From assembly GCA_903862955.1 (NCBI GenBank), contig CAIPAH010000024.1:372001-436000 (forward strand): DNA of 64,000 nucleotides, given 5' to 3'. The first letter of the stretch is position 1. Each line of letters opens with the position of its first letter. Shown here piece after piece: positions 1 to 64,000 of this stretch. Made by a program: the position numbers and the translations under genes. The stretch comes from an uncultured Opitutia bacterium (GTDB taxonomy: Bacteria > Verrucomicrobiota > Verrucomicrobiia > Opitutales > Opitutaceae). The notes beneath the pieces were generated by a model that was not told the DNA's origin, did no database searches, and saw only the letters and a program-made list of their open reading frames with translations.

Positions 1-1227
1 TGCCAGCTCGACCGCGTGGTTGATGCCTTCCTGCCATTCCTCGCGCGAACAATCGCTGCCGAGGATGACGCTCCGCGCGCCCCAAGCCGTCTCGTGGTAG
101 CCGGAAATCTTGAGGATGAGCTCGCGTTCCTTCTGTGTCGCGCCGGCCAGTTCACGCCAGTCGCTCAGCGAGCGCCCTCCGGCCGATGGGCCGTCGAGGA
201 TCGCCCCCGGCGGCAGCGGCGCCGGGTCCATCACCCACGATGGCGGGATCAGCGCGCGCAGGAGCTTGAGCGCGCGGCCCGACAGGGCTTCGGCCCAGAA
301 TTCCTGCAGCAGGTGATGATGAAACAGCGCAAGCGTGAGTTTCTCCTCCTGGAACGGCCGCATCGGCGGCGTGATCGCCACCTCGCCCGCCGACCACGCC
401 TCGAAGATGAACTTCGCGGTGCGGATGTTTGCCAGATCGAAGAGCTCAAAAAAACGGTAGATGATGTCGATCTTCTCCGGGTTGCCGTCCGCATCGAAGC
501 AGAGCTGCGAACCAAGTGGGAAGATGTCCTCCGGCCGCATGCAGAACACGCGCTTGCCCTGCAGCTGGAACTGCGCCGCGAGCCACTGCATCTCGGGCCG
601 GTAGGTCGCCGCCTCGTCGCTCACCACCAGCGCGATGAACGGATTCCGCGCATCCGGCCGCAGTGCCGCCAAGGCGGCATAGAAATTCGTGATCATCGCG
701 TCGTTTTCACCCAGGATGGCTCCACCGGAGTCGCGAGCTGCGCCATGCGCACCCGCCGAGCCATCCTTGCCCTCCGAAGCCCGCAGAGCGCCGGAGGCCC
801 CCGCATACAGCCGGTTCAGAAACGCTGTCAGCCCGATGCCGCCGGGCACGGAATCCAATTCGGTCAACGCCCACCCGTCGTCCGTCAGCAGCAGGTCGGG
901 CCGCAGCACCGCCGGAAACGCGCCGCGGTTCTTCGGATCCCGCGCGTGGGCGATGAGCTCGGCGGGTTTGCCGCGGTCGAGATAATCCGCCACCCAGGGC
1001 GCGAGCAGCGGCTTGTTGCGGAGCAGGTTTTTGCCCGCGGCAGACCGAAGATAGAGCGTTTCCAGCGCCTGGTGAAACTCCAAGCAGGCTCCGCCGATCG
1101 CCTCGAGCTGCGCCAGTTGGTCCTTCGACACTGGCCAGGCCGTGGGCGAAAGTTGCCACGTCTTGTCCTCAAACAACGACTGTCCGCTCAGCGCGGCGCG
1201 AATCTGGTCGTGTGGCAGGTCGGACAT
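1..1227 (-). CDS. ATP-grasp-like protein of unknown function (C-terminus beyond the window)
   Basis: An open frame of 409 codons starts at the ATG at 1227 (MSDLPHDQIR...) and runs off the left edge without a stop, so the C-terminal end is missing. Recognisable stretches are LTELDSVPGGIGLTAFLNRLY (about residues 118-138) and LILKISGYHETAWGARSVILG near the left edge. These resemble the substrate and nucleotide loops of circularly permuted ATP-grasp enzymes of the glutathionylspermidine-synthase type, but the match is from memory and weak. No signal peptide or membrane helix is visible. The start follows a C-rich tract (TTCTCCCC-ATG), as for many genes here. It lies downstream of prfB on the same strand, separated by a palindromic repeat. 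Conserved hypothetical protein is the safe label. Confidence 0.6.
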   Translation of the reverse strand, partial: MSDLPHDQIRAALSGQSLFEDKTWQLSPTAWPVSKDQLAQLEAIGGACLEFHQALETLYLRSAAGKNLLRNKPLLAPWVADYLDRGKPAELIAHARDPKNRGAFPAVLRPDLLLTDDGWALTELDSVPGGIGLTAFLNRLYAGASGALRASEGKDGSAGAHGAARDSGGAILGENDAMITNFYAALAALRPDARNPFIALVVSDEAATYRPEMQWLAAQFQLQGKRVFCMRPEDIFPLGSQLCFDADGNPEKIDIIYRFFELFDLANIRTAKFIFEAWSAGEVAITPPMRPFQEEKLTLALFHHHLLQEFWAEALSGRALKLLRALIPPSWVMDPAPLPPGAILDGPSAGGRSLSDWRELAGATQKERELILKISGYHETAWGARSVILGSDCSREEWQEGINHAVELA

Positions 1228-1239
1228 GGGGAGAAATGA

Positions 1240-1357
1240 TGAAATGACTAATGACTAATGTCTAATGACCAATGATGAAACCCTCACGTCCAATGGTCGG
1301 ATTCCGTCCCATTTGTCATTAGGCATTGGACATTGGTCATTACGCGGCTCCGCCGCG
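1240..1357. repeat. TAATGAC-type palindromic repeat between prfB and the ATP-grasp-like gene
   Basis: The left part (about 1244-1280) repeats TAATGACTAATG/TCTAATGACCAATG. The right part (about 1309-1341) carries the inverted version (CATTAGGCATTGGACATTGG), so the strand can fold back. It is followed by a short GC hairpin, CGCGG-N5-CCGCG (about 1342-1356), touching the prfB stop codon; this could slow transcription, but there is no T-run. A related TAATGAC tract occurs at 18684-18718. No gene is seen here. Confidence 0.65.
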
Positions 1358-2501
<1,144 letters not shown>

Positions 2502-2554
2502 TGAACCGCCATTGCCCCAAAGTCCGGCGACTGGCGCAAGCGGGAAAATCGGAA

Positions 2555-2725
2555 TTGGGTTAGCCGGAAGCCAGGAAGCCACGAAAGCAACCCGGACATC
2601 GGCATCCTGGCTTCCCCTTCAACGGGGTCTTCACGAAGCGCCTTGGCACCTTTGCCAAATCCAGCAGCGTAGGTCGGACTTTAAGCCCGATATCCGCTTA
2701 TCGGGCGTAAAGCCCGACCTACGAG
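2555..2725. repeat. Two palindromic repeats upstream of the enolase-superfamily gene
   Basis: The first, about 2560-2616, is a degenerate copy of the AGCCGGAAGCCAGGAA / TTCCTGGCTTCC element also found at 22668 and 37132. The second, about 2668-2723, is a near-perfect inverted repeat with arms GTAGGTCGGACTTTAAGCCC and GGGCGTAAAGCCCGACCTAC around a short loop. It belongs to the family also present at 21709 and 48979. Together they occupy most of the gap between prfB and the plus-strand gene at 2754. No promoter could be picked out with confidence. Confidence 0.85.
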
Positions 2726-2753
2726 ATCATCGCCGCACCACTGCCCCCACCCC

Positions 2754-3929
2754 ATGAAAATCGAGTCCGTCGACTTCTTTTATCTCTCGATGCCCGAGGT
2801 GCTGGACATCGGCGACGGCAGCCAGGACGCCCTGCTCGTGCGCGTGCGCGCCGGCGGGTTCGAGGGCTGGGGCGAGTGCGAGGCGGCTCCCCTGCCCTCC
2901 ATCGCCGCGTGGATGTGCCCGCGCTCGCATTCCGCCTGCAAGCCCGTCCGCGACTCCGTGCTCGGTCAGACGCTCGACGGCGTCGCCGACCTCACCCGCA
3001 TCGGCAACCTCGTCCGCGAGAACAGTCTCGATCTGCTGCAGGCCGACCACACGTGGTCCGGCGTCGACATCGCGCTCTGGGATTTGCTCGGAAAAAAACT
3101 CGGCCAGCCCGTCTGGCAATTGCTGGGCTACAAAAAGTCGTTTCCCAAGACGCCCTACGCCTCGGTGCTGTTCGGCGACACGCCCAACGAGACATTGAAG
3201 AAAGCCCGCGCCGCCACCGCCGCCGGCTACCGGGCCGCGAAATTCGGCTGGGGTCCGTTCGGTCGGACCTCGGTCGCCGCGGACCGCGACCAGCTGCACG
3301 CCGCACGCGAGGGCCTCGGGGCCGAAGGCCTGCTGCTGGTGGATGCCGGAACCGTCTGGGTGGACGACGTCGTCCGCGCGTCGCAGGCCCTGCCCGCCCT
3401 GCACGAATGCCGCGCGCTTTGGCTCGAGGAGCCCTTCGTCTCCGGTGCGCTCGATTCCTACCGCCTCCTCGCGGAAAAGGCCGGCTCACTGAAACTCGCC
3501 GGCGGCGAAGGGGCCCACAACATCTGGATGGCGCGCCACATGATGCAGCATGGCGGCGTCGGCTACCTCCAGATCGATTGCGGCCGCATCGGCGGCATCA
3601 CCGTCGCCAAGCAGGCCGCCGACGACGCCGTCGCGCGCGGCGTGACCTTCGTGAACCACACTTTCACGTCCCACCTCGCCCTCAGCGCCTCGCTCCAGCC
3701 CTTCGCCGGTTTGGAGAAGGACGTGATCTGCGAATACCCCGTCGAGCCCAAGCCCCTCGCCGTCGAGATGACCGCCAACCACCTGAAACGCGACGCCAAC
3801 GGTCAGGTCCGCGCACCGGACGCTCCCGGTCTCGGCATCACGCCTGACCTAGCCGCGGTCCAAAAATACCTCGTCCCCGTGGAAATCTCGGTGCGTCGCG
3901 AAGTGCTTTACCGCACGTCCGCACTGTAA
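2754..3929 (+). CDS. Mandelate racemase / muconate lactonizing enzyme family protein
   Basis: This 391-aa enolase-superfamily protein has the N-terminal capping domain (about 1-125) and the beta-barrel (about 130-370). Likely Mg2+ ligands are Asp197 (LLVDAG), Glu225/226 (WLEEPF) and Glu252 (GGEGAHN). Asp275 (QIDCGRIGG) and His302 (VNHTFTSH) form the Asp-His dyad typical of the mandelate racemase subgroup. Lys163 (AAKFGWG) stands where the family has its K-x-K base pair, with the second lysine replaced. Such enzymes abstract a proton next to a carboxylate, usually racemising acids or dehydrating sugar acids; the substrate cannot be read here. The gene stands alone on the plus strand behind palindromic repeats, with a C-rich start context. 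Sugar-acid dehydratase is a reasonable guess given the sugar genes elsewhere in the window. Confidence 0.88.
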   Translation: MKIESVDFFYLSMPEVLDIGDGSQDALLVRVRAGGFEGWGECEAAPLPSIAAWMCPRSHSACKPVRDSVLGQTLDGVADLTRIGNLVRENSLDLLQADHTWSGVDIALWDLLGKKLGQPVWQLLGYKKSFPKTPYASVLFGDTPNETLKKARAATAAGYRAAKFGWGPFGRTSVAADRDQLHAAREGLGAEGLLLVDAGTVWVDDVVRASQALPALHECRALWLEEPFVSGALDSYRLLAEKAGSLKLAGGEGAHNIWMARHMMQHGGVGYLQIDCGRIGGITVAKQAADDAVARGVTFVNHTFTSHLALSASLQPFAGLEKDVICEYPVEPKPLAVEMTANHLKRDANGQVRAPDAPGLGITPDLAAVQKYLVPVEISVRREVLYRTSAL

Positions 3930-3961
3930 ACGACGCGCAGGCCATTGCTTGCGACAACCGC

Positions 3962-4156
3962 TTACTTATTCCGAAACCCGGACACAACCAATGCGACACT
4001 GAAGACGGCCAGAAGCGCGCCACCAATTCGGACACTCATGCCTTCCACATCGACGTCCACCGCGGCCCTTCCAGTAACCAACCCGTGAAGTCCGAAGACG
4101 AAAAACAACACCCCAAAGCTGATTCTAGTCCAAGCAACTGCTTGCGCCTTAGACAT
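3962..4156 (-). CDS. Small two-helix membrane protein coupled to tatC
   Basis: This 64-aa protein has two predicted membrane helices (about residues 9-28 and 43-60) with a short charged loop. It ends in GFRNK. Its ATG at 4156 overlaps the last codons of tatC by 8 bases (the tatC frame reads ..GTC TAA across the ATG), so it is probably translated by coupling after tatC. I do not recognise the family. It is not TatA or TatE-like: there is no amphipathic helix behind a single anchor. Confidence 0.6.
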   Translation of the reverse strand: MSKAQAVAWTRISFGVLFFVFGLHGLVTGRAAVDVDVEGMSVRIGGALLAVFSVALVVSGFRNK

Positions 4157-5135
4157 CGATAAACTCAGCCGCTCGCCGTTTCTTCCGATCCCAGTACCAC
4201 GCCACCCAGATGCAGATTTCGTAGAGCAGGCAGAGCGGGACGGCCATCGCGACCTGGGTGATCACCTCGGGCGTCGTCAGCACGGCGCCGAGGATGAAGG
4301 AGACCACGATCACGTGGCGGCGGTAGTGCTTGAGCTGCTCGTATTTGATCAGCCCGAGTTTCACCAGCAGCAGCACCACGATCGGGAACTGGAAGCCGAG
4401 GCCCATGCCGAAGATGAACTTCGAGACGAACCCGATGTAGTCGTCCGCGCGCCAGTCGAGCGCGTTGAAGCCCAGCAGGTCCGAATACTCCACCGACGCC
4501 CGCAGCGCGAGGGGCAGCACGACGAAATACGTCAGCAGCACGCCCGAGAAAAACAGCAGTACGCTCCAGGCGAGCCAGGTGAAGAACACCTGCCGCTCGC
4601 GAATCTTGAGCGCCGGCAGGAAGAACTGGCCCATGAAGAACACCCAGAACGGCGACGCCACGATCAGCGCCGCATACATCGAGACGTGGAAGGCGATGAA
4701 GAACGCCTCCGCCGGCGCGAAGTTGTGCAGCTTCACCCGCAGGCTCGAGGTGTTGCCGGGGGCCGCGGGCAGCAGCTTGAGCGTGACCACCTGCTCCTTG
4801 CCCGACGGGGCCACGTTCACCTGGTAAACCGCATGCGGCGCGTCGCCCGGCGGCAGGCCCGGGAACTGCTCGCGCGTCACGACGTAAGGCCCGAGCTGGT
4901 TGTCGCCGATCTGGAACGTCACCGTCGGCTTCGGCTTCTCGAACATGTCCACGCGGCTCAGCGGATACTCGAGGATCTGCACCAGCTGCGGCGAAACCAG
5001 CAGGCAGACGACGAGCGCGATGCCGATCGCGATGGACGAGCGCACCAGCGCCGTGCGCAGGTCGTTGAGGTGCGCCCAGAAGGATTTTTTCGGGCCCGCC
5101 TCGCTCTCCGGCAGAAATTCCTCGTCGTCGTTCAT
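4149..5135 (-). CDS. tatC: Sec-independent protein translocase subunit TatC
   Basis: TatC is the membrane receptor for twin-arginine signal peptides. The protein is 328 aa from ATG 5135, against about 250 in E. coli. The N-terminal KKSFWAHLNDLRTALVRS fits the TatC signature before helix 1, and the C-terminal half has the usual helices (SPFWVFFMGQFFLPAL; GMGLGFQFPIVVLLLVKLG). The extra length is a polar insert of about 80 residues in the first periplasmic loop (about 50-130, FEKPKPTVTFQIGDNQ... onward). The ATG is preceded by TTGGAG at 9-nt spacing, one of few good Shine-Dalgarno sites here, so it is preferred over the upstream TTG at 5150. A 64-aa membrane gene overlaps the 3' end. No tatA or tatB is in the window. 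Confidence 0.95.
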   Translation of the reverse strand: MNDDEEFLPESEAGPKKSFWAHLNDLRTALVRSSIAIGIALVVCLLVSPQLVQILEYPLSRVDMFEKPKPTVTFQIGDNQLGPYVVTREQFPGLPPGDAPHAVYQVNVAPSGKEQVVTLKLLPAAPGNTSSLRVKLHNFAPAEAFFIAFHVSMYAALIVASPFWVFFMGQFFLPALKIRERQVFFTWLAWSVLLFFSGVLLTYFVVLPLALRASVEYSDLLGFNALDWRADDYIGFVSKFIFGMGLGFQFPIVVLLLVKLGLIKYEQLKHYRRHVIVVSFILGAVLTTPEVITQVAMAVPLCLLYEICIWVAWYWDRKKRRAAEFIDV

Positions 5136-5159
5136 GTCAGCTGGCTCCAAGAGAGCGGA

Positions 5160-5270
5160 TTTGCCCGCGAATTGCGCGAACTAACGCGAATTGAAAATTC
5201 CCCTGCATTCCGGGTCCGGAACCTGCATTGTTTCCGACATTCGCGTTCATTCGCACCATTCGCGGGCAAA
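5160..5270. repeat. ATTCGCG palindromic repeat between fcl and tatC
   Basis: Left arm TTTGCCCGCGAA (5160-5171), followed by GCGCGAACTAACGCGAAT, is mirrored by ATTCGCGTTCATTCGCACCATTCGCGGGCAAA ending at 5270. The arms match imperfectly over about 40 bases around a central loop. It fills nearly all of the gap between the two minus-strand genes and could fold as RNA in a read-through transcript. Confidence 0.8.
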
Positions 5271-5281
5271 GGTTTGCAAAA

Positions 5282-6217
5282 TTAACTCCGCAATTTGCCC
5301 GCCGCCTGCTCGGCTAGGAAGCTCGCATAGGTCGAGGCCAGTCCATCCTTGAGTTCGATCTTCGCCTTCCATCCGAGCTTCGCCAGCCGGGAAACGTCGA
5401 GCAGCTTGCGCGGCGTGCCGTCGGGCTTCGACGTGTCCCACGTGACCTTGCCCTTGAAACCCGTCGTCGCGGCAACGCTCTCGGTCAGCTGCTTGATCGT
5501 GACGTCCGCCCCCGTGCCGACGTTCACCCAATCGGGCGGATTCTCCACCCGCAGCAGGAACGCACAGGCGTCCGCCAAGTCGTCGACGTGCAGGAACTCC
5601 CGCCGCGGCGTGCCGGTGCCCCAGGCCGTGACCTCGGGTTGACCCGCGGTCTTCGCCTCGTGGAACTTGCGGATGAGTGCCGGCAGCACGTGCGAGTTCT
5701 GCAAATGGTAGTTGTCGCCCGGGCCGTAGAGATTCGTCGGCATCGCCGAGTGAAACAGCACGCCGTGCTCCTTCCGGTAGAACTGCGCGAGCTTGAGCCC
5801 CGTGATCTTGGCGATGGCGTAGGCTTCGTTCGTCGGCTCGAGCGGACCGGTCAACAGACAATCCTCGGTCATCGGCTGCGGCGCATTCTTCGGGTAGATG
5901 CACGAGCTGCCGAGGAAGAGCAGCCGCTTCACGCCGTGCTGGTAAGCCGCGTGGATCGTATTCGCCGCGATCGCGAGGTTCACCGACAAAAACTCCGCCG
6001 GATAGGTGCTGTTGGCGTGGATCCCACCGACTTTCGCCGCCGCGATGATCGCCGTGTCCGGCTTTTCCTTGGCGAAAAACGCCTCCACCGCCGCCTGCGA
6101 AGTCAGGTCCAGCTCCTGCCGCGTGCGCGTCATCAGCGTCACGCCCGCCTCGCGCCGATAGCGTCGCACGAGTGCCGCGCCCACCATTCCTTGATGTCCC
6201 GCGATGAAAAGTTTCAT
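5282..6217 (-). CDS. fcl: GDP-L-fucose synthase
   Basis: Fcl (WcaG) epimerises and reduces GDP-4-keto-6-deoxy-mannose, the product of Gmd, to GDP-L-fucose with NADPH. The 311-aa protein starts with the Rossmann motif [14 protein letters not shown]. It has the characteristic GSSCIYPK serine loop (about residue 107) and YAIAK Tyr/Lys pair (about 136-140), and the substrate stretch [14 protein letters not shown]. The length is usual for the family. The ATG at 6217 follows TTGCTCCC, with no Shine-Dalgarno. It lies downstream of gmd on the same strand, with one palindromic repeat between them, so the two probably form one transcription unit feeding surface polysaccharide synthesis. Confidence 0.96.
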
Positions 6218-6231
6218 GGGAGCAATCCGAA

Positions 6232-6348
6232 GTTAGCCACAAAAAGGCACATGGTGACTGTGGCTACGACGGAGCCTCCATCGCGCCTATAGGCGCACGG
6301 GAGATTCAATCCGAAGCCTCGGAGCCCTTGTGCCTCTTCGTGGCCAAT
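6232..6348. repeat. Palindromic repeat with CGCGCCTATAGGCGC core, copy 1
   Basis: Outer arms are TTAGCCACAAAAAGGCACA (left) and TGTGCCTCTTCGTGGCCAA (right). The centre holds CATCGCGCCTATAGGCGCACGGGAGATTC, containing a small perfect palindrome GCGCCTATAGGCGC. The same core and the same right arm recur at 24060-24174, 18 kb away, showing a mobile or amplified family. This copy lies between gmd and fcl. Confidence 0.88.
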
Positions 6349-6350
6349 CA

Positions 6351-7385
6351 TCAGGCAAAGGGGGCTTTCGACGGATCCGGCAGCTTCGCGATCTGCGCCT
6401 CGCGCTTGGCGAGCTCGAGGTCGTGCTCGACCATGATTTTCACGAGCTCCTTGAACCGCACTTTCGGCTCCCAGCCGAGCTGCTGGCGGGCTTTCGCGGC
6501 ATTGCCGATCAGCAGGTCCACCTCCGCCGGCCGTTCGTAGCGCTGGTCGTGCTGCACGTATTTTTCCCAGTCGAGGTTCAGCAGCCCGAATGTCTCCTGG
6601 CAGAATTCCTTCACGCTGTGCGCCTCGTTGGTCGCGACGACATAGTCGCCCGGCGTGTCCTGCTGCAGCATCAGCCACATCATCTCGACGTATTCCTTCG
6701 CGTAGCCCCAGTCGCGCCGGGCGTCCAGGTTGCCGAGGTAAATCGACTGCTGCAGCCCCAGCTTGATGCGCGTGGCGGCGCGGGTGATCTTGCGCGTGAC
6801 GAACGTCTCGCCGCGGCGCGGGCTCTCGTGGTTGAACAGGATGCCGCTCGACGCGTGGAGGTTGTAGCTCTCGCGGTAGTTCACCGTCAGCCAGTGCGCG
6901 TAGACCTTCGCGCAGCCATACGGCGAACGCGGCCAGAACGGCGTGACCTCCGTCTGCGGCACCTGCTGCACCTTGCCGAACATCTCCGACGACGACGCCT
7001 GGTAGTAGCGGCATTTTTTCACGAGCCCGGCCTCGCGGATGGCCTCGAGGATGCGCTGGGCGCCGAGCCCGTCCACGTCACCGGTGTATTCCGGGATGTC
7101 GAATGACACGCGCACGTGCGACTGCGCGCCGAGGTTGTAGATCTCGTCCGGCTGCAGCTCGTAAAGCAGCTTCACCATCTGCACCGAGTCGGCGAGATCG
7201 CCGAAGTGCAGGTGCAGCTTCACGTTGTTGACGTGCGGATCGCGGTAAAGGTGGTCGATCCGGCTGGTGTTGAAGGTCGAAGCGCGCCGGATGACCCCGT
7301 GCACCTCGTAGCCTTTGGCCAGCAGCAGCTCGGCGAGGTAGGAGCCGTCCTGGCCGGTGATGCCGGTGATGAGGGCCGTTTTCAT
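6351..7385 (-). CDS. gmd: GDP-mannose 4,6-dehydratase
   Basis: Gmd converts GDP-D-mannose to GDP-4-keto-6-deoxy-D-mannose, the first step to GDP-L-fucose and related deoxysugars. The 344-aa protein begins [20 protein letters not shown], the hallmark Gmd NAD(P)-binding start. It contains [17 protein letters not shown] and [10 protein letters not shown] (catalytic Thr/Ser, Tyr and Lys region), then [16 protein letters not shown]. The ATG at 7385 is chosen because it begins exactly at the family N-terminus; the frame stays open 18 codons further up without similarity. fcl follows downstream. Function is well established for the family. Confidence 0.97.
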
Positions 7386-7441
7386 GTGGCAATGACGGTA
7401 GGCCCGCGTCTCGGCCGGGCAAGCCCGCAGGCGGGCCAAAC

Positions 7442-7502
7442 TGTAGGAGCGGGTTTATCCCGCGAGCCTTTGCGGGCATCGCGGCGTAAAGGCGCTCCTA
7501 CA
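7442..7502. repeat. GTAGGAGCG palindromic repeat (copy 1) supplying a stop codon
   Basis: Arms TGTAGGAGCGGGTTTATCCCGC and GCGGCGTAAAGGCGCTCCTACA form an imperfect palindrome. The TAG stop of the FMN reductase gene (7498-7500 on the plus coordinate) lies inside the right arm. A second copy is at 19760-19822. Confidence 0.9.
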
Positions 7503-8064
7503 CCGACAATTTTGCCGCTGTCAGGACCAGCTGCTGGGCCAGCGTCTCCACCGCCTTCTGGTTCCGCGCCTCCTTCAGCGCGCCATTGTCGTCAAACGCC
7601 TCGTGCGCCTTTGGCAGGAAACACTGCGCCGGCACGACGTGGCAGCCGAGTTGCAGCAGGAGTTGCTGCGCCAGCTTCATCGAGCGCACGCCGCCAAACT
7701 GGCCCGGCGACGCCGACACCACGGCCGCGACCTTGCCGACGAACGGATTGTCGTCACCGCGCGTGCACCAATCGATCGTGTTCTTCAGGAGCGGCGTGAA
7801 CATCGAGTTGTATTCCGGTGACGCGATGAGGAGCGCCGGGTGCGACTTGATGAGCTCGATCAATTTCACCGCATTGGCGGGCAGGCCCTCGGCGTCCTCC
7901 AAGTCGCCGTGGTAGAGCGGCAAGGGCAGGTCCGTGAGATCCACCAGCGTGACCTCGCCTCCCGCCGCGCGCACGGCCATCACGGCGACGGCAAGCAGCT
8001 TCTTGTTGAGGGATTCCCGGCGGGCACTGCCGGAAAAAGCGAGGATGCGGATCGGGTTGGCCAT
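7498..8064 (-). CDS. NADPH-dependent FMN reductase family protein
   Basis: This 188-aa flavodoxin-fold protein has the FMN phosphate loop FSGSARRESLNKKL (about residues 10-23). It also has the isoalloxazine-contact stretch SPEYNSMFTPLLKNTIDW (about 82-99) and the ASPGQFGG loop. The family (chromate reductase, azoreductase and related quinone reductases) uses NAD(P)H to reduce FMN and quinone-like or metal substrates, in the cytoplasm. No partner gene is adjacent; valS starts a separate unit upstream. The last codons run into a palindromic repeat, which supplies the stop codon. The exact substrate is unknown. Confidence 0.88.
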   Translation of the reverse strand: MANPIRILAFSGSARRESLNKKLLAVAVMAVRAAGGEVTLVDLTDLPLPLYHGDLEDAEGLPANAVKLIELIKSHPALLIASPEYNSMFTPLLKNTIDWCTRGDDNPFVGKVAAVVSASPGQFGGVRSMKLAQQLLLQLGCHVVPAQCFLPKAHEAFDDNGALKEARNQKAVETLAQQLVLTAAKLSV

Positions 8065-8101
8065 GGAATAAGCGAACCCAGCCCGGCGGTTTCAGCAAGC
8101 C

Positions 8102-8120
8102 CCCTGCATCCGAAGCAGGG
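8102..8120 (-). terminator. Possible weak hairpin after valS
   Basis: CCCTGC-N7-GCAGGG lies 20-35 bases past the valS stop codon. It has no T-tract, so Rho-independent termination is doubtful. Confidence 0.25.
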
Positions 8121-8138
8121 CAGGTCAAGACCCCAGCC

Positions 8139-10856
8139 CTACCCGAGCGATTTCAGCAGCCGCTCCAACTCCGCCTGCTTGGCCTGCTGGTCGGCGAGCT
8201 GCTTGCGCGCGCCTTCGAGCACGGCGGCGGGCGCCTTGTCGGTGAAAGCCTTGTTGGCGAGGCGCGCCTCGGTGCCGGCGACGTGCTTCTTCAGCGTTTC
8301 CAGTTCCTTCGTGAGCCGCACCTTCTCGACGCCGGCGTCCACCGTGCTCGCGAGGTCGAGATACAGCGTGCCGAGCGTCGTCACGACCGCCGGGGCGCCC
8401 TCGACCTTCTCGCGGCGTTCCAGGCTGGCCGCGCCGGCCATGCGAGTGAGCTTCGCGGCACTCGCGGAGAGCAGGCCCCATTCGCGGTCGCCGGTGATGA
8501 CAAAGAATTTCACATCGCGCCGGCTGGCCAGATTGTGATCGGCCTTCAGCGCGCGCGCCTGGGAGACAAACGCCTTCAGGTTTGCGACCGCCGCCACCTG
8601 CGCGTGGTCGAGCACCAGGCCGCGCAAGTGCGACGCCGTCGCCAGCTGCGAGGCGTTCTCCAAATGGGTGTGTTCGATGAAAGTACCCGGCGCGCCGTAG
8701 CCGAGGAGCGACCAGAGTTCCTCGGTAATGAACGGGATGAACGGGTGCAGCAGCAGCAGCGTCTGGCGCAACACGAGGTCCTGGATTGCGAGGCAGTTGG
8801 CCTTCGTGTCGGGCGACTGCAGCTTCGACTTCGAAACCTCGACATACCAGTCGCAGAAATCATTCCAGAAAAACCCGTAAAGCGCCTGCACCGCCGCGCT
8901 GAACTCAAACTCCGCGAAGCACCGGTCCACCTCGCGCGTCGTCGCCAGCAAGCGGTCGAGAATGGCGTGGTCGTCGCCGTCGAAATGCGCCGTCTCCAAC
9001 CGCGCCGTGATGCCCGTCAGCGTGGAATTGTCGCCAGCGTCACCCTGCATCTGCCGGAACCGGCAGGCGTTCCAGAGCTTGTTGCAGAAATTCTTGCCGC
9101 TCTCGATGCGGTCTTCCTGGAACCGGATGTCCTGCCCCTGCGGCGCGATCGAGATGATGCCGAAACGCAGGCCGTCCGCGCCGTAGGTGTCGATCAGGTC
9201 GAGCGGGTCGGGCGAGTTGCCGAGGGACTTCGACATCTTGCGGCCCTGCTGGTCGCGGATGATGCCGGTGAAATAGACGTGCTTGAACGGGATCCGCCGC
9301 TCCGGCGGCTCTCCCGGGCGGACAAATTCCAGCCCCGCCATGATCATGCGCGCGACCCAGAAAAAGATGATGTCCGGCCCGGTCACGAGCGTCGTGGTCG
9401 GGTAAAAATAGTCGAATCCCGCCGCCTTCATCTCGCCCGCGTCCGGCCAGCCGAGCGTCGCGAACGGCCACAGCCAGGAGCTGAACCACGTGTCGAGCAC
9501 GTCCTCCTCCTGCTCCCAATTCGCGGCGTCCGCCGGGCCGTTCACCGACACGTGCCAGTTCTTCGGGTCGCTGCGATCCGCGTCCTTGCGATACCAGACC
9601 GGGATCCGGTGGCCCCACCAGAGCTGGCGGCTGATGCACCAGTCCTGGATGTTCTCCAGCCAGTGCAGGTAAACCTTGGACCAGCGCTCCGGGTGAAACT
9701 TTATCTGGCCGTCGCGCACCACGGCCTTGGCCTCCTCGATCTTCGGGTATTTCAGCCACCACTGCTCGGTCAGCCGCGGCTCGATCGGCACGTCGGCGCG
9801 CTCGGAATAACCCACGTTGTTCGCATAGGGTTCCTCCGCCACGAGCGCGCCCGCTTCCTTCAACATCTCCGCGGCCTTCTTGCGCGCGGCAAAGCGATCC
9901 ATCCCCGCCAGCTCCGGGCCGGCGAGCTCGTTCAGCGTGCCGTTCGGGTTGAGTACGTCGATCACTGGCAGCTTGTGGCGCAGGCCGATCTCGTAGTCCA
10001 CGCGGTCATGCGCGGGCGTGATCTTCAGCGCGCCCGTGCCAAATTCCTTGTCCACCGCTGCATCGGCCACGATCCGCAGGTCGGCGGCGGGTCCGATCGG
10101 CCGCCGCACGGTCCGGCCGATGAGGGCGGAGTAACGCGGATCCTCGGGGTGCACCGCGATGGCGACGTCGCCGGGAATCGTCTCGGGCCGCGTCGTCTTC
10201 ACCTCAATGTATTCGCCGGACTTGCCCGTCAGGTCGTTCAGCGCGTAACGCACGCGATACATCGTGCCGTTGACGGGCTTCATGATCACTTCCTCGTCGG
10301 ACAGCGCCGTCTGCGTCGACGGGCACCAGTTCACCATGCGCTTGCCGCGGTAAATGTGGCCGCGGTTGAACAGCTCGACGAACACGTGCATCACGCGCTG
10401 CGAGTAGCCCGGATCCATGGTGAAAGCCGTCCGGTCCCAATCGCACGACGCGCCCAACCGCCGCAGCTGCTCGAGGATGATGCCGCCCTTCTCCTCACGC
10501 CAGGCCCAGACCTTCTCGACAAATTTCTCCCGGCCAAAATGGTGACGCGTCTTCTTTTCCTTCCGCAGTTCCCGCTCCACCACGGTCTGCGTCGCGATGC
10601 CCGCATGGTCGGTGCCGGGCAGCCAGAGCGCGGACTTGCCCTCGAGGCGGGCGCGCCGGATGAGGATGTCCTGGATCGTGTTGTTCAACACGTGGCCCAT
10701 CGTCAGCACGCCGGTCACGTTCGGCGGCGGAATCACGATGCCATACGCCTCGTGGCCCGGCTGCACCTTGCCCGCGAAGGCCTTGGCCCCGAGCCAGGCG
10801 GCATACCACTTTTTTTCCACTTCGCGTGGTTCGTAGCTCTTGGAGATCTCGGCCAT
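8139..10856 (-). CDS. valS: Valine--tRNA ligase
   Basis: ValRS charges tRNA-Val and edits mischarged threonine. The 905-aa protein has the class I signature GHVL (residues 54-57, in PPPNVTGVLTMGHVLNN) and KMSKS (about 539-543, GRKMSKSLGN). It also has WCPSTQTALSDEEV, and WCISRQLWWGHRIPVW after the editing domain. A C-terminal coiled coil, typical of ValRS, spans about 840-905 (KVRLTKELETLKKHV...). Length is as expected. The gene is single and divergent from glnD, with a palindromic repeat between them. No T-box or leader was recognised upstream. Confidence 0.98.
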   Translation of the reverse strand: MAEISKSYEPREVEKKWYAAWLGAKAFAGKVQPGHEAYGIVIPPPNVTGVLTMGHVLNNTIQDILIRRARLEGKSALWLPGTDHAGIATQTVVERELRKEKKTRHHFGREKFVEKVWAWREEKGGIILEQLRRLGASCDWDRTAFTMDPGYSQRVMHVFVELFNRGHIYRGKRMVNWCPSTQTALSDEEVIMKPVNGTMYRVRYALNDLTGKSGEYIEVKTTRPETIPGDVAIAVHPEDPRYSALIGRTVRRPIGPAADLRIVADAAVDKEFGTGALKITPAHDRVDYEIGLRHKLPVIDVLNPNGTLNELAGPELAGMDRFAARKKAAEMLKEAGALVAEEPYANNVGYSERADVPIEPRLTEQWWLKYPKIEEAKAVVRDGQIKFHPERWSKVYLHWLENIQDWCISRQLWWGHRIPVWYRKDADRSDPKNWHVSVNGPADAANWEQEEDVLDTWFSSWLWPFATLGWPDAGEMKAAGFDYFYPTTTLVTGPDIIFFWVARMIMAGLEFVRPGEPPERRIPFKHVYFTGIIRDQQGRKMSKSLGNSPDPLDLIDTYGADGLRFGIISIAPQGQDIRFQEDRIESGKNFCNKLWNACRFRQMQGDAGDNSTLTGITARLETAHFDGDDHAILDRLLATTREVDRCFAEFEFSAAVQALYGFFWNDFCDWYVEVSKSKLQSPDTKANCLAIQDLVLRQTLLLLHPFIPFITEELWSLLGYGAPGTFIEHTHLENASQLATASHLRGLVLDHAQVAAVANLKAFVSQARALKADHNLASRRDVKFFVITGDREWGLLSASAAKLTRMAGAASLERREKVEGAPAVVTTLGTLYLDLASTVDAGVEKVRLTKELETLKKHVAGTEARLANKAFTDKAPAAVLEGARKQLADQQAKQAELERLLKSLG

Positions 10857-10928
10857 TGCTTCGGTTCGGGTTGAGGAAAACGCCCAGAAAACCCTCCGCC
10901 CGGGAGCGAGGCAAGTGGTTTAAGTGTC

Positions 10929-11010
10929 GGGTGGAGCGCATTGCCCCCAATGCGCTTTCGAGCCGCGGCTCCATTTTCAGGCAACGCGTTGAGGGCAACG
11001 CGTTCCACCC
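10929..11010. repeat. Palindromic repeat between valS and glnD
   Basis: Outer arms GGGTGGAGCGCATTG and CAACGCGTTCCACCC pair with few mismatches. Each half also contains a smaller palindrome (GCGCATTGCCCCCAATGCGC on the left; AACGCGTTGAGGGCAACGCGTT on the right), so a cruciform with three hairpins is possible. It lies in the shared upstream region of the two divergent genes. Confidence 0.8.
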
Positions 11011-11077
11011 CAGCCCTCCCGCAAAACACCAAATCCCCTCGCACGCGGGGCGGTTTTCCTTTCACTGACGGCTCCTC

Positions 11078-13882
11078 ATGTCCTCCGCCGTGCCACCCGC
11101 CGCTCCCGCCTTCCTGGCTTTCGCCGAGGACGCGCCCGTGGCCGACCGCCTGGCCGCGTGCAAGGCCTACCTCGCGGCCGAAGGCGCCGCACTCCGCGCC
11201 CGCCACGACGCCGGCGCCTCGGGGCTGGAGATCGTCCGGGCGCGCGCGGCCTCCATCGACACGATGCTCAGGAGGCTGTTCGACCACGCGACCGCCAGCT
11301 TCACCGCCACACAGGGCAAGCTCCCCGCGCCCGTGGCCCTCGTCGCCCTCGGCGGCTATGGCCGCGGCGAGCTCAGCCCGCTCAGCGACATCGACGTGAT
11401 GTTTCTCTTTCCCGCCAAGACGAAACCCGCCGAGACCAAATACCTGCTCGAGCACCTGTCCAACGAGGTGCTCTACCCGCTCTGGGACAGCGGGCTCAAG
11501 GTCGGCCACTCCACGCGCAACGTCGACGAGGTCTTCGCCGAGGCGCGCAAGGACATCCAGACCCTCACGTCCATGCTCGAGTCGCGCCTCATCGCCGGCT
11601 CGGCCGCGCTCTACGAGACGTTCGCGCAGGCCTACAAGGCCTTCGCCACCACCGAGGATCCCAAGGGCTACATTGCCGAGCGGCTCGGCGACCAGGCCCA
11701 GCGGCGCGCCAAATACGGCGACACCATCTTCCTTCAGGAACCCGACGTGAAGAACGGCGTGGGCAGCCTGCGCGACTACCAGAACGCCGTGTGGATGGCC
11801 CGGGTGAAGCTCGGCATCTCCGACATTGGCGAGCTCGTCACGCAAAAATACCTCCGGCCCGAGGAACTCGCCGAGTTCACCCGCGCCTATGATTTCCTCC
11901 TGCGCGTCCGCAACGAGCTCCACTTCCTCAGCAAACGCCCCAACGACCTGCTCGACCTCGAGCTCCAGCCGCGCCTCGCTCAAAACCTCGGCTACCCCGA
12001 GCCCGACATGCTGCTCCGGGTGGAGCGGTTCATGCAGGATTACTACCGCGCGGCGCAATCGATTTACCGGATTTCCAAGGTCGTCGAGAGCCGCCTGGCC
12101 CTGACGATCGGCCGCGACGCCTCGGGCGAGCGCGTCTCGCTGCGCGAGAGCCTGATCGCGTCGCGCTTCCGCCGCAGCAAGAAGCTCGATGGCTTCATCC
12201 TGCGCGGCCGGGAGCTCGCCGCGGAGACCCCCGCGGCTTTCAAGTACGACCCCGTCCGGCTCGTCCGCGTCTTCCGGCACTGCCAACAGCTCGGTTGCGC
12301 CCCGGATTTCAACCTCTCCACGCTCATCCGCGAGTCGGCGCCGTTACTCACCGCCGCCGTGCGCGACTCGGTCGACGCCAACGTCAGCTTCCGCGCGATC
12401 CTCTCCGACGCCGGTGCCGTATTCCCCACCTTGTCGTTGATGCATGAGCTGGGGGTCCTGGGGCGGTTCATCCCGGAATTCGACGCGCTGACCTGCATGG
12501 TGCAGCACGAGTATTACCACCGGTATACGGCCGACGTGCACACGCTGAACGCCATCCGGCAGCTTGACCTGATTTTCACGAATGCGGAGCCGATCACCCT
12601 GAAATATCGCGAGGCGCTTCACGAAACCACGGACCCGGCGCTGCTGTATCTCACCCTCTTGCTGCATGATATTGGCAAGGCCGACGGCATCCAGGGCCAT
12701 GCCGAGAGTGGGGTCCGGCTGGCTGGGCCGATCATGGACCGGCTCGGGGTGTCCCCCGAGGGCCGGGAATTGGTGTCATTTGTCATCAAAAATCATCTCG
12801 CGATGGCACGATTCTGGCAGAAGCGGGACGTAGATGACCCCCAGACTGCCATCGCTTTTGCCGAGCTCGTCGGAAACGCCGAGCAGCTGCGCAACCTCTA
12901 CGTCCACACGTTTTGCGACGCCCGCGGCACGGCGGCCAGCCTCTGGAACAGCTACAAGGACACCCTTCACACCAGCCTTTACCGTGCCACGCTTGAGCGC
13001 TTGAGTCTTGGCGCGGGGCTCGACGCCCGCTACGAACAGAAAAAGCAAATGACCCAACAGGAACTCATCGCCCGCAAGATCCCCGGTATCAGTACCGATG
13101 AGATCACCGCGCACTTCAGCTTGCTGCCTGAGCGTTATTTCATCCAGACGGACGCCGCCGAGATCACCCTGCACATCCAGATGGTGAACCGGCTGCTCAA
13201 GTCCATCGCGACGGCCGACACCGTGGGCTCGCTCAAGCCCGTCATCGAGTGGAAGGACGACCTCAACCGCTCCCTCACCGTCGTCAACGTCGTCACCTGG
13301 GACCGCGCCGGCCTGTTCTACAAACTCGCCGGCGCCTTCAGCGTTGCCGGCCTGTCCATCCTCGGCGCCAAGGTCATTTCCCGCTCCGACCACATCGCCA
13401 TCGACACGTTTTACGTCGTCGAGCCCGACCGCGGCGTCGTGCAAAGCGCCGACGCCCAGCGCATCTTCGCCCAGACCGTCGAAGCCGCCCTCGTGGGCAA
13501 CAAGGACCTCTTTCCCGACATCGTCGCCCAAGCCAAGCGCGTCGCCGCCACCCGCCCCGCCGTCAACGGCGAGGGCCTGCATTCCTCGTTCCCGCCGACG
13601 GTCGACGTCTACCACGAGCTTTCGATGAAGCGCACGATCGTCGAAATCCAGGCCCGCGACCAGATCGGCCTGCTGCACCGCCTGGCCAAGACGATCTCCG
13701 ACCACGGCTTCGACATCACCTTCGCCCGCATCGGCACCGAGCGCGGCGTCGCCATCGACACGTTCTACATCGAAAGCTCCGAGCCGACCCAAGCCGTCGA
13801 CGACCAGCGCCTCCACGCCCTCCGCGACACCCTCGCCGAGATCATCAAGCCCGCCCCGGTCGCCGCGGCGAAGCAGGCCTGA
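11078..13882 (+). CDS. glnD: Bifunctional uridylyltransferase/uridylyl-removing enzyme (PII regulator)
   Basis: GlnD senses glutamine and adds or removes UMP on the PII protein, controlling nitrogen assimilation. The 934-aa protein has all four expected parts. These are a nucleotidyltransferase core (GGYGRGELSPLSDIDVMF, about 92-110), the GlnE-like linker, an HD phosphohydrolase domain (LLLHDIGKADGIQGH, about 526-540), and two ACT domains (about 730-800 and 850-925) for glutamine binding. No glnB or glnA is in the window. The ATG at 11078 follows GGCTCCTC. Codon choice shifts in the middle (about 12420-13000), with more GGG/CGG and TTG than in the flanks, but the frame is continuous. Confidence 0.96.
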   Translation: MSSAVPPAAPAFLAFAEDAPVADRLAACKAYLAAEGAALRARHDAGASGLEIVRARAASIDTMLRRLFDHATASFTATQGKLPAPVALVALGGYGRGELSPLSDIDVMFLFPAKTKPAETKYLLEHLSNEVLYPLWDSGLKVGHSTRNVDEVFAEARKDIQTLTSMLESRLIAGSAALYETFAQAYKAFATTEDPKGYIAERLGDQAQRRAKYGDTIFLQEPDVKNGVGSLRDYQNAVWMARVKLGISDIGELVTQKYLRPEELAEFTRAYDFLLRVRNELHFLSKRPNDLLDLELQPRLAQNLGYPEPDMLLRVERFMQDYYRAAQSIYRISKVVESRLALTIGRDASGERVSLRESLIASRFRRSKKLDGFILRGRELAAETPAAFKYDPVRLVRVFRHCQQLGCAPDFNLSTLIRESAPLLTAAVRDSVDANVSFRAILSDAGAVFPTLSLMHELGVLGRFIPEFDALTCMVQHEYYHRYTADVHTLNAIRQLDLIFTNAEPITLKYREALHETTDPALLYLTLLLHDIGKADGIQGHAESGVRLAGPIMDRLGVSPEGRELVSFVIKNHLAMARFWQKRDVDDPQTAIAFAELVGNAEQLRNLYVHTFCDARGTAASLWNSYKDTLHTSLYRATLERLSLGAGLDARYEQKKQMTQQELIARKIPGISTDEITAHFSLLPERYFIQTDAAEITLHIQMVNRLLKSIATADTVGSLKPVIEWKDDLNRSLTVVNVVTWDRAGLFYKLAGAFSVAGLSILGAKVISRSDHIAIDTFYVVEPDRGVVQSADAQRIFAQTVEAALVGNKDLFPDIVAQAKRVAATRPAVNGEGLHSSFPPTVDVYHELSMKRTIVEIQARDQIGLLHRLAKTISDHGFDITFARIGTERGVAIDTFYIESSEPTQAVDDQRLHALRDTLAEIIKPAPVAAAKQA

Positions 13883-14014
13883 ATTTTTCGAGGTTTAGGA
13901 TCGGACCGTAAGCAACGCGGCCTGAGCCCTCCGCGGCATTCCGGGTAACGCACCCGCCTGCAGTTCGTCGCATTCCTCTTTCCCTTTCAGCTGACCGCTG
14001 GTCGCTTCTCCCGC

Positions 14015-16426
14015 GTGACGCTCCCTGACCTCCGCTACGCCTGCCGTTCGTTGCTCAAGACGCGCGGGTTCACCGTCGTCGCCGTGCTGACGCTGGCCGT
14101 GGGCATCGGGGCCAACACCGCCATTTTTTCCGTCGCGCACGCCTTGTTGCTGACCCCGCCCGACTTCCCGGAGCCCGGGCGCATCATGGTGCTCAATGAG
14201 ACCCGCCTGCCGCAGTTCCCGACCTATCCGGTCTCCGGAGCCAATTACCTCGATTGGAAGGCCAACGTGAAATCGTTCGAGACGATGGGCGGCGCGGCCA
14301 GGTTTTTCCCGATTTACACCGGCGGGCCACAACCCCAGCGGTTCGTCGGCCGGCGCGTCACGGTTTCCTATTTCGACGTCTTTGGCGTCGCGCCGTTGCG
14401 CGGCCGGCTCTTCAGCCCGAAGGAAGACGTCCTGGGCGGACCGAAGGTCACGCTTCTGAGTTACGCTCTCTGGCAATCCCAGTTCGGCGGGCAGGAGTCC
14501 GTGATCGGCCACACCTTTCTCCTCAACGGCGACTCCTACGAAATCATCGGCGTCATGCCGCCCGGCTTCCAGCAGGGCGGCGGGATCCAGCTCTGGGTGC
14601 CGATGGCTTTCACCGCCGATGAACAGTCCGACGATTATCGCGGCGCGCATTTCCTGGAGGTCTTCGGCCGCCTCCGCCCCGGGGTGACGCAGGCCCAGGC
14701 TTTGCAGGACCTCGTGGCCTACAACGAGACGCTCCGGAAGAAATATCCCGACTCAAACAAGAGTTGCGGCGCGATCCTCATCTCCCTGGCCGAGTCCTAC
14801 CAGCAGAACACCCGCGGGGTCCTGCAGGTGCTGCTCGGCACGGTGGCGTGCGTGCTCCTGATCGCGTGCCTGAACGTCGCCAGCCTCCTCCTCGCCCGCG
14901 GGGCCGCGCGCCAGCAGGAAATCGCCGTGCGCAGCGCGCTCGGCGCCAGCCGCGCCCAACTGGTGGGCCAGCTCCTCACCGAGAGCCTGCTGCTCGCGCT
15001 GGCCGGCGGGGTGCTCGGCATCGCCCTCGCCGGCGGCTCGCTCGCCGCGCTCGTCCGCCTCATCCCGGTGAATCTCCCGCAGGCGCACCTGATCGCGTTG
15101 AATCTCCCCGTGCTCGGTTTCTCCCTCGGCCTCAGCCTGCTCACCGGCTTGGTCTTCGGGCTCCTGCCCGCCTGGCGTGCCACGCAAGTTGACTTGGTGC
15201 GGATCACCCAGGATGGCAGCCGGGGCAACACCGCGGGCGGGTCACGCTTCCGCCTGCAGTCCCTGCTCGTCGCCTCCGAGGTCGCAGCGGCGGTCGTGCT
15301 GCTCGTCGGCACCGTCCTGCTCGCCCGCAGTTTTTCGCGCCTGGTGGACACGGACAAGGGGTTCCACGCCGAGCAGGCGCTCATGTTTTACGTCACCCTG
15401 CCCGACAAGAAATACGCCACACCCGAGCAGCAGCGCGCCTTCACGCGCGAGCTGCTGCGGCAAATGTCCGGCCTGCCCGGCGTCACCGCCGCCGGCGTCA
15501 CTCACCGCATGCCGCTCGTCCGCGACTCGGTGCTGCGCTGGATCGTGCAGGGCCGCCCGCCGGTCGCGAAGGGCGACCTGCCCAATACCAACTACTACGC
15601 CATCACGCCGGACTACCTCCGCGCCTTTGGCACCGCGGTCCTGCGCGGCCGCGGTTTCACCGAGCATGACCGGGAGGGCGCCACCCGCGTCGCACTGATC
15701 AACGAAACGTTCGCCCGGAAATTTTTCCCGGGTGAGGATCCCATCGGGCAGCGCATCCAGATTACCAACGGCAACGAAGACTGGCGCGAGGTCGTCGGCA
15801 TCGTGCGCGACGTCCGTTCCGAGTCCCAAGGCATCGACCACGAGTCGATTGCCCAATCCTACGAACCCTTCTACCAGCAGCCGGACGCGGCCCTCTTCGT
15901 CGTGCTGCGTTTCACGGGCGACGCCCGCAACCTGCCCGGCCTCGTGCGCCAGAAGGTCGCCGAATTGGACCACGACTTGCCCATCGCGCAACTGCGCCTG
16001 ATCAACGAGGTCGTCGACACCCTGCTCGCCCGGCCGCGCTTTGCGGTGACGCTGGTGAGTGGCTTCTCCGTCATCGCCCTGCTCATCGCCGCCGTCGGGC
16101 TCTATGCCCTGATCACCTACCGCGTGATCCAGCAGACCCGCGATCTGGGCATCCGGCTCGCGCTCGGGGCCACCCCCAGCGCGGTGCTCCGCAAGGTCTT
16201 GCACGACGGCATGATGATCGTCGGGGCCGGGCTGACGGTCGGAATCGGCGGCAGCCTGCTGCTCACGCGCCTGCTCCAGTCCCTCCTCTACGAAACCAGC
16301 GCACAGGATCCCGTGGCGCTCGCCACCGTCGCGTTGGTGCTGGCGCTCGTCGGCCTCCTCGCCTCCTGGCTCCCCGCCCGCCGCGCCGCCCGCGTCGACC
16401 CGATGGTCGCCCTGCGCGCGGAATAA
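14015..16426 (+). CDS. ADOP-type ABC transporter permease (FtsX/MacB-like), copy 1
   Basis: This 803-aa membrane protein has the duplicated permease layout of the acidobacterial duplicated orphan permease (ADOP) family. One N-terminal helix (about 20-45, [21 protein letters not shown]) precedes a MacB-type periplasmic domain. A first FtsX core follows (about 270-400, [23 protein letters not shown]), then a second periplasmic domain and a second FtsX core (about 680-800, [20 protein letters not shown]). It ends [16 protein letters not shown], the family signature. The start is GTG at 14015; no ATG fits. No ABC ATPase gene is adjacent, as usual for this family. The exported substrate is unknown. 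Confidence 0.92.
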
Positions 16427-16545
16427 GGAATGCCTTTAAAGCCGGTCGGTCGAGGGCGCGCCGCGGCAGATTTTGCGCGATTCTCTGGACCCGTAATGGG
16501 ACGCTGTTTACGAGGGGAAATGGGCAACCCGACCACGCTTGGTCG

Positions 16546-16788
16546 TCATTTCGCCAGCCAGCTCACTAACAGGTAAATGCCGAGCACGAACACCGCCGCG
16601 TTGCCTGCGAATGCCAGCCAAAACCGCCCCGGTTGCCGGTTTCGATGCACATGGTGTTGGAAGAGGTACCACCCGACAACGATTCGGCCCCGCCGATACG
16701 CCCGGACTCCAATTACAGCGGTCATCATCGCCACGATTGCTCCCAGTATCGCCGCTTCAGCCGGACTCACGTGGTGAATCATGCCCAT
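16546..16788 (-). CDS. Small two-helix membrane protein
   Basis: This 80-aa protein has two predicted helices (about 10-29 and 57-77) separated by a basic, His-rich loop (YRRGRIVVGWYLFQHHVHRNRQPGR). The second ATG (codon 3) is also possible as start. It is convergent with the ADOP permease and divergent from the histidine kinase. I do not recognise the family. Clear helix pattern and positive-inside charges support it as a real gene, but no homology is claimed. Confidence 0.5.
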   Translation of the reverse strand: MGMIHHVSPAEAAILGAIVAMMTAVIGVRAYRRGRIVVGWYLFQHHVHRNRQPGRFWLAFAGNAAVFVLGIYLLVSWLAK

Positions 16789-16822
16789 GCATAATTAAGA
16801 ACATGTGCTGGGTGGCGTGTAA

Positions 16823-18628
16823 ATGCGTCCTCATTGGCCCGCGTTGACCTCGCCGGCCCACCCCGCAAACCTGCCGGGCGTGGAATCCCTCCCGCTGACT
16901 TCGCCAGTACCGACCTCCCCGCCCCGCCTGCCGCCGGCGGAGGACCCGCGCGCTTTGCCGGCGCTCTACCGGCTGACTTCCCTCGCCGGACGGGCCGATG
17001 ATCCCCGCGTGGCGTTGAGCGAGGTGTTGGACGAATTTGTCGCCACTTTCGGCGCAGACGCCGGGTCCATCGCCTTGCTCAACCCCAGCTCCGGGCGCCT
17101 GGAGGTCGAGGTCGCGCTCGGCACGCCCAATGGCCGCCAGGGCCTCGGGCTCAAGCTCGGGCACGGCGTCACCGGCTGGTGCGTGCTCAACGCCCGCGCA
17201 CTCCTCGTTCCCGACGTCGCCGCCGAGCCGCGCTACATCGCCGTCCGCTCCGCCACGCGCTCGGAGATGGCCGCGCCCATGCGCGAGGGCGACCAGGTCA
17301 TCGGCGTCATCGACCTCGAGAGCGACCGCACCGGGCATTTCTCCGCCGGCGATCTCGCCCTGCTCGAACAACTCACGCTGGAGGCCACCTCCATTGTCCA
17401 ACAGCTCTGGCGCATGCGCGCGCTGCAGGCCAAGGCCCGCCAGCTCGAGACCCTCCTCACCACCGGGCAGGCGCTCGTGGCCAAGCTCGAGTCGCAGGAA
17501 CTCCTCGACACCCTCACGCGCGACACCCGGCGCATGCTGCAGGGCCGCGCCTGCGCACTTTATCTCCACGACTCCGCCCGCGGCACGGTGCGTTTCGCCG
17601 CGCTGGATTCACCCGACGCCCCGCCCCTGCCCGACGGCGAGCAGCCCGCCGCCGCGTGCTTTGCCGCCGCCGCGCTGCACACCAAGAAACAGGTGGAGTT
17701 CGCCGACGTCCGTTCCGCGGAATTCCGCAGCGTCGCCGACCTGCCCGACGACCTCACCCTCTGCGCCGCGCTGCTCACCCCGCTCATCGTCGAGGGCGAA
17801 GTGCTCGGCGTGCTCGCCGTGTTCACCGACCGGCCGCACCGCTTCGACAACGACGAGAAGCGCGTCTGCGCCACGCTCGCCAGCCTCGGCGCCGTCGCGC
17901 TGCAGAACGCCCGGCTCTACGCCCGCGTGTTCCAGAGCGAGGAGACGCTGCGCAAGCAGGAGCAACTCACCACGCTCGGCCTGCTCGCCGCCGAAATCGC
18001 GCACGAAATCCGCAACCCGCTGACCGTGCTCAAGCTCCTCCACGGCGGCCTCGGCCTGGATTTCAAGCCCGACGACCCTCGCTGCACCGACCTCCGCGTC
18101 ATCGGGGAAAAACTCGACCAGCTCGAGTCGATCGTCACCCGCGTGCTCAATTTCGCCAAGGCGCCCAGCAGCCTGCACGCGCGTTGGTCGCTCGCCGACA
18201 TCATTGGCGACACGCTGGTCCTGGTCCGGCCCAAGCTCGCGCAGGCCAAGATCCACGTGCTCCACGATCCCTCGACCGTCCCGTTCATCGTCGAAGCCAA
18301 CAAGGGCCAGCTCCAGCAGGTCCTGCTCAACCTCATCCTCAACGCCACGCAGGCCATGCCCGACGGCGGCGCCATCGCGCTCTCGGTTTCGCCCGGCCAG
18401 GAAGGCTTCGTCACCCTCGACCTCGCCGACACCGGCACGGGTATTCCCGAAGCGGTTCGCGGCCGCATCTTCGACTCGTTCTTCTCCGGCCGCCCCGACG
18501 GCACCGGCCTCGGCCTGGCGATCGCCAAGCGGATCCTGCAAGCCCACCACGGCGACATCACCCTCGTCTCCACCGGCCCCAGCGGCACGACGATGCGCGT
18601 GACGCTGCCGCTGGTGAAATCGCAGTAA
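16823..18628 (+). CDS. GAF-GAF sensor histidine kinase
   Basis: This 601-aa soluble kinase has no transmembrane helix. Two GAF domains (about 40-195 and 210-365) precede a HisKA dimerisation domain with phospho-acceptor His at about 393 (AAEIAHEIRNPLTVLK). A HATPase_c domain follows, with N-box NLILNATQAMPDGG, G1 DTGTGIP and G2 GTGLGLAIAKR. The layout is like NtrB-type kinases that work with NtrC-like activators, but no response regulator lies next to it, so it is an orphan here. The ligand of the GAF domains cannot be deduced. Confidence 0.93.
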   Translation: MRPHWPALTSPAHPANLPGVESLPLTSPVPTSPPRLPPAEDPRALPALYRLTSLAGRADDPRVALSEVLDEFVATFGADAGSIALLNPSSGRLEVEVALGTPNGRQGLGLKLGHGVTGWCVLNARALLVPDVAAEPRYIAVRSATRSEMAAPMREGDQVIGVIDLESDRTGHFSAGDLALLEQLTLEATSIVQQLWRMRALQAKARQLETLLTTGQALVAKLESQELLDTLTRDTRRMLQGRACALYLHDSARGTVRFAALDSPDAPPLPDGEQPAAACFAAAALHTKKQVEFADVRSAEFRSVADLPDDLTLCAALLTPLIVEGEVLGVLAVFTDRPHRFDNDEKRVCATLASLGAVALQNARLYARVFQSEETLRKQEQLTTLGLLAAEIAHEIRNPLTVLKLLHGGLGLDFKPDDPRCTDLRVIGEKLDQLESIVTRVLNFAKAPSSLHARWSLADIIGDTLVLVRPKLAQAKIHVLHDPSTVPFIVEANKGQLQQVLLNLILNATQAMPDGGAIALSVSPGQEGFVTLDLADTGTGIPEAVRGRIFDSFFSGRPDGTGLGLAIAKRILQAHHGDITLVSTGPSGTTMRVTLPLVKSQ

Positions 18629-18683
18629 GCTGCACACGAAAAGCCACCGGGAATCCGCCATTCGCCCACCGCCAGCGACCTTC

Positions 18684-18718
18684 GTCATTAGACATTAGTC
18701 ATTAGCTATTAGTCATTA
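18684..18718. repeat. TAATGAC-type repeat tract, second copy
   Basis: GTCATTAGACATTAGTCATTAGC followed by TATTAGTCATTA is a run of CATTAG/AGTCATT units. It is the same family as the element at 1240-1357 and is located between the kinase and the 81-aa membrane gene. Confidence 0.6.
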
Positions 18719-18734
18719 CTCGCTCCCGCCTCCC

Positions 18735-18980
18735 ATGCCCACCGACCGGCCCCCCACCGACCTTCCCCCCACCGACCTTCCCCCCACCGACCCGCGCACC
18801 GGCGAAATTGCCCGGGCGAAAATGGCGCTCACGCTCGCCTTCATCTTCATCGCCCTCGGCGCCGTGATGGTGGCGGTCTTCGTCAAATCGGTCCCGATCA
18901 AGGTCTTCATCATCGCCAGCGACCTGATCGTCATGTCCGCCCTCTGGCTCGTCGTCCGTCAGAAGTTCTCGGGAAAGTAG
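18735..18980 (+). CDS. Small membrane protein with PPTDL repeats at the N-terminus
   Basis: The 81-aa protein begins MPTDRPPTDLPPTDLPPTDP, encoded by a 15-bp tandem repeat of about three copies. Two hydrophobic helices (about 33-52 and 56-73) then end in RQKFSGK. The first helix starts after the basic stretch EIARAK. The ATG follows GCCTCCC, the C-rich context common in this window. The repeat unit is three codons times five bases, so copy-number change keeps the frame and would simply lengthen the Pro/Thr/Asp tail. Function is unknown. Confidence 0.65.
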   Translation: MPTDRPPTDLPPTDLPPTDPRTGEIARAKMALTLAFIFIALGAVMVAVFVKSVPIKVFIIASDLIVMSALWLVVRQKFSGK

Positions 18981-18992
18981 CCAAGATTGGGT

Positions 18993-19036
18993 TCACGCAA
19001 AGCCGCAAAGTCCGGGCACTTGGCGGCTTTGCGTGA
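18993..19036. terminator. Hairpin between convergent genes
   Basis: The inverted repeat TCACGCAAAGCCGC (18993-19006) / GCGGCTTTGCGTGA (19023-19036) is perfect over 14 bases with a 16-base loop. It sits between the ends of the 81-aa membrane gene (plus) and the HNH gene (minus), so it could terminate both. No U-tract follows on either side. It may equally be a member of the palindromic repeat families. Confidence 0.55.
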
Positions 19037-19067
19037 CCACTCTCCGAATCTCCGCGCCCTCCGCGCC

Positions 19068-19685
19068 TTATTCGTCCAGCTCAACGTTCCAGTAGGCCAG
19101 GTCGAGGAAGTCCTTCCACATCTCGCGGTGCTGGTTGCCGAGCACGAGCGAGATGACCGGCCGCCACTTCGGCTTCGCCGGCTTCCGGATCAGGCGCATG
19201 TGCGCCTCGTGCGGGAGGCGGTTGGCCTTCCGCGTGTTACACTTGATGCACGAGCAGACGATGTTCTCCCACGTGGTTTTCCCGCCGTAATCGCGCGGGA
19301 TGACGTGGTCCAAATTGAGCTCCTCGCGCGGCAGGACCTTCGCGCAGTATTGGCAGGAATTCTTGTCGCGCTCGAAGACGTTGTTGCGCGTGAGCTTCAG
19401 CTCCTTGCAGGGCAGCTTGTCGAAGAACGACAGCAGGATCACGCGCGGCAACCGGATCGTGCGGCTCGGCGTATGCACCGTCTCCAGCTCCGCGATCGGC
19501 GGGTTGCTGGTCGAGAAGTCGATCCAGTCCAGCATCGTGAACGTCCGAAAGTCCTCGTCGTGATGATGAACCACATGCGCGTGGCCCCGCGCCAGCAGCC
19601 CGAATGCCCGTCGCGCGCCAATGACGTTCACCGCCTGCCACAGGCGGTTCAAAACCAGCACCGGTTGATCGAGCGCGGCCTCCAT
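19068..19685 (-). CDS. HNH endonuclease
   Basis: The 205-aa protein has a complete HNH/zinc-ribbon nuclease core. Cys111-x-x-Cys114 (CQYC) and Cys146-x-x-Cys149 (CIKC) should bind structural zinc. LDHVIPRDYGG carries Asp126-His127, and Asn141 (WENIV) and TRKANR complete the motif. The N-terminal half (VLVLNRLWQAVNVIGARRAFGLL) is a typical leader seen in stand-alone HNH proteins of several Gram-negative phyla. No methyltransferase or phage gene is next to it, so neither restriction nor phage function is implied. Its cellular role is not known. Confidence 0.9.
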   Translation of the reverse strand: MEAALDQPVLVLNRLWQAVNVIGARRAFGLLARGHAHVVHHHDEDFRTFTMLDWIDFSTSNPPIAELETVHTPSRTIRLPRVILLSFFDKLPCKELKLTRNNVFERDKNSCQYCAKVLPREELNLDHVIPRDYGGKTTWENIVCSCIKCNTRKANRLPHEAHMRLIRKPAKPKWRPVISLVLGNQHREMWKDFLDLAYWNVELDE

Positions 19686-19759
19686 ACGGAGCCAACGGGA
19701 TAGCCGCGCCGCCGCCGGCCTGTCAAGCGGTCGAAAGGTTCGGTCGCGTCACCGCACAA

Positions 19760-19822
19760 CTGTAGGAGCGGCTTTACGCCGCGATGCTGGACATCAATCG
19801 CGGCGTAACGCCGCTCCTACAG
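19760..19822. repeat. GTAGGAGCG palindromic repeat, copy 2
   Basis: CTGTAGGAGCGGCTTTACGC on the left and GCGTAACGCCGCTCCTACAG on the right form a nearly perfect inverted repeat. The full arms are about 24 bases around a GCTGGACATC-type loop. It is the same family as 7442-7502 and lies between the helicase stop and the HNH start. Confidence 0.92.
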
Positions 19823-19841
19823 TGGGGACGTCCCAATCAGG

Positions 19842-21644
19842 CTAGCTCGCTTCCGGCGCCGCCAGCGTCGGCTCGAGGGCGATGCCCTTGAGTTTGATGC
19901 CGGCGAGCTTCTTCACGATGAACTCGGCTTCCTTCTCGGCTACGTCGGCGAGCGTGTGGCGTTGATGAATGTCGATCGCGCCGACCACCGTCGCGGGCAG
20001 CCGCGTGACGCCCGCGATCTTGCCGACGATGTCGCCCGGCGTGACCAGTTGCTTGCGGCCCACGTTGAGGAAGATCGTCGCCATGCCCGGCTCGCGGCCG
20101 GTGCGCGCGGGGCGCTCATACTTTGATTTTTGCGGAGGGGAATCGTCACCAGCGTCCTCGTCGGACACCTGTGGCGCGACGTCATCGTCCGGGCCTTCCG
20201 CCGCCGGGGCCGGACCGGGTTTCGGGGCAGATGCCGCAGACTTCGCCCACGCCGGCGCAGGCTTGGCTGGCTTGACGGCCGGACCGGCGACCGTGCTGCC
20301 AAATGCCGGCTTCACCGGGGCGCCGGCGGGCTTGGCCTTGGCCGGAGCGGCGGACGAACCCGCCTGGAGCATATGGATCAACACCGAGCAGATGTCCGTG
20401 CTCGCAAATCCCTCGTCGAGCAGCCGGTCGATCATCCGGTCGTGTGGCTTGAACTGCTTCGCCTCGAGCGTGGCGCGGATTTTTTCGACAAACACATTGG
20501 ACCGCGCCTCCTCCACCTCGTCGAGCGAAGGGATCGTGCCGCGGCGGATGTTGAGCTTCGCCCAGCGCACCATACTCTGCAGCTTGTAGATTTCCTGCCC
20601 GGAAACGAAAGTGAACGCTTGGCCCTTGCGCCCGGCGCGGCCGGTGCGACCGATACGATGGGTGTAATCCTCGGCGTCGTTCGGCAGGTCAAAGTTGATC
20701 ACGACCTCGAGGTCGTCCACGTCGAGTCCGCGCGCCGCGACGTCCGTCGCCACGAGGAACTCGAAGCCGCGCCGGCGAAACTTGTCCATCACGCGGTCGC
20801 GCTGCGCCTGCGTGATGTCGCCGTGCAGCCGGTCCGTCATGTAGCCGCGCGAGTGCAGGTGCTCGTCGAGGTCGTCCACCATGATCTTCGTGCTGCAGAA
20901 AATGATGCCGTAGCGGAAGTCATTCACGTCGATCAGCCGCGTCAGCGCCTCGATCTTCGAGCGGCGGTCCACCTCGAAATAAACCTGCTCCACCTGCGGC
21001 GCGTTCTGCGCCACCGAGTCGATCTTGATCCACGCCGGGTCCTTCGAATAGCGGCTGATCAGGTCCTGGATCGCGCGCGGGATCGTCGCTGAGAAAAACA
21101 GCAGCTGCCGCGTCGCCGGCACGGACTTGAGGATTTTCTCGATGTCGTCGCGGAAGCCCATGTCGAGCATCCGGTCGGTCTCGTCGAGAATGACGAGCTT
21201 CAGCTTGTCCAGCTTCAGCGTGCCCCGCTCCATGTGGTCCATCACGCGGCCGGGCGTCCCGATGACGACCTGCGCGCCCGCCGCCAGCGCGCGAAACTGC
21301 CGCTCATAGCTCTGGCCGCCGTAGATCGGCACGCCCATCACGCCGCGCTTGAAGAACGCGATCTTGCCCGTCTCCTCCGCGACCTGCACCGCGAGCTCAC
21401 GCGTCGGGCAGAGGATCAGCACCTGCACCGCGCGGATTTTCGGGTCCGTCTTCTCGATGGCCGGAATGGCGAACGCCACGGTCTTGCCCGACCCGGTGGA
21501 CGACTGGCCGACCACGTCACGACCTGCCAAAATTGTCGGAATCACCGCCGTCTGGATGGGCGAAGCCTCCTCAAAGCCCATCTTGTCGACAGCCTTCAAA
21601 ATATCGGCCGAGAGGCCCAGTTCGGTAAACAAACGCTTTTCCAT
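19842..21644 (-). CDS. DEAD-box ATP-dependent RNA helicase (CsdA/DeaD-like)
   Basis: The 600-aa protein has RecA domain 1 with Walker A TGSGKT (50-55), PTRELA, GTPGR, motif II at 154-157 and SAT (185-187). RecA domain 2 follows, with ARGLDV and HRIGRTGRAG (from 329). A low-complexity Ala/Pro/Lys linker (about 420-510) precedes a C-terminal DbpA-type RNA-binding domain (about 515-590). Motif II reads DETD, not DEAD, verified on the DNA. The architecture matches cold-shock and ribosome-assembly helicases. It is probably monocistronic, with palindromic repeats on both sides. Confidence 0.95.
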   Translation of the reverse strand: MEKRLFTELGLSADILKAVDKMGFEEASPIQTAVIPTILAGRDVVGQSSTGSGKTVAFAIPAIEKTDPKIRAVQVLILCPTRELAVQVAEETGKIAFFKRGVMGVPIYGGQSYERQFRALAAGAQVVIGTPGRVMDHMERGTLKLDKLKLVILDETDRMLDMGFRDDIEKILKSVPATRQLLFFSATIPRAIQDLISRYSKDPAWIKIDSVAQNAPQVEQVYFEVDRRSKIEALTRLIDVNDFRYGIIFCSTKIMVDDLDEHLHSRGYMTDRLHGDITQAQRDRVMDKFRRRGFEFLVATDVAARGLDVDDLEVVINFDLPNDAEDYTHRIGRTGRAGRKGQAFTFVSGQEIYKLQSMVRWAKLNIRRGTIPSLDEVEEARSNVFVEKIRATLEAKQFKPHDRMIDRLLDEGFASTDICSVLIHMLQAGSSAAPAKAKPAGAPVKPAFGSTVAGPAVKPAKPAPAWAKSAASAPKPGPAPAAEGPDDDVAPQVSDEDAGDDSPPQKSKYERPARTGREPGMATIFLNVGRKQLVTPGDIVGKIAGVTRLPATVVGAIDIHQRHTLADVAEKEAEFIVKKLAGIKLKGIALEPTLAAPEAS

Positions 21645-21708
21645 ACCACAGGGTGTGCGCCAATCACCCGAAAGCAGAGCTTAATTTCTCCCGTCAGGCA
21701 CATCCGCG

Positions 21709-21767
21709 GTAGGTCGGGGTTTATCCCCGATATTCTGGTTCCGTATCGGGCGTAAAGCCCGACCTAC
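21709..21767. repeat. GTAGGTCGGG palindromic repeat supplying a stop codon
   Basis: Arms GTAGGTCGGGGTTTATCCCCGATA and TATCGGGCGTAAAGCCCGACCTAC flank a short loop. The TAG stop of the TIM-barrel isomerase gene (CTA at 21764-21766) is made by the GTAGG end of the element. It is the same family as 2668 and 48979. Confidence 0.92.
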
Positions 21768-22651
21768 GCCGGCCAGTGTTGCGCGAGCTTCGCCCGCACG
21801 AACCGGATGCTCGCCGCCAGCTGGTCCATGCCATCCACGCCGTCCTCGATGCTCACCCACCCGTCGAAACCCGCGCCGCGCAGCGTCGAGAAAATCGCAT
21901 CGTAGTCGTTCAGTCCCTTGCCGATCTCGCCGTGGCGCAACCGCTTGACGTAACCCTCGGCGCCGTTCTCCTCGCGCCGCAGGTCCTCCAGCGTCCCGCT
22001 GACCAGGCTCCGGTCGCTTGCGTGCATCGTCACGACGCGGTCCTTCACGCGGCGCAACAGCTCCAGCGGGTCATCGCCGGCGAGGAACGCGTTGCTCGGG
22101 TCGTAGTTCACGCCGAAGCGCGGATGCGAGATCAGCTCCACCAGCTCGCAAAACACATCCATCTTCTGCGCAAACTCGGGATAACTCCAAAAGTCGTCCT
22201 TGTAGTGATTCTCGATCACGAGCGTCACGCCGCACGCCTCCGCCTCGGGCAGGCAGGCCTCGATGCACTCGATCACCAGCGCGAGTCCCTGTGACCGCGA
22301 CAGCTCCGGCCGCCGCTGCCCCGAGAGCACCCGGCAGTAGCCCGCGCCCAGCGCCGCCGCCATCCGGATCCAGTTTTTCTCCTTCGCAATTTCCTGCCGG
22401 CGGAAGTCCGCGTCGGGATGCGAGAAATCGGGCGAGCAACACAGCATCGGGATGACCAGCCCGCGGCTCTCCACCGTCCGCCGCGCCTCGGCCCAGCGCG
22501 CCGGGTCGGCCAGTTCGAGGAAGCCGCTGTAATACTCGAGCCCGTCCAGCCCCAGCGGCGCCGCCAAATCCACCCACTCGCGCAATGTCATCGTGCCCTC
22601 GCGGCAGAGCGGCCGGATGAAAGCCTTCGGAAACGCAGCGAGTTTGGGCAT
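21764..22651 (-). CDS. Sugar phosphate isomerase/epimerase family protein (TIM barrel)
   Basis: This 295-aa xylose-isomerase-like TIM barrel has GLEYYSGF in strand 1 and LVIENHYKDD (metal Glu, about 147-156). It also has GVNYDPSNAFLAGDDP (Asp/Asn) and VVTMHASDR, and a final GWVSIEDG that would supply the last metal Glu. Such enzymes bind one divalent cation and isomerise keto sugars, inositol derivatives or hydroxypyruvate. It lies downstream of an SDR and OsmC, and near a dehydrogenase/aldolase pair, all on the same strand, suggesting one carbohydrate pathway. The start ATG follows CGCTCCC. The last codon is set by a palindromic repeat. Confidence 0.88.
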   Translation of the reverse strand: MPKLAAFPKAFIRPLCREGTMTLREWVDLAAPLGLDGLEYYSGFLELADPARWAEARRTVESRGLVIPMLCCSPDFSHPDADFRRQEIAKEKNWIRMAAALGAGYCRVLSGQRRPELSRSQGLALVIECIEACLPEAEACGVTLVIENHYKDDFWSYPEFAQKMDVFCELVELISHPRFGVNYDPSNAFLAGDDPLELLRRVKDRVVTMHASDRSLVSGTLEDLRREENGAEGYVKRLRHGEIGKGLNDYDAIFSTLRGAGFDGWVSIEDGVDGMDQLAASIRFVRAKLAQHWPA

Positions 22652-22667
22652 GGGAGCGGGAATTGGT

Positions 22668-22730
22668 TAAGCCGGAAGCCAGGAAGCCATGAATCGGAAG
22701 ATCGTTCCTGGTTTCCTGGCTTCCGGCTAA
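22668..22730. repeat. AGCCGGAAGCCAGGAA palindromic repeat, copy 2
   Basis: AGCCGGAAGCCAGGAA and TTCCTGGCTTCCGGCT are perfect 16-base arms (about 22670-22685 and 22713-22728) around a 27-base loop. It lies between the SDR stop and the isomerase start. Related copies are at 2560 (degenerate) and 37132. Confidence 0.92.
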
Positions 22731-22745
22731 AAACTCATGCGGCCT

Positions 22746-23516
22746 TCAGGCCTTAACCGGGTTTCGCCCATAGATCGAGAACTGCTCCAACTCGACCACC
22801 GACCCCGTGATCGGCCGCGACTCATCGCCCAGCCAATACACCGCGGCCGACGCGATTTCCTCGGGCTGGATCAACCGGCCGGACGGCGCATACACCGCCG
22901 GCACCTTCGTGAACCAGTCGTCGGGCTGGCCCTGCGCGCGCTGCGTCTCCTTTTCCCGCGGCGTCAACACCCAGCCGACATTGAGCAGGTTGACGCGCAC
23001 CCGGTCCGGGCCGAGCGCGTTGGCCAGGTTGCGCGACATCGTCTGCAACGCGCCCTTCGATGTGCTGTAATCCAAAAACGTCGCCTCGCCGCTAAGGGCG
23101 TTGACCGAGCCGATGTTCAACACGCAGCCCTGGTTGGCCTTGAGCTGCGCGAACGCCGCCTGGATCAGGAAAATCGGCGCGCGCACGTTGATCGCCATCG
23201 TCCGCTCGAACATCTCCACCGTGGTCGTCTGGATCGTCGTGCGCGGCACGATCGCGGCGTTGTTCACGATCGCGTCGATCCGCCCGAATGCCGCCATCGC
23301 CGCCGCCGCGATGCGCCCCGGTGTCGCCGGATCCACGAGATCGTCGAAGTGCAGCGCGGCGGCCTTGCCCAGTTTCCGCACCACGTCCTCGCCATCCGCG
23401 CGCACAATCCCGTGCACCAAAACTTTCGCGCCTTCTGCGACGCAGCGCTCGGCAATCGCGCGGCCGATGCCCGTCGTCGCCCCCGTCACGATGATGACTT
23501 TGTCCTTCAGTCGCAT
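22746..23516 (-). CDS. SDR-family NAD(P)-dependent oxidoreductase
   Basis: This 256-aa classical short-chain dehydrogenase has the cofactor motif TGATTGIGRAIA (11-22) and NNAAIV (85-90). The catalytic set is Ser137 (IGSVNA), Tyr150 and Lys154 (YSTSK). The C-terminal stretch SGRLIQPEEIASAAVYWLGDESRPITG is typical. The ATG at 23516 is used because the frame further up lacks SDR similarity and overlaps the OsmC gene. Only 4 bases separate it from the OsmC stop, so the two are co-transcribed. Substrate is probably a sugar, polyol or hydroxyacid, from the neighbours. Confidence 0.93.
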   Translation of the reverse strand: MRLKDKVIIVTGATTGIGRAIAERCVAEGAKVLVHGIVRADGEDVVRKLGKAAALHFDDLVDPATPGRIAAAAMAAFGRIDAIVNNAAIVPRTTIQTTTVEMFERTMAINVRAPIFLIQAAFAQLKANQGCVLNIGSVNALSGEATFLDYSTSKGALQTMSRNLANALGPDRVRVNLLNVGWVLTPREKETQRAQGQPDDWFTKVPAVYAPSGRLIQPEEIASAAVYWLGDESRPITGSVVELEQFSIYGRNPVKA

Positions 23517-23520
23517 AGGA

Positions 23521-23991
23521 TCAGTGCGTCGCCTCCACTCCCGCCACCGTGATGACCGTCTTGACCGAGTTGGCGATGTAGCACTGCTCGTGCGCCAGAT
23601 GATGCAGCCGGGCGTTTTCCGCCGCGTCGGGCTGCCGGCCGACGTAGACAATGACCGGGTTGAGCGTCACCGCGCTGACCCACGGCACGCCGTTTTCGTT
23701 CTTGGTCATCACGCCCACAGCCTCATCGCGATAGCTCTGGACCTCGAAGCCGGCGCGCGACGCCAGAAACAGCCACGTGAGCATGTGGCAGCTCGCGATC
23801 GAGGCGACGAATGCCTCCTCGGGGTCCACGTTCGCCGGGTTGGACCACGGCACCGGCACGACATGCGGCGACGGTGACGCCGGCACGCTGAGTCCCCCGT
23901 CAAACGCCCACGTGTGCTCGCGCGAGTAGCGCCCTTTCAGGAAATCCGGGCTGGTGAGCTTCCAATCGATGGTGGCGTAATGCTGGGACAT
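23521..23991 (-). CDS. OsmC family protein
   Basis: The 156-aa OsmC/Ohr-fold protein has Cys68 (IASCHMLTWLFLA) and Cys137 (HEQCYIANSV), the two redox cysteines of thiol peroxidases, plus conserved Glu59-Ala60-Phe61. The family reduces organic hydroperoxides with dihydrolipoamide or similar thiols. The ATG at 23991 (CTTCCCC-ATG) fits the OsmC N-terminus; the open frame above it is only the palindromic repeat. It is followed 4 bases later by the SDR. Stress protection of the catabolic unit is possible but not shown. Confidence 0.92.
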   Translation of the reverse strand: MSQHYATIDWKLTSPDFLKGRYSREHTWAFDGGLSVPASPSPHVVPVPWSNPANVDPEEAFVASIASCHMLTWLFLASRAGFEVQSYRDEAVGVMTKNENGVPWVSAVTLNPVIVYVGRQPDAAENARLHHLAHEQCYIANSVKTVITVAGVEATH

Positions 23992-24059
23992 GGGGAAGGT
24001 CGCGGCGGGTTGCGCTGACAGTGGCACGGTCCAACGCCCGCCTGCAAGCCGCCGGAAGA

Positions 24060-24174
24060 TTGGCCACGAAGAGACCCAAAGGGGCCGGGGCTGCGAATGA
24101 CTCTCCATCGCGCCTATAGGCGCACGGGAGATTCGAGTCGGAGGCTGGGAGCCCTTGTGCCTCTTCGTGGCCAA
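24060..24174. repeat. Palindromic repeat with CGCGCCTATAGGCGC core, copy 2
   Basis: Left arm TTGGCCACGAAGAGACCCAAA pairs with right arm TGTGCCTCTTCGTGGCCAA. The core CATCGCGCCTATAGGCGCACGGGAGATTC is identical to the copy at 6278-6307. It fills the gap between the dehydrogenase stop and the OsmC start. Confidence 0.92.
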
Positions 24175-24189
24175 CCCTCCGACGGATCG

Positions 24190-25215
24190 TCAGACCGGCC
24201 GCAGCACGGCCTTCACGATCTGGCCCGAGTGCATTTTCTCAAACGCCTCGTGCCACGCCTCCAGCGCCCAGATGCCGCCCATGATCGGGCGAACGTCGAG
24301 CTGACCCGACCCGAGCAGCGCGAGCACGCGCTCCCACACCGGCCAGTTGTGGCTGAAGCTGCCCTGCAGCGTGATGTTCTTCTGCACGAGCGGATCGAGT
24401 GAGAATCCCAGCGGCTGCGGGCCCCAGCCCACCTTGCTGATCCAGCCATTCGGGCGGACCAGCTCCATCGCGATTTTCAGTGCCGCCGACGCCCCCGCGG
24501 CGTCGATCACGCCGTCCACGCCCAGCCCGTCGCGCGCCTTCGCCCACGCCATCGCGTCGCCCACGATCACCTCGCAACCGTAAGCCTTCGCCACCTCGAG
24601 CCGCGCCTTGTCGCGCTCCAGCCCGACCAGCGCTACCTGCGCGCCCGCCAACCGTGCCATCGCCGCACACAATATCCCGATCGGACCCGGACCGAGCACG
24701 ACGACTCGGTCCCCGGGCCGTACCTTCGCGTTGTTCACGACGGCGTTGAACGCCACGCAACACGGCTCCGTCAGCGCCGCCTGCTCCATCGCCAGGCCAT
24801 CCGGCACGCGATGCAAACACCGCGCCGGCACCCGCACAAATTTCGTCATCGCCCCGTCCACGCCGTAGCCGAAGCCCCGCCGCGTTGGGTCGAGATTATA
24901 GAGTCCCTCGCGACTGAGCGGGCTGTCCGGGTCGATCACCGCCGCCGTCTCGCTCACGACGCGGTCGCCTTCCTTCCAGTTCTTGACCGCGCCGCCCACC
25001 GCCGCGATCCGCCCGCCGAACTCGTGTCCGAGCACCACGGGATAATTCACCTTCCAGCTGTGCGAACTCGTCCACTGGTGCAGGTCGCTCCCGCATACGC
25101 CCACCGCCTCGACCGCGAGGATCACATCCTCCGGGCCGGGCTCGGGACGCGCAAACTCCCGCAGTTCCACGCTGTGCGGTTCCGGGGCAAAATTGACTAC
25201 GGCGGGGCTTTTCAT
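24190..25215 (-). CDS. Zinc-type alcohol dehydrogenase-like protein without the structural-zinc cysteines
   Basis: This 341-aa medium-chain dehydrogenase has catalytic-zinc ligands Cys41 (GVCGSDLHQW) and His64-Glu65 (GHEFGG), and the NAD-binding turn GPGPIG. It most resembles threonine/sorbitol dehydrogenases. The lobe that normally carries four structural-zinc cysteines (after about residue 85) holds none; instead there is TAAVIDPDSPLSREGLYNLDP. The ATG at 25215 overlaps the TGA of the upstream HPS-like gene (ATGA), so the two are coupled. The pair suggests oxidation of a sugar or polyol followed by aldol cleavage or decarboxylation. Substrate is unknown. Confidence 0.9.
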   Translation of the reverse strand: MKSPAVVNFAPEPHSVELREFARPEPGPEDVILAVEAVGVCGSDLHQWTSSHSWKVNYPVVLGHEFGGRIAAVGGAVKNWKEGDRVVSETAAVIDPDSPLSREGLYNLDPTRRGFGYGVDGAMTKFVRVPARCLHRVPDGLAMEQAALTEPCCVAFNAVVNNAKVRPGDRVVVLGPGPIGILCAAMARLAGAQVALVGLERDKARLEVAKAYGCEVIVGDAMAWAKARDGLGVDGVIDAAGASAALKIAMELVRPNGWISKVGWGPQPLGFSLDPLVQKNITLQGSFSHNWPVWERVLALLGSGQLDVRPIMGGIWALEAWHEAFEKMHSGQIVKAVLRPV

Positions 25216-25925
25216 GGCTGTTTTTCCCCGACGGGCACGTCGCCGTAGCCATGCACCTTCTCGCAAATCAGGCGGAGCGAGCCCTCGAGATTCCCATCGG
25301 CGGTGCGAAACGCGTCCGCGGCCACCGCGAGCGGCGCGCCGATCACGACCAGCGGCGCCCCGTATTCCGGCGTGCGCACCGCCTGCTCCAGCGTGAGGCC
25401 GCCCACGGCCTGCACCGGGACGCGCACCGCGGCCACGACCTCGCGCAACTGGTCCAGCGGGCTCGGCATCCGCCGGCCGCTCGCCGCAATGCCGCGGCGC
25501 TCGTCGTAGCCGATGTGGTGCACCACGAAGTCGCAGCCGAGATCCTCGATGAATTTCGCGCCCGCCACCATGTCGGGACAGCCAAGATTGTCGCCCATCA
25601 CCTTGACGCCGTAGTCGCGGCCGGCCTTCACGACACACTTGAGCGTTTCCTCGTGCGCGCGGGCCATGACGACGACGTGCGTCGCGCCGGCCTTCGCCAT
25701 CATTTCCGCCTCGAGGTAGCCGCCGTCCATCGTCTTCAGGTCCGCGACAATCGGCACGCCGGGAAACCGCTCGCGCAGCGCCCGCACGCCGTGCAGGCCC
25801 TCGGCGAGGATGAACGGCGTGCCCGCCTCGAGCCAGTCCACGCCCGCCCGCCGCGCCAGCGATGCCGTCGCGAGCGCCTCCTGGATGTCCGTCAGGTCGA
25901 GCGAGATCTGCACAACGGGGCGCAT
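25212..25925 (-). CDS. HPS/KGPDC-like (orotidine-decarboxylase superfamily) aldolase or decarboxylase
   Basis: The 237-aa beta-barrel protein carries the superfamily signature Asp62-x-Lys64-x-x-Asp67 (ADLKTMDGG). This signature is shared by 3-hexulose-6-phosphate synthase and 3-keto-L-gulonate-6-phosphate decarboxylase. Asp10 (SLDLTD) and Glu33 (WLEAGTP) fit the conserved first strands. VQAVGGLTLEQA fits the phosphate loop. The enzyme type acts on ketose phosphates through an enediolate and Mg2+. It starts at ATG 25925 (CGCTCCC-ATG) and overlaps the dehydrogenase gene by 4 bases. No hexulose isomerase (hxlB) is next to it, so a role in formaldehyde fixation is less likely than sugar-acid breakdown. 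Confidence 0.85.
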   Translation of the reverse strand: MRPVVQISLDLTDIQEALATASLARRAGVDWLEAGTPFILAEGLHGVRALRERFPGVPIVADLKTMDGGYLEAEMMAKAGATHVVVMARAHEETLKCVVKAGRDYGVKVMGDNLGCPDMVAGAKFIEDLGCDFVVHHIGYDERRGIAASGRRMPSPLDQLREVVAAVRVPVQAVGGLTLEQAVRTPEYGAPLVVIGAPLAVAADAFRTADGNLEGSLRLICEKVHGYGDVPVGEKQP

Positions 25926-26064
25926 GGGAGCGCCACTGTTGGGCGTCGATCGCCACAGGGTCAAGCTGACGCCTTTCCGCCGGGCTTGATGTTTTCTTAA
26001 CGCCCGCCGGCCCCCCCTTGATTAGGCGCGGAGCGGACGCCGTGGGATACTCTCCCCCGTGAAC

Positions 26065-26154
26065 ATGAACACTGACTTCGCCTGCATCGCGCTGGCCGTG
26101 GCGTTCTTCGCCCTCGCCATCGCCTACGCCTTTTTCTGCCGGAAAATCCGCTGA
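26065..26154 (+). CDS. 29-residue single-helix protein upstream of kdpF
   Basis: MNTDFACIALAVAFFALAIA continues to YAFFCRKIR: one hydrophobic helix with a basic C-terminus, 29 aa. Its stop is 10 bases before the kdpF ATG, on the same strand, in the first position of the kdp operon. GTG at 26059 is an alternative start. KdpF itself is the next gene, so this is an additional tiny membrane peptide. Similar short peptides ahead of kdpF in other bacteria come to mind but this is not checked. Confidence 0.6.
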   Translation: MNTDFACIALAVAFFALAIAYAFFCRKIR

Positions 26155-26164
26155 ACCTCCTCCC

Positions 26165-26248
26165 ATGGAAAATCTCCTCATCGGCCTGATCGCCCTCGCC
26201 GCCCTCGTCTACCTCGTCGTCGCCGTGCTCCGCCCGGAGAAATTCTGA
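26165..26248 (+). CDS. kdpF: Potassium-transporting ATPase subunit KdpF
   Basis: The 27-aa peptide MENLLIGLIALAALVYLVVA + VLRPEKF is one membrane helix ending in the KdpF-like VYLVxAVLRPExF tail. KdpF stabilises the KdpABC complex in the membrane, probably through lipid-like contacts. It lies 11 bases before kdpA and 10 after the upstream peptide. The start codon follows CTCCTCCC. Confidence 0.88.
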   Translation: MENLLIGLIALAALVYLVVAVLRPEKF

Positions 26249-26259
26249 CGGCCCCCGCC

Positions 26260-28077
26260 ATGAACAATCCCAACGCCTGGTTCCAATTCGCGCTCTTCGT
26301 CGGCCTGCTCCTGCTGCTCACCAAGCCGCTCGGGCTCTATCTCGTGCAGGTGCTCGACGCGCGCGGCAAAACGTGGCTCGACCCGGTGGTGCGGCCGTTC
26401 GAGCGGCTGACCTACCGGCTCTGCGGCGTCGATTCCGCCCAGGAGCAGGGCTGGATCGGCTACACCCTGGCGATGCTGGTCTTCAGCCTCGTGAGCCTGC
26501 TGTTCACCTACTTCATCCTGCGCTACCAGGACCACCTGCCGCTCAACCCGCAGAATCTCGCCGGCCTCACGCCGCACCTCGCGTTCAATACGGCCGTCAG
26601 CTTCACGACCAACACCAACTGGCAGAGCTACGGCGGGGAATCGACCATGTCGTATTTCTCGCAGATGGTCGCGCTGACGATCCACAATTTCATGTCGGCG
26701 GCCACCGGCATCGCCATCGCCGCGGCCCTCGTGCGCGGCATTGCGCGCCAGACCGCGCAGACCATCGGGAATTTCTGGGTCGATCTGGTCCGCATCACCT
26801 ACTACCTGCTCGCGCCCATCTGCGTGGTGTTCGCGCTCTTCCTCGTTTCGCAGGGCGTCATCCAGAACTTCAAGCCCTCCACCGTCGCGAAGACCTACGA
26901 GCCTTACACGATCCCGGTCGCGAAAACCGACGACAAGGGCCAGCCGGTCTTCGCCGCCGACGGCAAGACGCCCGTGATGGTGGACCAGTCCGTCGACACC
27001 CAGACCATCCCGCAGGGCCCGGTCGCCTCGCAGATTGCGATCAAGATGCTCGGCACCAATGGCGGCGGTTACTTCAACGCCAACGCCGCCCACCCGTTCG
27101 AGAACCCGACGCCGCTTTCCAATTTCCTCCAGATGCTCTCGATCTTCGCGATTCCGAGCGCCCTCACCTGGTATCTGGGCCGCACCGTCAAAAACCAGCG
27201 TCATGGCTGGGCGGTGTGGGGCGCGATGGCCGCGATGTTTGTCGTCGGCGTGCTGGTCTGCTGGAAGGCCGAGGCCTCAGGTAACCCGATCCACCAGCAC
27301 CTCGGGCTGGCGGCGGCCGACGGCAACATGGAAGGCAAGGAAGTGCGCTTCGGCATCTTCAACTCCGCGCTCTTCGCCACGATCACGACCGATGCCTCGT
27401 GCGGCGCGGTCAATGCGATGCATGACTCGTTCACGCCGCTTGGCGGTCTCGTACCGCTCTTCAACATCCAGACGGGCGAAGTGATCTTTGGCGGGGTCGG
27501 CGCCGGCCTCTACGGCATGCTGATCTTCGTCGTGCTCGCGGTGTTCATCGCCGGCCTGATGGTCGGGCGCACCCCCGAATACCTCGGCAAGAAAATCGAG
27601 GCCTATGACGTGAAGCTCGTGATGCTCGTGCTCATGGTGCTTTCGCTGACGATCCTCGGCTTCACCGCCTGGGCCAGCATCTCCGACTGGGGCGTGGCCG
27701 GGCTCAACAACGCCGGGCCGCACGGCTTCAGCGAGATTCTCTACGCGTTCAGCTCCGCCGTCGGCAACAACGGCAGCGCGTTTGGCGGCCTCACCGCCAA
27801 TCCCGCCAACGGTGACCCGCACTGGGACACCACGCTCGCCGTCGCGATGCTCATCGGCCGATTCCTCATGATCGTCCCCATCCTCGCACTGGCTGGCAAC
27901 CTCGCGGGCAAGAAGCTCGTCCCCGCCAGTGCCGGCACGTTCCAGACCGAGGGTCTCACCTTTGTCGTGCTGCTCGTCGGCACCGTCGTGCTGGTTGGCG
28001 CCCTCACTTTCCTGCCGGCTTTGGCCGTCGGCCCCGTCGTCGAGCACTACCTGATGCACGCCGGCTCCTTGTTCTAA
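26260..28077 (+). CDS. kdpA: Potassium-transporting ATPase, channel-like subunit KdpA
   Basis: KdpA binds and conducts K+ in the KdpFABC high-affinity pump. The 605-aa protein is longer than E. coli KdpA (557), mainly through a loop around residues 210-260 (KTYEPYTIPVAKTDD...). All four selectivity-filter regions are visible: TNTNWQSYGGE, GTNGGGYFNANAAHPFENP, CGAVNAMHDSFTPLGG and VGNNGSAFGGLT. About ten hydrophobic helices are predicted. The first gene of the core kdp operon; kdpB follows after 39 bases. Confidence 0.98.
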   Translation: MNNPNAWFQFALFVGLLLLLTKPLGLYLVQVLDARGKTWLDPVVRPFERLTYRLCGVDSAQEQGWIGYTLAMLVFSLVSLLFTYFILRYQDHLPLNPQNLAGLTPHLAFNTAVSFTTNTNWQSYGGESTMSYFSQMVALTIHNFMSAATGIAIAAALVRGIARQTAQTIGNFWVDLVRITYYLLAPICVVFALFLVSQGVIQNFKPSTVAKTYEPYTIPVAKTDDKGQPVFAADGKTPVMVDQSVDTQTIPQGPVASQIAIKMLGTNGGGYFNANAAHPFENPTPLSNFLQMLSIFAIPSALTWYLGRTVKNQRHGWAVWGAMAAMFVVGVLVCWKAEASGNPIHQHLGLAAADGNMEGKEVRFGIFNSALFATITTDASCGAVNAMHDSFTPLGGLVPLFNIQTGEVIFGGVGAGLYGMLIFVVLAVFIAGLMVGRTPEYLGKKIEAYDVKLVMLVLMVLSLTILGFTAWASISDWGVAGLNNAGPHGFSEILYAFSSAVGNNGSAFGGLTANPANGDPHWDTTLAVAMLIGRFLMIVPILALAGNLAGKKLVPASAGTFQTEGLTFVVLLVGTVVLVGALTFLPALAVGPVVEHYLMHAGSLF

Positions 28078-28116
28078 ACTTCTTCACTCTTCCTTCATCT
28101 TTCTTCCTTTCCGCCC

Positions 28117-30162
28117 ATGAGCGCCAAATCCATTTCCCTCTTTGACCGCGAGATCATGCTGACCGCGACGGCCGATGCGTTCAAGAAGCTCAACCCGCGC
28201 TTGCAGCTCAAGAACCCGGTGATGCTCGTCACGCTCGTCGGCGCGATCCTCACCTTCCAGCAGTTGTTCACCGCCAAGGAGCCATTTGGCTACGTCCTGC
28301 AGGTTGCGCTGTGGCTGCTCTTCACTGTCATCTTCGCCAACTTTGCCGAGGCCGTCGCCGAGGGCCGCGGCAAGGCCCAGGCGCGCGCGCTCCGCGCCTC
28401 GCGCAAGCAGCTCGTCGCCCAGCGCCGCCGCCGGGATGGCTCGCTCGAGGCGATTGACGCCACGCAACTCGCCAAGGGCGACGTCGTCTTCGTCAAGGCG
28501 GGTGACCTCATTCCCGGTGATGGCGAGGTCATCGAGGGCGCGGCGTCCGTGGACGAGTCCGCGATCACCGGTGAGTCCGCGCCCGTCATCCGCGAGGCGG
28601 GCGGCGACCGCAGCGCCGTGACCGGGGGCACCGCGGTGCTCTCCGACACGCTCGTCATTCGCATCACGGCGAATCCTGGCGAGGGCTTCCTCGACCACAT
28701 GATCAGTCTCGTCGAAGGCGCCACCCGGCAGAAGACCCCCAACGAGATCGCGCTCACCATCCTGCTCTCGGCGCTGACGTTCATCTTCGTGCTCGTCATC
28801 ATCGCGCTGAAGCCGTTCGGCACCTACTCCGGCGTGGCCTTCTCGATCACGACGCTGATCGCGCTGCTTGTCTGCCTCATTCCCACCACCATCGGCGGCC
28901 TGCTCAGCGCCATCGGCATCGCGGGCATGGACCGGCTGCTCCAGCGCAACGTCCTCGCCACCTCCGGCCGCGCGGTCGAGGCGGCGGGCGACATCGACGT
29001 GCTGCTGCTCGACAAGACCGGCACCATCACGCTCGGCAACCGCCAGGCCAGCGAGTTCGTCCCCGCGCCGGGCATCGCCCCGTCCCGCCTCGCCGACGCT
29101 GCCCAGCTCGCCTCCCTCGCCGACGAGACGCCCGAGGGCCGCAGCATCGTGGTGCTCGCCAAGGAAAAATTTAACCTGCGCGGCCGCGACGTCTCCACCC
29201 CACCGCCGCACACCTTCGTGCCGTTCACGGCGCAGACCCGGATGAGCGGCATCGACTTTGCCGCCGTCGGCGACCAACCCGCCCGCTCCATCCGCAAGGG
29301 CGCGGCCGCCAACGTCCGGGCTTGGGTCGAGTCGCAGGGCGGCGTGTTTCCGTCCGAGGTCGCGGCCGCGGTGGAAAACATCTCCCGCCAGGGCGGCACG
29401 CCGCTGGTCGTGGCCGAGGGGCGCGACACACTCGGCGTGATCTTCCTCAAGGACGTCGTCAAAGGCGGCATCAAGGAGCGCTTTGCCCAGCTGCGCGCCA
29501 TGGGCATTCGCACCGTCATGATCACCGGTGACAACCCGCTCACCGCCGCTGCGATCGCGGCCGAGGCGGGCGTGGACGACTTCCTCGCGCAGGCCACGCC
29601 AGAGATGAAGCTTGCCCGCATCCGCGCGGAGCAGGCCGCCGGCCACCTCGTCGCCATGACGGGTGACGGCACCAACGACGCTCCCGCGCTCGCCCAAGCC
29701 GATGTCGGCGTGGCGATGAACACCGGCACGCAAGCCGCCAAGGAGGCCGGCAACATGGTGGATCTCGACTCCAACCCGACCAAGCTACTCGAGATCGTCG
29801 AGATCGGGAAACAGCTGCTCATCACGCGCGGCGCCCTCACGACCTTCAGCATCGCCAACGACGTCGCCAAGTATTTCGCGATCATTCCCGCGATGCTCGT
29901 CGGCGTCTTTCCCGCGATCGCCCCGCTCAACGTCATGCACCTGGCCTCGCCGTTGAGCGCCATCCTCAGCGCGGTCATTTTCAACGCCCTCATCATCATC
30001 GCGCTGATTCCGCTCGCGCTGCGCGGTGTGGCGTATCGCCCGATTGGCGCGGCCGCGATGCTCCGCCGCAACCTCTTCATCTACGGCTTCGGCGGCATCG
30101 TGATCCCGTTCGTTGGGATCAAGCTCATCGACGTCCTCATCAACGCCCTGCACCTCGTCTGA
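28117..30162 (+). CDS. kdpB: Potassium-transporting ATPase, ATP-binding subunit KdpB
   Basis: KdpB is the P-type ATPase that energises K+ uptake through KdpA. The 681-aa protein has the phosphatase TGES loop ([10 protein letters not shown]) and the phosphorylated Asp in [11 protein letters not shown]. It also has the nucleotide-binding region and [20 protein letters not shown] in the P-domain hinge. [16 protein letters not shown] in the membrane part is typical of KdpB. Length and order are standard. kdpC starts 8 bases after the stop. Confidence 0.98.
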
Positions 30163-30170
30163 TTTCTCCC

Positions 30171-30764
30171 ATGAAAACCCTTCTCCTCGATCTCAAAACC
30201 TCCGTCCTCGTGACCGTCGTGTTTGCGCTGCTGCTCTGCGGCGCCTACCCGCTCGCGGTGTGGGCCGGCGGGCAGTTGCTGTTCCCGGGCCGGGCCAATG
30301 GCAGCCTCGTCACCGACGCCACCGGCGCCGTCCGCGGCTCCGCGCTGCTCGCGCAGAACTTTTCCAGCGACAAATATTTCCAGCCCCGCCCGTCCGCCGC
30401 CGGCACCGGCTACGATGCCACCAACTCCAGCGGCACCAACTTCGGGCCGACCAGCCAGAAGCTGGCCGACAGCATCAAAGCCGCCGTCGCCGCCTACCGG
30501 ACGTCCAACGGCCTGCCCGCCGACGCCGCCGTGCCGGCCGACGCCGTGACGTCGTCGGGCAGCGGACTCGACCCGCACATTAGCGTCACCAACGCTCAGC
30601 TTCAGGCCGTCCGCGTGGCGAAAGCCCGCAGCCTGCCCCTCGATAAAGTCCTTGCCGCCATCACGGCTCACACCGAGGGCCGGGATCTCCACATTTTCGG
30701 CGAGCCGGGCGTGAATGTACTTTTGCTCAATCGCGATCTCGACGAAGCGGCCGCCCGCAAATGA
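30171..30764 (+). CDS. kdpC: Potassium-transporting ATPase subunit KdpC
   Basis: KdpC is a single-span accessory subunit that raises ATP affinity of the complex. The 197-aa protein has an N-terminal helix (about 10-32, SVLVTVVFALLLCGAYPLAVW). The conserved blocks LVTDATGAVRGSALLAQNF, YFQPRPSAAG and SGSGLDPHISVTNAQLQAVRVA follow. It starts at ATG 30171 after TTTCTCCC. After it come two small genes before kdpD, not present in the textbook operon. Confidence 0.96.
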   Translation: MKTLLLDLKTSVLVTVVFALLLCGAYPLAVWAGGQLLFPGRANGSLVTDATGAVRGSALLAQNFSSDKYFQPRPSAAGTGYDATNSSGTNFGPTSQKLADSIKAAVAAYRTSNGLPADAAVPADAVTSSGSGLDPHISVTNAQLQAVRVAKARSLPLDKVLAAITAHTEGRDLHIFGEPGVNVLLLNRDLDEAAARK

Positions 30765-30802
30765 CAGGGCTCTGATCCAAACCAGCCGGACCGGCTGTCA
30801 TC

Positions 30803-30949
30803 ATGAAACCGCGTTCCCAACCCTATTGGGCCTTCCGGATGATTTTCATCCTGCTCTTGGGGGCTGCGCTCCTGCTGCTCGTCTGGCAATGCATCCACCG
30901 CCCGCCCGCCCCCTCCCGGGTCGCCTGGCCCTCTCCCGCCAAACCCTGA
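30803..30949 (+). CDS. 48-residue single-helix protein between kdpC and kdpD
   Basis: MKPRSQPYWAFRMIFILLLG continues to a hydrophobic stretch ALLLLVW and ends in Pro-rich RPPAPSRVAWPSPAKP. One membrane helix (about 11-28) has a basic N-terminus, so the N-terminus is predicted to lie in the cytoplasm. It follows kdpC by 38 bases and is in the same direction as the operon. I do not recognise it; it may be an additional small Kdp-associated membrane peptide. Confidence 0.5.
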   Translation: MKPRSQPYWAFRMIFILLLGAALLLLVWQCIHRPPAPSRVAWPSPAKP

Positions 30950-30998
30950 CGCCATCCCCTCGGTTCCTCCGCGCTCCGCCTTGGCAGCCTGTTGAATC

Positions 30999-31403
30999 AT
31001 GGCCCTCCACTCGTTGAAAACGATCCTCCGCCGTTCCCCTGGGCCACTGCGCGTCGCCCCGCCGCCCGGCCATTTCTTTGATTTTCCCCAACTGGATGCG
31101 GTTGTGGAGGTCACGGTCTGGCCGGAAGGGGTGGTGATTCGTGCCTCCCGCGATTGTTTCTCCGAAGAGCGGAAGGTGTGTTTCATTCGCGAACTGGCAG
31201 CCGAGGGGTTTATCGACGAGGCCAGTCGCTGGCGGCCGTGGGGCAGTCCCGGCGGAGTGCGCTGGCTCGTGGAGGCGGCCGCATTCCTGCCCGATGCCGC
31301 CTGCGTGGCGCGCACCCGGCGTTTGATGCTGCGGCTGCTTTTTTCCGCGGGCGCGCTGTGGCTGGTCCTGATGGGATCTCTCCTTTTGCTCCCCCGCCGG
31401 TAG
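30999..31403 (+). CDS. Uncharacterised protein between kdpC and kdpD, C-terminal membrane anchor
   Basis: The 134-aa protein has a soluble N-terminal part of about 110 residues (AVVEVTVWPEGVVIRASRDCFSEERK...). One C-terminal helix (LRLLFSAGALWLVLMGSLLLL) and a basic tail RR follow. It is a tail-anchored arrangement with no known domain that I recognise. Its place inside the kdp operon, 41 bases before kdpD, suggests a role in Kdp signalling or complex assembly, but this is inference from position only. Confidence 0.6.
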   Translation: MALHSLKTILRRSPGPLRVAPPPGHFFDFPQLDAVVEVTVWPEGVVIRASRDCFSEERKVCFIRELAAEGFIDEASRWRPWGSPGGVRWLVEAAAFLPDAACVARTRRLMLRLLFSAGALWLVLMGSLLLLPRR

Positions 31404-31444
31404 CTTGCCATGCTGGCGCGTCTCAGCCACCCTGAACCCGGCCC

Positions 31445-34111
31445 ATGCCCGACCTCCGCCCCGACCCCGACGCGCTGCTGGCTTCGCTGAAACGCGAAGA
31501 GCGGCGGGCCCGTCGCGGCCAGCTCAAGGTGTTCTTCGGCATGAGCCCGGGCGTGGGCAAGACCTACGCCATGCTGCGCGCCGCCCAGCAGGAGTTGCGC
31601 GAAGGCGTGGACCTCGTCGTCGGGATCGTCGAGACCCACGGTCGCGCGGAAACCGAAGCCCTCCTCGCCGGCCTGCCGGTCATCCCGCGCAAGGAAATCG
31701 CCCATCGCGACATCAAGCTCACCGAGATGGACCTCGAGGCCATCCTCGCGCGCCGGCCGCGTCTCGTGCTCGTCGACGAGTTCGCCCACACCAACGCCCC
31801 CGGCTCCCGCCATCCCAAGCGCTACCAGGACGTGGTCGAGTTGCTCGATGCCGGCATTGACGTGTTCACGACGCTCAACGTCCAGCATCTGGAAAGCCGG
31901 GCCGACGCCGTCCGCCAGATCACCGGTGTGACCGTGCACGAAACCGTGCCCGACTCCGTGTTCGAACTCGCCGACCAGATCGAACTCGTGGACCTCACGC
32001 CTGAAGCGCTCCGCGAGCGCCTGGCCGAGGGCAAAGTCTATCTCGCCGACCGCGCGGCGGCGGCCGCCGACGCCTTCTTCAAGGACACCAACCTCACGGC
32101 CCTGCGGGAATTGGCCCTTCGTTTCGTCGCCGAGCGCGTGGACAAACGACTGCGCGAACTTCGCGGCGCCAGCCCGCTCAAGACGATCTGGCGCTCGGGC
32201 GAGCGCCTGCTCGTCGCCGTGGGCCCGAGTCCGTCTTCCACGCAATTGGTGCGCTGGACCCGCCGGATGGCCGCCGCCCAGGGCGCGGCGTGGATTGCCG
32301 TGAGTGTCGAATCCTCCCGGCCGGTCGAGGGCGAGGCCCAGCGCCGGTTGGAAAAGAATCTCGCGCTCGCGCGGGAACTCGGCGCCGAGGTCGTCGTGAC
32401 GCACGACGACGACGTCGCCGGCGCCCTGGTCCGCGTGGCCTTGCAGCAAAACGCCACGCAGATCGTGGTCGGCAAGTCGCGCTCGCCCCGCTGGCGCGAT
32501 GCGCTCCGCGGCGGCAATCTCGTGGACCAGTTGCTGCGCCAGAGCGGACCCATCGACATTTACGTGGTGCCCGCCGAGCGCGCCGCGGAAAAGCCCGTCG
32601 CCTGGCTCGACTGGCGGCCGGCGGAAGCCTCCCCGGGGCGGGAATACGGCGAAGTGCTGGCTGTGCTCGCCGGGCTCACTTTCGCCAGCTGGTTCATCGT
32701 GCCATTCGCCGGCTACCTCTCCGTCGGGCTGCTCTATCTGCTCGCGGTCGTGGCCCTGAGCCTCCGGGTGGGCCGCGGGCCTGTGCTCGCCGCCGGCGTG
32801 GTGAGCGCGCTCACGTGGAATTTCCTCTTCATTCCGCCGATCTTCACGTTTGTCATCGGCAAGTTCGAGGACGGCGTGATGTTCGGCACGTACTTTATCG
32901 TGGCGCTGATCGCCGGGCAGCTCACCGCCCGCATCCGCGCGCAGGAGCGCCACGAGCGCCGCCGGGAGGACCGGGCGACCGCGCTCTTCCGTCTCACCCA
33001 GGCGCTCAGCGCCGCGCGAACGCTCGACGACGCGGTCTTCGCCGCGCTGCGCCAGTCCGACGCGCTGTTCGCGGCGCAGTCTGCCCTGCTGCTCGGCGAT
33101 GGTGGCGCGGGCCTGACGCCGCATTTTGCGGGCTCGTTCACGCTGACGGAAAAGGAGCGCGGGGTCGCGGACTGGGCCTGGCGCAACCGGCGGAAGGCCG
33201 GCCGCTTCACCGACACGCTCCCCTCGGCCGAGGGGCTGTATTTGCCGCTCGTGCGCGAGGATGCCGCCGTGGGCGTGCTCGTTGTGCGCGTCGCGCCCGA
33301 TGCCGCGCTGTCGCTCGCCCAGCGCGACCTGGCGGAGAGTTTCGCCACGCAACTGGCCCTCGTCGTCGAGCGTGAACAGCTCCGCGCGGCGGGTGAACGC
33401 GAGAAATTGCTCGATGAGTCGGAAAAACTGCACCGGGCCCTGCTCGACGGCGTATCGCACGAGCTGAAGACGCCGCTCGCCGTGCTCGACGCCGCCGTCG
33501 AGAACCTGGCCACCGCCGACGAAGCCACGCGCTCCGTGCTCGCCGGGGAAATCCGCACCGCCACCCGCCGGCTCAACCGCCTCGTCAACAATCTCCTCGA
33601 CCAAACGCGCCTCGAATCCGGCGCCCTGCGGCCCCGGCTCGACTGGTGCGACGCCCACGATCTCCTCAACGCCGCACTCGACGGCGTGCGCGAGTCTCTC
33701 GCGGACCATCCGTTCGAGTCCGCGCTGCCGGCCGACCTGCCGCTCTTTCGCGCCGATGCCGCCCTGACGGAACAGGTCATCGCCAACCTCCTGCTCAACG
33801 CCGCGCTTCACACCCCCGCCGGCACGCCCATCTTCCTTGCTGCCGGCGTGGATCTGGCGCGGTCCCGGATCTTCTTCACCGTGGCCGACCGGGGACCGGG
33901 CCTGCCCGCCGCAATGCGCGAGCGGCTGTTCCAGAAATTCCAACGCGGCGACGCCGCGCGCGCCGGCGGCCTCGGGCTCGGCCTGTCGATCATCCGCGGG
34001 TTCGTGGCCGCGCAGGGCGGCGAAGTCGTGGCGGGCGAGAATCCCGGTGGCGGGGCGGTTTTTACGGTTTACCTGCCATTCACCCCGCATGGTAAGGTGC
34101 CAACCGAATGA
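31445..34111 (+). CDS. kdpD: Sensor histidine kinase KdpD
   Basis: KdpD senses K+ limitation and phosphorylates KdpE. The 888-aa protein has the N-terminal KdpD domain with Walker A GMSPGVGKTYAMLRAA (about 30-45) and the VLVDEFAHTNAPGSRHPKRY block. A Usp-like domain (about 250-370) and four clustered helices (about 400-495) follow. A GAF-like region, HisKA with His in GVSHELKTPLAVLD, and HATPase_c with GLGLGLSIIRGF complete it. The order matches E. coli KdpD. Its stop overlaps the kdpE start by 4 bases. Confidence 0.97.
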   Translation: MPDLRPDPDALLASLKREERRARRGQLKVFFGMSPGVGKTYAMLRAAQQELREGVDLVVGIVETHGRAETEALLAGLPVIPRKEIAHRDIKLTEMDLEAILARRPRLVLVDEFAHTNAPGSRHPKRYQDVVELLDAGIDVFTTLNVQHLESRADAVRQITGVTVHETVPDSVFELADQIELVDLTPEALRERLAEGKVYLADRAAAAADAFFKDTNLTALRELALRFVAERVDKRLRELRGASPLKTIWRSGERLLVAVGPSPSSTQLVRWTRRMAAAQGAAWIAVSVESSRPVEGEAQRRLEKNLALARELGAEVVVTHDDDVAGALVRVALQQNATQIVVGKSRSPRWRDALRGGNLVDQLLRQSGPIDIYVVPAERAAEKPVAWLDWRPAEASPGREYGEVLAVLAGLTFASWFIVPFAGYLSVGLLYLLAVVALSLRVGRGPVLAAGVVSALTWNFLFIPPIFTFVIGKFEDGVMFGTYFIVALIAGQLTARIRAQERHERRREDRATALFRLTQALSAARTLDDAVFAALRQSDALFAAQSALLLGDGGAGLTPHFAGSFTLTEKERGVADWAWRNRRKAGRFTDTLPSAEGLYLPLVREDAAVGVLVVRVAPDAALSLAQRDLAESFATQLALVVEREQLRAAGEREKLLDESEKLHRALLDGVSHELKTPLAVLDAAVENLATADEATRSVLAGEIRTATRRLNRLVNNLLDQTRLESGALRPRLDWCDAHDLLNAALDGVRESLADHPFESALPADLPLFRADAALTEQVIANLLLNAALHTPAGTPIFLAAGVDLARSRIFFTVADRGPGLPAAMRERLFQKFQRGDAARAGGLGLGLSIIRGFVAAQGGEVVAGENPGGGAVFTVYLPFTPHGKVPTE

Positions 34112-34806
34112 CCGCCGGCGGCGCCAACCCTGAAGTCCTCCTCATCGACGACGAGGTGCAAATCCGCCGCCTGCTGCGCCTCACGCTCGAGGCCGCCGGC
34201 TACCGGGTGCGCGAGGCGGAAAACGGCGCGCTCGGCCTCAACGAGGCCGCCGTCGCGCGGCCCGACGCCGTCATCCTCGACCTCAGCCTGCCCGACCTGT
34301 CCGGGCTCGACGTGCTCCGCCGGCTGCGCGAATGGAGCCAGTTGCCCGTGCTCATTCTGTCCGTGCGCGGCGGCGAGGCCGACAAGATCGCCGCGCTCGA
34401 CGCCGGCGCCGATGACTACCTGACGAAGCCGTTCGGCGGCGGCGAACTCCTCGCGCGCATGCGCGTCCTCCTCCGGCGCGCCCAACCCGCTTCCGAACTG
34501 AGCGTGGTGCGCTTCGCCGACGTCGAAGTGGATTTCGCCAAGCGCACCGTCACCAAGGACGGCACCGACCTGCATCTCACCGCCAAGGAATACGCGCTGC
34601 TCCGGCTGCTGCTCCAACATCGCGGCAAGGTCGTCACGCACCGCCAGCTCCTGCGCGACCTCTGGGGACCGACCCACGAGCAGGACACGCACTACCTGCG
34701 CGTCCATATGGCCAACCTGCGCAAAAAACTCGAGACCACCCCCGACCAACCGGCTTTTCTCAAAACCGAATCCGGCATCGGCTACCGCTTCGCCGCAGGC
34801 GACTGA
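34108..34806 (+). CDS. kdpE: DNA-binding response regulator KdpE
   Basis: KdpE activates the kdp promoter. The 232-aa protein has a REC domain with the phospho-Asp in VILDLSLPD, DDYLTKPF (Lys switch), and an OmpR-type winged helix (about 130-228, LTAKEYALLRLLLQHRGKVVTH). The gene overlaps kdpD (ATGA). thrC follows 2 bases after its stop, so thrC may be partly co-transcribed with the kdp operon. Confidence 0.97.
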   Translation: MTAGGANPEVLLIDDEVQIRRLLRLTLEAAGYRVREAENGALGLNEAAVARPDAVILDLSLPDLSGLDVLRRLREWSQLPVLILSVRGGEADKIAALDAGADDYLTKPFGGGELLARMRVLLRRAQPASELSVVRFADVEVDFAKRTVTKDGTDLHLTAKEYALLRLLLQHRGKVVTHRQLLRDLWGPTHEQDTHYLRVHMANLRKKLETTPDQPAFLKTESGIGYRFAAGD

Positions 34807-34808
34807 CC

Positions 34809-35975
34809 ATGCATCTCACCCACCTCGCCTGCACCGCGTGCGGCCAGCGTCACGATGCGGGCGTCCCGCAGAATGTCTGCACCGCCTGCGGCAAGCCGCT
34901 GTTCGCACACTACGATCTCGCCGCCGCGGGTCGCACGCTGACGAAGGACGCGCTGCGCACCCGGGTGAAGTCGCTCTGGCGCTACCGCGAGGTGCTGCCG
35001 GTGAAAAAGGACGCCGACATCGTGACCCTCGGCGAGGGCTTCACCCCGCTCCTCCCCGCGCCGCGGCTCGCCGCGAAGCATGGGTTGAACCAGCTCTACA
35101 TCAAGGACGAGGCGCAAAACCCCACCGGCAGCTTCAAAGCCCGCGGCATGAGCGCCGCCGTCTCGATGGCAAAACAGCTCGGCCTGACGAAACTCGCCGC
35201 GCCGTCCGCGGGCAACGCCGCCGGCGCACTCGCCGCCTACGCCGCCCGCGCCGGCATGGAGGCGCACCTGTTCATGCCCCGCGACACGCCCCGCGCGAAC
35301 ATCATCGAATGCCGCGAGATGGGCGCATTCGTGACGCTGATCGACGGCCTCATCACCGACTGCGGCGCCGAGGTCGCGAAGCGTAAATCCGCCGCGGGCT
35401 GGTTCGATGTCTCCACGCTGAAGGAGCCCTACCGCGTCGAGGGCAAGAAGACCCTCGGCTACGAGCTCGCCGAGCAGCTCAACTGGACGCTGCCCGACGT
35501 GATCCTCTATCCCACCGGCGGCGGCACCGGCCTGATCGGCATGTGGAAGGCCTTCGACGAGATGGAGCAGCTCGGCTGGATCGGCCAAAAGCGCCCGCGC
35601 ATGTTCACCGTCCAGGCCGACGGCTGCCAGCCGATCGTCCGCGCCTTCGCGGCGGGGGAGAAATTCGCCGCCGAGCACACCGGCGCGCACACCCGCGCCT
35701 CGGGCCTGCGCGTGCCGAAGGCCATCGGCGATTTCATCATGCTCGACCTGCTGCGCAAATCCAACGGCGGCGCCATCGCCGTCAGCGACGACGAGATGAT
35801 CAGCTGCACCCGCGAAATCGGCGCCGCCGAAGGCGTCTTCCCCGCCCCCGAAGGCGCCGCCTGCTACGCCGCGCTGAAAAAACTGCTCAACGGCGGCATC
35901 GTCCGCCCCGACGAGTCGATCGTCCTCTTTAACACCGGGTCAGGGCTGAAGTATCTAGAGTGTTTCGGTGGGTAG
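34809..35975 (+). CDS. thrC: Threonine synthase
   Basis: Threonine synthase converts O-phospho-homoserine to threonine with PLP. The 388-aa protein has an N-terminal zinc ribbon Cys8/Cys11/Cys24/Cys27 and the PLP lysine Lys110 ([10 protein letters not shown]). It also has [29 protein letters not shown] for the phosphate and cofactor, and ends SGLKYLECF. It begins 2 bases after kdpE stops, probably in the same transcript although its pathway is unrelated. No other Thr-pathway gene is in the window. Confidence 0.95.
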
Positions 35976-36006
35976 ATCGCTCGGTCATGGCTTCGCCCGG
36001 CCTGCG

Positions 36007-36513
36007 CTACGACTGCGCCTTGGGCTCCACCGGCTTGGGCCGGAACTGCGGTGGAACGATCCCGAGCTGCGTGTAGAAATGCAGCACGTCGAACATGTCG
36101 CGCTGGGCGGAGATCTTTCCGCCAGTGAAGTGGAAGATCGACGCAAAGCGCACGCGCACGGTCTTGCCCGCCATCCGGCCGACCATCGTGCCTTCCACGA
36201 CCAGGTCGTCCCCTGCGATGATCGTGTGCGTCACCTCGTGTTCGAGTGACTCGTATTTCGCCAGCACGGCCACCAGCAGCTTGCCGATCTGCTCCCGCCC
36301 CTTCAGGTCGAGCCCGAAGGTCGGATCGGTCAGCGTCGCATCCGCCGTGTAGAATTCTGCCATCTGCGGCGCGCCCTTGGCGTTATATGACGCATAAAAG
36401 TCGCGCACAAAAATCTCCCCCTCCGCCGGGGTCAGGGCCGCAGGGCAGGCAACCGTTCCCGCCAAGGCCAGAAGGCCGGTGTTCAGTAAACGCATGACAC
36501 AAAGGATTTTCAT
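36007..36513 (-). CDS. SnoaL/NTF2-like secreted protein
   Basis: The 168-aa protein has a signal peptide (about 1-25, RLLNTGLLALAGTVACPA). It then has a cone-fold of the SnoaL/NTF2 type (LTPAEGEIFVRDFYASYNAKG; FVDF-like FASIFHFTGGKI). Such domains bind small hydrophobic ligands or act as polyketide-cyclase-like enzymes; no catalytic residues can be set here. The shorter start at codon 7 (36495) would place the basic residue near the helix and cannot be excluded. It is convergent with thrC. Confidence 0.75.
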   Translation of the reverse strand: MKILCVMRLLNTGLLALAGTVACPAALTPAEGEIFVRDFYASYNAKGAPQMAEFYTADATLTDPTFGLDLKGREQIGKLLVAVLAKYESLEHEVTHTIIAGDDLVVEGTMVGRMAGKTVRVRFASIFHFTGGKISAQRDMFDVLHFYTQLGIVPPQFRPKPVEPKAQS

Positions 36514-36664
36514 GCTTTGCAGTTATGACGGTGTGCCAAAAAAACTCCCCATTAATGCGATGAATAACCCTAGAGGTTCTTCCGACTGACCCCCGCGCAC
36601 GTTGGTCTCCGAGCGAATCAGGCTGGATTCCGGAGGGGCCTGTGCATGCTAGCGTCGTCCCTCC

Positions 36665-37051
36665 ATGACTTCTTCCACCGCTGATTTTCAATTCGAACTC
36701 GTGTCCCATTGCCTGAAGATTCGGGCTTTTGGCCGGCACATCCTCGAGCAAAAAGAGGATGCCTTCCGGACCATGGCAGCGGCCATCCAGGACAACGACG
36801 CAAGGAGCCTGCTGGTGGACATTCGCGAAGTCCCTGGTCCCTATACTTTTATGGATTATGTTGGGCTCGGTGAGCATACCGGGCGCTACCTCAGCCGGGT
36901 GCCCGTGGCCGTGGTGGCTTTGGCGTCGCAACTTGATCCCGACCGGATCGGCAAAGTCGTCGCCCAGAACCGTGGCGCGAATATCGAGGTCTTCACCGAC
37001 CCAGCCGAAGCCCAGCAGTGGTTGCAGAAATACCTGACGCCGACGGGCTAA
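36665..37051 (+). CDS. SpoIIAA/STAS-like domain protein
   Basis: The 128-aa protein shows the SpoIIAA-like (STAS-related) alternation of strands and helices (LLVDIREVPGPYTFMDYVGLGEHTG...). It ends PAEAQQWLQKYL, as in the STAS/SpoIIAA-like proteins that bind lipids or control anti-sigma factors. No kinase or phosphatase partner is adjacent. It starts at ATG after CCCTCC. The function is unknown beyond the fold. Confidence 0.7.
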   Translation: MTSSTADFQFELVSHCLKIRAFGRHILEQKEDAFRTMAAAIQDNDARSLLVDIREVPGPYTFMDYVGLGEHTGRYLSRVPVAVVALASQLDPDRIGKVVAQNRGANIEVFTDPAEAQQWLQKYLTPTG

Positions 37052-37094
37052 TCCCGACTGGAGCTTCAAGCTATTCTTTGGCACGTGTGCTTGA

Positions 37095-37240
37095 GGTGGG
37101 CCGCGCGCTCCGCGCGCGGCAATACGTGTTTAAGCCGGAAGCCAGGAAACCCGGAATCAGCCCGGATTGTATCCTGGTTTCCTAGCTTCCGGCTTCAAAA
37201 AGCTTTAACGGTATACCGCGCGCGGAGCGCGCGGCCCACC
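37095..37240. repeat. Nested palindromes after the SpoIIAA-like gene and before purM
   Basis: The outer inverted repeat has perfect 25-base arms, about 37095-37119 and 37216-37240 (GGTGGGCCGCGCGC... and its reverse complement). Between them sits a complete copy of the AAGCCGGAAGCCAGGAAACC / GGTTTCCTAGCTTCCGGCTT element (about 37132-37195). The right arm ends 3 bases from the purM stop codon. The whole could fold into one long hairpin, or one element has been inserted inside another. Confidence 0.9.
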
Positions 37241-37243
37241 CAC

Positions 37244-38350
37244 TCAGCGCACCCGCAGGGTGTCGCCCTCGAAGCTGATCCCGAGCGACGGCACGGTCAC
37301 GGCTTTGCGCGCGCCTTCCTTTTTCACCCGGCCCGCGAGCCACGCATCGTAACCCGTGGCCTTGGCGGCGGCGAGGATCGCGTCGGCTTTTGCCGGATCC
37401 ACATAAGCCGCAAAGCCGATGCCCATGTTGAACGTGGCATACATCTCGCGCCGGTCGATCGGGCCGGACTTTTCCAGAAACTGGAACAACGCGGGCGCCG
37501 GGCGCGGCGCGGTGATCTCGTAAACGAAGGGCTCCTCCAGGCGCATGAGCTTGCGCCAGCCGTGGCCCGTCACGTGCGAAACGTAATTCAGCTTCAGGTT
37601 GCGCCGCTGGCACTCGCGCACAAACGCCACGTAGATCACCGACGGCGCGAGCAGCGCCTCGCCATACGTGCGGCGGTCCCCGAAGCCCAGCGGCGTCGCG
37701 TAACCTTGCGGGAGCTTGTCCGCAATCAACCGGCAGAGGCTGAGCCCGTTCGTCTGCACGCCTGAGCTCGCCAGGAAAATGATGCTGTCGCCGTCGCGCA
37801 CTTCGCCTGTGATCCGCAGGCTCTTGGGCGAAATTTTGCCGATGGCCGAGCCCGCTAGCACGATGGACTCGGCGTTCACGATGCCCTTGAGCGTCGGCGT
37901 TTCGCCCCCGCCCCACACCGCTCCCGCCTGCCGGCAGCCTTCGGCCCAGCCGTCCACGAGTGATTGCATGCGGGCCGCGTCGGCGAACCACGCCGACTCA
38001 CCCACGGCCGCGTGCATCGCCACGGAGATCGGCAGCGCACCACAGGTGGCGAGGTCGTTGACGATCGTCGCCACGGTATCGATGGCGATTTCGCGGTAAA
38101 AATTCTTTCCGCCGGCGGCATAGACCGCATCGGCCACCAGGTTCTTCGTGCCCAACCCTTCCTCGACGTGCGCCAGGTAGTGGTCCGCCGCCTCCATCAA
38201 ATAGGCACTCTCGCCGCGCGTGCTGGCGGGTTCGGAATACCCGTGCTCCTTAAGCAGCCCCGCCGTCGTCTTCGCCGCTGCCTGGCACGCACGCTTGAAC
38301 GCGTCGAGCTGGTCATAATTCACGCCGGAGGATTCGTACGAAAGCGCCAT
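37244..38350 (-). CDS. purM: Phosphoribosylformylglycinamidine cyclo-ligase (AIR synthase), diverged
   Basis: PurM closes the imidazole ring of FGAM to AIR with ATP, step 5 of purine synthesis. The 368-aa protein begins at ATG 38350 (MALSYESSGVNYDQLDAFK). It keeps the PurM-type blocks VNDLATCGALP, GGGETPTLKG, FLASSGVQTNGLSLCR, RRTYGEALLAPSVIYV and HVTGHGWRKLMRLE. Several loops differ from the common PurM (for example ASSGVQTNG for ASSGLHSNG), so it is somewhat diverged. It is close to purF and purL but in its own unit, divergent from the GT87-like gene. Confidence 0.88.
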   Translation of the reverse strand: MALSYESSGVNYDQLDAFKRACQAAAKTTAGLLKEHGYSEPASTRGESAYLMEAADHYLAHVEEGLGTKNLVADAVYAAGGKNFYREIAIDTVATIVNDLATCGALPISVAMHAAVGESAWFADAARMQSLVDGWAEGCRQAGAVWGGGETPTLKGIVNAESIVLAGSAIGKISPKSLRITGEVRDGDSIIFLASSGVQTNGLSLCRLIADKLPQGYATPLGFGDRRTYGEALLAPSVIYVAFVRECQRRNLKLNYVSHVTGHGWRKLMRLEEPFVYEITAPRPAPALFQFLEKSGPIDRREMYATFNMGIGFAAYVDPAKADAILAAAKATGYDAWLAGRVKKEGARKAVTVPSLGISFEGDTLRVR

Positions 38351-38412
38351 GGAGGGATGACGATTTACGGGCGACGACCGGCGCATGCGCAAGCGTGTTC
38401 ACATGGGTTTGA

Positions 38413-38519
38413 GGTGGTCGTTGATTTTCACATCGACGACTGGGCCATGTCGCCAGTGTGGAAACCGGCGACCACCTCGAGCCACTCTCGAGTCGCCGAT
38501 CTGAAAATCGACGACCACC
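38413..38519. repeat. GGTGGTCG palindromic repeat upstream of purM and the GT87-like gene
   Basis: Left arm (about 38413-38440, GGTGGTCGTTGATTTTCACA...) and right arm (about 38492-38519, ending GAAAATCGACGACCACC) are inverted with about 24 of 28 matches. The loop contains more GGCGACCACC pieces of the same element. It lies in the divergent upstream region of both genes, so it could affect either promoter. Confidence 0.85.
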
Positions 38520-38577
38520 CACGCGGCCCACCACTGCGGCATTGCCAGCCCGCGGACGCCGGATTCTATGGGCGGCG

Positions 38578-39813
38578 ATGCCGGCCGAAACGTCCCCCGA
38601 CCCACGTCCCCGCGCTGGAGGCTGGCGCGACGGCCGCTGGATCCTGGTCGGGCTGCTGCTGGTGCAGCTGGCGGTGTTTTTCCAATTCAGCCCGCGCTAC
38701 GACTACCTGCAGGTTGCGCGCCGCTGGGGCGTGCTGGCGATTCCGCCGAACTTCTCGGACCTGTATTTCATCGCCGCCGCCGGCGCCACGCTGCGCGCGG
38801 GCGGTGATCCCTACCAGCTGAACGCATTCGACCCGATGAAGCGGCCCTACAACTACCCGCCGCTCTGGCTGCATCTCTCGTGGCACACGTCCGTATCGCC
38901 CACCGTGATCCGGTGGCTGGCCATCGCGATGGGCGCCTTCGGGCTGGGGGCCTTCCTGTGCTTTCTGGGCCCGATTTCCCCGGGACGCGGGCTGCTGCTG
39001 GGCCTGCTCGCCTGCTCGCCCCCTATCCTGCTGGCCGCACAGCGCGCCAACGCCGACATCCTGATGCTCGGCTTGGTGGCGCTCGGGCTCGTGCTCCTGC
39101 GACGCGGACAGTCGGTGGCGGGTTACGCGAGTTTGGTGGCGGCGACCTGGTTGAAACTCTACCCGCTGTTTACGCTCGTGGTGCTCTGGCGGGAACCCCG
39201 TGACCGCCTGCGCCGGCTCGGCGCGCTCGTGGTGCTCGCGAGTCTGCTCTGCTTCGCGGCCTACGCCGGTTATCTCGGCCGGATTTTTGCCAACACCCCC
39301 ACGGGCGGACTTCATTCCTACGGCGCGCGCGTGGCGGCGTTTTGGGCCGAGTTTTTCCTGGCGGGCCAAGGCTGGGCGGTGAACCTCACCTTGCTCGGCC
39401 GCTGCTGCACGCTGCTGGCCGTCGCGGTGGGCGCGCTGGCGCTGCGCTGCAGCTGGCGCCGCCCGCTGGAAGCGACGCTCGACTCCACCGAACTTGACGG
39501 ATTCCGCGCGGGCGCGGCGGTCTACGTGACCACCTTCCTGTTCAGCGTGAGCTTCGACTACCGCCTGCTCTTCCTCCTGCTGTGCGTGCCCCTGCTCTGC
39601 TCTCTGGCCTCCTCGCGCGCGTCCGGACGCGGCTGGGGCGTCGCCGCCCTCGTGCTCATTTTCGGCCTCATGTGGCCCAACGGCCTGTTCTGGAAACCCC
39701 TCCTCCTCGTGAAGGAAGCGTCCAGCTGGGGACTCTATTTCACCCTCACCGTCCTCCTGCTCCGCACCCTCCGAAATCGAAATTCGGAAATCGAAATTCG
39801 GAAATCTCAGTAG
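38578..39813 (+). CDS. GT87-like (DUF2029) polytopic glycosyltransferase
   Basis: The 411-aa integral membrane protein has about ten helices and the pattern of GT-C glycosyltransferases of the GT87/DUF2029 type. SDLYFIAAAGATLRAGGDPYQ carries the Asp near the first loop (active-site region), with NYPPLWLHL and QRANADILML further on. Such enzymes move mannose or other sugars from polyprenyl-phosphate donors outside the membrane. The ATG at 38578 is chosen at the helix-proximal start; the frame upstream is only repeat sequence. The last residues (RNSEIEIRKSQ) are coded by a 14-bp tandem repeat. Its TAG overlaps the end of purF. Confidence 0.8.
   Translation: MPAETSPDPRPRAGGWRDGRWILVGLLLVQLAVFFQFSPRYDYLQVARRWGVLAIPPNFSDLYFIAAAGATLRAGGDPYQLNAFDPMKRPYNYPPLWLHLSWHTSVSPTVIRWLAIAMGAFGLGAFLCFLGPISPGRGLLLGLLACSPPILLAAQRANADILMLGLVALGLVLLRRGQSVAGYASLVAATWLKLYPLFTLVVLWREPRDRLRRLGALVVLASLLCFAAYAGYLGRIFANTPTGGLHSYGARVAAFWAEFFLAGQGWAVNLTLLGRCCTLLAVAVGALALRCSWRRPLEATLDSTELDGFRAGAAVYVTTFLFSVSFDYRLLFLLLCVPLLCSLASSRASGRGWGVAALVLIFGLMWPNGLFWKPLLLVKEASSWGLYFTLTVLLLRTLRNRNSEIEIRKSQ
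39777..39804. repeat. 14-bp tandem repeat at the 3' end of the GT87-like gene
   Basis: TCGAAATTCGGAAA occurs twice in tandem (39777-39790 and 39791-39804), with palindromic TTCGAA-like content. It codes the C-terminal residues IEIRK of the membrane protein and borders the convergent purF stop. Confidence 0.8.
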
Positions 39814-41714
39814 CTCCGGCCTTCGCTCTTCTCGTAGTAGTTCACGTAGGCCTGGTTCACCACGCGGTAGCCGCCGGGCGTGGGATACTTGCCGGTGAAA
39901 TACCAGTCGCCCGTGTGCCCCGGCACCGCCGCATGCAGGTGCTCGATGGTCTGGAAGATGATCTCGATCTCGCCCTGCCACTCGATGCCCTTCGGCCGCA
40001 CGCGCTCCACGATCTTGCGCGAGATCTGCTCGGGCGTGAAGGGCTCGTAGATCTTCCGCACGTGGTTGACCGCGCCGTTGGTCAAAATCTCCCGCCGGCA
40101 GAGCGTGTAGATTTCCTCGAGCAGGCTGGCCTGTCCGCGTTCCTTCAGCAGCTCGACCGCCGCCTCGAACGCGATGAATTTGCCCAGCTCCGACATGTCG
40201 ATCCCGTAGCAATCGGGGTAGCGCACCTGCGGCGCGGTCGAGACGATGACGATCTTCCGCGGGTTGAGCCGGGCGAGAATGCGGAGGATGGACTTGCGCA
40301 GCGTCGTGCCGCGGACGATCGAGTCGTCCACGCAGACGAGGTTGTCGCCGGGGTTCACCGACCCGTAGGTGATGTCGTAAACATGGCTCGCGAGCTGGTT
40401 GCGCATCGTTTCCTGGCCGATGAACGTCCGGATCTTGATGTCCTTGCTCACGACCTTCTCGCCCCGCGGCCAGTTGCGCAGGATGAGCTCGTCCAGCAGC
40501 GTCTCGGTCAGCTGGCCCTTCGCCTGCGCCGCGAGGATCGCCGCCTTCACCTCGTCGCGGCGCTTGGTGCGCAGCGCCGACATCAAACCGTAGTAGGCCA
40601 CCTCGGCGGTGTTGGGGATGAAGCCGAACACTGTCTTTGCCCAGTCGCCGCCGATGGACTTGATCACCTGGTCCGCCAGCCCGCCGCCCAGCGCCTGGCG
40701 CTCGCGGTAGATGTCGAGGTCGTTGCCCCGGGAAAAATAGATGCGCTCGAACGAGCACGACGCGCGCGGCAGGGGCGCCGTGAACGGCTTGGAGGAGACT
40801 GCGCCGTTTTTCTTGATCACGACGACGTGCCCAGGGTCGACTTCCTTCACCTGCTCCACCGCGAGGTCGAACACGGTCATGAGCGGAGCCCGCTCCGACG
40901 CAAACGCGATGAACTCGTCGTTCTGGACCCAGAAGCACGGCCGGATGCCCGACGGATCGCGCGCCACGAAGGCATCGCCATTGCCGATGAGCCCCGCGAT
41001 GGTGAAGCCGCCGTCCCACTTGTTGGCCGCCCGCGTGAGCACGCGCGCCAGGTCGAGGTCCTCGCTGATCTGCCGCGAAATCGCCGCGCCCGCCATGCCC
41101 TTCTGCCGCAGGTGCCGGTAGATTTCCTCGTGTTCCTCATCGAGGAAGAAGCCGATCTTCTCCAGCACCGCCTGCGTGTCGGTCGCGTAGATGGGATGCT
41201 GCCCCATGTCCGTCAGCGAATGATTCAGCTCGACGGTGTTGGTCAGGTTGAAATTGCCGCACAGCGCGAGATTGCGCGTCGGCCACGGGCTGCGGCGGAA
41301 GAACGGGTGGCAGGACGACAAATTGTAGCCGCCGCTGGTGCCGTAGCGGAGGTGGCCGAGGAAAAGCTCGCCGCCGAAGTCGAAGGACTTCTTCACCGTG
41401 TCGGCGAACTCCGGGTGGATGACGCCCGAGGCGACCTTGTCGTTATACTGGCCGAGCAGGAGCTTGAAGATCTTGTCGAGCGGGTTGGTTTTCACGCTGC
41501 GCTCGCGGAACATGAACGCCTCGCCGGCGGGCACATCGAGCTTCACGCAGGCCACGCCCGCGCCGTCCTGGCCGCGGTTGTGCTGCTTTTCCATCAGCAG
41601 GAAGAGCTTCGTGAAGCCCCACAGCGGCGAACCGTATTTCTCCTGGTAGTAGGCCAGCGGCTTCAGCAGCCGGACCATCGCAATGCCGCACTCGTGCGTG
41701 ATCCGGTCGCTCAT
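39807..41714 (-). CDS. purF: Amidophosphoribosyltransferase, long type
   Basis: PurF makes phosphoribosylamine from PRPP and glutamine, step 1 of purine synthesis. The 635-aa protein starts MSDRITHECGIAMVRLLKPL. Cys9 is the expected N-terminal nucleophile of the glutaminase after removal of 8 residues. MEKQHNRGQDGAGVA and the PRPP loop VCVDDSIVRGTTLRK are present. It is longer than E. coli PurF (505) and resembles the long Bacteroidetes-type enzyme. The ATG follows TGCACCC. Its TGA overlaps the convergent GT87-like TAG by 7 bases; purL is divergent on the other side. Confidence 0.96.
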   Translation of the reverse strand: MSDRITHECGIAMVRLLKPLAYYQEKYGSPLWGFTKLFLLMEKQHNRGQDGAGVACVKLDVPAGEAFMFRERSVKTNPLDKIFKLLLGQYNDKVASGVIHPEFADTVKKSFDFGGELFLGHLRYGTSGGYNLSSCHPFFRRSPWPTRNLALCGNFNLTNTVELNHSLTDMGQHPIYATDTQAVLEKIGFFLDEEHEEIYRHLRQKGMAGAAISRQISEDLDLARVLTRAANKWDGGFTIAGLIGNGDAFVARDPSGIRPCFWVQNDEFIAFASERAPLMTVFDLAVEQVKEVDPGHVVVIKKNGAVSSKPFTAPLPRASCSFERIYFSRGNDLDIYRERQALGGGLADQVIKSIGGDWAKTVFGFIPNTAEVAYYGLMSALRTKRRDEVKAAILAAQAKGQLTETLLDELILRNWPRGEKVVSKDIKIRTFIGQETMRNQLASHVYDITYGSVNPGDNLVCVDDSIVRGTTLRKSILRILARLNPRKIVIVSTAPQVRYPDCYGIDMSELGKFIAFEAAVELLKERGQASLLEEIYTLCRREILTNGAVNHVRKIYEPFTPEQISRKIVERVRPKGIEWQGEIEIIFQTIEHLHAAVPGHTGDWYFTGKYPTPGGYRVVNQAYVNYYEKSEGRSY

Positions 41715-41908
41715 GGGTGCATCCCGGCTGCGCCGGTGAGGTTTTGGGCGGGCGGAAAGTCGGCGTTGGTCCTCAAGCCCCAGATTTCGGCTACGTCCCG
41801 GAAATCGTCAACGGATTTTTCCAATCGTAACATTGGGCGCGCCGCGCCGCGCGGGCGTCAGCCTTCTTGACCGCGCTGGCGATGTCCCAAAACATCCTAT
41901 CCTCAACC

Positions 41909-44900
41909 ATGTTGATCCTCCGCGGCTCCCCGGCTCTCTCCCCTTTCCGCCTCGCCAAGCTCCTCCAGGATCTCACCACCGCCCAGCTGCCCGCCCGCGC
42001 CCTCAGCGCCGAGTTCGTCCATGTCGTTGAAACCACCGCCGATCTGACGCCCGCCGAAAGCACGGTTCTCGACCAGCTCCTCACCTACGGCCCCAGCCGC
42101 GCCGCCGCGCCCGTCGCCGGGCTCACGCAGGTCGTCGCCCCCCGCCCCGGCACCATCTCACCGTGGTCCTCCAAGGCCACCGACATCGCGCACATCTGCG
42201 GCCTGGACTCAGTGGCGCGCATCGAGCGCGTGGTCGTTTACCACGTCGAGATCGACCACACCGCACTGGCCAAACCGCTCATGGTCCTGTCCGCCGCCCA
42301 GCTGGCGGCCCTGCGCGCCAAGCTGCATGACCGGATGACGCAGGTCGTTTTCGACCAAGTCGAGAAGTGCGAGGTCCTGTTCCGTCACGAAAAGCCGCGC
42401 CCGATGACGTCCGTGCCGCTTCTCGCACAGGGCCGCGCCGCGCTCGTCGCCGCCAACCGGACGCTCGGCCTCGCGCTCGCCGATGATGAGATCGACTACC
42501 TGGTCAAGGCGTTCACGTCCCTCGGACGCGACCCGCATGACATCGAGCTGATGATGTTCGCGCAGGCCAACTCCGAGCACTGCCGCCACAAGATTTTTAA
42601 CGCCAGCTGGGACCTCGACGGCGCCGCGCAGGCCAAGTCGCTGTTCCAGATGATCCGGAACACCTACCTGCTGCACAGCGACGGCATCCTCTCGGCCTAC
42701 AAGGACAACTCCGCCGTCTTCACCGGCTCGCGCGGCGGCCGTTTCTACGCCGACCCCAAGTCCCACGAATACGCCGCCCACGCCGAGGACATCCACATCC
42801 TCTGCAAGGTCGAAACGCACAACCATCCCACCGCCATCTCGCCCTATCCTGGTGCTGCCACGGGCTCGGGCGGCGAAATCCGCGACGAGGGCGCGACCGG
42901 TCGCGGCGCCAAGCCCAAGGCCGGCCTTACCGGCTTCACCGTCTCCAATCTCCACCTGCCCGGCGCCGTCCAGCCGTGGGAAAAAAACTTCGGCAAGCCC
43001 GGCCGCATCGTCTCCGCCCTCGACATCATGATCGAGGGCCCGCTCGGCGGCGCCGCCTTCAACAACGAATTCGGCCGCCCCAACATTGCGGGCTACTTTA
43101 GAACTTACGAACAGGAGGTGCCAATGGCCGCAGGCCGCGGGGCGATCGGCAAGAGGCGAGAGGCAGACCCAGCCATCCCGAATGCTTCTAGTTCCGACCC
43201 ATCCCCCATCGCCTTTCGCCACGCGCCCCCCGCCACCGAGCTGCGCGGCTACCACAAGCCCATCATGCTCGCCGGCGGACTCGGCAACATCCGGCCGGAT
43301 CACGTCAAAAAGGGCGTCATCGAGCCGGGCGACAAGCTCGTCATCCTCGGCGGGCCCGCGATGCTGATCGGCCTCGGCGGCGGCGCGGCCAGCTCGATGG
43401 CCAGCGGCTCCGGCAACGAGGATTTGGATTTTGCCAGCGTCCAGCGCGACAACGCCGAGATGGAACGCCGCTGCCAGGAGGTCATCGATCGCTGCTGGGC
43501 ACTCGGCGACGAGAACCCGATTTCGTTCATCCACGACGTCGGCGCCGGCGGTATTTCCAACGCCCTGCCCGAGCTGGTCAACGACGCCGGCCGCGGCGGA
43601 CGCTTCCAGCTGCGCGCCGTCCCCAACGCCGAGCCCGGCATGAGCCCACTCGAGATCTGGTGCAACGAGTCGCAGGAACGTTACGTCCTCGCCGTCCCCG
43701 CCACGCGCCTCGCCGTGTTCCAGCAACTCTGCGAGCGCGAGCGCTGCCCGTTCGCCGTCGTCGGCGAGGCGACCGAGAAGAAGCAGCTCGTCGTGGAAGA
43801 CGCGCATTTCCAGTCCACGCCCATCGATCTCCCGCTCGAGGTCCTCCTCGGCAAGCCGCCGAAGATGCACCGCACGGACACGACGCTCTCCCGGCCGCTG
43901 CAACCCTTGTTACTTGGCAACTTGCCACTGGCGGACGCCGTCCGCCGCGTCCTCTCCCACCCGACCGTCGCCGACAAGACTTTCCTCATTTCCATCGGCG
44001 ACCGCACGCTCGGCGGCCTGATCTGCCGCGACCAAATGGTCGGCCCGTGGCAGGTGCCCGTCGCCGACTGCGCCGTCACCGCCGCCGCCTTCGACGTCTA
44101 CACCGGTGAAGCCATGGCCATGGGCGAGCGCACCCCGGTCGCGATCAACTCCGCCGCGGCCTCCGCCCGGCTTGCGGTGGGCGAGGCGCTCACGAATCTC
44201 GCCGCCGCGCAGGTCGGCGACATCGGCCGCGTCAATCTCTCCGCCAACTGGATGGCTGCGCCCGCGATCCCCGGCGACGGCGCCGACCTCTACGCCGCGG
44301 TGAAAGCCGTGGGCATGGAACTCTGTCCCGCGCTCGGCATCACGATCCCCGTCGGCAAGGACTCGATGAGCATGAGCACCGCCTGGCAGGACGCCGCCAC
44401 TGGCGAAAACCGCCGCGTCACCGCGCCCGTCTCGCTCATCATCTCCGCCTTCGCCCCCGTCGCCGACATCCGCCTCTCGCTCACGCCGCAGCTCCAATAC
44501 GACCGGAGCGGGTCGCCCACGGAACACACGGAAACCAAGCCGAGTGGATCCGCCGGGCGTATTTCCGCCTCAGCTTCTGTGTCTTCAGTGTGTTCCGTGG
44601 GCAACACGATCCTCCTCCTGATCGACCTCGGCCTCGGGAAGAACCGGCTCGGAGGTTCGATCCTCGCGCAGGTCGTCTCGCAGACCGGCGCCGAGCCGCC
44701 TGACGTCGATTCCGCCGTCGACCTGAAGAATTTCTGGAACGCCATCCAGCAGCTCGGCCGGCAGAAAATGCTCCTCGCCTACCACGACCGCTCCGATGGC
44801 GGTCTGCTGGCCACCGTCACGGAAATGGCTTTCGCCGGCCACGTGGGCGTGGACCTCGAGCTTCCCACGGGCCACGACGTTTTCCCGGCTCTTTTCAGCG

Positions 44901-46060
44901 AGGAGCTTGGCGCCGTGCTCCAAGTCCGCGCGTCCGACCTCGATGACGTCAATCTCGTGCTGCGCGGCCACGGCCTCGCCGCGTGCGTCACGCGCATCGG
45001 CTCACTCAATTCCGCCTACGCGCTGCGCATTCGCCAGGCCGGGCAGGTGATCCTGGACGAGAACCTCTCCACGCTCCGTTCCTATTGGTCTGACGTTACC
45101 CGCCGGATCGCCGCGCTCCGCGACAATCCCGCCTGCGCGGAGTCGGAATACCAGTGGAAGCTCGACGCCAGCGACCCGGGCATCACCCCGCTCCTCACCT
45201 TTGACCCGAGACCCGGCAGCGCTCAGGTCGAGTCCAAGACCGCGGATCCGTTCGTCACCTCCGTGCCGTTCGTGGCGATGCGGGCCAAGCCTTCGGTCGC
45301 GATCCTGCGCGAGCAGGGCGTCAACGGCGAAGTCGAGATGGCCGCGGCGTTCATGCGCGCGGGCTTCAGGGCCGTCGATGTGCACATGACCGACCTCCTC
45401 AGCGGCCGCGTTTCGCTGCGGGACTTCCGCGGCCTCGCCGCGTGCGGCGGGTTCAGTTACGGTGACGTCCTCGGCGCCGGCGAAGGCTGGGCCAAAAGCG
45501 TGCTGTTTCATTCGAACGCCCTCGCGGAGTTCACGGCATTCTTCCAGCGCGTGGACACGTTCGCGCTCGGCGTGTGCAACGGCTGCCAGATGATGAGCAA
45601 CCTCAAGTCGATCATCCCCGGCGCCGACCTCTGGCCGCGTTTCGTCCAAAACCAGTCCGAGCGCTACGAGGGGCGGCTCGTGTCGGTGAAGATTGAGAAG
45701 AGCCCCAGCGTCCTCTTCGCCGGCATGGACGGCAGCGTCATCCCCGTCGTCACCGCCCACGGCGAGGGTTACGCCGAGTTCGCGAATCCCGATGCCGCCC
45801 AGAAATGTTCCGTCTCTGGCCTGGTGTCGGCGCGCTTCGTAGATAACAGGCACCAGCCTACCGAAAGGTATCCGCTGAACCCGAATGGCTCGCCTCTCGG
45901 CATGACCGCGCTCACGACGACCACCGGCCGCGTCACGATCCTGATGCCTCACCCCGAGCGCGTTTTCCGCACGCAAGCCTTGAGCTGGCACCCTCCCGAC
46001 TGGGGCGAGGACTCGCCGTGGATGAAGCTGTTCTACAATGCCCGGGCGTGGGTGGGGTGA
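41909..46060 (+). CDS. purL: Phosphoribosylformylglycinamidine synthase with two extra segments
   Basis: PurL converts FGAR to FGAM using glutamine, step 4 of purine synthesis. From ATG 41909 ([20 protein letters not shown]) it is 1383 aa, about 90 longer than E. coli PurL. Conserved blocks are [45 protein letters not shown] and the glutaminase end [14 protein letters not shown] / CNGCQMMS / PHPERVFR. Compared with E. coli, two segments of about 33 extra residues appear, one between YEQEV and ELRGYH (about 405-444) and one between TPQL and LLLIDL (about 868-900). The second is coded by a palindromic repeat. The upstream TTG (41867) is not used as start. Confidence 0.96.
43125..43240. repeat. 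Probable degenerate repeat insert inside purL
   Basis: This DNA codes the extra residues [20 protein letters not shown] and onward. Left part GGCAAGAGGCGAGAGG and the reverse complement of right part CCCATCGCCTTTCGCC match at about 12 of 16 bases, a weak palindrome. The length of about 100 extra bases fits a 33-codon insertion, in frame. The signal is weaker than that of the element at 44515. Confidence 0.45.
44515..44602. repeat. ACGGAACACACGG palindromic element inserted in frame in purL
   Basis: Arms GCCCACGGAACACACGGA (44515-44532) and TCAGTGTGTTCCGTGGGC (44585-44602) are inverted with 17 of 18 matches. The same element, with 24-base perfect arms, lies between genes at 58441-58517. In purL it stays in frame and adds the residues around [20 protein letters not shown], at a place where E. 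coli PurL has only a short loop. Confidence 0.9.
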
Positions 46061-46074
46061 GTTGCGCGCGGCAA

Positions 46075-47043
46075 TCAACTTCCAAACCGCCTCTTGAGAT
46101 AGACCAGAAATACGGCGATGACCGCCACGGAAATTAGACAGGCCACATAGCCAACCATCAAGGCGATGGTCTCTCCTAGATCCGGAAAACGCTTTCGGAT
46201 TTCGAGCCACAGGCCATGAACGTGCTCGGGCAGGGCCTTCTGATATTTGCTTGGCGCCAACTTCGCAAACAGGCGGGTCACCATTTCCCGCAGCCGGCCG
46301 ATCGTTTCCAAATCCAGCGACCGGCTCTGCCACGCCGGGTCACGCCGCGCCTCACAAATCAACCGCGCCCGGCGATAGGTAAACCCGGTCATGAGAAACA
46401 TGAACGCCGCAAGGAACCCAAACGTCCAAGCCTGCAGTCGGAAGGCCAGCCACGCCAACCCCACGATCGCCAGCACGCGAAAAATCAGTTCCAGCACCGG
46501 GTGACGCGAGAAAAGCGCGTCGTTCGCGAATTGTCCGCCGTCGAGCGGCACGAGCGGAAGCAGGTTGATGGCGTTCAAAACCAGGGAAACCCACGCAAAG
46601 TGAATCAGCCAGGCGGGATGTGGCACCCACAGCGCCGCCACCGCCGCGAGCAAAGTCGTGAGCAGGCCAAATACCGGTCCGGCCAGTGACACGAGGGCGT
46701 TGCGCGTGGCGTCAAGTTCGCGAGGCTCGCCGGTGGCCAGGCCGCCGAACAGGGGCACGAAGAGCATCCTCACATTTTTATAGCCGCACAGCCGCATGGC
46801 GATGACATGGCCCAGCTCGTGGAGCGCCACCGCCACCGCGAGATAGATCACCGTTTGCCAGCCCCAACGCAGGCCACCGAGACCAACGAACAGCACCGCG
46901 GTGAACAATAGCAGGGCGCCGGCCGATTGCTTGTTCGCGGCGTTCTCACCCCGACTGACGACCGCTTGCAGCAACTCCTCGTCGCTGAGGGTCGGCCCAC
47001 CAGGTGCGACTGTCCCGCTGGGCAACGGGGTATACGGGGTCAT
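46075..47043 (-). CDS. M50 family site-2-type metalloprotease
   Basis: The 322-aa membrane protein has the zinc motif HELGH (His75-Glu76-His79, ALHELGHVIAMRL). A second metal-binding stretch LLPLVPLDGGQ (about 166-176) is the NPDG equivalent. About six helices precede a C-terminal cytoplasmic or periplasmic part ending in another helix (about 300-320). The family cuts membrane-bound regulators. The ATG at 47043 fits best. It is divergent from the GH78-like gene. Confidence 0.88.
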   Translation of the reverse strand: MTPYTPLPSGTVAPGGPTLSDEELLQAVVSRGENAANKQSAGALLLFTAVLFVGLGGLRWGWQTVIYLAVAVALHELGHVIAMRLCGYKNVRMLFVPLFGGLATGEPRELDATRNALVSLAGPVFGLLTTLLAAVAALWVPHPAWLIHFAWVSLVLNAINLLPLVPLDGGQFANDALFSRHPVLELIFRVLAIVGLAWLAFRLQAWTFGFLAAFMFLMTGFTYRRARLICEARRDPAWQSRSLDLETIGRLREMVTRLFAKLAPSKYQKALPEHVHGLWLEIRKRFPDLGETIALMVGYVACLISVAVIAVFLVYLKRRFGS

Positions 47044-47208
47044 TCCCCTCGCGAATGTCGCAAGTGGATGCACCGCGCAATCCACGATTTGCCGCCATCC
47101 GCCATGTCCTCCACCCGCTTCCGTTCGCGGGAGAGCGCCCGCTTCCTCCCGAACTCGGGGACCTTGCGCCGAGAGCGACAGACCCCAAGCTGCAGCACTT
47201 CAACGATC

Positions 47209-48969
47209 ATGAATTTGGATAACAAGATCTCGCATGGGTTGGCTGTTTCAGGGCTCTCAGATAATTTGACACTGCCACGTGCCCTGACCGCGTTGTCACC
47301 CGAGCTAGCGGCGCACGTGCATCGTTCACCACTTTCAGAGTTCTTCGTCCCGCCCACACGCATCCTCTGGCAGAGCCCCGCTGGCGTCGCGCATGCGGAG
47401 CGGCTTCTCGCTCCCTCTTCGGGCCAGATCGGGCTCAGCGAACCGGTACCGCCGTGCACGCTGACCGCCTCGGCTGCCCACGGTCCGGCAGGCGTGCTGA
47501 TTGATTTCGGCTGCGAACTGCACGGCTACGTCGAGCTGTTCTGCCCGGGCCGCGAGAACAAGGCCGCTCCGCCGCTGCGCGTGCGTTTCGGTGAGTCCGC
47601 CTCCGAGGCGATGAGCGAGTCGGGCGTGAAGGGCGCACAGAACGACCACGCGCTGCGCGACTTCACCACCGGCCTGCCGTGGATGGGCAAGATCCGCGTC
47701 GGCCCGAGCGGCTTCCGCTTCGTTCGGCTCGACGCGCTCGATCCCGCCCAGCCGGTGACGCTCGCGGAAGTGCGCGCGGTCCTGGTCATCCGCGACTTGC
47801 CGCAACCCGGGGCGTTCCGCTGCAGCGACGAGCGGCTCAACCGCATCTGGGAGACGGGCGCCTACACGGTGCACCTCAACCTGCAGGAATACCTCTGGGA
47901 CGGCATCAAGCGCGACCGGCTCGTCTGGATCGGCGACATGCATCCCGAGACGAGCACCGTGAACGCCGTGTTCGGCGGCATCGACGCCGTGCCCCGCAGC
48001 CTCGACCTCACCCGCGACCGCACGCCCGCGGACCAATGGATGAACGGCATCAGCAGCTACTCGATGTGGTGGGTGCTGATCCAGGAACAGTGGTGGTTGC
48101 ACCACGGCGACCGCGCCTACCTCGGGCAACAAGCCCCGTATCTGCGCGCGCTCCTCGCCAAACTCGCCTCGCTCGTCGGGCACGACGGGCACGAGAAACT
48201 TGATGGCTGGCGCTTTCTCGACTGGCCCAGCTCCACCAACCCGGTCGGCGTGACCGCCGGCGTGCAGGCGTTGCTGGTCCTCACACTCGACGCCGGGGGG
48301 CGGCTCCTCCGCGAACTCGGCGACGACGCTGGATCCATCGCCGCCGCCGCCGATCGCGCCCGGGCCGTCGTGCTCGACGCCAACGGTTCCAAGTCCGGCG
48401 CCGCGCTCCAGGTTCTCTCCGGCCAGCGCAACGCCCGCGAGGTCGCCGCACAGATCCTCAAGCCCGGCGGCGCGTCGGGCGTGTCCACGTTCTACGGCTA
48501 CTACGTGCTCTGCGCCCTGGGCCGCGCCGGCGAGATCGGCGCCGCGCTCGAGCTCATCCGCACCTACTGGGGCGCGATGCTCGACCGGGGCGCGACGACG
48601 TTTTGGGAGGACTTCAACCTCGAGTGGCTGGACGGCTCCAGCCGCATCGACGAACTGCCCGCACCGGGACAGAAGGACCTCCACGGCGACTACGGCGCGT
48701 ATTGCTACGAGGGTTTTCGCCACAGCCTGTGCCACGGCTGGGCGAGCGGCCCGACCGCGTGGCTGAGCGAGTATGTGCTCGGCTTTCAGCCCCTCGCGCC
48801 CGGCTGCAGCCGCCTGCGCGTCGCGCCGCAACTCGGCGAGCTCGACTGGGCCGAGGGTGCTTATCCGACCCCGCGCGGCCCGGTGAAAGTCCGCCATGAA
48901 CGTGGGGCGGATGGCAGGATAGTTTCCGAGATCCAGGCGCCAGACGGAATCGAGATCGTGTGCGGATGA
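47209..48969 (+). CDS. Alpha-L-rhamnosidase-like glycoside hydrolase (GH78 type)
   Basis: The 586-aa protein has the (alpha/alpha)6 barrel pattern of GH78. LQEYLWDGIKRDRLVWIGDM carries an acidic residue pair in the position of the catalytic region. GATTFWEDFNLEWLDG and SLCHGWASGPTAWLSEYVLG follow, with a beta-sandwich at the end. There is no signal peptide, so it may act in the cytoplasm on short glycosides. The start at 47209 is chosen by context only; starts further upstream would read through the M50 promoter region. Substrate is inferred from the family, probably rhamnosides. Confidence 0.75.
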   Translation: MNLDNKISHGLAVSGLSDNLTLPRALTALSPELAAHVHRSPLSEFFVPPTRILWQSPAGVAHAERLLAPSSGQIGLSEPVPPCTLTASAAHGPAGVLIDFGCELHGYVELFCPGRENKAAPPLRVRFGESASEAMSESGVKGAQNDHALRDFTTGLPWMGKIRVGPSGFRFVRLDALDPAQPVTLAEVRAVLVIRDLPQPGAFRCSDERLNRIWETGAYTVHLNLQEYLWDGIKRDRLVWIGDMHPETSTVNAVFGGIDAVPRSLDLTRDRTPADQWMNGISSYSMWWVLIQEQWWLHHGDRAYLGQQAPYLRALLAKLASLVGHDGHEKLDGWRFLDWPSSTNPVGVTAGVQALLVLTLDAGGRLLRELGDDAGSIAAAADRARAVVLDANGSKSGAALQVLSGQRNAREVAAQILKPGGASGVSTFYGYYVLCALGRAGEIGAALELIRTYWGAMLDRGATTFWEDFNLEWLDGSSRIDELPAPGQKDLHGDYGAYCYEGFRHSLCHGWASGPTAWLSEYVLGFQPLAPGCSRLRVAPQLGELDWAEGAYPTPRGPVKVRHERGADGRIVSEIQAPDGIEIVCG

Positions 48970-48978
48970 GTTCTGCTC

Positions 48979-49030
48979 GTAGGTCGGGCTTTACGCCCGA
49001 TATTTCGAGTCAGGGTTAAACCCCGCTCCA
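48979..49030. repeat. GTAGGTCGGG repeat, degenerate third copy
   Basis: Left arm GTAGGTCGGGCTTTACGCCC is intact, while the right arm (AGGGTTAAACCCCGCTCCAC) is altered. The gap after the rhamnosidase gene and before the TPM gene holds only this element. Confidence 0.75.
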
Positions 49031-49038
49031 CCGCTGTC

Positions 49039-49632
49039 TCAGCGCGCCTTCAGCCGAGCCATCAGCGCGTCCACGAGCGCGTCGGTCCAAAGCTCAAGAT
49101 GATGCGCCTTGCCCGGCGGCTGACCCGGCGCCGACGCCTTCTGCAACGCCCCAAACGTCGCCTCCGCCTTGGCCTGGGCGGCGCTAAACAACGCCTCCTT
49201 CACCTCGTGAATCGCCTTGCTCGCGGTCAGTTCCTCAACCGTGCCCGGCTTGCCGGCAAAGCGCGCGGCGAGGTCGTTGCCGACCCAGATGCGCCAGTCC
49301 GGATCGTCGGCGAAATAGACCACGAGCACGCCGTGCTGCAGCGTGCCGAGTTGCCCGGACAGGCCGCGCATGTAGGCGCCGGGCACGCGATCCTCGTCCG
49401 CCGGCGGCGATTTCGCGTGGAACTGCACCAGAATCCTGATGCCGGTCCGCGCCTCGTAGTCCGCGAGCTTCGCCTCGAGGTCCGTCACGCCCAGCCGCTC
49501 CGTTGCCAGCAGTCCAGCGGGGTCGCTCACGTGTGAGACCATCGGCGGGATCGCCATGGCGGTTTGAGCCGCCAGCACACCCGCCAGCCACCCGAGCCAA
49601 ACCGCCCCGTGAAAACCGCTCAAAACGTTCAT
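49039..49632 (-). CDS. Secreted TPM-domain protein
   Basis: The 197-aa protein has a signal peptide (about 1-27, WLGWLAGVLAAQTAMA). A TPM-type domain follows (VSDPAGLLATERLGVTDLEAKLADYEARTGIRILVQF...; VLVVYFADDPDWRIWVGNDLAARF). Such domains occur in exported proteins linked to membrane quality control and phosphatase-like folds. No transmembrane C-terminus is seen, so it may be periplasmic. Divergent from the four-helix-bundle gene. Confidence 0.8.
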   Translation of the reverse strand: MNVLSGFHGAVWLGWLAGVLAAQTAMAIPPMVSHVSDPAGLLATERLGVTDLEAKLADYEARTGIRILVQFHAKSPPADEDRVPGAYMRGLSGQLGTLQHGVLVVYFADDPDWRIWVGNDLAARFAGKPGTVEELTASKAIHEVKEALFSAAQAKAEATFGALQKASAPGQPPGKAHHLELWTDALVDALMARLKAR

Positions 49633-49760
49633 GGCCCCGCAGCGTGCGTGTCACCCGCAGCGCCGTCCATCCCGATTTCGTCCAGCGATCGCGCGCCCGG
49701 ATACGGCGATGTTACACCTGCGCGGCCTTACTCTGACCCGGGGCTCCGTATGTCCTCCGT

Positions 49761-50339
49761 ATGCCCACCCCCGGCCGACCCCAATCACGCGGCAACGTCC
49801 GCGCCTTTCCGTCCGATCAAACGGCGAGGGCCATCCACGAGCTGACCGGTCGCTTCTGCCAGCGCTTCCTCGCCAAGGCCGACGGCACCGCCGACCAGAT
49901 GCTGCAGGCCGCGCGATCCGGAAAACGCCACATCATTGAGGCGGGCCAGGTGGCGCCTGCCTCCACGCCGGCCGCGATGCGGTTGGCCAACGTCGCCCTC
50001 GCCAGCCTCGGTGAGCTCAGGGCGGACTACGCGGACTTCCTGCAAACCCGCTATCAACCCGTCTGGGCCCACGACTCGAGGGAAGCCCGCTTCATCCGCC
50101 AGCTCGGCCAGCGGCCCCACGTGACCTGCGCCACCTATCGACCCTACGCGGAGAACATGCCGGCCGAGGCGGTGGCCAATATCGCCCTGTGCCTGATTCA
50201 ACAGGCCAGTCAGCTACTCGGCCGGCAAATCGCGCAATGGGAGCAGGATCTGCCGCGATCCGGCGCCACCCGCAGGCTTACAACGCTCGCCCAGCAGGAA
50301 TTCTTCCTGGGGTCGCCGGCGGCCGCGCCGCTCGCCTAG
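49761..50339 (+). CDS. Four-helix-bundle (S23/suffix domain) protein
   Basis: The 192-aa protein is helical and matches four-helix-bundle proteins related to the S23 intervening-sequence proteins. SGKRHIIEAGQVAPASTPAAMRLANVALASLGELRADY is the signature, with a C-terminal extension (suffix domain) EAVANIALCLIQQASQLLGRQIAQ. Function is unknown; relatives are dispersed and often linked to mobile DNA or rRNA insertions. The start ATG at 49761 follows CTCCGT. Confidence 0.78.
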   Translation: MPTPGRPQSRGNVRAFPSDQTARAIHELTGRFCQRFLAKADGTADQMLQAARSGKRHIIEAGQVAPASTPAAMRLANVALASLGELRADYADFLQTRYQPVWAHDSREARFIRQLGQRPHVTCATYRPYAENMPAEAVANIALCLIQQASQLLGRQIAQWEQDLPRSGATRRLTTLAQQEFFLGSPAAAPLA

Positions 50340-50429
50340 CAGCAGGACCACTCGCGAAAAGTCGTTCCCACGCCGACGCGCCCCAACCCACTTTCCCCGA
50401 CTCGGCTGAAAGCGGGCCTGGGCAATGCT

Positions 50430-52520
50430 TCACCAGATCCGCACGCGGTCGGCCGGCGCGACGTAGAGCTTGTCGCCGGGCTGGACGTGGAAGAGGTCAT
50501 ACCAGGCGTCGATGTTCCGGACGACGCCGTTGACGCGGAACATGCGCGGCGAATGCGGATCGCCCACGACCTGGCGGCGCAGGAAGTCATCCCGGGCCTT
50601 GCCGCGCCAGACCTGCGCCCAGCCGATGAACACCCGCTGCTCGCCCGTCAGCCCGTCCACCACCGGCGCCGGCTGGCCGTGCAGGAAGTTGCGGTAGGCT
50701 TCGAGCGCGAGCGTGAGCCCGCCCAGGTCGGCGATGTTCTCACCCATCGTGAGGCCGCCGTTGACGTGTACGCCCGGGATCGGCTCGAACGCGGAATATT
50801 GCGCGCCCAGCTTCGCGGCCTGCACCTCGAATTTTTTCGCGTCTTCCGGCGCCCACCAGTCGCGCAGCTTGCCCTCGGTGTCGTATTTCCGACCCTGGTC
50901 GTCGAAGCCGTGCGTGAGTTCGTGGCCGATCACGCCGCCGGCCGCACCGAAATTGTAGGCCGCGTCGGCATTGGGATCGAACATCGGCGGCAGCAAAATG
51001 CCGGCCGGGAAGACGATGTCGCGCAGCGAGCCGTTGTAGGCGTCGTTCGTCTGCGGCGTCATCCCCCAGTCCGAGCGGTCCACGGGCCCGTTGAGCCGGC
51101 CGGTGTAGAACGCCCAGTCGGCCGAGGCCGCGCGAATCACGTTGCCCACAAGATCGTCGTCACGAACCACGAGGCGCGAGTAATCGCGCGGGTGATCCGG
51201 GTAGCCGACCTTGATGGTGTAGCTCTCGAGCTTCTTTAGCGCCTCGGCTTTGGTTGCCGGGCTCATCCAATCGAGTCGCTCCAGCCGCGCGCGGTACGCC
51301 GCCTTCACGTTGTCGACCAGCACTTCGATCTTGGCCTTCGCCTCAGGCGGAAAGTATTTCGCGGTGTAAATCTGGCCAACCGCCCAACCGAGGTTGCCAA
51401 ATCGGTCAAAGTGGTCACCCGCCCCAAAGTCGCCGCCGCTGACGGCGTGCACGGCGAGCTTCCAGCGCACCGCTTCCTGCTGCTGCCCGAGCAACGCCTG
51501 CTTGCGCAGCGCGAATTGGGCGCCCGCAAACGAGGGAGAAAGAAACGGCGCGGCGTTGTCGGCCACGGTGAACGCCAGCCACGCCTGCAGCGTCGGCACC
51601 GGCGTCTGCGCGAAGAGCGCGGCGAGTTTCGGGAACGCGGACTTCTCGCCCACTACGATGCGCGACAGCGAGCCGAGGTTGGCCGCTTCGAGGAAAGGCT
51701 GCCACGCGAAGCCCGGTGCCAGTGCCTGTAGCTCCGCGATGCTCATCGCGTTGTAAGTCGCGTCTGCATCGCGCTGCTGCGTCCGCGTCCAGCTGGCCGA
51801 CGCCACCGCCGTCTCGAACGCCACGACGTCCTTCGCGCGCTGCTCGGCCTCGGGCCAGCCCAGCTGCCGGAGCAACTCGGCTACGTACGCCTCGTATTTG
51901 GCCTTCTTCGCGGCGAACGATGCCTCCAGATAGTAGTCACGGTCCGGCAACCCGAGCCCGGACTGCCCGACATACACCGCGTAGCGCTTGGGGTCCTTGA
52001 CGTCCACGTCGATGCCTACCGCGAACAGAGAGCCCTCGAAATCCGCGTTGTTGCGGCCCATCAGCGCGGCGAGCTTGTCGTGCGTGTCTGCCGCGCGCAC
52101 CGCGGCGAGATGTCCGGCGAGCGGGGACACGCCCAGCGAGGCGATGCGCGCCTCGTCCATGAACGATTTGTAGAATGCACCCACCTTGCCCTCGAGCGTG
52201 GCGGGTTCGTGGCCCGCGCTCGCGGCATTCGACTCCATCATCTCGTGCAAGCGGCGCTCGGTGAGATCACTCATGGCCAGGCGCAGGCTGTAGGCCGCCT
52301 TGTCGGCGGGGATCGCCGTCTGATCAATCCAGCGGCCATTGACGTAGCGAAAGAAATCATCGCCCGGTTTCGTGGCCGGGTCGGCGCCGGCGGCGTCGAA
52401 TCCATGTTCACCATACAGCGGTTGGGCGGTCGGAGCGGCAGATTCGGCACGAGCGGCCAACGAAGCGAGGGCGAGGCCGACAAGGATCACAATCAAACGG
52501 GGCGCGGTAGGAGTTTTCAT
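50430..52520 (-). CDS. M13 family metallopeptidase (neprilysin/PepO-like)
   Basis: The 696-aa protein has a signal peptide (about 1-26, LIVILVGLALASLAARA). M13 zinc motif HELTH (about 529-533, GHELTHGFDDQGRKYD) and the third ligand Glu in GENIADLGGL follow. The C-terminal NIDAWYDLFHVQPGDKLYV and RVRIW are typical. It should cleave short peptides in the periplasm. It starts at ATG 52520; longer frames upstream are not supported. Divergent from a small membrane gene at 52644. Confidence 0.94.
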   Translation of the reverse strand: MKTPTAPRLIVILVGLALASLAARAESAAPTAQPLYGEHGFDAAGADPATKPGDDFFRYVNGRWIDQTAIPADKAAYSLRLAMSDLTERRLHEMMESNAASAGHEPATLEGKVGAFYKSFMDEARIASLGVSPLAGHLAAVRAADTHDKLAALMGRNNADFEGSLFAVGIDVDVKDPKRYAVYVGQSGLGLPDRDYYLEASFAAKKAKYEAYVAELLRQLGWPEAEQRAKDVVAFETAVASASWTRTQQRDADATYNAMSIAELQALAPGFAWQPFLEAANLGSLSRIVVGEKSAFPKLAALFAQTPVPTLQAWLAFTVADNAAPFLSPSFAGAQFALRKQALLGQQQEAVRWKLAVHAVSGGDFGAGDHFDRFGNLGWAVGQIYTAKYFPPEAKAKIEVLVDNVKAAYRARLERLDWMSPATKAEALKKLESYTIKVGYPDHPRDYSRLVVRDDDLVGNVIRAASADWAFYTGRLNGPVDRSDWGMTPQTNDAYNGSLRDIVFPAGILLPPMFDPNADAAYNFGAAGGVIGHELTHGFDDQGRKYDTEGKLRDWWAPEDAKKFEVQAAKLGAQYSAFEPIPGVHVNGGLTMGENIADLGGLTLALEAYRNFLHGQPAPVVDGLTGEQRVFIGWAQVWRGKARDDFLRRQVVGDPHSPRMFRVNGVVRNIDAWYDLFHVQPGDKLYVAPADRVRIW

Positions 52521-52643
52521 GCGGGTATGCGCCACGAAACCCGGTTGCCCAATGGGTGGCGAGTCCGGGATGGATGAGCGGTCGGAAGTCGGGACAAAAA
52601 TAACCGGAGACCTTCCACGACCGCCGGGGTCAGTGCCTGCACC

Positions 52644-52856
52644 ATGGCCGATCCCAAATTCCAGCAACACGGCGGCGCGCACGCCGCCGAGCATCCCCCG
52701 CACGGCCCGTATTGGAAGCGGATGCATCACTCCCCGTTTTTCTGGGTCGCTTTCATCTTCCTGATGGCGGCGATGTTCGTCTACGTGATGACCAACAACC
52801 TGGCTCTCCGCCCCGGCAAGAAAGCCCGCGAGCCCGTCCCTGCCGTTGCGCCCTGA
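52644..52856 (+). CDS. Small single-helix membrane protein
   Basis: This 70-aa protein has a His-rich N-terminus (FQQHGGAHAAEHPPHGPYWKRMHH). One helix (about 33-51, FFWVAFIFLMAAMFVYVMT) and a basic Pro-rich tail follow. It is divergent from the M13 peptidase gene. The His stretch could bind metal, but no partner is known. Confidence 0.65.
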   Translation: MADPKFQQHGGAHAAEHPPHGPYWKRMHHSPFFWVAFIFLMAAMFVYVMTNNLALRPGKKAREPVPAVAP

Positions 52857-52949
52857 GCCGTTGCCCTCGCCCGGCGCAAATCGTCTCCGCGGCGAGGGGA
52901 AACATGTCACGGGTTGCGTGACATTGCTCCGGCCTCCATGCCGGCACTC

Positions 52950-53147
52950 TTACTTTACCACGGGCATGTGGACACTGCCGCCACTGCTGATGATGCCGAA
53001 GCCGTAGAGCAGCCAGATGATGACCACGATGACCACGACCCAGTTGAGGATCGTCTTGATCGTCCCCTGCATCGGGATGAAACGGTTGATGAGATAGAGA
53101 ATGACGCCGACGACGATGAGCGTGAGGACAACGTTAATAAGGGGCAT
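52950..53147 (-). CDS. Thivi_2564-like small membrane protein
   Basis: The 65-aa protein MPLINVVLTLIVVGVILYLI + NRFIPMQGTIKTILNWVV has two helices joined by IPMQGTIK. This is the pattern of small widespread membrane proteins (Thivi_2564 type). Function is unknown. It stands alone on the minus strand between peptidase genes. Confidence 0.75.
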   Translation of the reverse strand: MPLINVVLTLIVVGVILYLINRFIPMQGTIKTILNWVVVIVVIIWLLYGFGIISSGGSVHMPVVK

Positions 53148-53222
53148 GTCCGGACGATAACCCAGTCCGCCGAAAGCGGGAATGGGGTCTAACCCTAGCG
53201 AAGCGCGCCGCGACGCGGCGGC

Positions 53223-54434
53223 TTACTTGACGAGCGTCGCGCCGCTCAACCGGGCAATCGCGCCGAGTGTCGTCTGCGCGGCGTTCAACCCCAGGCGAAA
53301 ATCCTTGTCGGAAAATGTCGAATAACGGTCCGTCGGCTGGTGCCAGTGCGGATCCCAACCGGCGCCGATTTCGCGGCCGCGCTCGTTTTCGCGCAGGCTG
53401 ATCGCTGGCACCAGGTCCATGAACGGCGTGCTGTCCGTGTTCGTCATGTGCTGGCCCACCGCCGCCGGGTAGTCGGTGGCATAGGCCTCGTTGGCATCGG
53501 CGAACGCCCACGCCAGTTGCTGCGCGCCCGCGGCGAATTTCGCCTTCGACTGGAACTCGATGTTCACGTCCGCCTCCGGCCGCTGCTCCGGGGCCACCGT
53601 GCCGTCGGCCCGCGGCATGCCGTGGTCAAACAGCATCATGTCGTGCTGGATCATGCCCAGCCATCGCGGCTCCGGATAAATCCCGGACCCCGCCGGATCT
53701 TCCTTCCCCTGCAGCGCAAACCGCTGCGCGACGTAGGCGCGCGCGCCGTCGAGGCCGGTCTCCTCGTTGTTCCAGAGCACAAAGCGAATCGAGCGTTCCG
53801 TCTTCACGTCCGGCGAAGCCATGACCCGCGCGAGTTCCATCACCAGCGCCGTGCCGGACCCGTCGTCGTTCGCCGCCTCGCCCCAGCCGTGCCCGTCGAA
53901 GTGCGCGCCGACGATATACATCTCCTCCGGGTGCGTCGTGCCGACCTTCGTGCAGTAAATTTCCTCGCGCGGCCCCACCCCCGCGGGTTCGGCGTTGCGC
54001 GCGCGGAGCTTTTCGTCGGGCTGGCGGAGCGGGTCCGTGTTCACGCCGGTAACCGCTTTCAGCCCGCGATAGCGGCCGCCGCCCTGCGCGGCATCCGGCA
54101 GATTGGCCAGCGGTGGGCCGCTCGGCTTCCGCGGGTCCGTGGGGAAGAAATTGTAGTTGAGGCGGATGGTGTGGGTGTAGCCGTAGCTCTTCAACTGCGC
54201 CTCGATCCAGTCGAGTGCCGCGCGATTGCGATCCGTACCCTGCCGCCGGTCGCCGAATTGCGTGAGTCCCTTGATCGTCGCCTTGTAGCGCGCCAGGTCG
54301 AGGCGCCCCACCAGCACTGCGATGGGATCGGGCGCAGTGGGAACCGGAGCCGGGCGCGCGACCGGGGCCTCGTAGACCGCGCGGGTGGTTGCAACGAGCG
54401 CGAGGAAGAACCCCGCAACGAGGACGGATTTCAT
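53223..54434 (-). CDS. M28 family metallopeptidase
   Basis: The 403-aa protein has a signal peptide (about 1-20). The M28 two-zinc core includes His178 and Asp180 (GAHFDGHG), Asp190/191 (ANDDGSGTA), and Glu224/225 (NNEETGLDG), the catalytic and metal residues. HWHQPTDRYS near the C-terminus supplies the last His. It is an aminopeptidase-like exported enzyme. Nearby M13 and M50 genes make this a peptidase-rich stretch, but they are in separate units. Confidence 0.92.
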   Translation of the reverse strand: MKSVLVAGFFLALVATTRAVYEAPVARPAPVPTAPDPIAVLVGRLDLARYKATIKGLTQFGDRRQGTDRNRAALDWIEAQLKSYGYTHTIRLNYNFFPTDPRKPSGPPLANLPDAAQGGGRYRGLKAVTGVNTDPLRQPDEKLRARNAEPAGVGPREEIYCTKVGTTHPEEMYIVGAHFDGHGWGEAANDDGSGTALVMELARVMASPDVKTERSIRFVLWNNEETGLDGARAYVAQRFALQGKEDPAGSGIYPEPRWLGMIQHDMMLFDHGMPRADGTVAPEQRPEADVNIEFQSKAKFAAGAQQLAWAFADANEAYATDYPAAVGQHMTNTDSTPFMDLVPAISLRENERGREIGAGWDPHWHQPTDRYSTFSDKDFRLGLNAAQTTLGAIARLSGATLVK

Positions 54435-54511
54435 AAGCTCAGTGTACTCCGCGCTGCCACGGTTGGCAATCTCACCGCGAAGCGGGGCAAAAAGCCGCTT
54501 GACCCTCTTGG

Positions 54512-54540
54512 GTTAGTATTTAACCGATTAGTTAAGTAAC
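54512..54540. promoter_or_regulatory. Inverted repeat upstream of the ArsR-type gene (possible operator)
   Basis: TTAAC-N6-GTTAA (54520-54535) lies within a longer GTTA...TAAC frame (54512-54540), 17 bases before the ArsR ATG. This AT-rich, symmetric site in a GC-rich gap fits an autoregulated ArsR operator and probably overlaps the promoter. It was not tested. Confidence 0.5.
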
Positions 54541-54556
54541 TCCAGCTCTTGCCGCC

Positions 54557-54934
54557 ATGGTCATTGATCAGCTCAGCCTCACCTTCTCCGCTCTCGCCGA
54601 TCCCACACGGCGCGCGATCCTGGCGCGGCTGACGTCGGGGCAGACCTCGGTGACGGAGCTGGCCGCGCCGCACGATATGAGCCTGCCGGCGATTTCGAAG
54701 CACCTGCGCGTGCTGGAACACAGTGGCCTGATCACACGCAGCCGTGCGGGGCAGGTCCGCCCCTGCCAGCTCAAGGCCGAGCCGATGAAGGACGCCGTGG
54801 ACTGGCTCGAGCGTTACCGCCGGCATTGGGAGGAACGGCTCGACCGCCTGGCGGACTACTTGCAGGAACTTCAAGCGAACGCCCCGCGCCAGAAGGGCAA
54901 ACGCCGCGGCCGAGCGGGGAAAACGTCCCGCTGA
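54557..54934 (+). CDS. ArsR-family helix-turn-helix repressor
   Basis: The 125-aa protein has a winged helix (ADPTRRAILARLTSGQTSVTELA...SLPAISKHLRVLEHSGLITRSRAGQVRPCQL). It has no Cys-Val-Cys arsenic or metal box. The C-terminal tail is basic (RQKGKRRGRAGKTSR). ArsR repressors of this SRPBCC-linked type control a small stress cassette. The double-SRPBCC gene follows after 76 bases. Confidence 0.92.
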   Translation: MVIDQLSLTFSALADPTRRAILARLTSGQTSVTELAAPHDMSLPAISKHLRVLEHSGLITRSRAGQVRPCQLKAEPMKDAVDWLERYRRHWEERLDRLADYLQELQANAPRQKGKRRGRAGKTSR

Positions 54935-55010
54935 TTCCGCCGCTGGCCTCGTTGCCGACGAATCCCGGATCTCCGAAAGACGCCTTTCACCCACCTTCCA
55001 CCCTGAACCC

Positions 55011-55988
55011 ATGAGCACACCCAACTCCTCCGCCTCCCCGACTTCCGACCGCGAAATCGTCATCTCCCGCGTCCTCGATGCGCCCCGCGCCCTCGTCTGG
55101 CAGGCGTGGACCGATCCCCAGCACGTCGTCAAATGGTGGGGCCCGCGCGGCTTCAGCGACACGACCAAGAAACACGATTTTCGCGTCGGCGGCGTCTGGG
55201 AGCACGTCATGCGCGGGCCCGACGGCGTCGACTACCCCAACAAAGCCACGTTCAAGGAAATCGTTCCACAGGAGCGGATCACGTTCCTGCTCGGCGGCGG
55301 ACGCACGGATCGCCCGGGCGTGTCGTTTACCGCCACGTGGACGTTCGAGACAGTGGAGGGTGGCAAGACGCGGCTGACCGGCCGCATGGTCTTCCCCACC
55401 GCTGCGATGCGGGATTACGTGGCGAAGGAGTTCGGCGCCGTCGAGGGCGGCAAGCAGACGCTCGAGCGCCTCTCCGAGCACCTGCCAACGATGCAAATGC
55501 GCGAATTTGTCCTCGTGCGGGAATTCGCGGCGCCGCGCCAGCTGGTCTGGGACGCGTGGACCAAGCCCGAGCACCTGCAACGATGGTTCGGGCCGAAGGG
55601 CTTCAGCCTCACCGTGGGTGCCTTCGACTTCAAGCCGGGCGGCACCTTCCTCTACGGCATGAAATCCCCCGACGGCCACGCAATGTGGGGCAAGTGGATC
55701 TTCCGGGAGATCGTGCCGCCGGAGAAACTGGTCGTCATCGCGTCGTTCTCCGACGCGCAAGGCGACGTGACGCGTCACCCGCTGAGCGCGAGCTGGCCGC
55801 TCGAGACACTGTCCACCACGACCCTCGCCGAGAAGGACGGCCAGACCACCCTCACACTCCGCTGGGTCGCGATCAACGCCACCGACGAGGAGCGCCAGAC
55901 CTTCGACGCCGCGCACGACAGCATGACCCAAGGCTGGGGCGGCACCATCGAGCAGCTCACGGCTTACCTCGCAAAAATCCAGTCCTGA
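55011..55988 (+). CDS. Tandem SRPBCC (AHSA1) domain protein
   Basis: The 325-aa protein is two SRPBCC/AHSA1 domains in one chain (about 10-155 and 165-320). Each begins with a similar block (VISRVLDAPRALVWQAWTDP; LVREFAAPRQLVWDAWTKPE) followed by KWWGPRGF or RWFGPKGF. Usually these are single-domain proteins of about 150 aa; here they are fused or duplicated. Such domains bind hydrophobic ligands in a deep cavity. The gene lies between ArsR and DoxX in a common cassette. Confidence 0.9.
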   Translation: MSTPNSSASPTSDREIVISRVLDAPRALVWQAWTDPQHVVKWWGPRGFSDTTKKHDFRVGGVWEHVMRGPDGVDYPNKATFKEIVPQERITFLLGGGRTDRPGVSFTATWTFETVEGGKTRLTGRMVFPTAAMRDYVAKEFGAVEGGKQTLERLSEHLPTMQMREFVLVREFAAPRQLVWDAWTKPEHLQRWFGPKGFSLTVGAFDFKPGGTFLYGMKSPDGHAMWGKWIFREIVPPEKLVVIASFSDAQGDVTRHPLSASWPLETLSTTTLAEKDGQTTLTLRWVAINATDEERQTFDAAHDSMTQGWGGTIEQLTAYLAKIQS

Positions 55989-56110
55989 GCCCACCGCCCG
56001 AGCGGCTGGCCGGTTGCAATCCCCTGCGACATCCGAAAACTCAACGCGTCGTGGGCTTGGCCGCCTTCGACCTTCACTCCGCTCCTGCCAAAAACCTGAA
56101 TCCCCACCCC

Positions 56111-56545
56111 ATGGAAACGATCCTGCCACCGCATCCGCAAAAACCTGTCCGCCGTCTCGGCCCCACCATCGTCCGCTACGTGCTCGGGCTTCCGCTGCTC
56201 GTGTTTGGCCTCAACATGTTTTTCAACTTCATGCCGCAGCCGAAGACTCCTTTGGCGGAGGGGGCGATGATGTTCATCGGCGCGCTGATGAAGAGCGGCT
56301 ATTTCATGCCGATGTTTGGCGTGCTGTTCCTGATCGTGGGCCTGTGCCTCGTGGTGAACCGCTTCGTGCCGCTCGCGCTGGCGCTGTTCGCCCCGTTCAT
56401 CCTCAACAGCATCCTGTTCCATTCCTTTCTCGAACACACCGGCCTGCCGATGGCCGTCGTATTCCTCGCGTTGGAACTCTACCTCGCGTGGTCCTACCGC
56501 AGCGCCTACCGGACGATGCTCGCCGCCCAGGTCAGCCCAGGTTGA
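56111..56545 (+). CDS. DoxX family membrane protein
   Basis: The 144-aa protein has four helices in the DoxX pattern (YVLGLPLLVFGLNMFFNF; MPMFGVLFLIVGLCLVVNRF; LALALFAPFILNSILFHSF). The ATG at 56111 follows ACCCC. It is probably co-transcribed with the SRPBCC gene 122 bases upstream. The DoxX group is linked to redox and thiol stress, but no function is proven here. Confidence 0.88.
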   Translation: METILPPHPQKPVRRLGPTIVRYVLGLPLLVFGLNMFFNFMPQPKTPLAEGAMMFIGALMKSGYFMPMFGVLFLIVGLCLVVNRFVPLALALFAPFILNSILFHSFLEHTGLPMAVVFLALELYLAWSYRSAYRTMLAAQVSPG

Positions 56546-56552
56546 GCCCCGC

Positions 56553-58400
56553 TCACCGCCGGCGGCGTAAAATCATCAATCCGCGCTGGCGGTAATCCAG
56601 CGGGTCACCGCCGAACGCCGCCGCAACTTCATAGCGATCACCCGCCCAGTCCAAAATCTGGCCGCCCTGCTCCGGGCTCTCGCCGTAGCGCTGCACGCCG
56701 TATTCGCGGAGATCGCGGCTCACGAGGACGATCCAGTCCGGCGGACTCCGCTCGAGCTGCCCGACGATTTCCGCTTCGCGCCCACCCCGCGTCGCCGCGG
56801 AGTAGAAAAAGAACGGCGCCACCGGGCTCGGCAGGCCCGCGAGATAGTTGATCATCTCACCCTCCGGCAGCACGAGCAGCGTTTGCGGCCGACCCGCCGC
56901 CGCGACACGCAGCCAGGCGCTGGCCTGCCCGACCAATTTCCCAGTGGGATCGGCGGCAGGATCGAAGGCCAGAAACCGATCATTCCCCTCGCCCACCGGC
57001 TGCGTCTTCAACGACCCCAGCTGCGCCGACCACCACGTGAGGATCGCCACGCCCGGGGCGATTAACGCCAGGCAGCCCGCCACCGCGGCGATGCGTCCCC
57101 AACGCCCGACGCCGAGCCGCGTGGGCAATTCCCCGATCAGCACGGCCGGCACCAACAGCGCCGCCAGCGCGGCTTGGTAAAAGCCAAACTGATGAATCCG
57201 CCCGTTCAGCAGCATCCGCAGCATCAGCGCCGCCGCCAGCACCGCGAGCAGGAGTCGCAGGACCGGCGCCGTTCCACTCACGCCCGTTCCTGCCGAACGA
57301 CGCAACGCAAAGATGCACGCGCCCGCATACACCAGCGCGAAGCCCAGCAAGCAACGTCCCGCACTGTTCCACGGCACCACCCACCAAGCCAGTGCGGTCA
57401 AACCGGCCATCCACCCGCCGAGCACGAGCCAGCGCGTGCCCGAGGTCTTCGCCCCGTCCACGAGCCGCGCCCCGACGGCAATGACCGCGACCAGCCCCAG
57501 CACGAGCAACGTGGCACCCGCGTGGGTGAGCAAGTGCAGCCAAGGGTGGTCGAAGCCGAGGAAGCCCGTCTGCACCGGATCGCCGGAAAAACGCGTCGAA
57601 GTCGCCACGTTCAGCCATGCCCGGCACGCCAGCGCCAGCGATGAGACACCTGTCGCCTTAGTCGAAAAATAGATCGCAAACGCCGCCGTCGGCAGCACCG
57701 CACCCACGAGCCACGCCGCCAGCGCGACCAGCCGCAGCGGCCGGCGCCGCCAGCGCTGCACCAGGAAAGCGGTCACGGTCGCGAGTCCGGCCGCAAGCAT
57801 GATTTCCGGCTTCAACACCGCGCTGAGCCCGAAAAGCAGGCCCACCACGAAGCTCCGTCTCGGCGTCGCTTCCTCGACCCACGCCGGCAGCAGCCCCACG
57901 AGCAACAGGCAGACCAGTAACCCGTGGGTGACCTCGTGCGCATAGGGCGTGGCGTAGTTGTAGTTGCCGATGCCCACCGACAGGGAAAACGAGAAGACCG
58001 CGATGAAGATCGCCGCCGCCACCCACGCCGCCCCCACGCCCCACCCCCGGCGAAACAGCCGGTAAATCAGCGCGACGATGGCGGCGTAGATCGCGAGATT
58101 CGCGGTTACCAGCACCATCAGGCCGGGACCGAACAGCCGGAAGAGGCCCGCGTTGAAATACTGCGAGAGCGGCCCGTAGAAATCGTCCACGTCGCGATAC
58201 AGCACCGCCCCGTTCGCCAGCCGCCACGGCAGATAGAGTTCGCGGCCAAAATCAATCAACGGATCCGGCCACTTGCGCCACGACACCGCGAGGAACCACG
58301 CCGCGAGCATGGCGAGCGCCACGAATCCCACCCACTCCCAGCCGGAAACCCGGGACGGCGCGGACGCGGTCGCTGGGGGTACGGCGCGGGCTTGCTTCAT
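56553..58400 (-). CDS. Polytopic membrane protein, probable GT-C-type glycosyltransferase
   Basis: The 615-aa protein has about twelve helices. An early luminal motif DFGRELYLPWRLANGAVLYRD carries acidic residues after helix 1, as in GT39/ArnT-like enzymes. The C-terminal part (about 490-615) is soluble (LLVLPEGEMINYLAG...; IVLVSRDLREYGVQRYGE). A lipid-linked sugar transferase for surface glycans is likely but unproven. The start at ATG 58400 is chosen; the open frame above it is the palindromic repeat. Confidence 0.7.
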   Translation of the reverse strand: MKQARAVPPATASAPSRVSGWEWVGFVALAMLAAWFLAVSWRKWPDPLIDFGRELYLPWRLANGAVLYRDVDDFYGPLSQYFNAGLFRLFGPGLMVLVTANLAIYAAIVALIYRLFRRGWGVGAAWVAAAIFIAVFSFSLSVGIGNYNYATPYAHEVTHGLLVCLLLVGLLPAWVEEATPRRSFVVGLLFGLSAVLKPEIMLAAGLATVTAFLVQRWRRRPLRLVALAAWLVGAVLPTAAFAIYFSTKATGVSSLALACRAWLNVATSTRFSGDPVQTGFLGFDHPWLHLLTHAGATLLVLGLVAVIAVGARLVDGAKTSGTRWLVLGGWMAGLTALAWWVVPWNSAGRCLLGFALVYAGACIFALRRSAGTGVSGTAPVLRLLLAVLAAALMLRMLLNGRIHQFGFYQAALAALLVPAVLIGELPTRLGVGRWGRIAAVAGCLALIAPGVAILTWWSAQLGSLKTQPVGEGNDRFLAFDPAADPTGKLVGQASAWLRVAAAGRPQTLLVLPEGEMINYLAGLPSPVAPFFFYSAATRGGREAEIVGQLERSPPDWIVLVSRDLREYGVQRYGESPEQGGQILDWAGDRYEVAAAFGGDPLDYRQRGLMILRRRR

Positions 58401-58440
58401 GCCCTTTTCTGTAATGCCGCGCGGCGCAGTCAACCCGCGG

Positions 58441-58517
58441 GTTGTGGCCCACGGAACACACGGAGGACACGGAACTGGACTTGAAGGCCGGCTTCCGTGT
58501 GTTCCGTGGGCCACAAC
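58441..58517. repeat. ACGGAACACACGG palindromic element, intergenic copy
   Basis: Arms of 24 bases (58441-58464 and 58494-58517) are perfect inverted repeats of GTTGTGGCCCACGGAACACA... around a 29-base loop. The right end is 2 bases from the SDR stop codon at 58519. It is the same family as the in-frame copy inside purL. Confidence 0.95.
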
Positions 58518-58518
58518 C

Positions 58519-59184
58519 TCACGCTCGGCGGATCTCCGGCACCTCGACCACGCGGACCCCGGTCGCGGGCTGCTCCACCGCCTGCACCAACGCCCGCGTC
58601 ATCTGCGCCAGCGTCACAAATCCCAGCCGCTCCGCGCCGGCGCGCGTGGCCGGAAACCAGCGCAGGATCGCGTAAACCGGCTGCAGCAGCATCGGCCAGC
58701 GGTGCCCTGGGCCGAGCACATACCACGGCCGCAGGCAGGTCGCGTTGAGCCCGTTCTGCGCGATCAACCGTTCGCCCTGCTGCCGCACTTCAACATACGC
58801 GCGCATCACCGGCGCGGGTTGCGCGACGCTTAAGTAAACCAAATGCGGGCGGGGCTTGGCCCGCGCTGCCGCCGTGACCGACGCCTGGATGGAGACGAGG
58901 TCGATCTCCCGAAACTGCCGGACCTTCGCCGGGCTCGGTTTCGGCACACCCACGAGATGCACGAGCGTGTCCACCCCACTCAGCGCCGCCGCGACGCTTG
59001 CCGCCTCGAGCGGATTGCCCGCCACCGCTTCCGCTCCAGCCGGCACCTTGCGCTCCGAACCCGGCCGCACGAGCAACCGCACGCGATGCCCGCGGGCCAC
59101 GAGCAAGGGCACCAGCGCGCGGCCGAGATACCCGGTCCCGCCAGTGATAAGCACGGTGCGAGACTGGACAGCGACAGGGGTCAT
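58519..59184 (-). CDS. NAD(P)H-binding (NmrA/atypical SDR) protein
   Basis: The 221-aa protein has a Rossmann start TVLITGGTGYLGRALVPLLV. The family block VDTLVHLVGVPKP and YLSVAQPAPVMRAYVEVRQQGE (with Tyr in place of the usual YxxxK) follow. It lacks a clear catalytic Tyr-x-x-x-Lys pair, so it may be a redox sensor or binding protein. The ATG at 59184 is preferred over a TTG nine codons up. Confidence 0.85.
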   Translation of the reverse strand: MTPVAVQSRTVLITGGTGYLGRALVPLLVARGHRVRLLVRPGSERKVPAGAEAVAGNPLEAASVAAALSGVDTLVHLVGVPKPSPAKVRQFREIDLVSIQASVTAAARAKPRPHLVYLSVAQPAPVMRAYVEVRQQGERLIAQNGLNATCLRPWYVLGPGHRWPMLLQPVYAILRWFPATRAGAERLGFVTLAQMTRALVQAVEQPATGVRVVEVPEIRRA

Positions 59185-59359
59185 GGGCTTCGTCACGTCA
59201 TTACGTTCCAACCGGATCGGTGGATGCAGTTGCCCCGCCCGCGAAGACGCGGGCTACGGCGCCGACCCTGGACCGCCCCGTTCCACCGCGCAATCCCGGA
59301 GCCCCACCCACGATGAAAAAAGCCTGCAACTATTTCCCCGCTGCCGGGTTTTCCCTGTG

Positions 59360-61804
59360 ATGCCCCTCATCGAACCGCTCCTGCGTGATGCCCGCCAGTC
59401 CGTCGCCAGCCTCGCCCGTGAGAAGAGCTTCACGGCCACCGTGCTGCTGATCTTCGCCCTCTGCCTCGGCGCCAATGTCGCCATCTTCGCCGTCGTCGAC
59501 GCCGTCCTCCTCAAGCCCCTGCCCTTCCGCGAACCCGACCGCGTCGTTGTCAGCTACAACAGCTATCCCAAGGCCGGCGTTCCCCACGCCGGTTGTTCCG
59601 TGCCGCACTACCTCGAACGCAAGGCGGAGATCGCGGCCTTCGCCGAGACCGCGGCGGTGCGCACCAACGGCGTCATCATCGGCGAGGCCGGCTCGCCCGA
59701 GCGCGTCACGGCCAGCGTTGTCACCCCGTCGTTTTTCCCGCTGCTCGGCGCCAGCGCCGCCCTCGGGCGGACGTTCACCGAGGACGAGGGCAAAACCGGC
59801 AAGTACCAAGTCGCGCTGCTCAGCGACGGGCTCTGGCGCCAGCACTACGCCGCCGATCCAGCTGTCATCGGGCGCACGATCCGCATCGACGCCAAGACCT
59901 ACACCGTCGTCGGCGTGATGCCCGCGAATTTCCGTTACCTCTCGCAGAAGCCGGCCCTCTGGCTGCCGATGGCCTTCAGCGACGACGACCGCAAGGCCGA
60001 GTCGCGCCATTCCAACAACATGGAGATGATCGCGCGCCTGAGCCCCGGCTCCACGATCGCAGCCGCCACGGCGCAGGTGGCCGCCTTGAACGAACGCACC
60101 CTCAAGGCCGACCCCTACGGCAAGATCGTGCTCGATGCGGGCTTCAAGACCATCGTCGCCGACCTGCGCTCCGAATTCATCGCGGAACTGCGGCCCATCC
60201 TGCTGCTCCTGCAGGCCGGCGTGCTGTTCCTGCTCCTGATCGGCGCGGTCAATCTCGCCAATCTCCTTCTCGTCCGCGCCACCGGCCGCACCAAGGAATT
60301 CAGCGTCCGCCAGGCCCTCGGCGCGAGCTGGTTCCAGCTGGCGCGCGGACTCGTGATCGAAACGGTCCTCCTCGCACTCGCGGGCGGCGTGCTCGGCTTC
60401 GGCCTCGGCGCCGCGGCATTGAAGGGCATCACCTTGCTCGCCGGCGACCAATTGCCGCTCGCGCGGCCGCTGGCGCTGGACGCGACGACGGCCCTCGTCG
60501 CGCTGGGCGCGTCGCTCGTCATCGGACTGGTGCTCGCCGTCCCCGTCGTCTGGCACACGCTGCACAACGATCTCACGCTCGCGCTCGCGGCCGAGTCGCG
60601 CGGCGGCACCACCACCCGCAACGTCCACCGGCTTCGCCACACGTTGATCATTACGCAAATCGCCCTCGCCTTCGTCCTGGTTGCCGGCACCGGCCTGCTC
60701 GGGCTGAGTTTCACGAAGATCCTCGCGGTGAGCCCCGGGTTTCGCCCAACCCAGGTCGTCACCGGGGCCCTTTCCCTGCCCCGCGCCAATTACAAGGAAA
60801 CCAAGGACCGGCTCGCTTTCGTCGGCAAGCTGCTTGACGAGCTGCGGGCGTTGCCCGGCGTGACTTCGGTCGGCGTCATCACCGACCTGCCTTTCACCGG
60901 CAACAACGACAACAACGCCATCTCCATCGAGGGCCACGTGCCCGCTCCCGGCGAGTCGATCCAGGCCCACTACACCACGGGCGTTGCCGGCGATTATTTC
61001 GGCACGATGGGCATCCCGCTGCGGGAGGGGCGGCTGCTGACGCTCGACGACTCGAAGGCCGAGCACCGGGTGTGCGTGGTCGACGAGGAGGTTGCCCACC
61101 GCTACTGGCCGCAGGGCGGCGCGCTGGGCCACCGGCTGGTCAACGGCGCGCCCGACCAGGCCAAGGAGAAATATTTCACCATCGTGGGCGTCGTGGGCAC
61201 CGTGAAGCAAAACGAGCTCACCGACACGACCGCCAACGGCGCCGTCTATTTTCCCTATCAGTTTTATCCGGGCGGCTCCTTCATGCTGGCGGTGCAAGCC
61301 CCGGAGAGCGTGGGCTCGGCGCTCCGCGCCGCCGTCCTGCGGCTGGACCCGGAATTGCCGCTGAACGACCTCAAGACGATGACGGCGCGGGTGGACGACA
61401 GCCTCGCGATCCGGCGCATCCCGTTCCTGCTCGCCGGCATCTTCGCCAGCGTGGCGCTGGTGCTGGCCGCCGTCGGAATTTACGGCGTGCTGGCCTACAG
61501 CGTCGTCCAGCGCCAGCGGGAGATCGGCGTGCGCATGGCGCTCGGCGCGCAGCCGGAGCAGATCCTTTGGCAATTCCTCGGCCTCGGCGGCCGGCTGCTC
61601 GCGTTCGGCCTGCCCTTCGGCTTGCTGGGAGCCTGGCTGACCGGACGCGCGATGACGGGACTCCTGTTCGGCGTGGCGCCCGCGAATCCCCTCGTGCTGG
61701 GCGGCACGGCCGCCGTGCTCGCCCTGGTCACTCTGCTCGCCTGCCTGCTGCCCTCGCGGCGGGCCGCCGGCGTGTCGCCGATGGAAGCGTTGCGGGGGAG
61801 CTGA
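59360..61804 (+). CDS. ADOP-type ABC transporter permease (FtsX/MacB-like), copy 2
   Basis: The 814-aa protein has the same architecture as the permease at 14015. One helix (TATVLLIFALCLGANVAIFAVVD), a MacB-type periplasmic domain, FtsX core 1 (TKEFSVRQALGASWFQLARGL), a second domain, FtsX core 2 (QREIGVRMALGAQPEQILWQF) and the final RRAAGVSPMEALRGS are seen. No ATPase gene is near. The two copies are 45 kb apart and clearly diverged, so this is not a recent duplication. Confidence 0.93.
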   Translation: MPLIEPLLRDARQSVASLAREKSFTATVLLIFALCLGANVAIFAVVDAVLLKPLPFREPDRVVVSYNSYPKAGVPHAGCSVPHYLERKAEIAAFAETAAVRTNGVIIGEAGSPERVTASVVTPSFFPLLGASAALGRTFTEDEGKTGKYQVALLSDGLWRQHYAADPAVIGRTIRIDAKTYTVVGVMPANFRYLSQKPALWLPMAFSDDDRKAESRHSNNMEMIARLSPGSTIAAATAQVAALNERTLKADPYGKIVLDAGFKTIVADLRSEFIAELRPILLLLQAGVLFLLLIGAVNLANLLLVRATGRTKEFSVRQALGASWFQLARGLVIETVLLALAGGVLGFGLGAAALKGITLLAGDQLPLARPLALDATTALVALGASLVIGLVLAVPVVWHTLHNDLTLALAAESRGGTTTRNVHRLRHTLIITQIALAFVLVAGTGLLGLSFTKILAVSPGFRPTQVVTGALSLPRANYKETKDRLAFVGKLLDELRALPGVTSVGVITDLPFTGNNDNNAISIEGHVPAPGESIQAHYTTGVAGDYFGTMGIPLREGRLLTLDDSKAEHRVCVVDEEVAHRYWPQGGALGHRLVNGAPDQAKEKYFTIVGVVGTVKQNELTDTTANGAVYFPYQFYPGGSFMLAVQAPESVGSALRAAVLRLDPELPLNDLKTMTARVDDSLAIRRIPFLLAGIFASVALVLAAVGIYGVLAYSVVQRQREIGVRMALGAQPEQILWQFLGLGGRLLAFGLPFGLLGAWLTGRAMTGLLFGVAPANPLVLGGTAAVLALVTLLACLLPSRRAAGVSPMEALRGS

Positions 61805-61899
61805 GCTTCATGATGGGAATGCGGCGCCAACGGGCGGGCGTTGACGCGAAGGGCCCTCCCGGCATAACGGGCCCACCTCGCCCACCCCCGCTACGCCGC

Positions 61900-63198
61900 A
61901 TGAGTTCGCCCCACCCTGACGCCGCCCCGGCCGCCAATTCCCCGCGGCGCGTCCTGCTGGCCAGCCTGGCGGGCACGACGATCGAGTTTTTCGATTTCTA
62001 CATCTTCGCCACGGCGGCGGTGCTGGTTTTCCCCAAGCAGTTCTTCCCCTCGTCCGATCCCACCGCGGCGACGCTGCAGTCGCTCGCAACCTTCTCGCTG
62101 GCCTTCTTCGCGCGTCCCGTCGGCTCGCTGGTGTTCGGCCATTTCGGCGATCGCGTCGGCCGGAAGGCCACGCTCGTCGCGGCGCTCCTGACGATGGGCC
62201 TGTCGACGGTCGCGATCGGATTGCTCCCCACTTACGCCTCGATCGGCACACTGGCGCCGGTGCTGCTCGCGCTCTGTCGACTGGGACAGGGACTCGGGTT
62301 GGGTGGCGAATGGGGCGGCGCGGTGCTGCTCGCGACGGAAAACGCCCCCGCCGGCCGGCGCGCGCGCTACGGGATGTTTCCGCAACTCGGCGCGCCGTTG
62401 GGCTTCATGGCGTCGGGCGGAATTTTCCTGCTGCTCTCAAGCACGTTGACCGACGCGCAGTTCCTCAGCTTCGGCTGGAGGATTCCGTTCCTCGCCAGCA
62501 GCGTGCTGGTGTTCTTCGGGCTCTACGTGCGGCTGAAGATCACGGAAACGCCGGTGTTTTCCGCGCTGTCCGGGCGCGTGGCCGTGCCGATTTTCGCCGT
62601 CTGCCGCCGCCACGCCGGTGCGCTCGTGCTGGGCACGTTCATCGCGCTCGCGACATTCGTGCTGTTTTACCTGCTGACCGTCTTCGCCCTGAGCTGGGGC
62701 ACGACTCACCTCGGCTACAGCCGCGGAAGCTTCCTGGTGATCCAAATGATCGGGGTCGTCTTCTTCGCCCTGATGATCCCGCTGTCCGCCGAGCTGGCTG
62801 ACCGCTACGGCCGGCGGCGGGTTTTACTGCTGGTGTCGGCGGGCATCGTCGGGTTCGGCCTGGCGTTTGGTCCGTTGTTCAGTGCCGGGCTCGGCGGCGT
62901 GGTGCTCACGATGATCGTGGGGCTGGCGTTGATGGGCCTCACTTACGGCCCCCTCGGCACGCTGCTGTCGGAACTCTTCCCCACCGCCGTGCGCTACACG
63001 GGGTCGTCGATCACGTTCAACCTCGCCGGCATCTTCGGCGCGTCGCTGGCCCCGTATTTCGCGACGTGGCTCGCCACGAACTTCGGCCTGCGGGCCGTCG
63101 GGTGGTATCTCAGCGGCGCCGCACTGCTGACCCTTCTCGCGCTCGCCGCCAGTCGCGAGACGCGCGACACGGATTATTCGGACCGAGAAATCACCTAG
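61900..63198 (+). CDS. MFS transporter of the metabolite:H+ symporter (MHS) type
   Basis: The 432-aa protein has twelve helices. GTTIEFFDFYIFATAA and GHFGDRVGRKATLVAALL (MFS motif A) are typical of the MHS group (shikimate, proline/betaine, dicarboxylates). AELADRYGRRRVLLL repeats motif A in the second half. The substrate cannot be read. It starts 96 bases after the ADOP permease, possibly in one unit. Confidence 0.9.
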   Translation: MSSPHPDAAPAANSPRRVLLASLAGTTIEFFDFYIFATAAVLVFPKQFFPSSDPTAATLQSLATFSLAFFARPVGSLVFGHFGDRVGRKATLVAALLTMGLSTVAIGLLPTYASIGTLAPVLLALCRLGQGLGLGGEWGGAVLLATENAPAGRRARYGMFPQLGAPLGFMASGGIFLLLSSTLTDAQFLSFGWRIPFLASSVLVFFGLYVRLKITETPVFSALSGRVAVPIFAVCRRHAGALVLGTFIALATFVLFYLLTVFALSWGTTHLGYSRGSFLVIQMIGVVFFALMIPLSAELADRYGRRRVLLLVSAGIVGFGLAFGPLFSAGLGGVVLTMIVGLALMGLTYGPLGTLLSELFPTAVRYTGSSITFNLAGIFGASLAPYFATWLATNFGLRAVGWYLSGAALLTLLALAASRETRDTDYSDREIT

Positions 63199-63332
63199 CG
63201 GAACCTCCCTTCCAAGACGTCTTTCCCCACGTGGCCCCTTCACGTACTCACCTGCCGCCGCGGTCTCTCCGCCAAGCCGCCCCACAAGGTGGAGAACCGC
63301 CGCCGCGCAGGGAAAATTCTTCCCCACTTGAA

Positions 63333-64000
63333 ATGTCTCGGGATATATTGGACGTCGTGAGAAAGCTCCTGCCCGTCTTCCTGCTGCTCGCCCTGCTTTC
63401 AGTCTCGGTTTCCGCGCGGGCCCAATCCGGCACCACGCCGCTGGACATCGGCGTGCGCTCGGGCATCGACCTGGTCGAGTTCCATAAGCGCAAGCACGAC
63501 CTGAACTACGCGCAGGACATCTCGAAGCACGCGAATATCTACCTCCTCGCGTCGGTCAGCCCCCACCCGTCCGTGGGCTCGCTCATCAAGGAAGTAAACG
63601 CCATCGCCATCGCCAAGGAACTCGACCGCCAGCTGCAGGCCCATGGCTTCCATCCCGTGGCGCCCAACCAGGTCCCGCAGATCGTCATCACCGTGGAATA
63701 CGGCCGCGGGTGGCTGCCGAATCCGTATTCCGACGACGCGGCCGCGCCCGACCTCAACAACCTGACGAACAGCGACCGCCTCATGCCGCCCTGGCACCTG
63801 AAGGAAATCTTCTTCTCGATCGGGGAAGAGATGAAGCGCCAGCGCGCCGACCAGGAGATGCTCATCATCCAGGTCAAGGCGTGGCGCTACGATCCCAACC
63901 CCAAGGCCGAACCCCAGCTGGTGTGGATGACGTCCATGCACGTCGACGATCCGGACCATCGCGACCTCAACGAAATCTACCAGAAGCTGCTCGCCGCCGG
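63333..64000 (+). CDS. Secreted protein of unknown function (runs off the right edge)
   Basis: The frame starts at ATG 63333 (MSRDILDVVRKLLPVFLLLA) or GTG 63357 and reaches the right edge without a stop, 222 codons visible. A signal peptide ends near ARAQ. The mature part (SGTTPLDIGVRSGIDLVEFH...) has no domain I recognise. No lipobox Cys is seen, so it is probably periplasmic. The N-terminus is complete but the C-terminus is missing. Confidence 0.7.
   Translation, partial: MSRDILDVVRKLLPVFLLLALLSVSVSARAQSGTTPLDIGVRSGIDLVEFHKRKHDLNYAQDISKHANIYLLASVSPHPSVGSLIKEVNAIAIAKELDRQLQAHGFHPVAPNQVPQIVITVEYGRGWLPNPYSDDAAAPDLNNLTNSDRLMPPWHLKEIFFSIGEEMKRQRADQEMLIIQVKAWRYDPNPKAEPQLVWMTSMHVDDPDHRDLNEIYQKLLAA

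Follow-up and report, generated by a model that had tools for sequence, protein, structure and literature searches.

Protein-coding palindromes have been cited in arguing that selfish DNA is able to give rise to new parts of proteins, and MITEs are short dispersed DNA elements with inverted repeats. The palindrome studied here lies within purL in a window (the whole stretch of DNA analysed, 64 kb) of the genome designated G000 (3.61 Mb in 31 contigs), and its repeat family is likewise short, dispersed and made of inverted repeats, but differs from MITEs in that no target-site duplication was found at any of its 34 two-armed copies.

Intragenic GTAG and CGTC repeats, most of the GTAG ones in Opitutus terrae, were described by Di Nocera et al. 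2013 (PMC3733652). The target genes that it names include the two uvrA genes, a DNA ligase gene and RNA helicase genes. Over half of the intragenic inserts there encode 20-30 residues, loops or linkers are proposed as neutral sites, and REP dimers are described as short dispersed palindromes whose spacers vary. As presented there, the O. terrae GTAG REPs resemble the G000 family in being short dispersed palindromes that lie in conserved genes and are translated, in a bacterium of what is probably the same family, but they have 5-13-bp stems and a GTAG tag, whereas the G000 repeats have untagged arms of 9-bp units and spacers of 11-128 nt. The terminal GTAG or CGTC tetranucleotide of GTAG/CGTC REPs is not a feature of the G000 family (3 of 34 copies have GTAG near an end, and 0 of 34 have CGTC); where such REPs are units of 20-40 bp, each with its own 5-13 bp stem, the G000 palindrome consists of two separate arms; and where GTAG-type REPs flank a RAYT gene, the G000 repeat does not flank the transposase-like genes at loci L095 and L096, described below. 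The sequence-only reading had taken such elements to be unknown in this group, a claim that fails because intragenic O. terrae repeats are reported in the available text of PMC3733652; the G000 family differs from the repeats of that article in having no tag and another arm structure. The name purL has 0 occurrences in its main text (target ORFs are tabulated in additional file 3), and a term search of the accessible text of PMC6006769 found no mention of Opitutus. In open-licence literature text, four repeat sequences and two repeat peptides did not occur, and a search for purL with palindromic insertion gave nothing on point among the matches listed.

For RPEs, the available text of a review (PMC10969869) gives a length of about 150 bp, a conserved encoded peptide and a location in ORFs for nearly half of the copies, and describes in-frame palindromes inside metabolic genes that are tolerated by the protein. 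The likeness to RPEs proposed earlier stands in so far as a palindrome is translated in frame within a conserved gene, and gives way elsewhere: judged by that text, the whole element and its peptide are conserved in RPEs, whereas the G000 family is conserved in its arms only, with spacers that are not conserved, and many RPE copies lie inside genes, whereas this is demonstrated for 1 of the 34 G000 copies, the other 33 being without evidence of an intragenic place.

The palindrome within purL

The purL gene of the window (41867-46060, + strand) encodes a single-chain phosphoribosylformylglycinamidine synthase of 1397 aa, counted from a predicted TTG start, which was matched as a full-length FGAM synthetase (2022 bits) and whose frame stays open across the palindrome. 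Inverted arms of 18 bases were located inside the gene where the sequence-only reading had placed them, CCCACGGAACACACGGAA at 44516-44533 and TTCAGTGTGTTCCGTGGG at 44584-44601, with 17 of 18 positions matching. On the + strand, the left arm (44516-44533) is composed of two 9-bp units, CCCACGGAA CACACGGAA, and is followed by 41 nt of between-arm sequence (44534-44574) and by a right arm of three inverse 9-bp units, TTCTGTGTC TTCAGTGTG TTCCGTGGG (44575-44601). A repeat finder lengthened the arms to 44505-44533 and 44584-44612 (29 nt, 86%). The inverted-repeat score of this insert was 17, against a maximum of 12 in 2399 control segments from the same purL genes, and the palindrome is not due to chance. 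Folded as RNA, the segment 44505-44612 reached -53.8 kcal/mol (z = -4.81), and 0 of 200 shuffles were equally stable.

The translated insert (44501-44602, + strand) is Ser/Thr-rich and comprises PurL residues 879-912, which face one residue of Salmonella PurL (1t3t), in agreement with the roughly 33 extra residues counted earlier; a second stretch, residues 420-456, is likewise longer than that of Salmonella and had been missed. An AlphaFold2 model of PurL residues 453-1397 (21 sequences) had a mean pLDDT of 72.7 and a pTM of 0.66, with pLDDT below 50 at residues 882-910, that is, at the insert, between two strands. The low confidence agrees with a disordered loop and is not proof of one, because pLDDT values under 50 occur elsewhere in the model too (194 of 945 modelled residues overall).

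Copies of the repeat in the G000 genome

With up to 2 mismatches, the 17-nt arm pattern had 48 forward and 43 reverse matches in G000, window copies included, and the reversed control of the pattern had 0. Clustering reduced the arm matches to 44 places, and 34 of these are two-armed; the open frame and the genome-wide arm matches together bear out the purL palindrome as dispersed repeat DNA lying in frame within the gene. The second window copy (58440-58518, no strand assigned) has the longer arms that had been reported for it, at 58440-58464 and 58494-58518 (25 nt, 100%), and the single + strand frame scanned through it held no Pfam domain. The nearest whole-element match to the purL copy in G000, among the matches listed, was at C13:187529-187627 (74%, query bases 18-109 of 118).

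The arms are conserved among copies, roughly following the consensus TTG-CCCACGGAA-CACACGGAA-GACACGGAA, and are mostly 18-27 nt long and built of 9-bp units (arm median 27, spacer median 25 and spacer range 11-128 nt in the 34 two-armed copies). The between-arm sequences of these copies are unrelated, save for one pair with a common nested palindrome. Arm identity was 0.895 within a copy, a value that 0 of 20000 permutations reached, against 0.867 between copies, and the arms covary within copies, with concordant junction letters in 23 of 34 where 15.3 were expected. The target-site duplication predicted by the sequence-only reading was not seen, 0 of 34 copies having at least 4 matching bases (shuffled mean 0.86). 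Allowing 1 mismatch, 21 of the 57 genomes contained the arm pattern, in some cases just once, as did 0 of the 20 outside family f1, which is inferred to be Opitutaceae.

Other palindromes are nested between CACGGA arms at L005 (G000:C9:74370-74529), L081 (G000:C13:207052-207224), L082 and L027, contig positions being approximate for elements in loci matched on the minus strand, with counts unaffected. The same nested palindrome (TCATTCTGAGCG...) occurs in both L005 and L081, and palindromes therefore appear to land in palindromes.

At 15 of the 34 two-armed copies, no frame stays open over 30 codons to each side. Apart from purL, 18 copies were left, of which 17 were scanned in 1-2 spanning frames each (L082 was left out), and none had a Pfam domain on both sides of the repeat; a domain lying wholly on one side was found beside four copies, namely IGPS and MazG (on two strands, at one copy), mandelate racemase-like, PhyH and amidohydrolase. 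From these two results, the purL copy is the sole demonstrated intragenic copy among the 34, by a Pfam-based test that is blind to copies inside genes without a Pfam domain.

Two Y1-transposase-like genes are present in G000, and the arm pattern, at up to 3 mismatches, was absent from their 3.3- and 3.2-kb loci, L095 and L096. Among 12 genomes of the genus, G008 has repeats and no Y1 match, and G005 and G009 have a Y1 match and no repeats. A RAYT as mobiliser of the family is not supported, since the Y1 genes do not track the repeat and the arm pattern is absent at their loci; no parent transposon was found for the G000 family with the Y1 family searched. At L095 (G000:C22:240405-240734), the Y1-transposase-like gene was seen by eye to lie between inverted ACTTTTGTAGTT-type copies, next to a GGGGCTGACCCC-like repeat, which is the layout that a RAYT bordered by its own repeats would show.

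Length-variable loops of PurL and two control proteins

PurL was searched in 57 genomes and matched in 51, and 36 whole frames were aligned, from 35 of the 37 f1 genomes and from G046, with other non-f1 genomes left out; the two remaining f1 genomes are G022 (no match) and G006 (split over two contigs and examined apart). The outgroup consisted of 78 PurLs from outside the family, mostly labelled as Gammaproteobacteria, two of an initial 80 (L097 and L098) having been dropped as apparent f1 sequences (G032 and G019). Extra PurL residues concentrate after residues about 133, 424, 683, 878, 1000 and 1120 (numbered from the TTG start), and 5 of 35 genomes have a 17-residue insert at a seventh site, residue 1331. 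The outgroup loop maximum was 8 at residue 878 and 11 at residue 424, and family PurLs surpassed the 95th percentile of the outgroup by over 10 in 11 of 35 genomes at residue 878, 18 of 35 at 424 and 12 of 35 at 1120. The second lineage-variable loop, residues 420-456 (43124-43234, + strand), is non-palindromic in G000, and its insert contains tandem CGCAGAG-type units in five relatives (G002, G004, G005, G009 and G011); the third variable stretch, residues about 1121-1136 (45227-45274, + strand), lies just before the glutaminase domain and bears palindromes in some relatives.

Inserts of at least 12 aa numbered 64 in 27 genomes, of which 12, in 8 genomes, scored 13-23, above all 2399 controls (maximum 12), and 52 did not; at residue 133, the inserts of G005 and G009, both among the 12, do not differ in their arms. 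The CACAGAG-type arm of G015, at a PurL loop other than 878, had 24 + 27 matches in its own genome, purL copies included, and with two mismatches had 3 + 6 matches in G027, the G027 purL copy included. One TGTAGCCGGGG-type palindrome family occupies two PurL loops of G014, at residues 878 and 1000.

At loop 878, palindromes are clear in G000, G005, G009, G026 and G027 (scores 16-23) and in G006 (score 15), and weaker in G014, whose score of 12 is also that of the highest control, and in G034, whose score of 10 was attained by 13% of its controls; G010 apparently has a single arm. The palindromes are of unlike make, for example GGCACGGGCG... in G026 and TGTAGCCGGGG... in G014, and YD...(G)ET flanks are common to several of the inserts. 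Counts of arms in their own genomes, which cover G000, G026, G014, G009 and G015 and leave out the arms of G005 and G006, showed dispersal of loop-878 arms in G026 (12 + 17 matches) and G014 (44 + 38), purL copies included; dispersal in G009 is weak, because its arm had 0 + 3 matches and one of these is the purL copy. The closest aligned relatives, the sister species G002, G004 and G011, have a 7-residue loop 878 (QQVEDSV or QPVADSV) and no insert, consistent with the expectation that some relatives would lack it. It was checked whether all relatives carry the same residues with no repeat similarity, and they do not; an ancestral loop without a repeat origin is rejected in view of the dispersed, palindromic nature of the insert DNA and of the 7-residue loop in the sisters.

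The inserts of G006 and G027, which belong to different genera, are orthologous (score 116, z 34.5), with identities of 96% and 100% in the outer flanks, 65% and 64% in the arms and 70% in the between-arm part; among 30 arm pairs, 21 were unchanged, 3 changed on both sides, 2 changed on one side and 4 were broken. Going by this sequence comparison, at least one palindrome seems to have been kept through the split of two genera or passed between them, with arms that seem to have changed partly in step. The orthology means that the palindromes at loop 878 are not all separate insertions, and the counting of every event there as independent was dropped.

Tandem 9-bp units were present in 15 PurL inserts, with one codon phase for sense units (13 of 13) and one for antisense units (10 of 10), encoding the motifs (x)TE(x)TE or (x)AK/AE, and SV or AS. 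Stops alone do not account for this phase, because an alternative frame was open in 11 of the 13 inserts examined, and selection against the peptides of other frames is suggested. The probability of the common phase over 13 chosen inserts was 1.4e-4, which is an overstatement because G006 and G027 have a common insert and the events are not all independent; inserts at one loop may have common ancestry, which could bring the number of independent events down to three. Two of those 13 were added by hand from outside the strict 15-row list (G005 at 878 and G027 at 1120), and four of the 15 strict rows were left out as shared with G004 (S436 in G002, G005, G009 and G011).

The search for two control proteins, ValS and a PurF-like protein, the latter encoded by the gene adjoining purL (39810-41714), covered 30 of the 37 f1 genomes. 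The PurF-like protein, whose naming is uncertain (TIGR01134 purF, 121 bits, below the cut-off of 350), had no match in G021 and was matched in one piece in the other 29, in all of which its net length varied by no more than 7 residues. The ValS alignment covered 29 genomes, G028 being dropped for having only weak matches, and shows mainly one hot loop, around residue 533 in aligned-frame numbering, where 6 of 29 (G003, G005, G007, G008, G018 and G020) carry inserts of 25-48 residues; smaller or single inserts lie elsewhere, among them those of G012, G013, G015 and G016. From the constant length of the PurF-like protein and the single ValS hot loop, acceptance of inserts is protein- and loop-specific, PurL being the most decorated of the three proteins, a small sample. 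One enzyme followed over 35 family genomes thus presents the same loops empty or with different palindromes, beside an adjoining PurF-like protein of constant length.

Origin of the inserts and other palindromes of the window

The repeat is dispersed, lies in frame in purL, is missing from the closest aligned relatives and falls in a loop predicted with low confidence. We consider it likely that a dispersed hairpin repeat was copied into a tolerant, exposed loop of purL and kept as a near-neutral insert, and that the other PurL loops were filtered in the same way. A copying event would have put the repeat into the loop by way of an enzyme encoded elsewhere, of template switching during replication or of gene conversion between hairpins; the cell would have survived because the net length was a multiple of three, no stop was present and a Thr/Glu- and Ser/Val-rich frame would give a soluble, flexible loop; and the insert would then have been retained as near-neutral baggage in a tolerant, disordered loop. 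The same filter would act on other PurL loops of the family, which would thus repeatedly hold palindromes of families resident in the genome concerned. Against this reading stand the 52 of 64 PurL inserts within the range of the palindrome controls, the lack of a target-site duplication together with Y1 genes that do not track the repeat, and the between-arm sequences, whose lack of relation in all but one pair is odd for ordinary transposition; the lack of the insert in G002, G004 and G011 could be a loss.

A possible, if less probable, history is that one old palindrome stood at the PurL loop and its arms were rewritten in concert after the repeats resident in each genome, through gene conversion or quasipalindrome template switching and with no separate insertions. 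This is kept as a serious rival because of the orthologous G006/G027 insert, in which near-identical flanks enclose strongly diverged arms with three double changes, and because of the arm covariation within G000-family copies; the YD...(G)ET flanks common to several inserts also fit it. It is harder to reconcile with the palindromes of quite different make in G026 and G014 at the same place and with the lack of any palindrome in G002, G004 and G011, and in the G006/G027 pair three double changes in one sequence pair are few against four broken pairs and the between-arm part diverged nearly as much as the arms. That the insert in G000 is instead a conventional REP/RAYT or MITE, a non-autonomous element with defined ends moved by a tyrosine or DDE transposase, we regard as doubtful: the REP dimers in the available text of PMC3733652 are comparable in form, and one of the two Y1-transposase-like genes has GTAG-containing repeats at its own ends (by eye), but end tags are rare, all 34 copies are without a target-site duplication, Y1 presence does not follow the repeat in the 12 genomes of the genus and the arm pattern is absent at both Y1 loci.

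Positive selection for the insert, as a regulatory mRNA hairpin or a functional PurL loop, would draw on the strong RNA hairpin and on the orthologous palindrome that G006 and G027 both retain, some of its changes being compensatory; it is rendered improbable by the 24 of 35 aligned orthologues whose loop 878 has no long insert (by a length criterion), by content that differs between sister species and by the low pLDDT. An assembly artefact at a multi-copy repeat in a metagenome-type genome of 31 contigs is very improbable indeed, given that a 444-kb contig encloses the element, with purL running on unbroken and in frame to either side of it, and that the single-contig genomes G014 and G015 also have PurL-loop palindromes.

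More tentatively, and with little confidence, exposed loops of conserved Opitutaceae enzymes might be standing acceptor sites for unrelated palindrome families, whose arms would then be rewritten together after resident repeats and so dictate the amino acids of the loop; if true, this would extend concerted evolution into essential proteins. PurL offers a compact system both for the movement of repeats without obvious transposase marks and for the question of which protein loops accept them.

Within the 64-kb window, Rfam models at gathering thresholds had no match. Ten more strong inverted repeats were seen there, at 1243-1341, 2668-2723, 5160-5270, 18993-19036, 19759-19823, 21709-21767, 22670-22728, 24049-24185, 37095-37240 and 38413-38519. 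They look like other dispersed palindrome families, and several have arms of short tandem 7-9 bp units, such as AATGACTAATGACTAATG and AAGCCAGGAAGCC.
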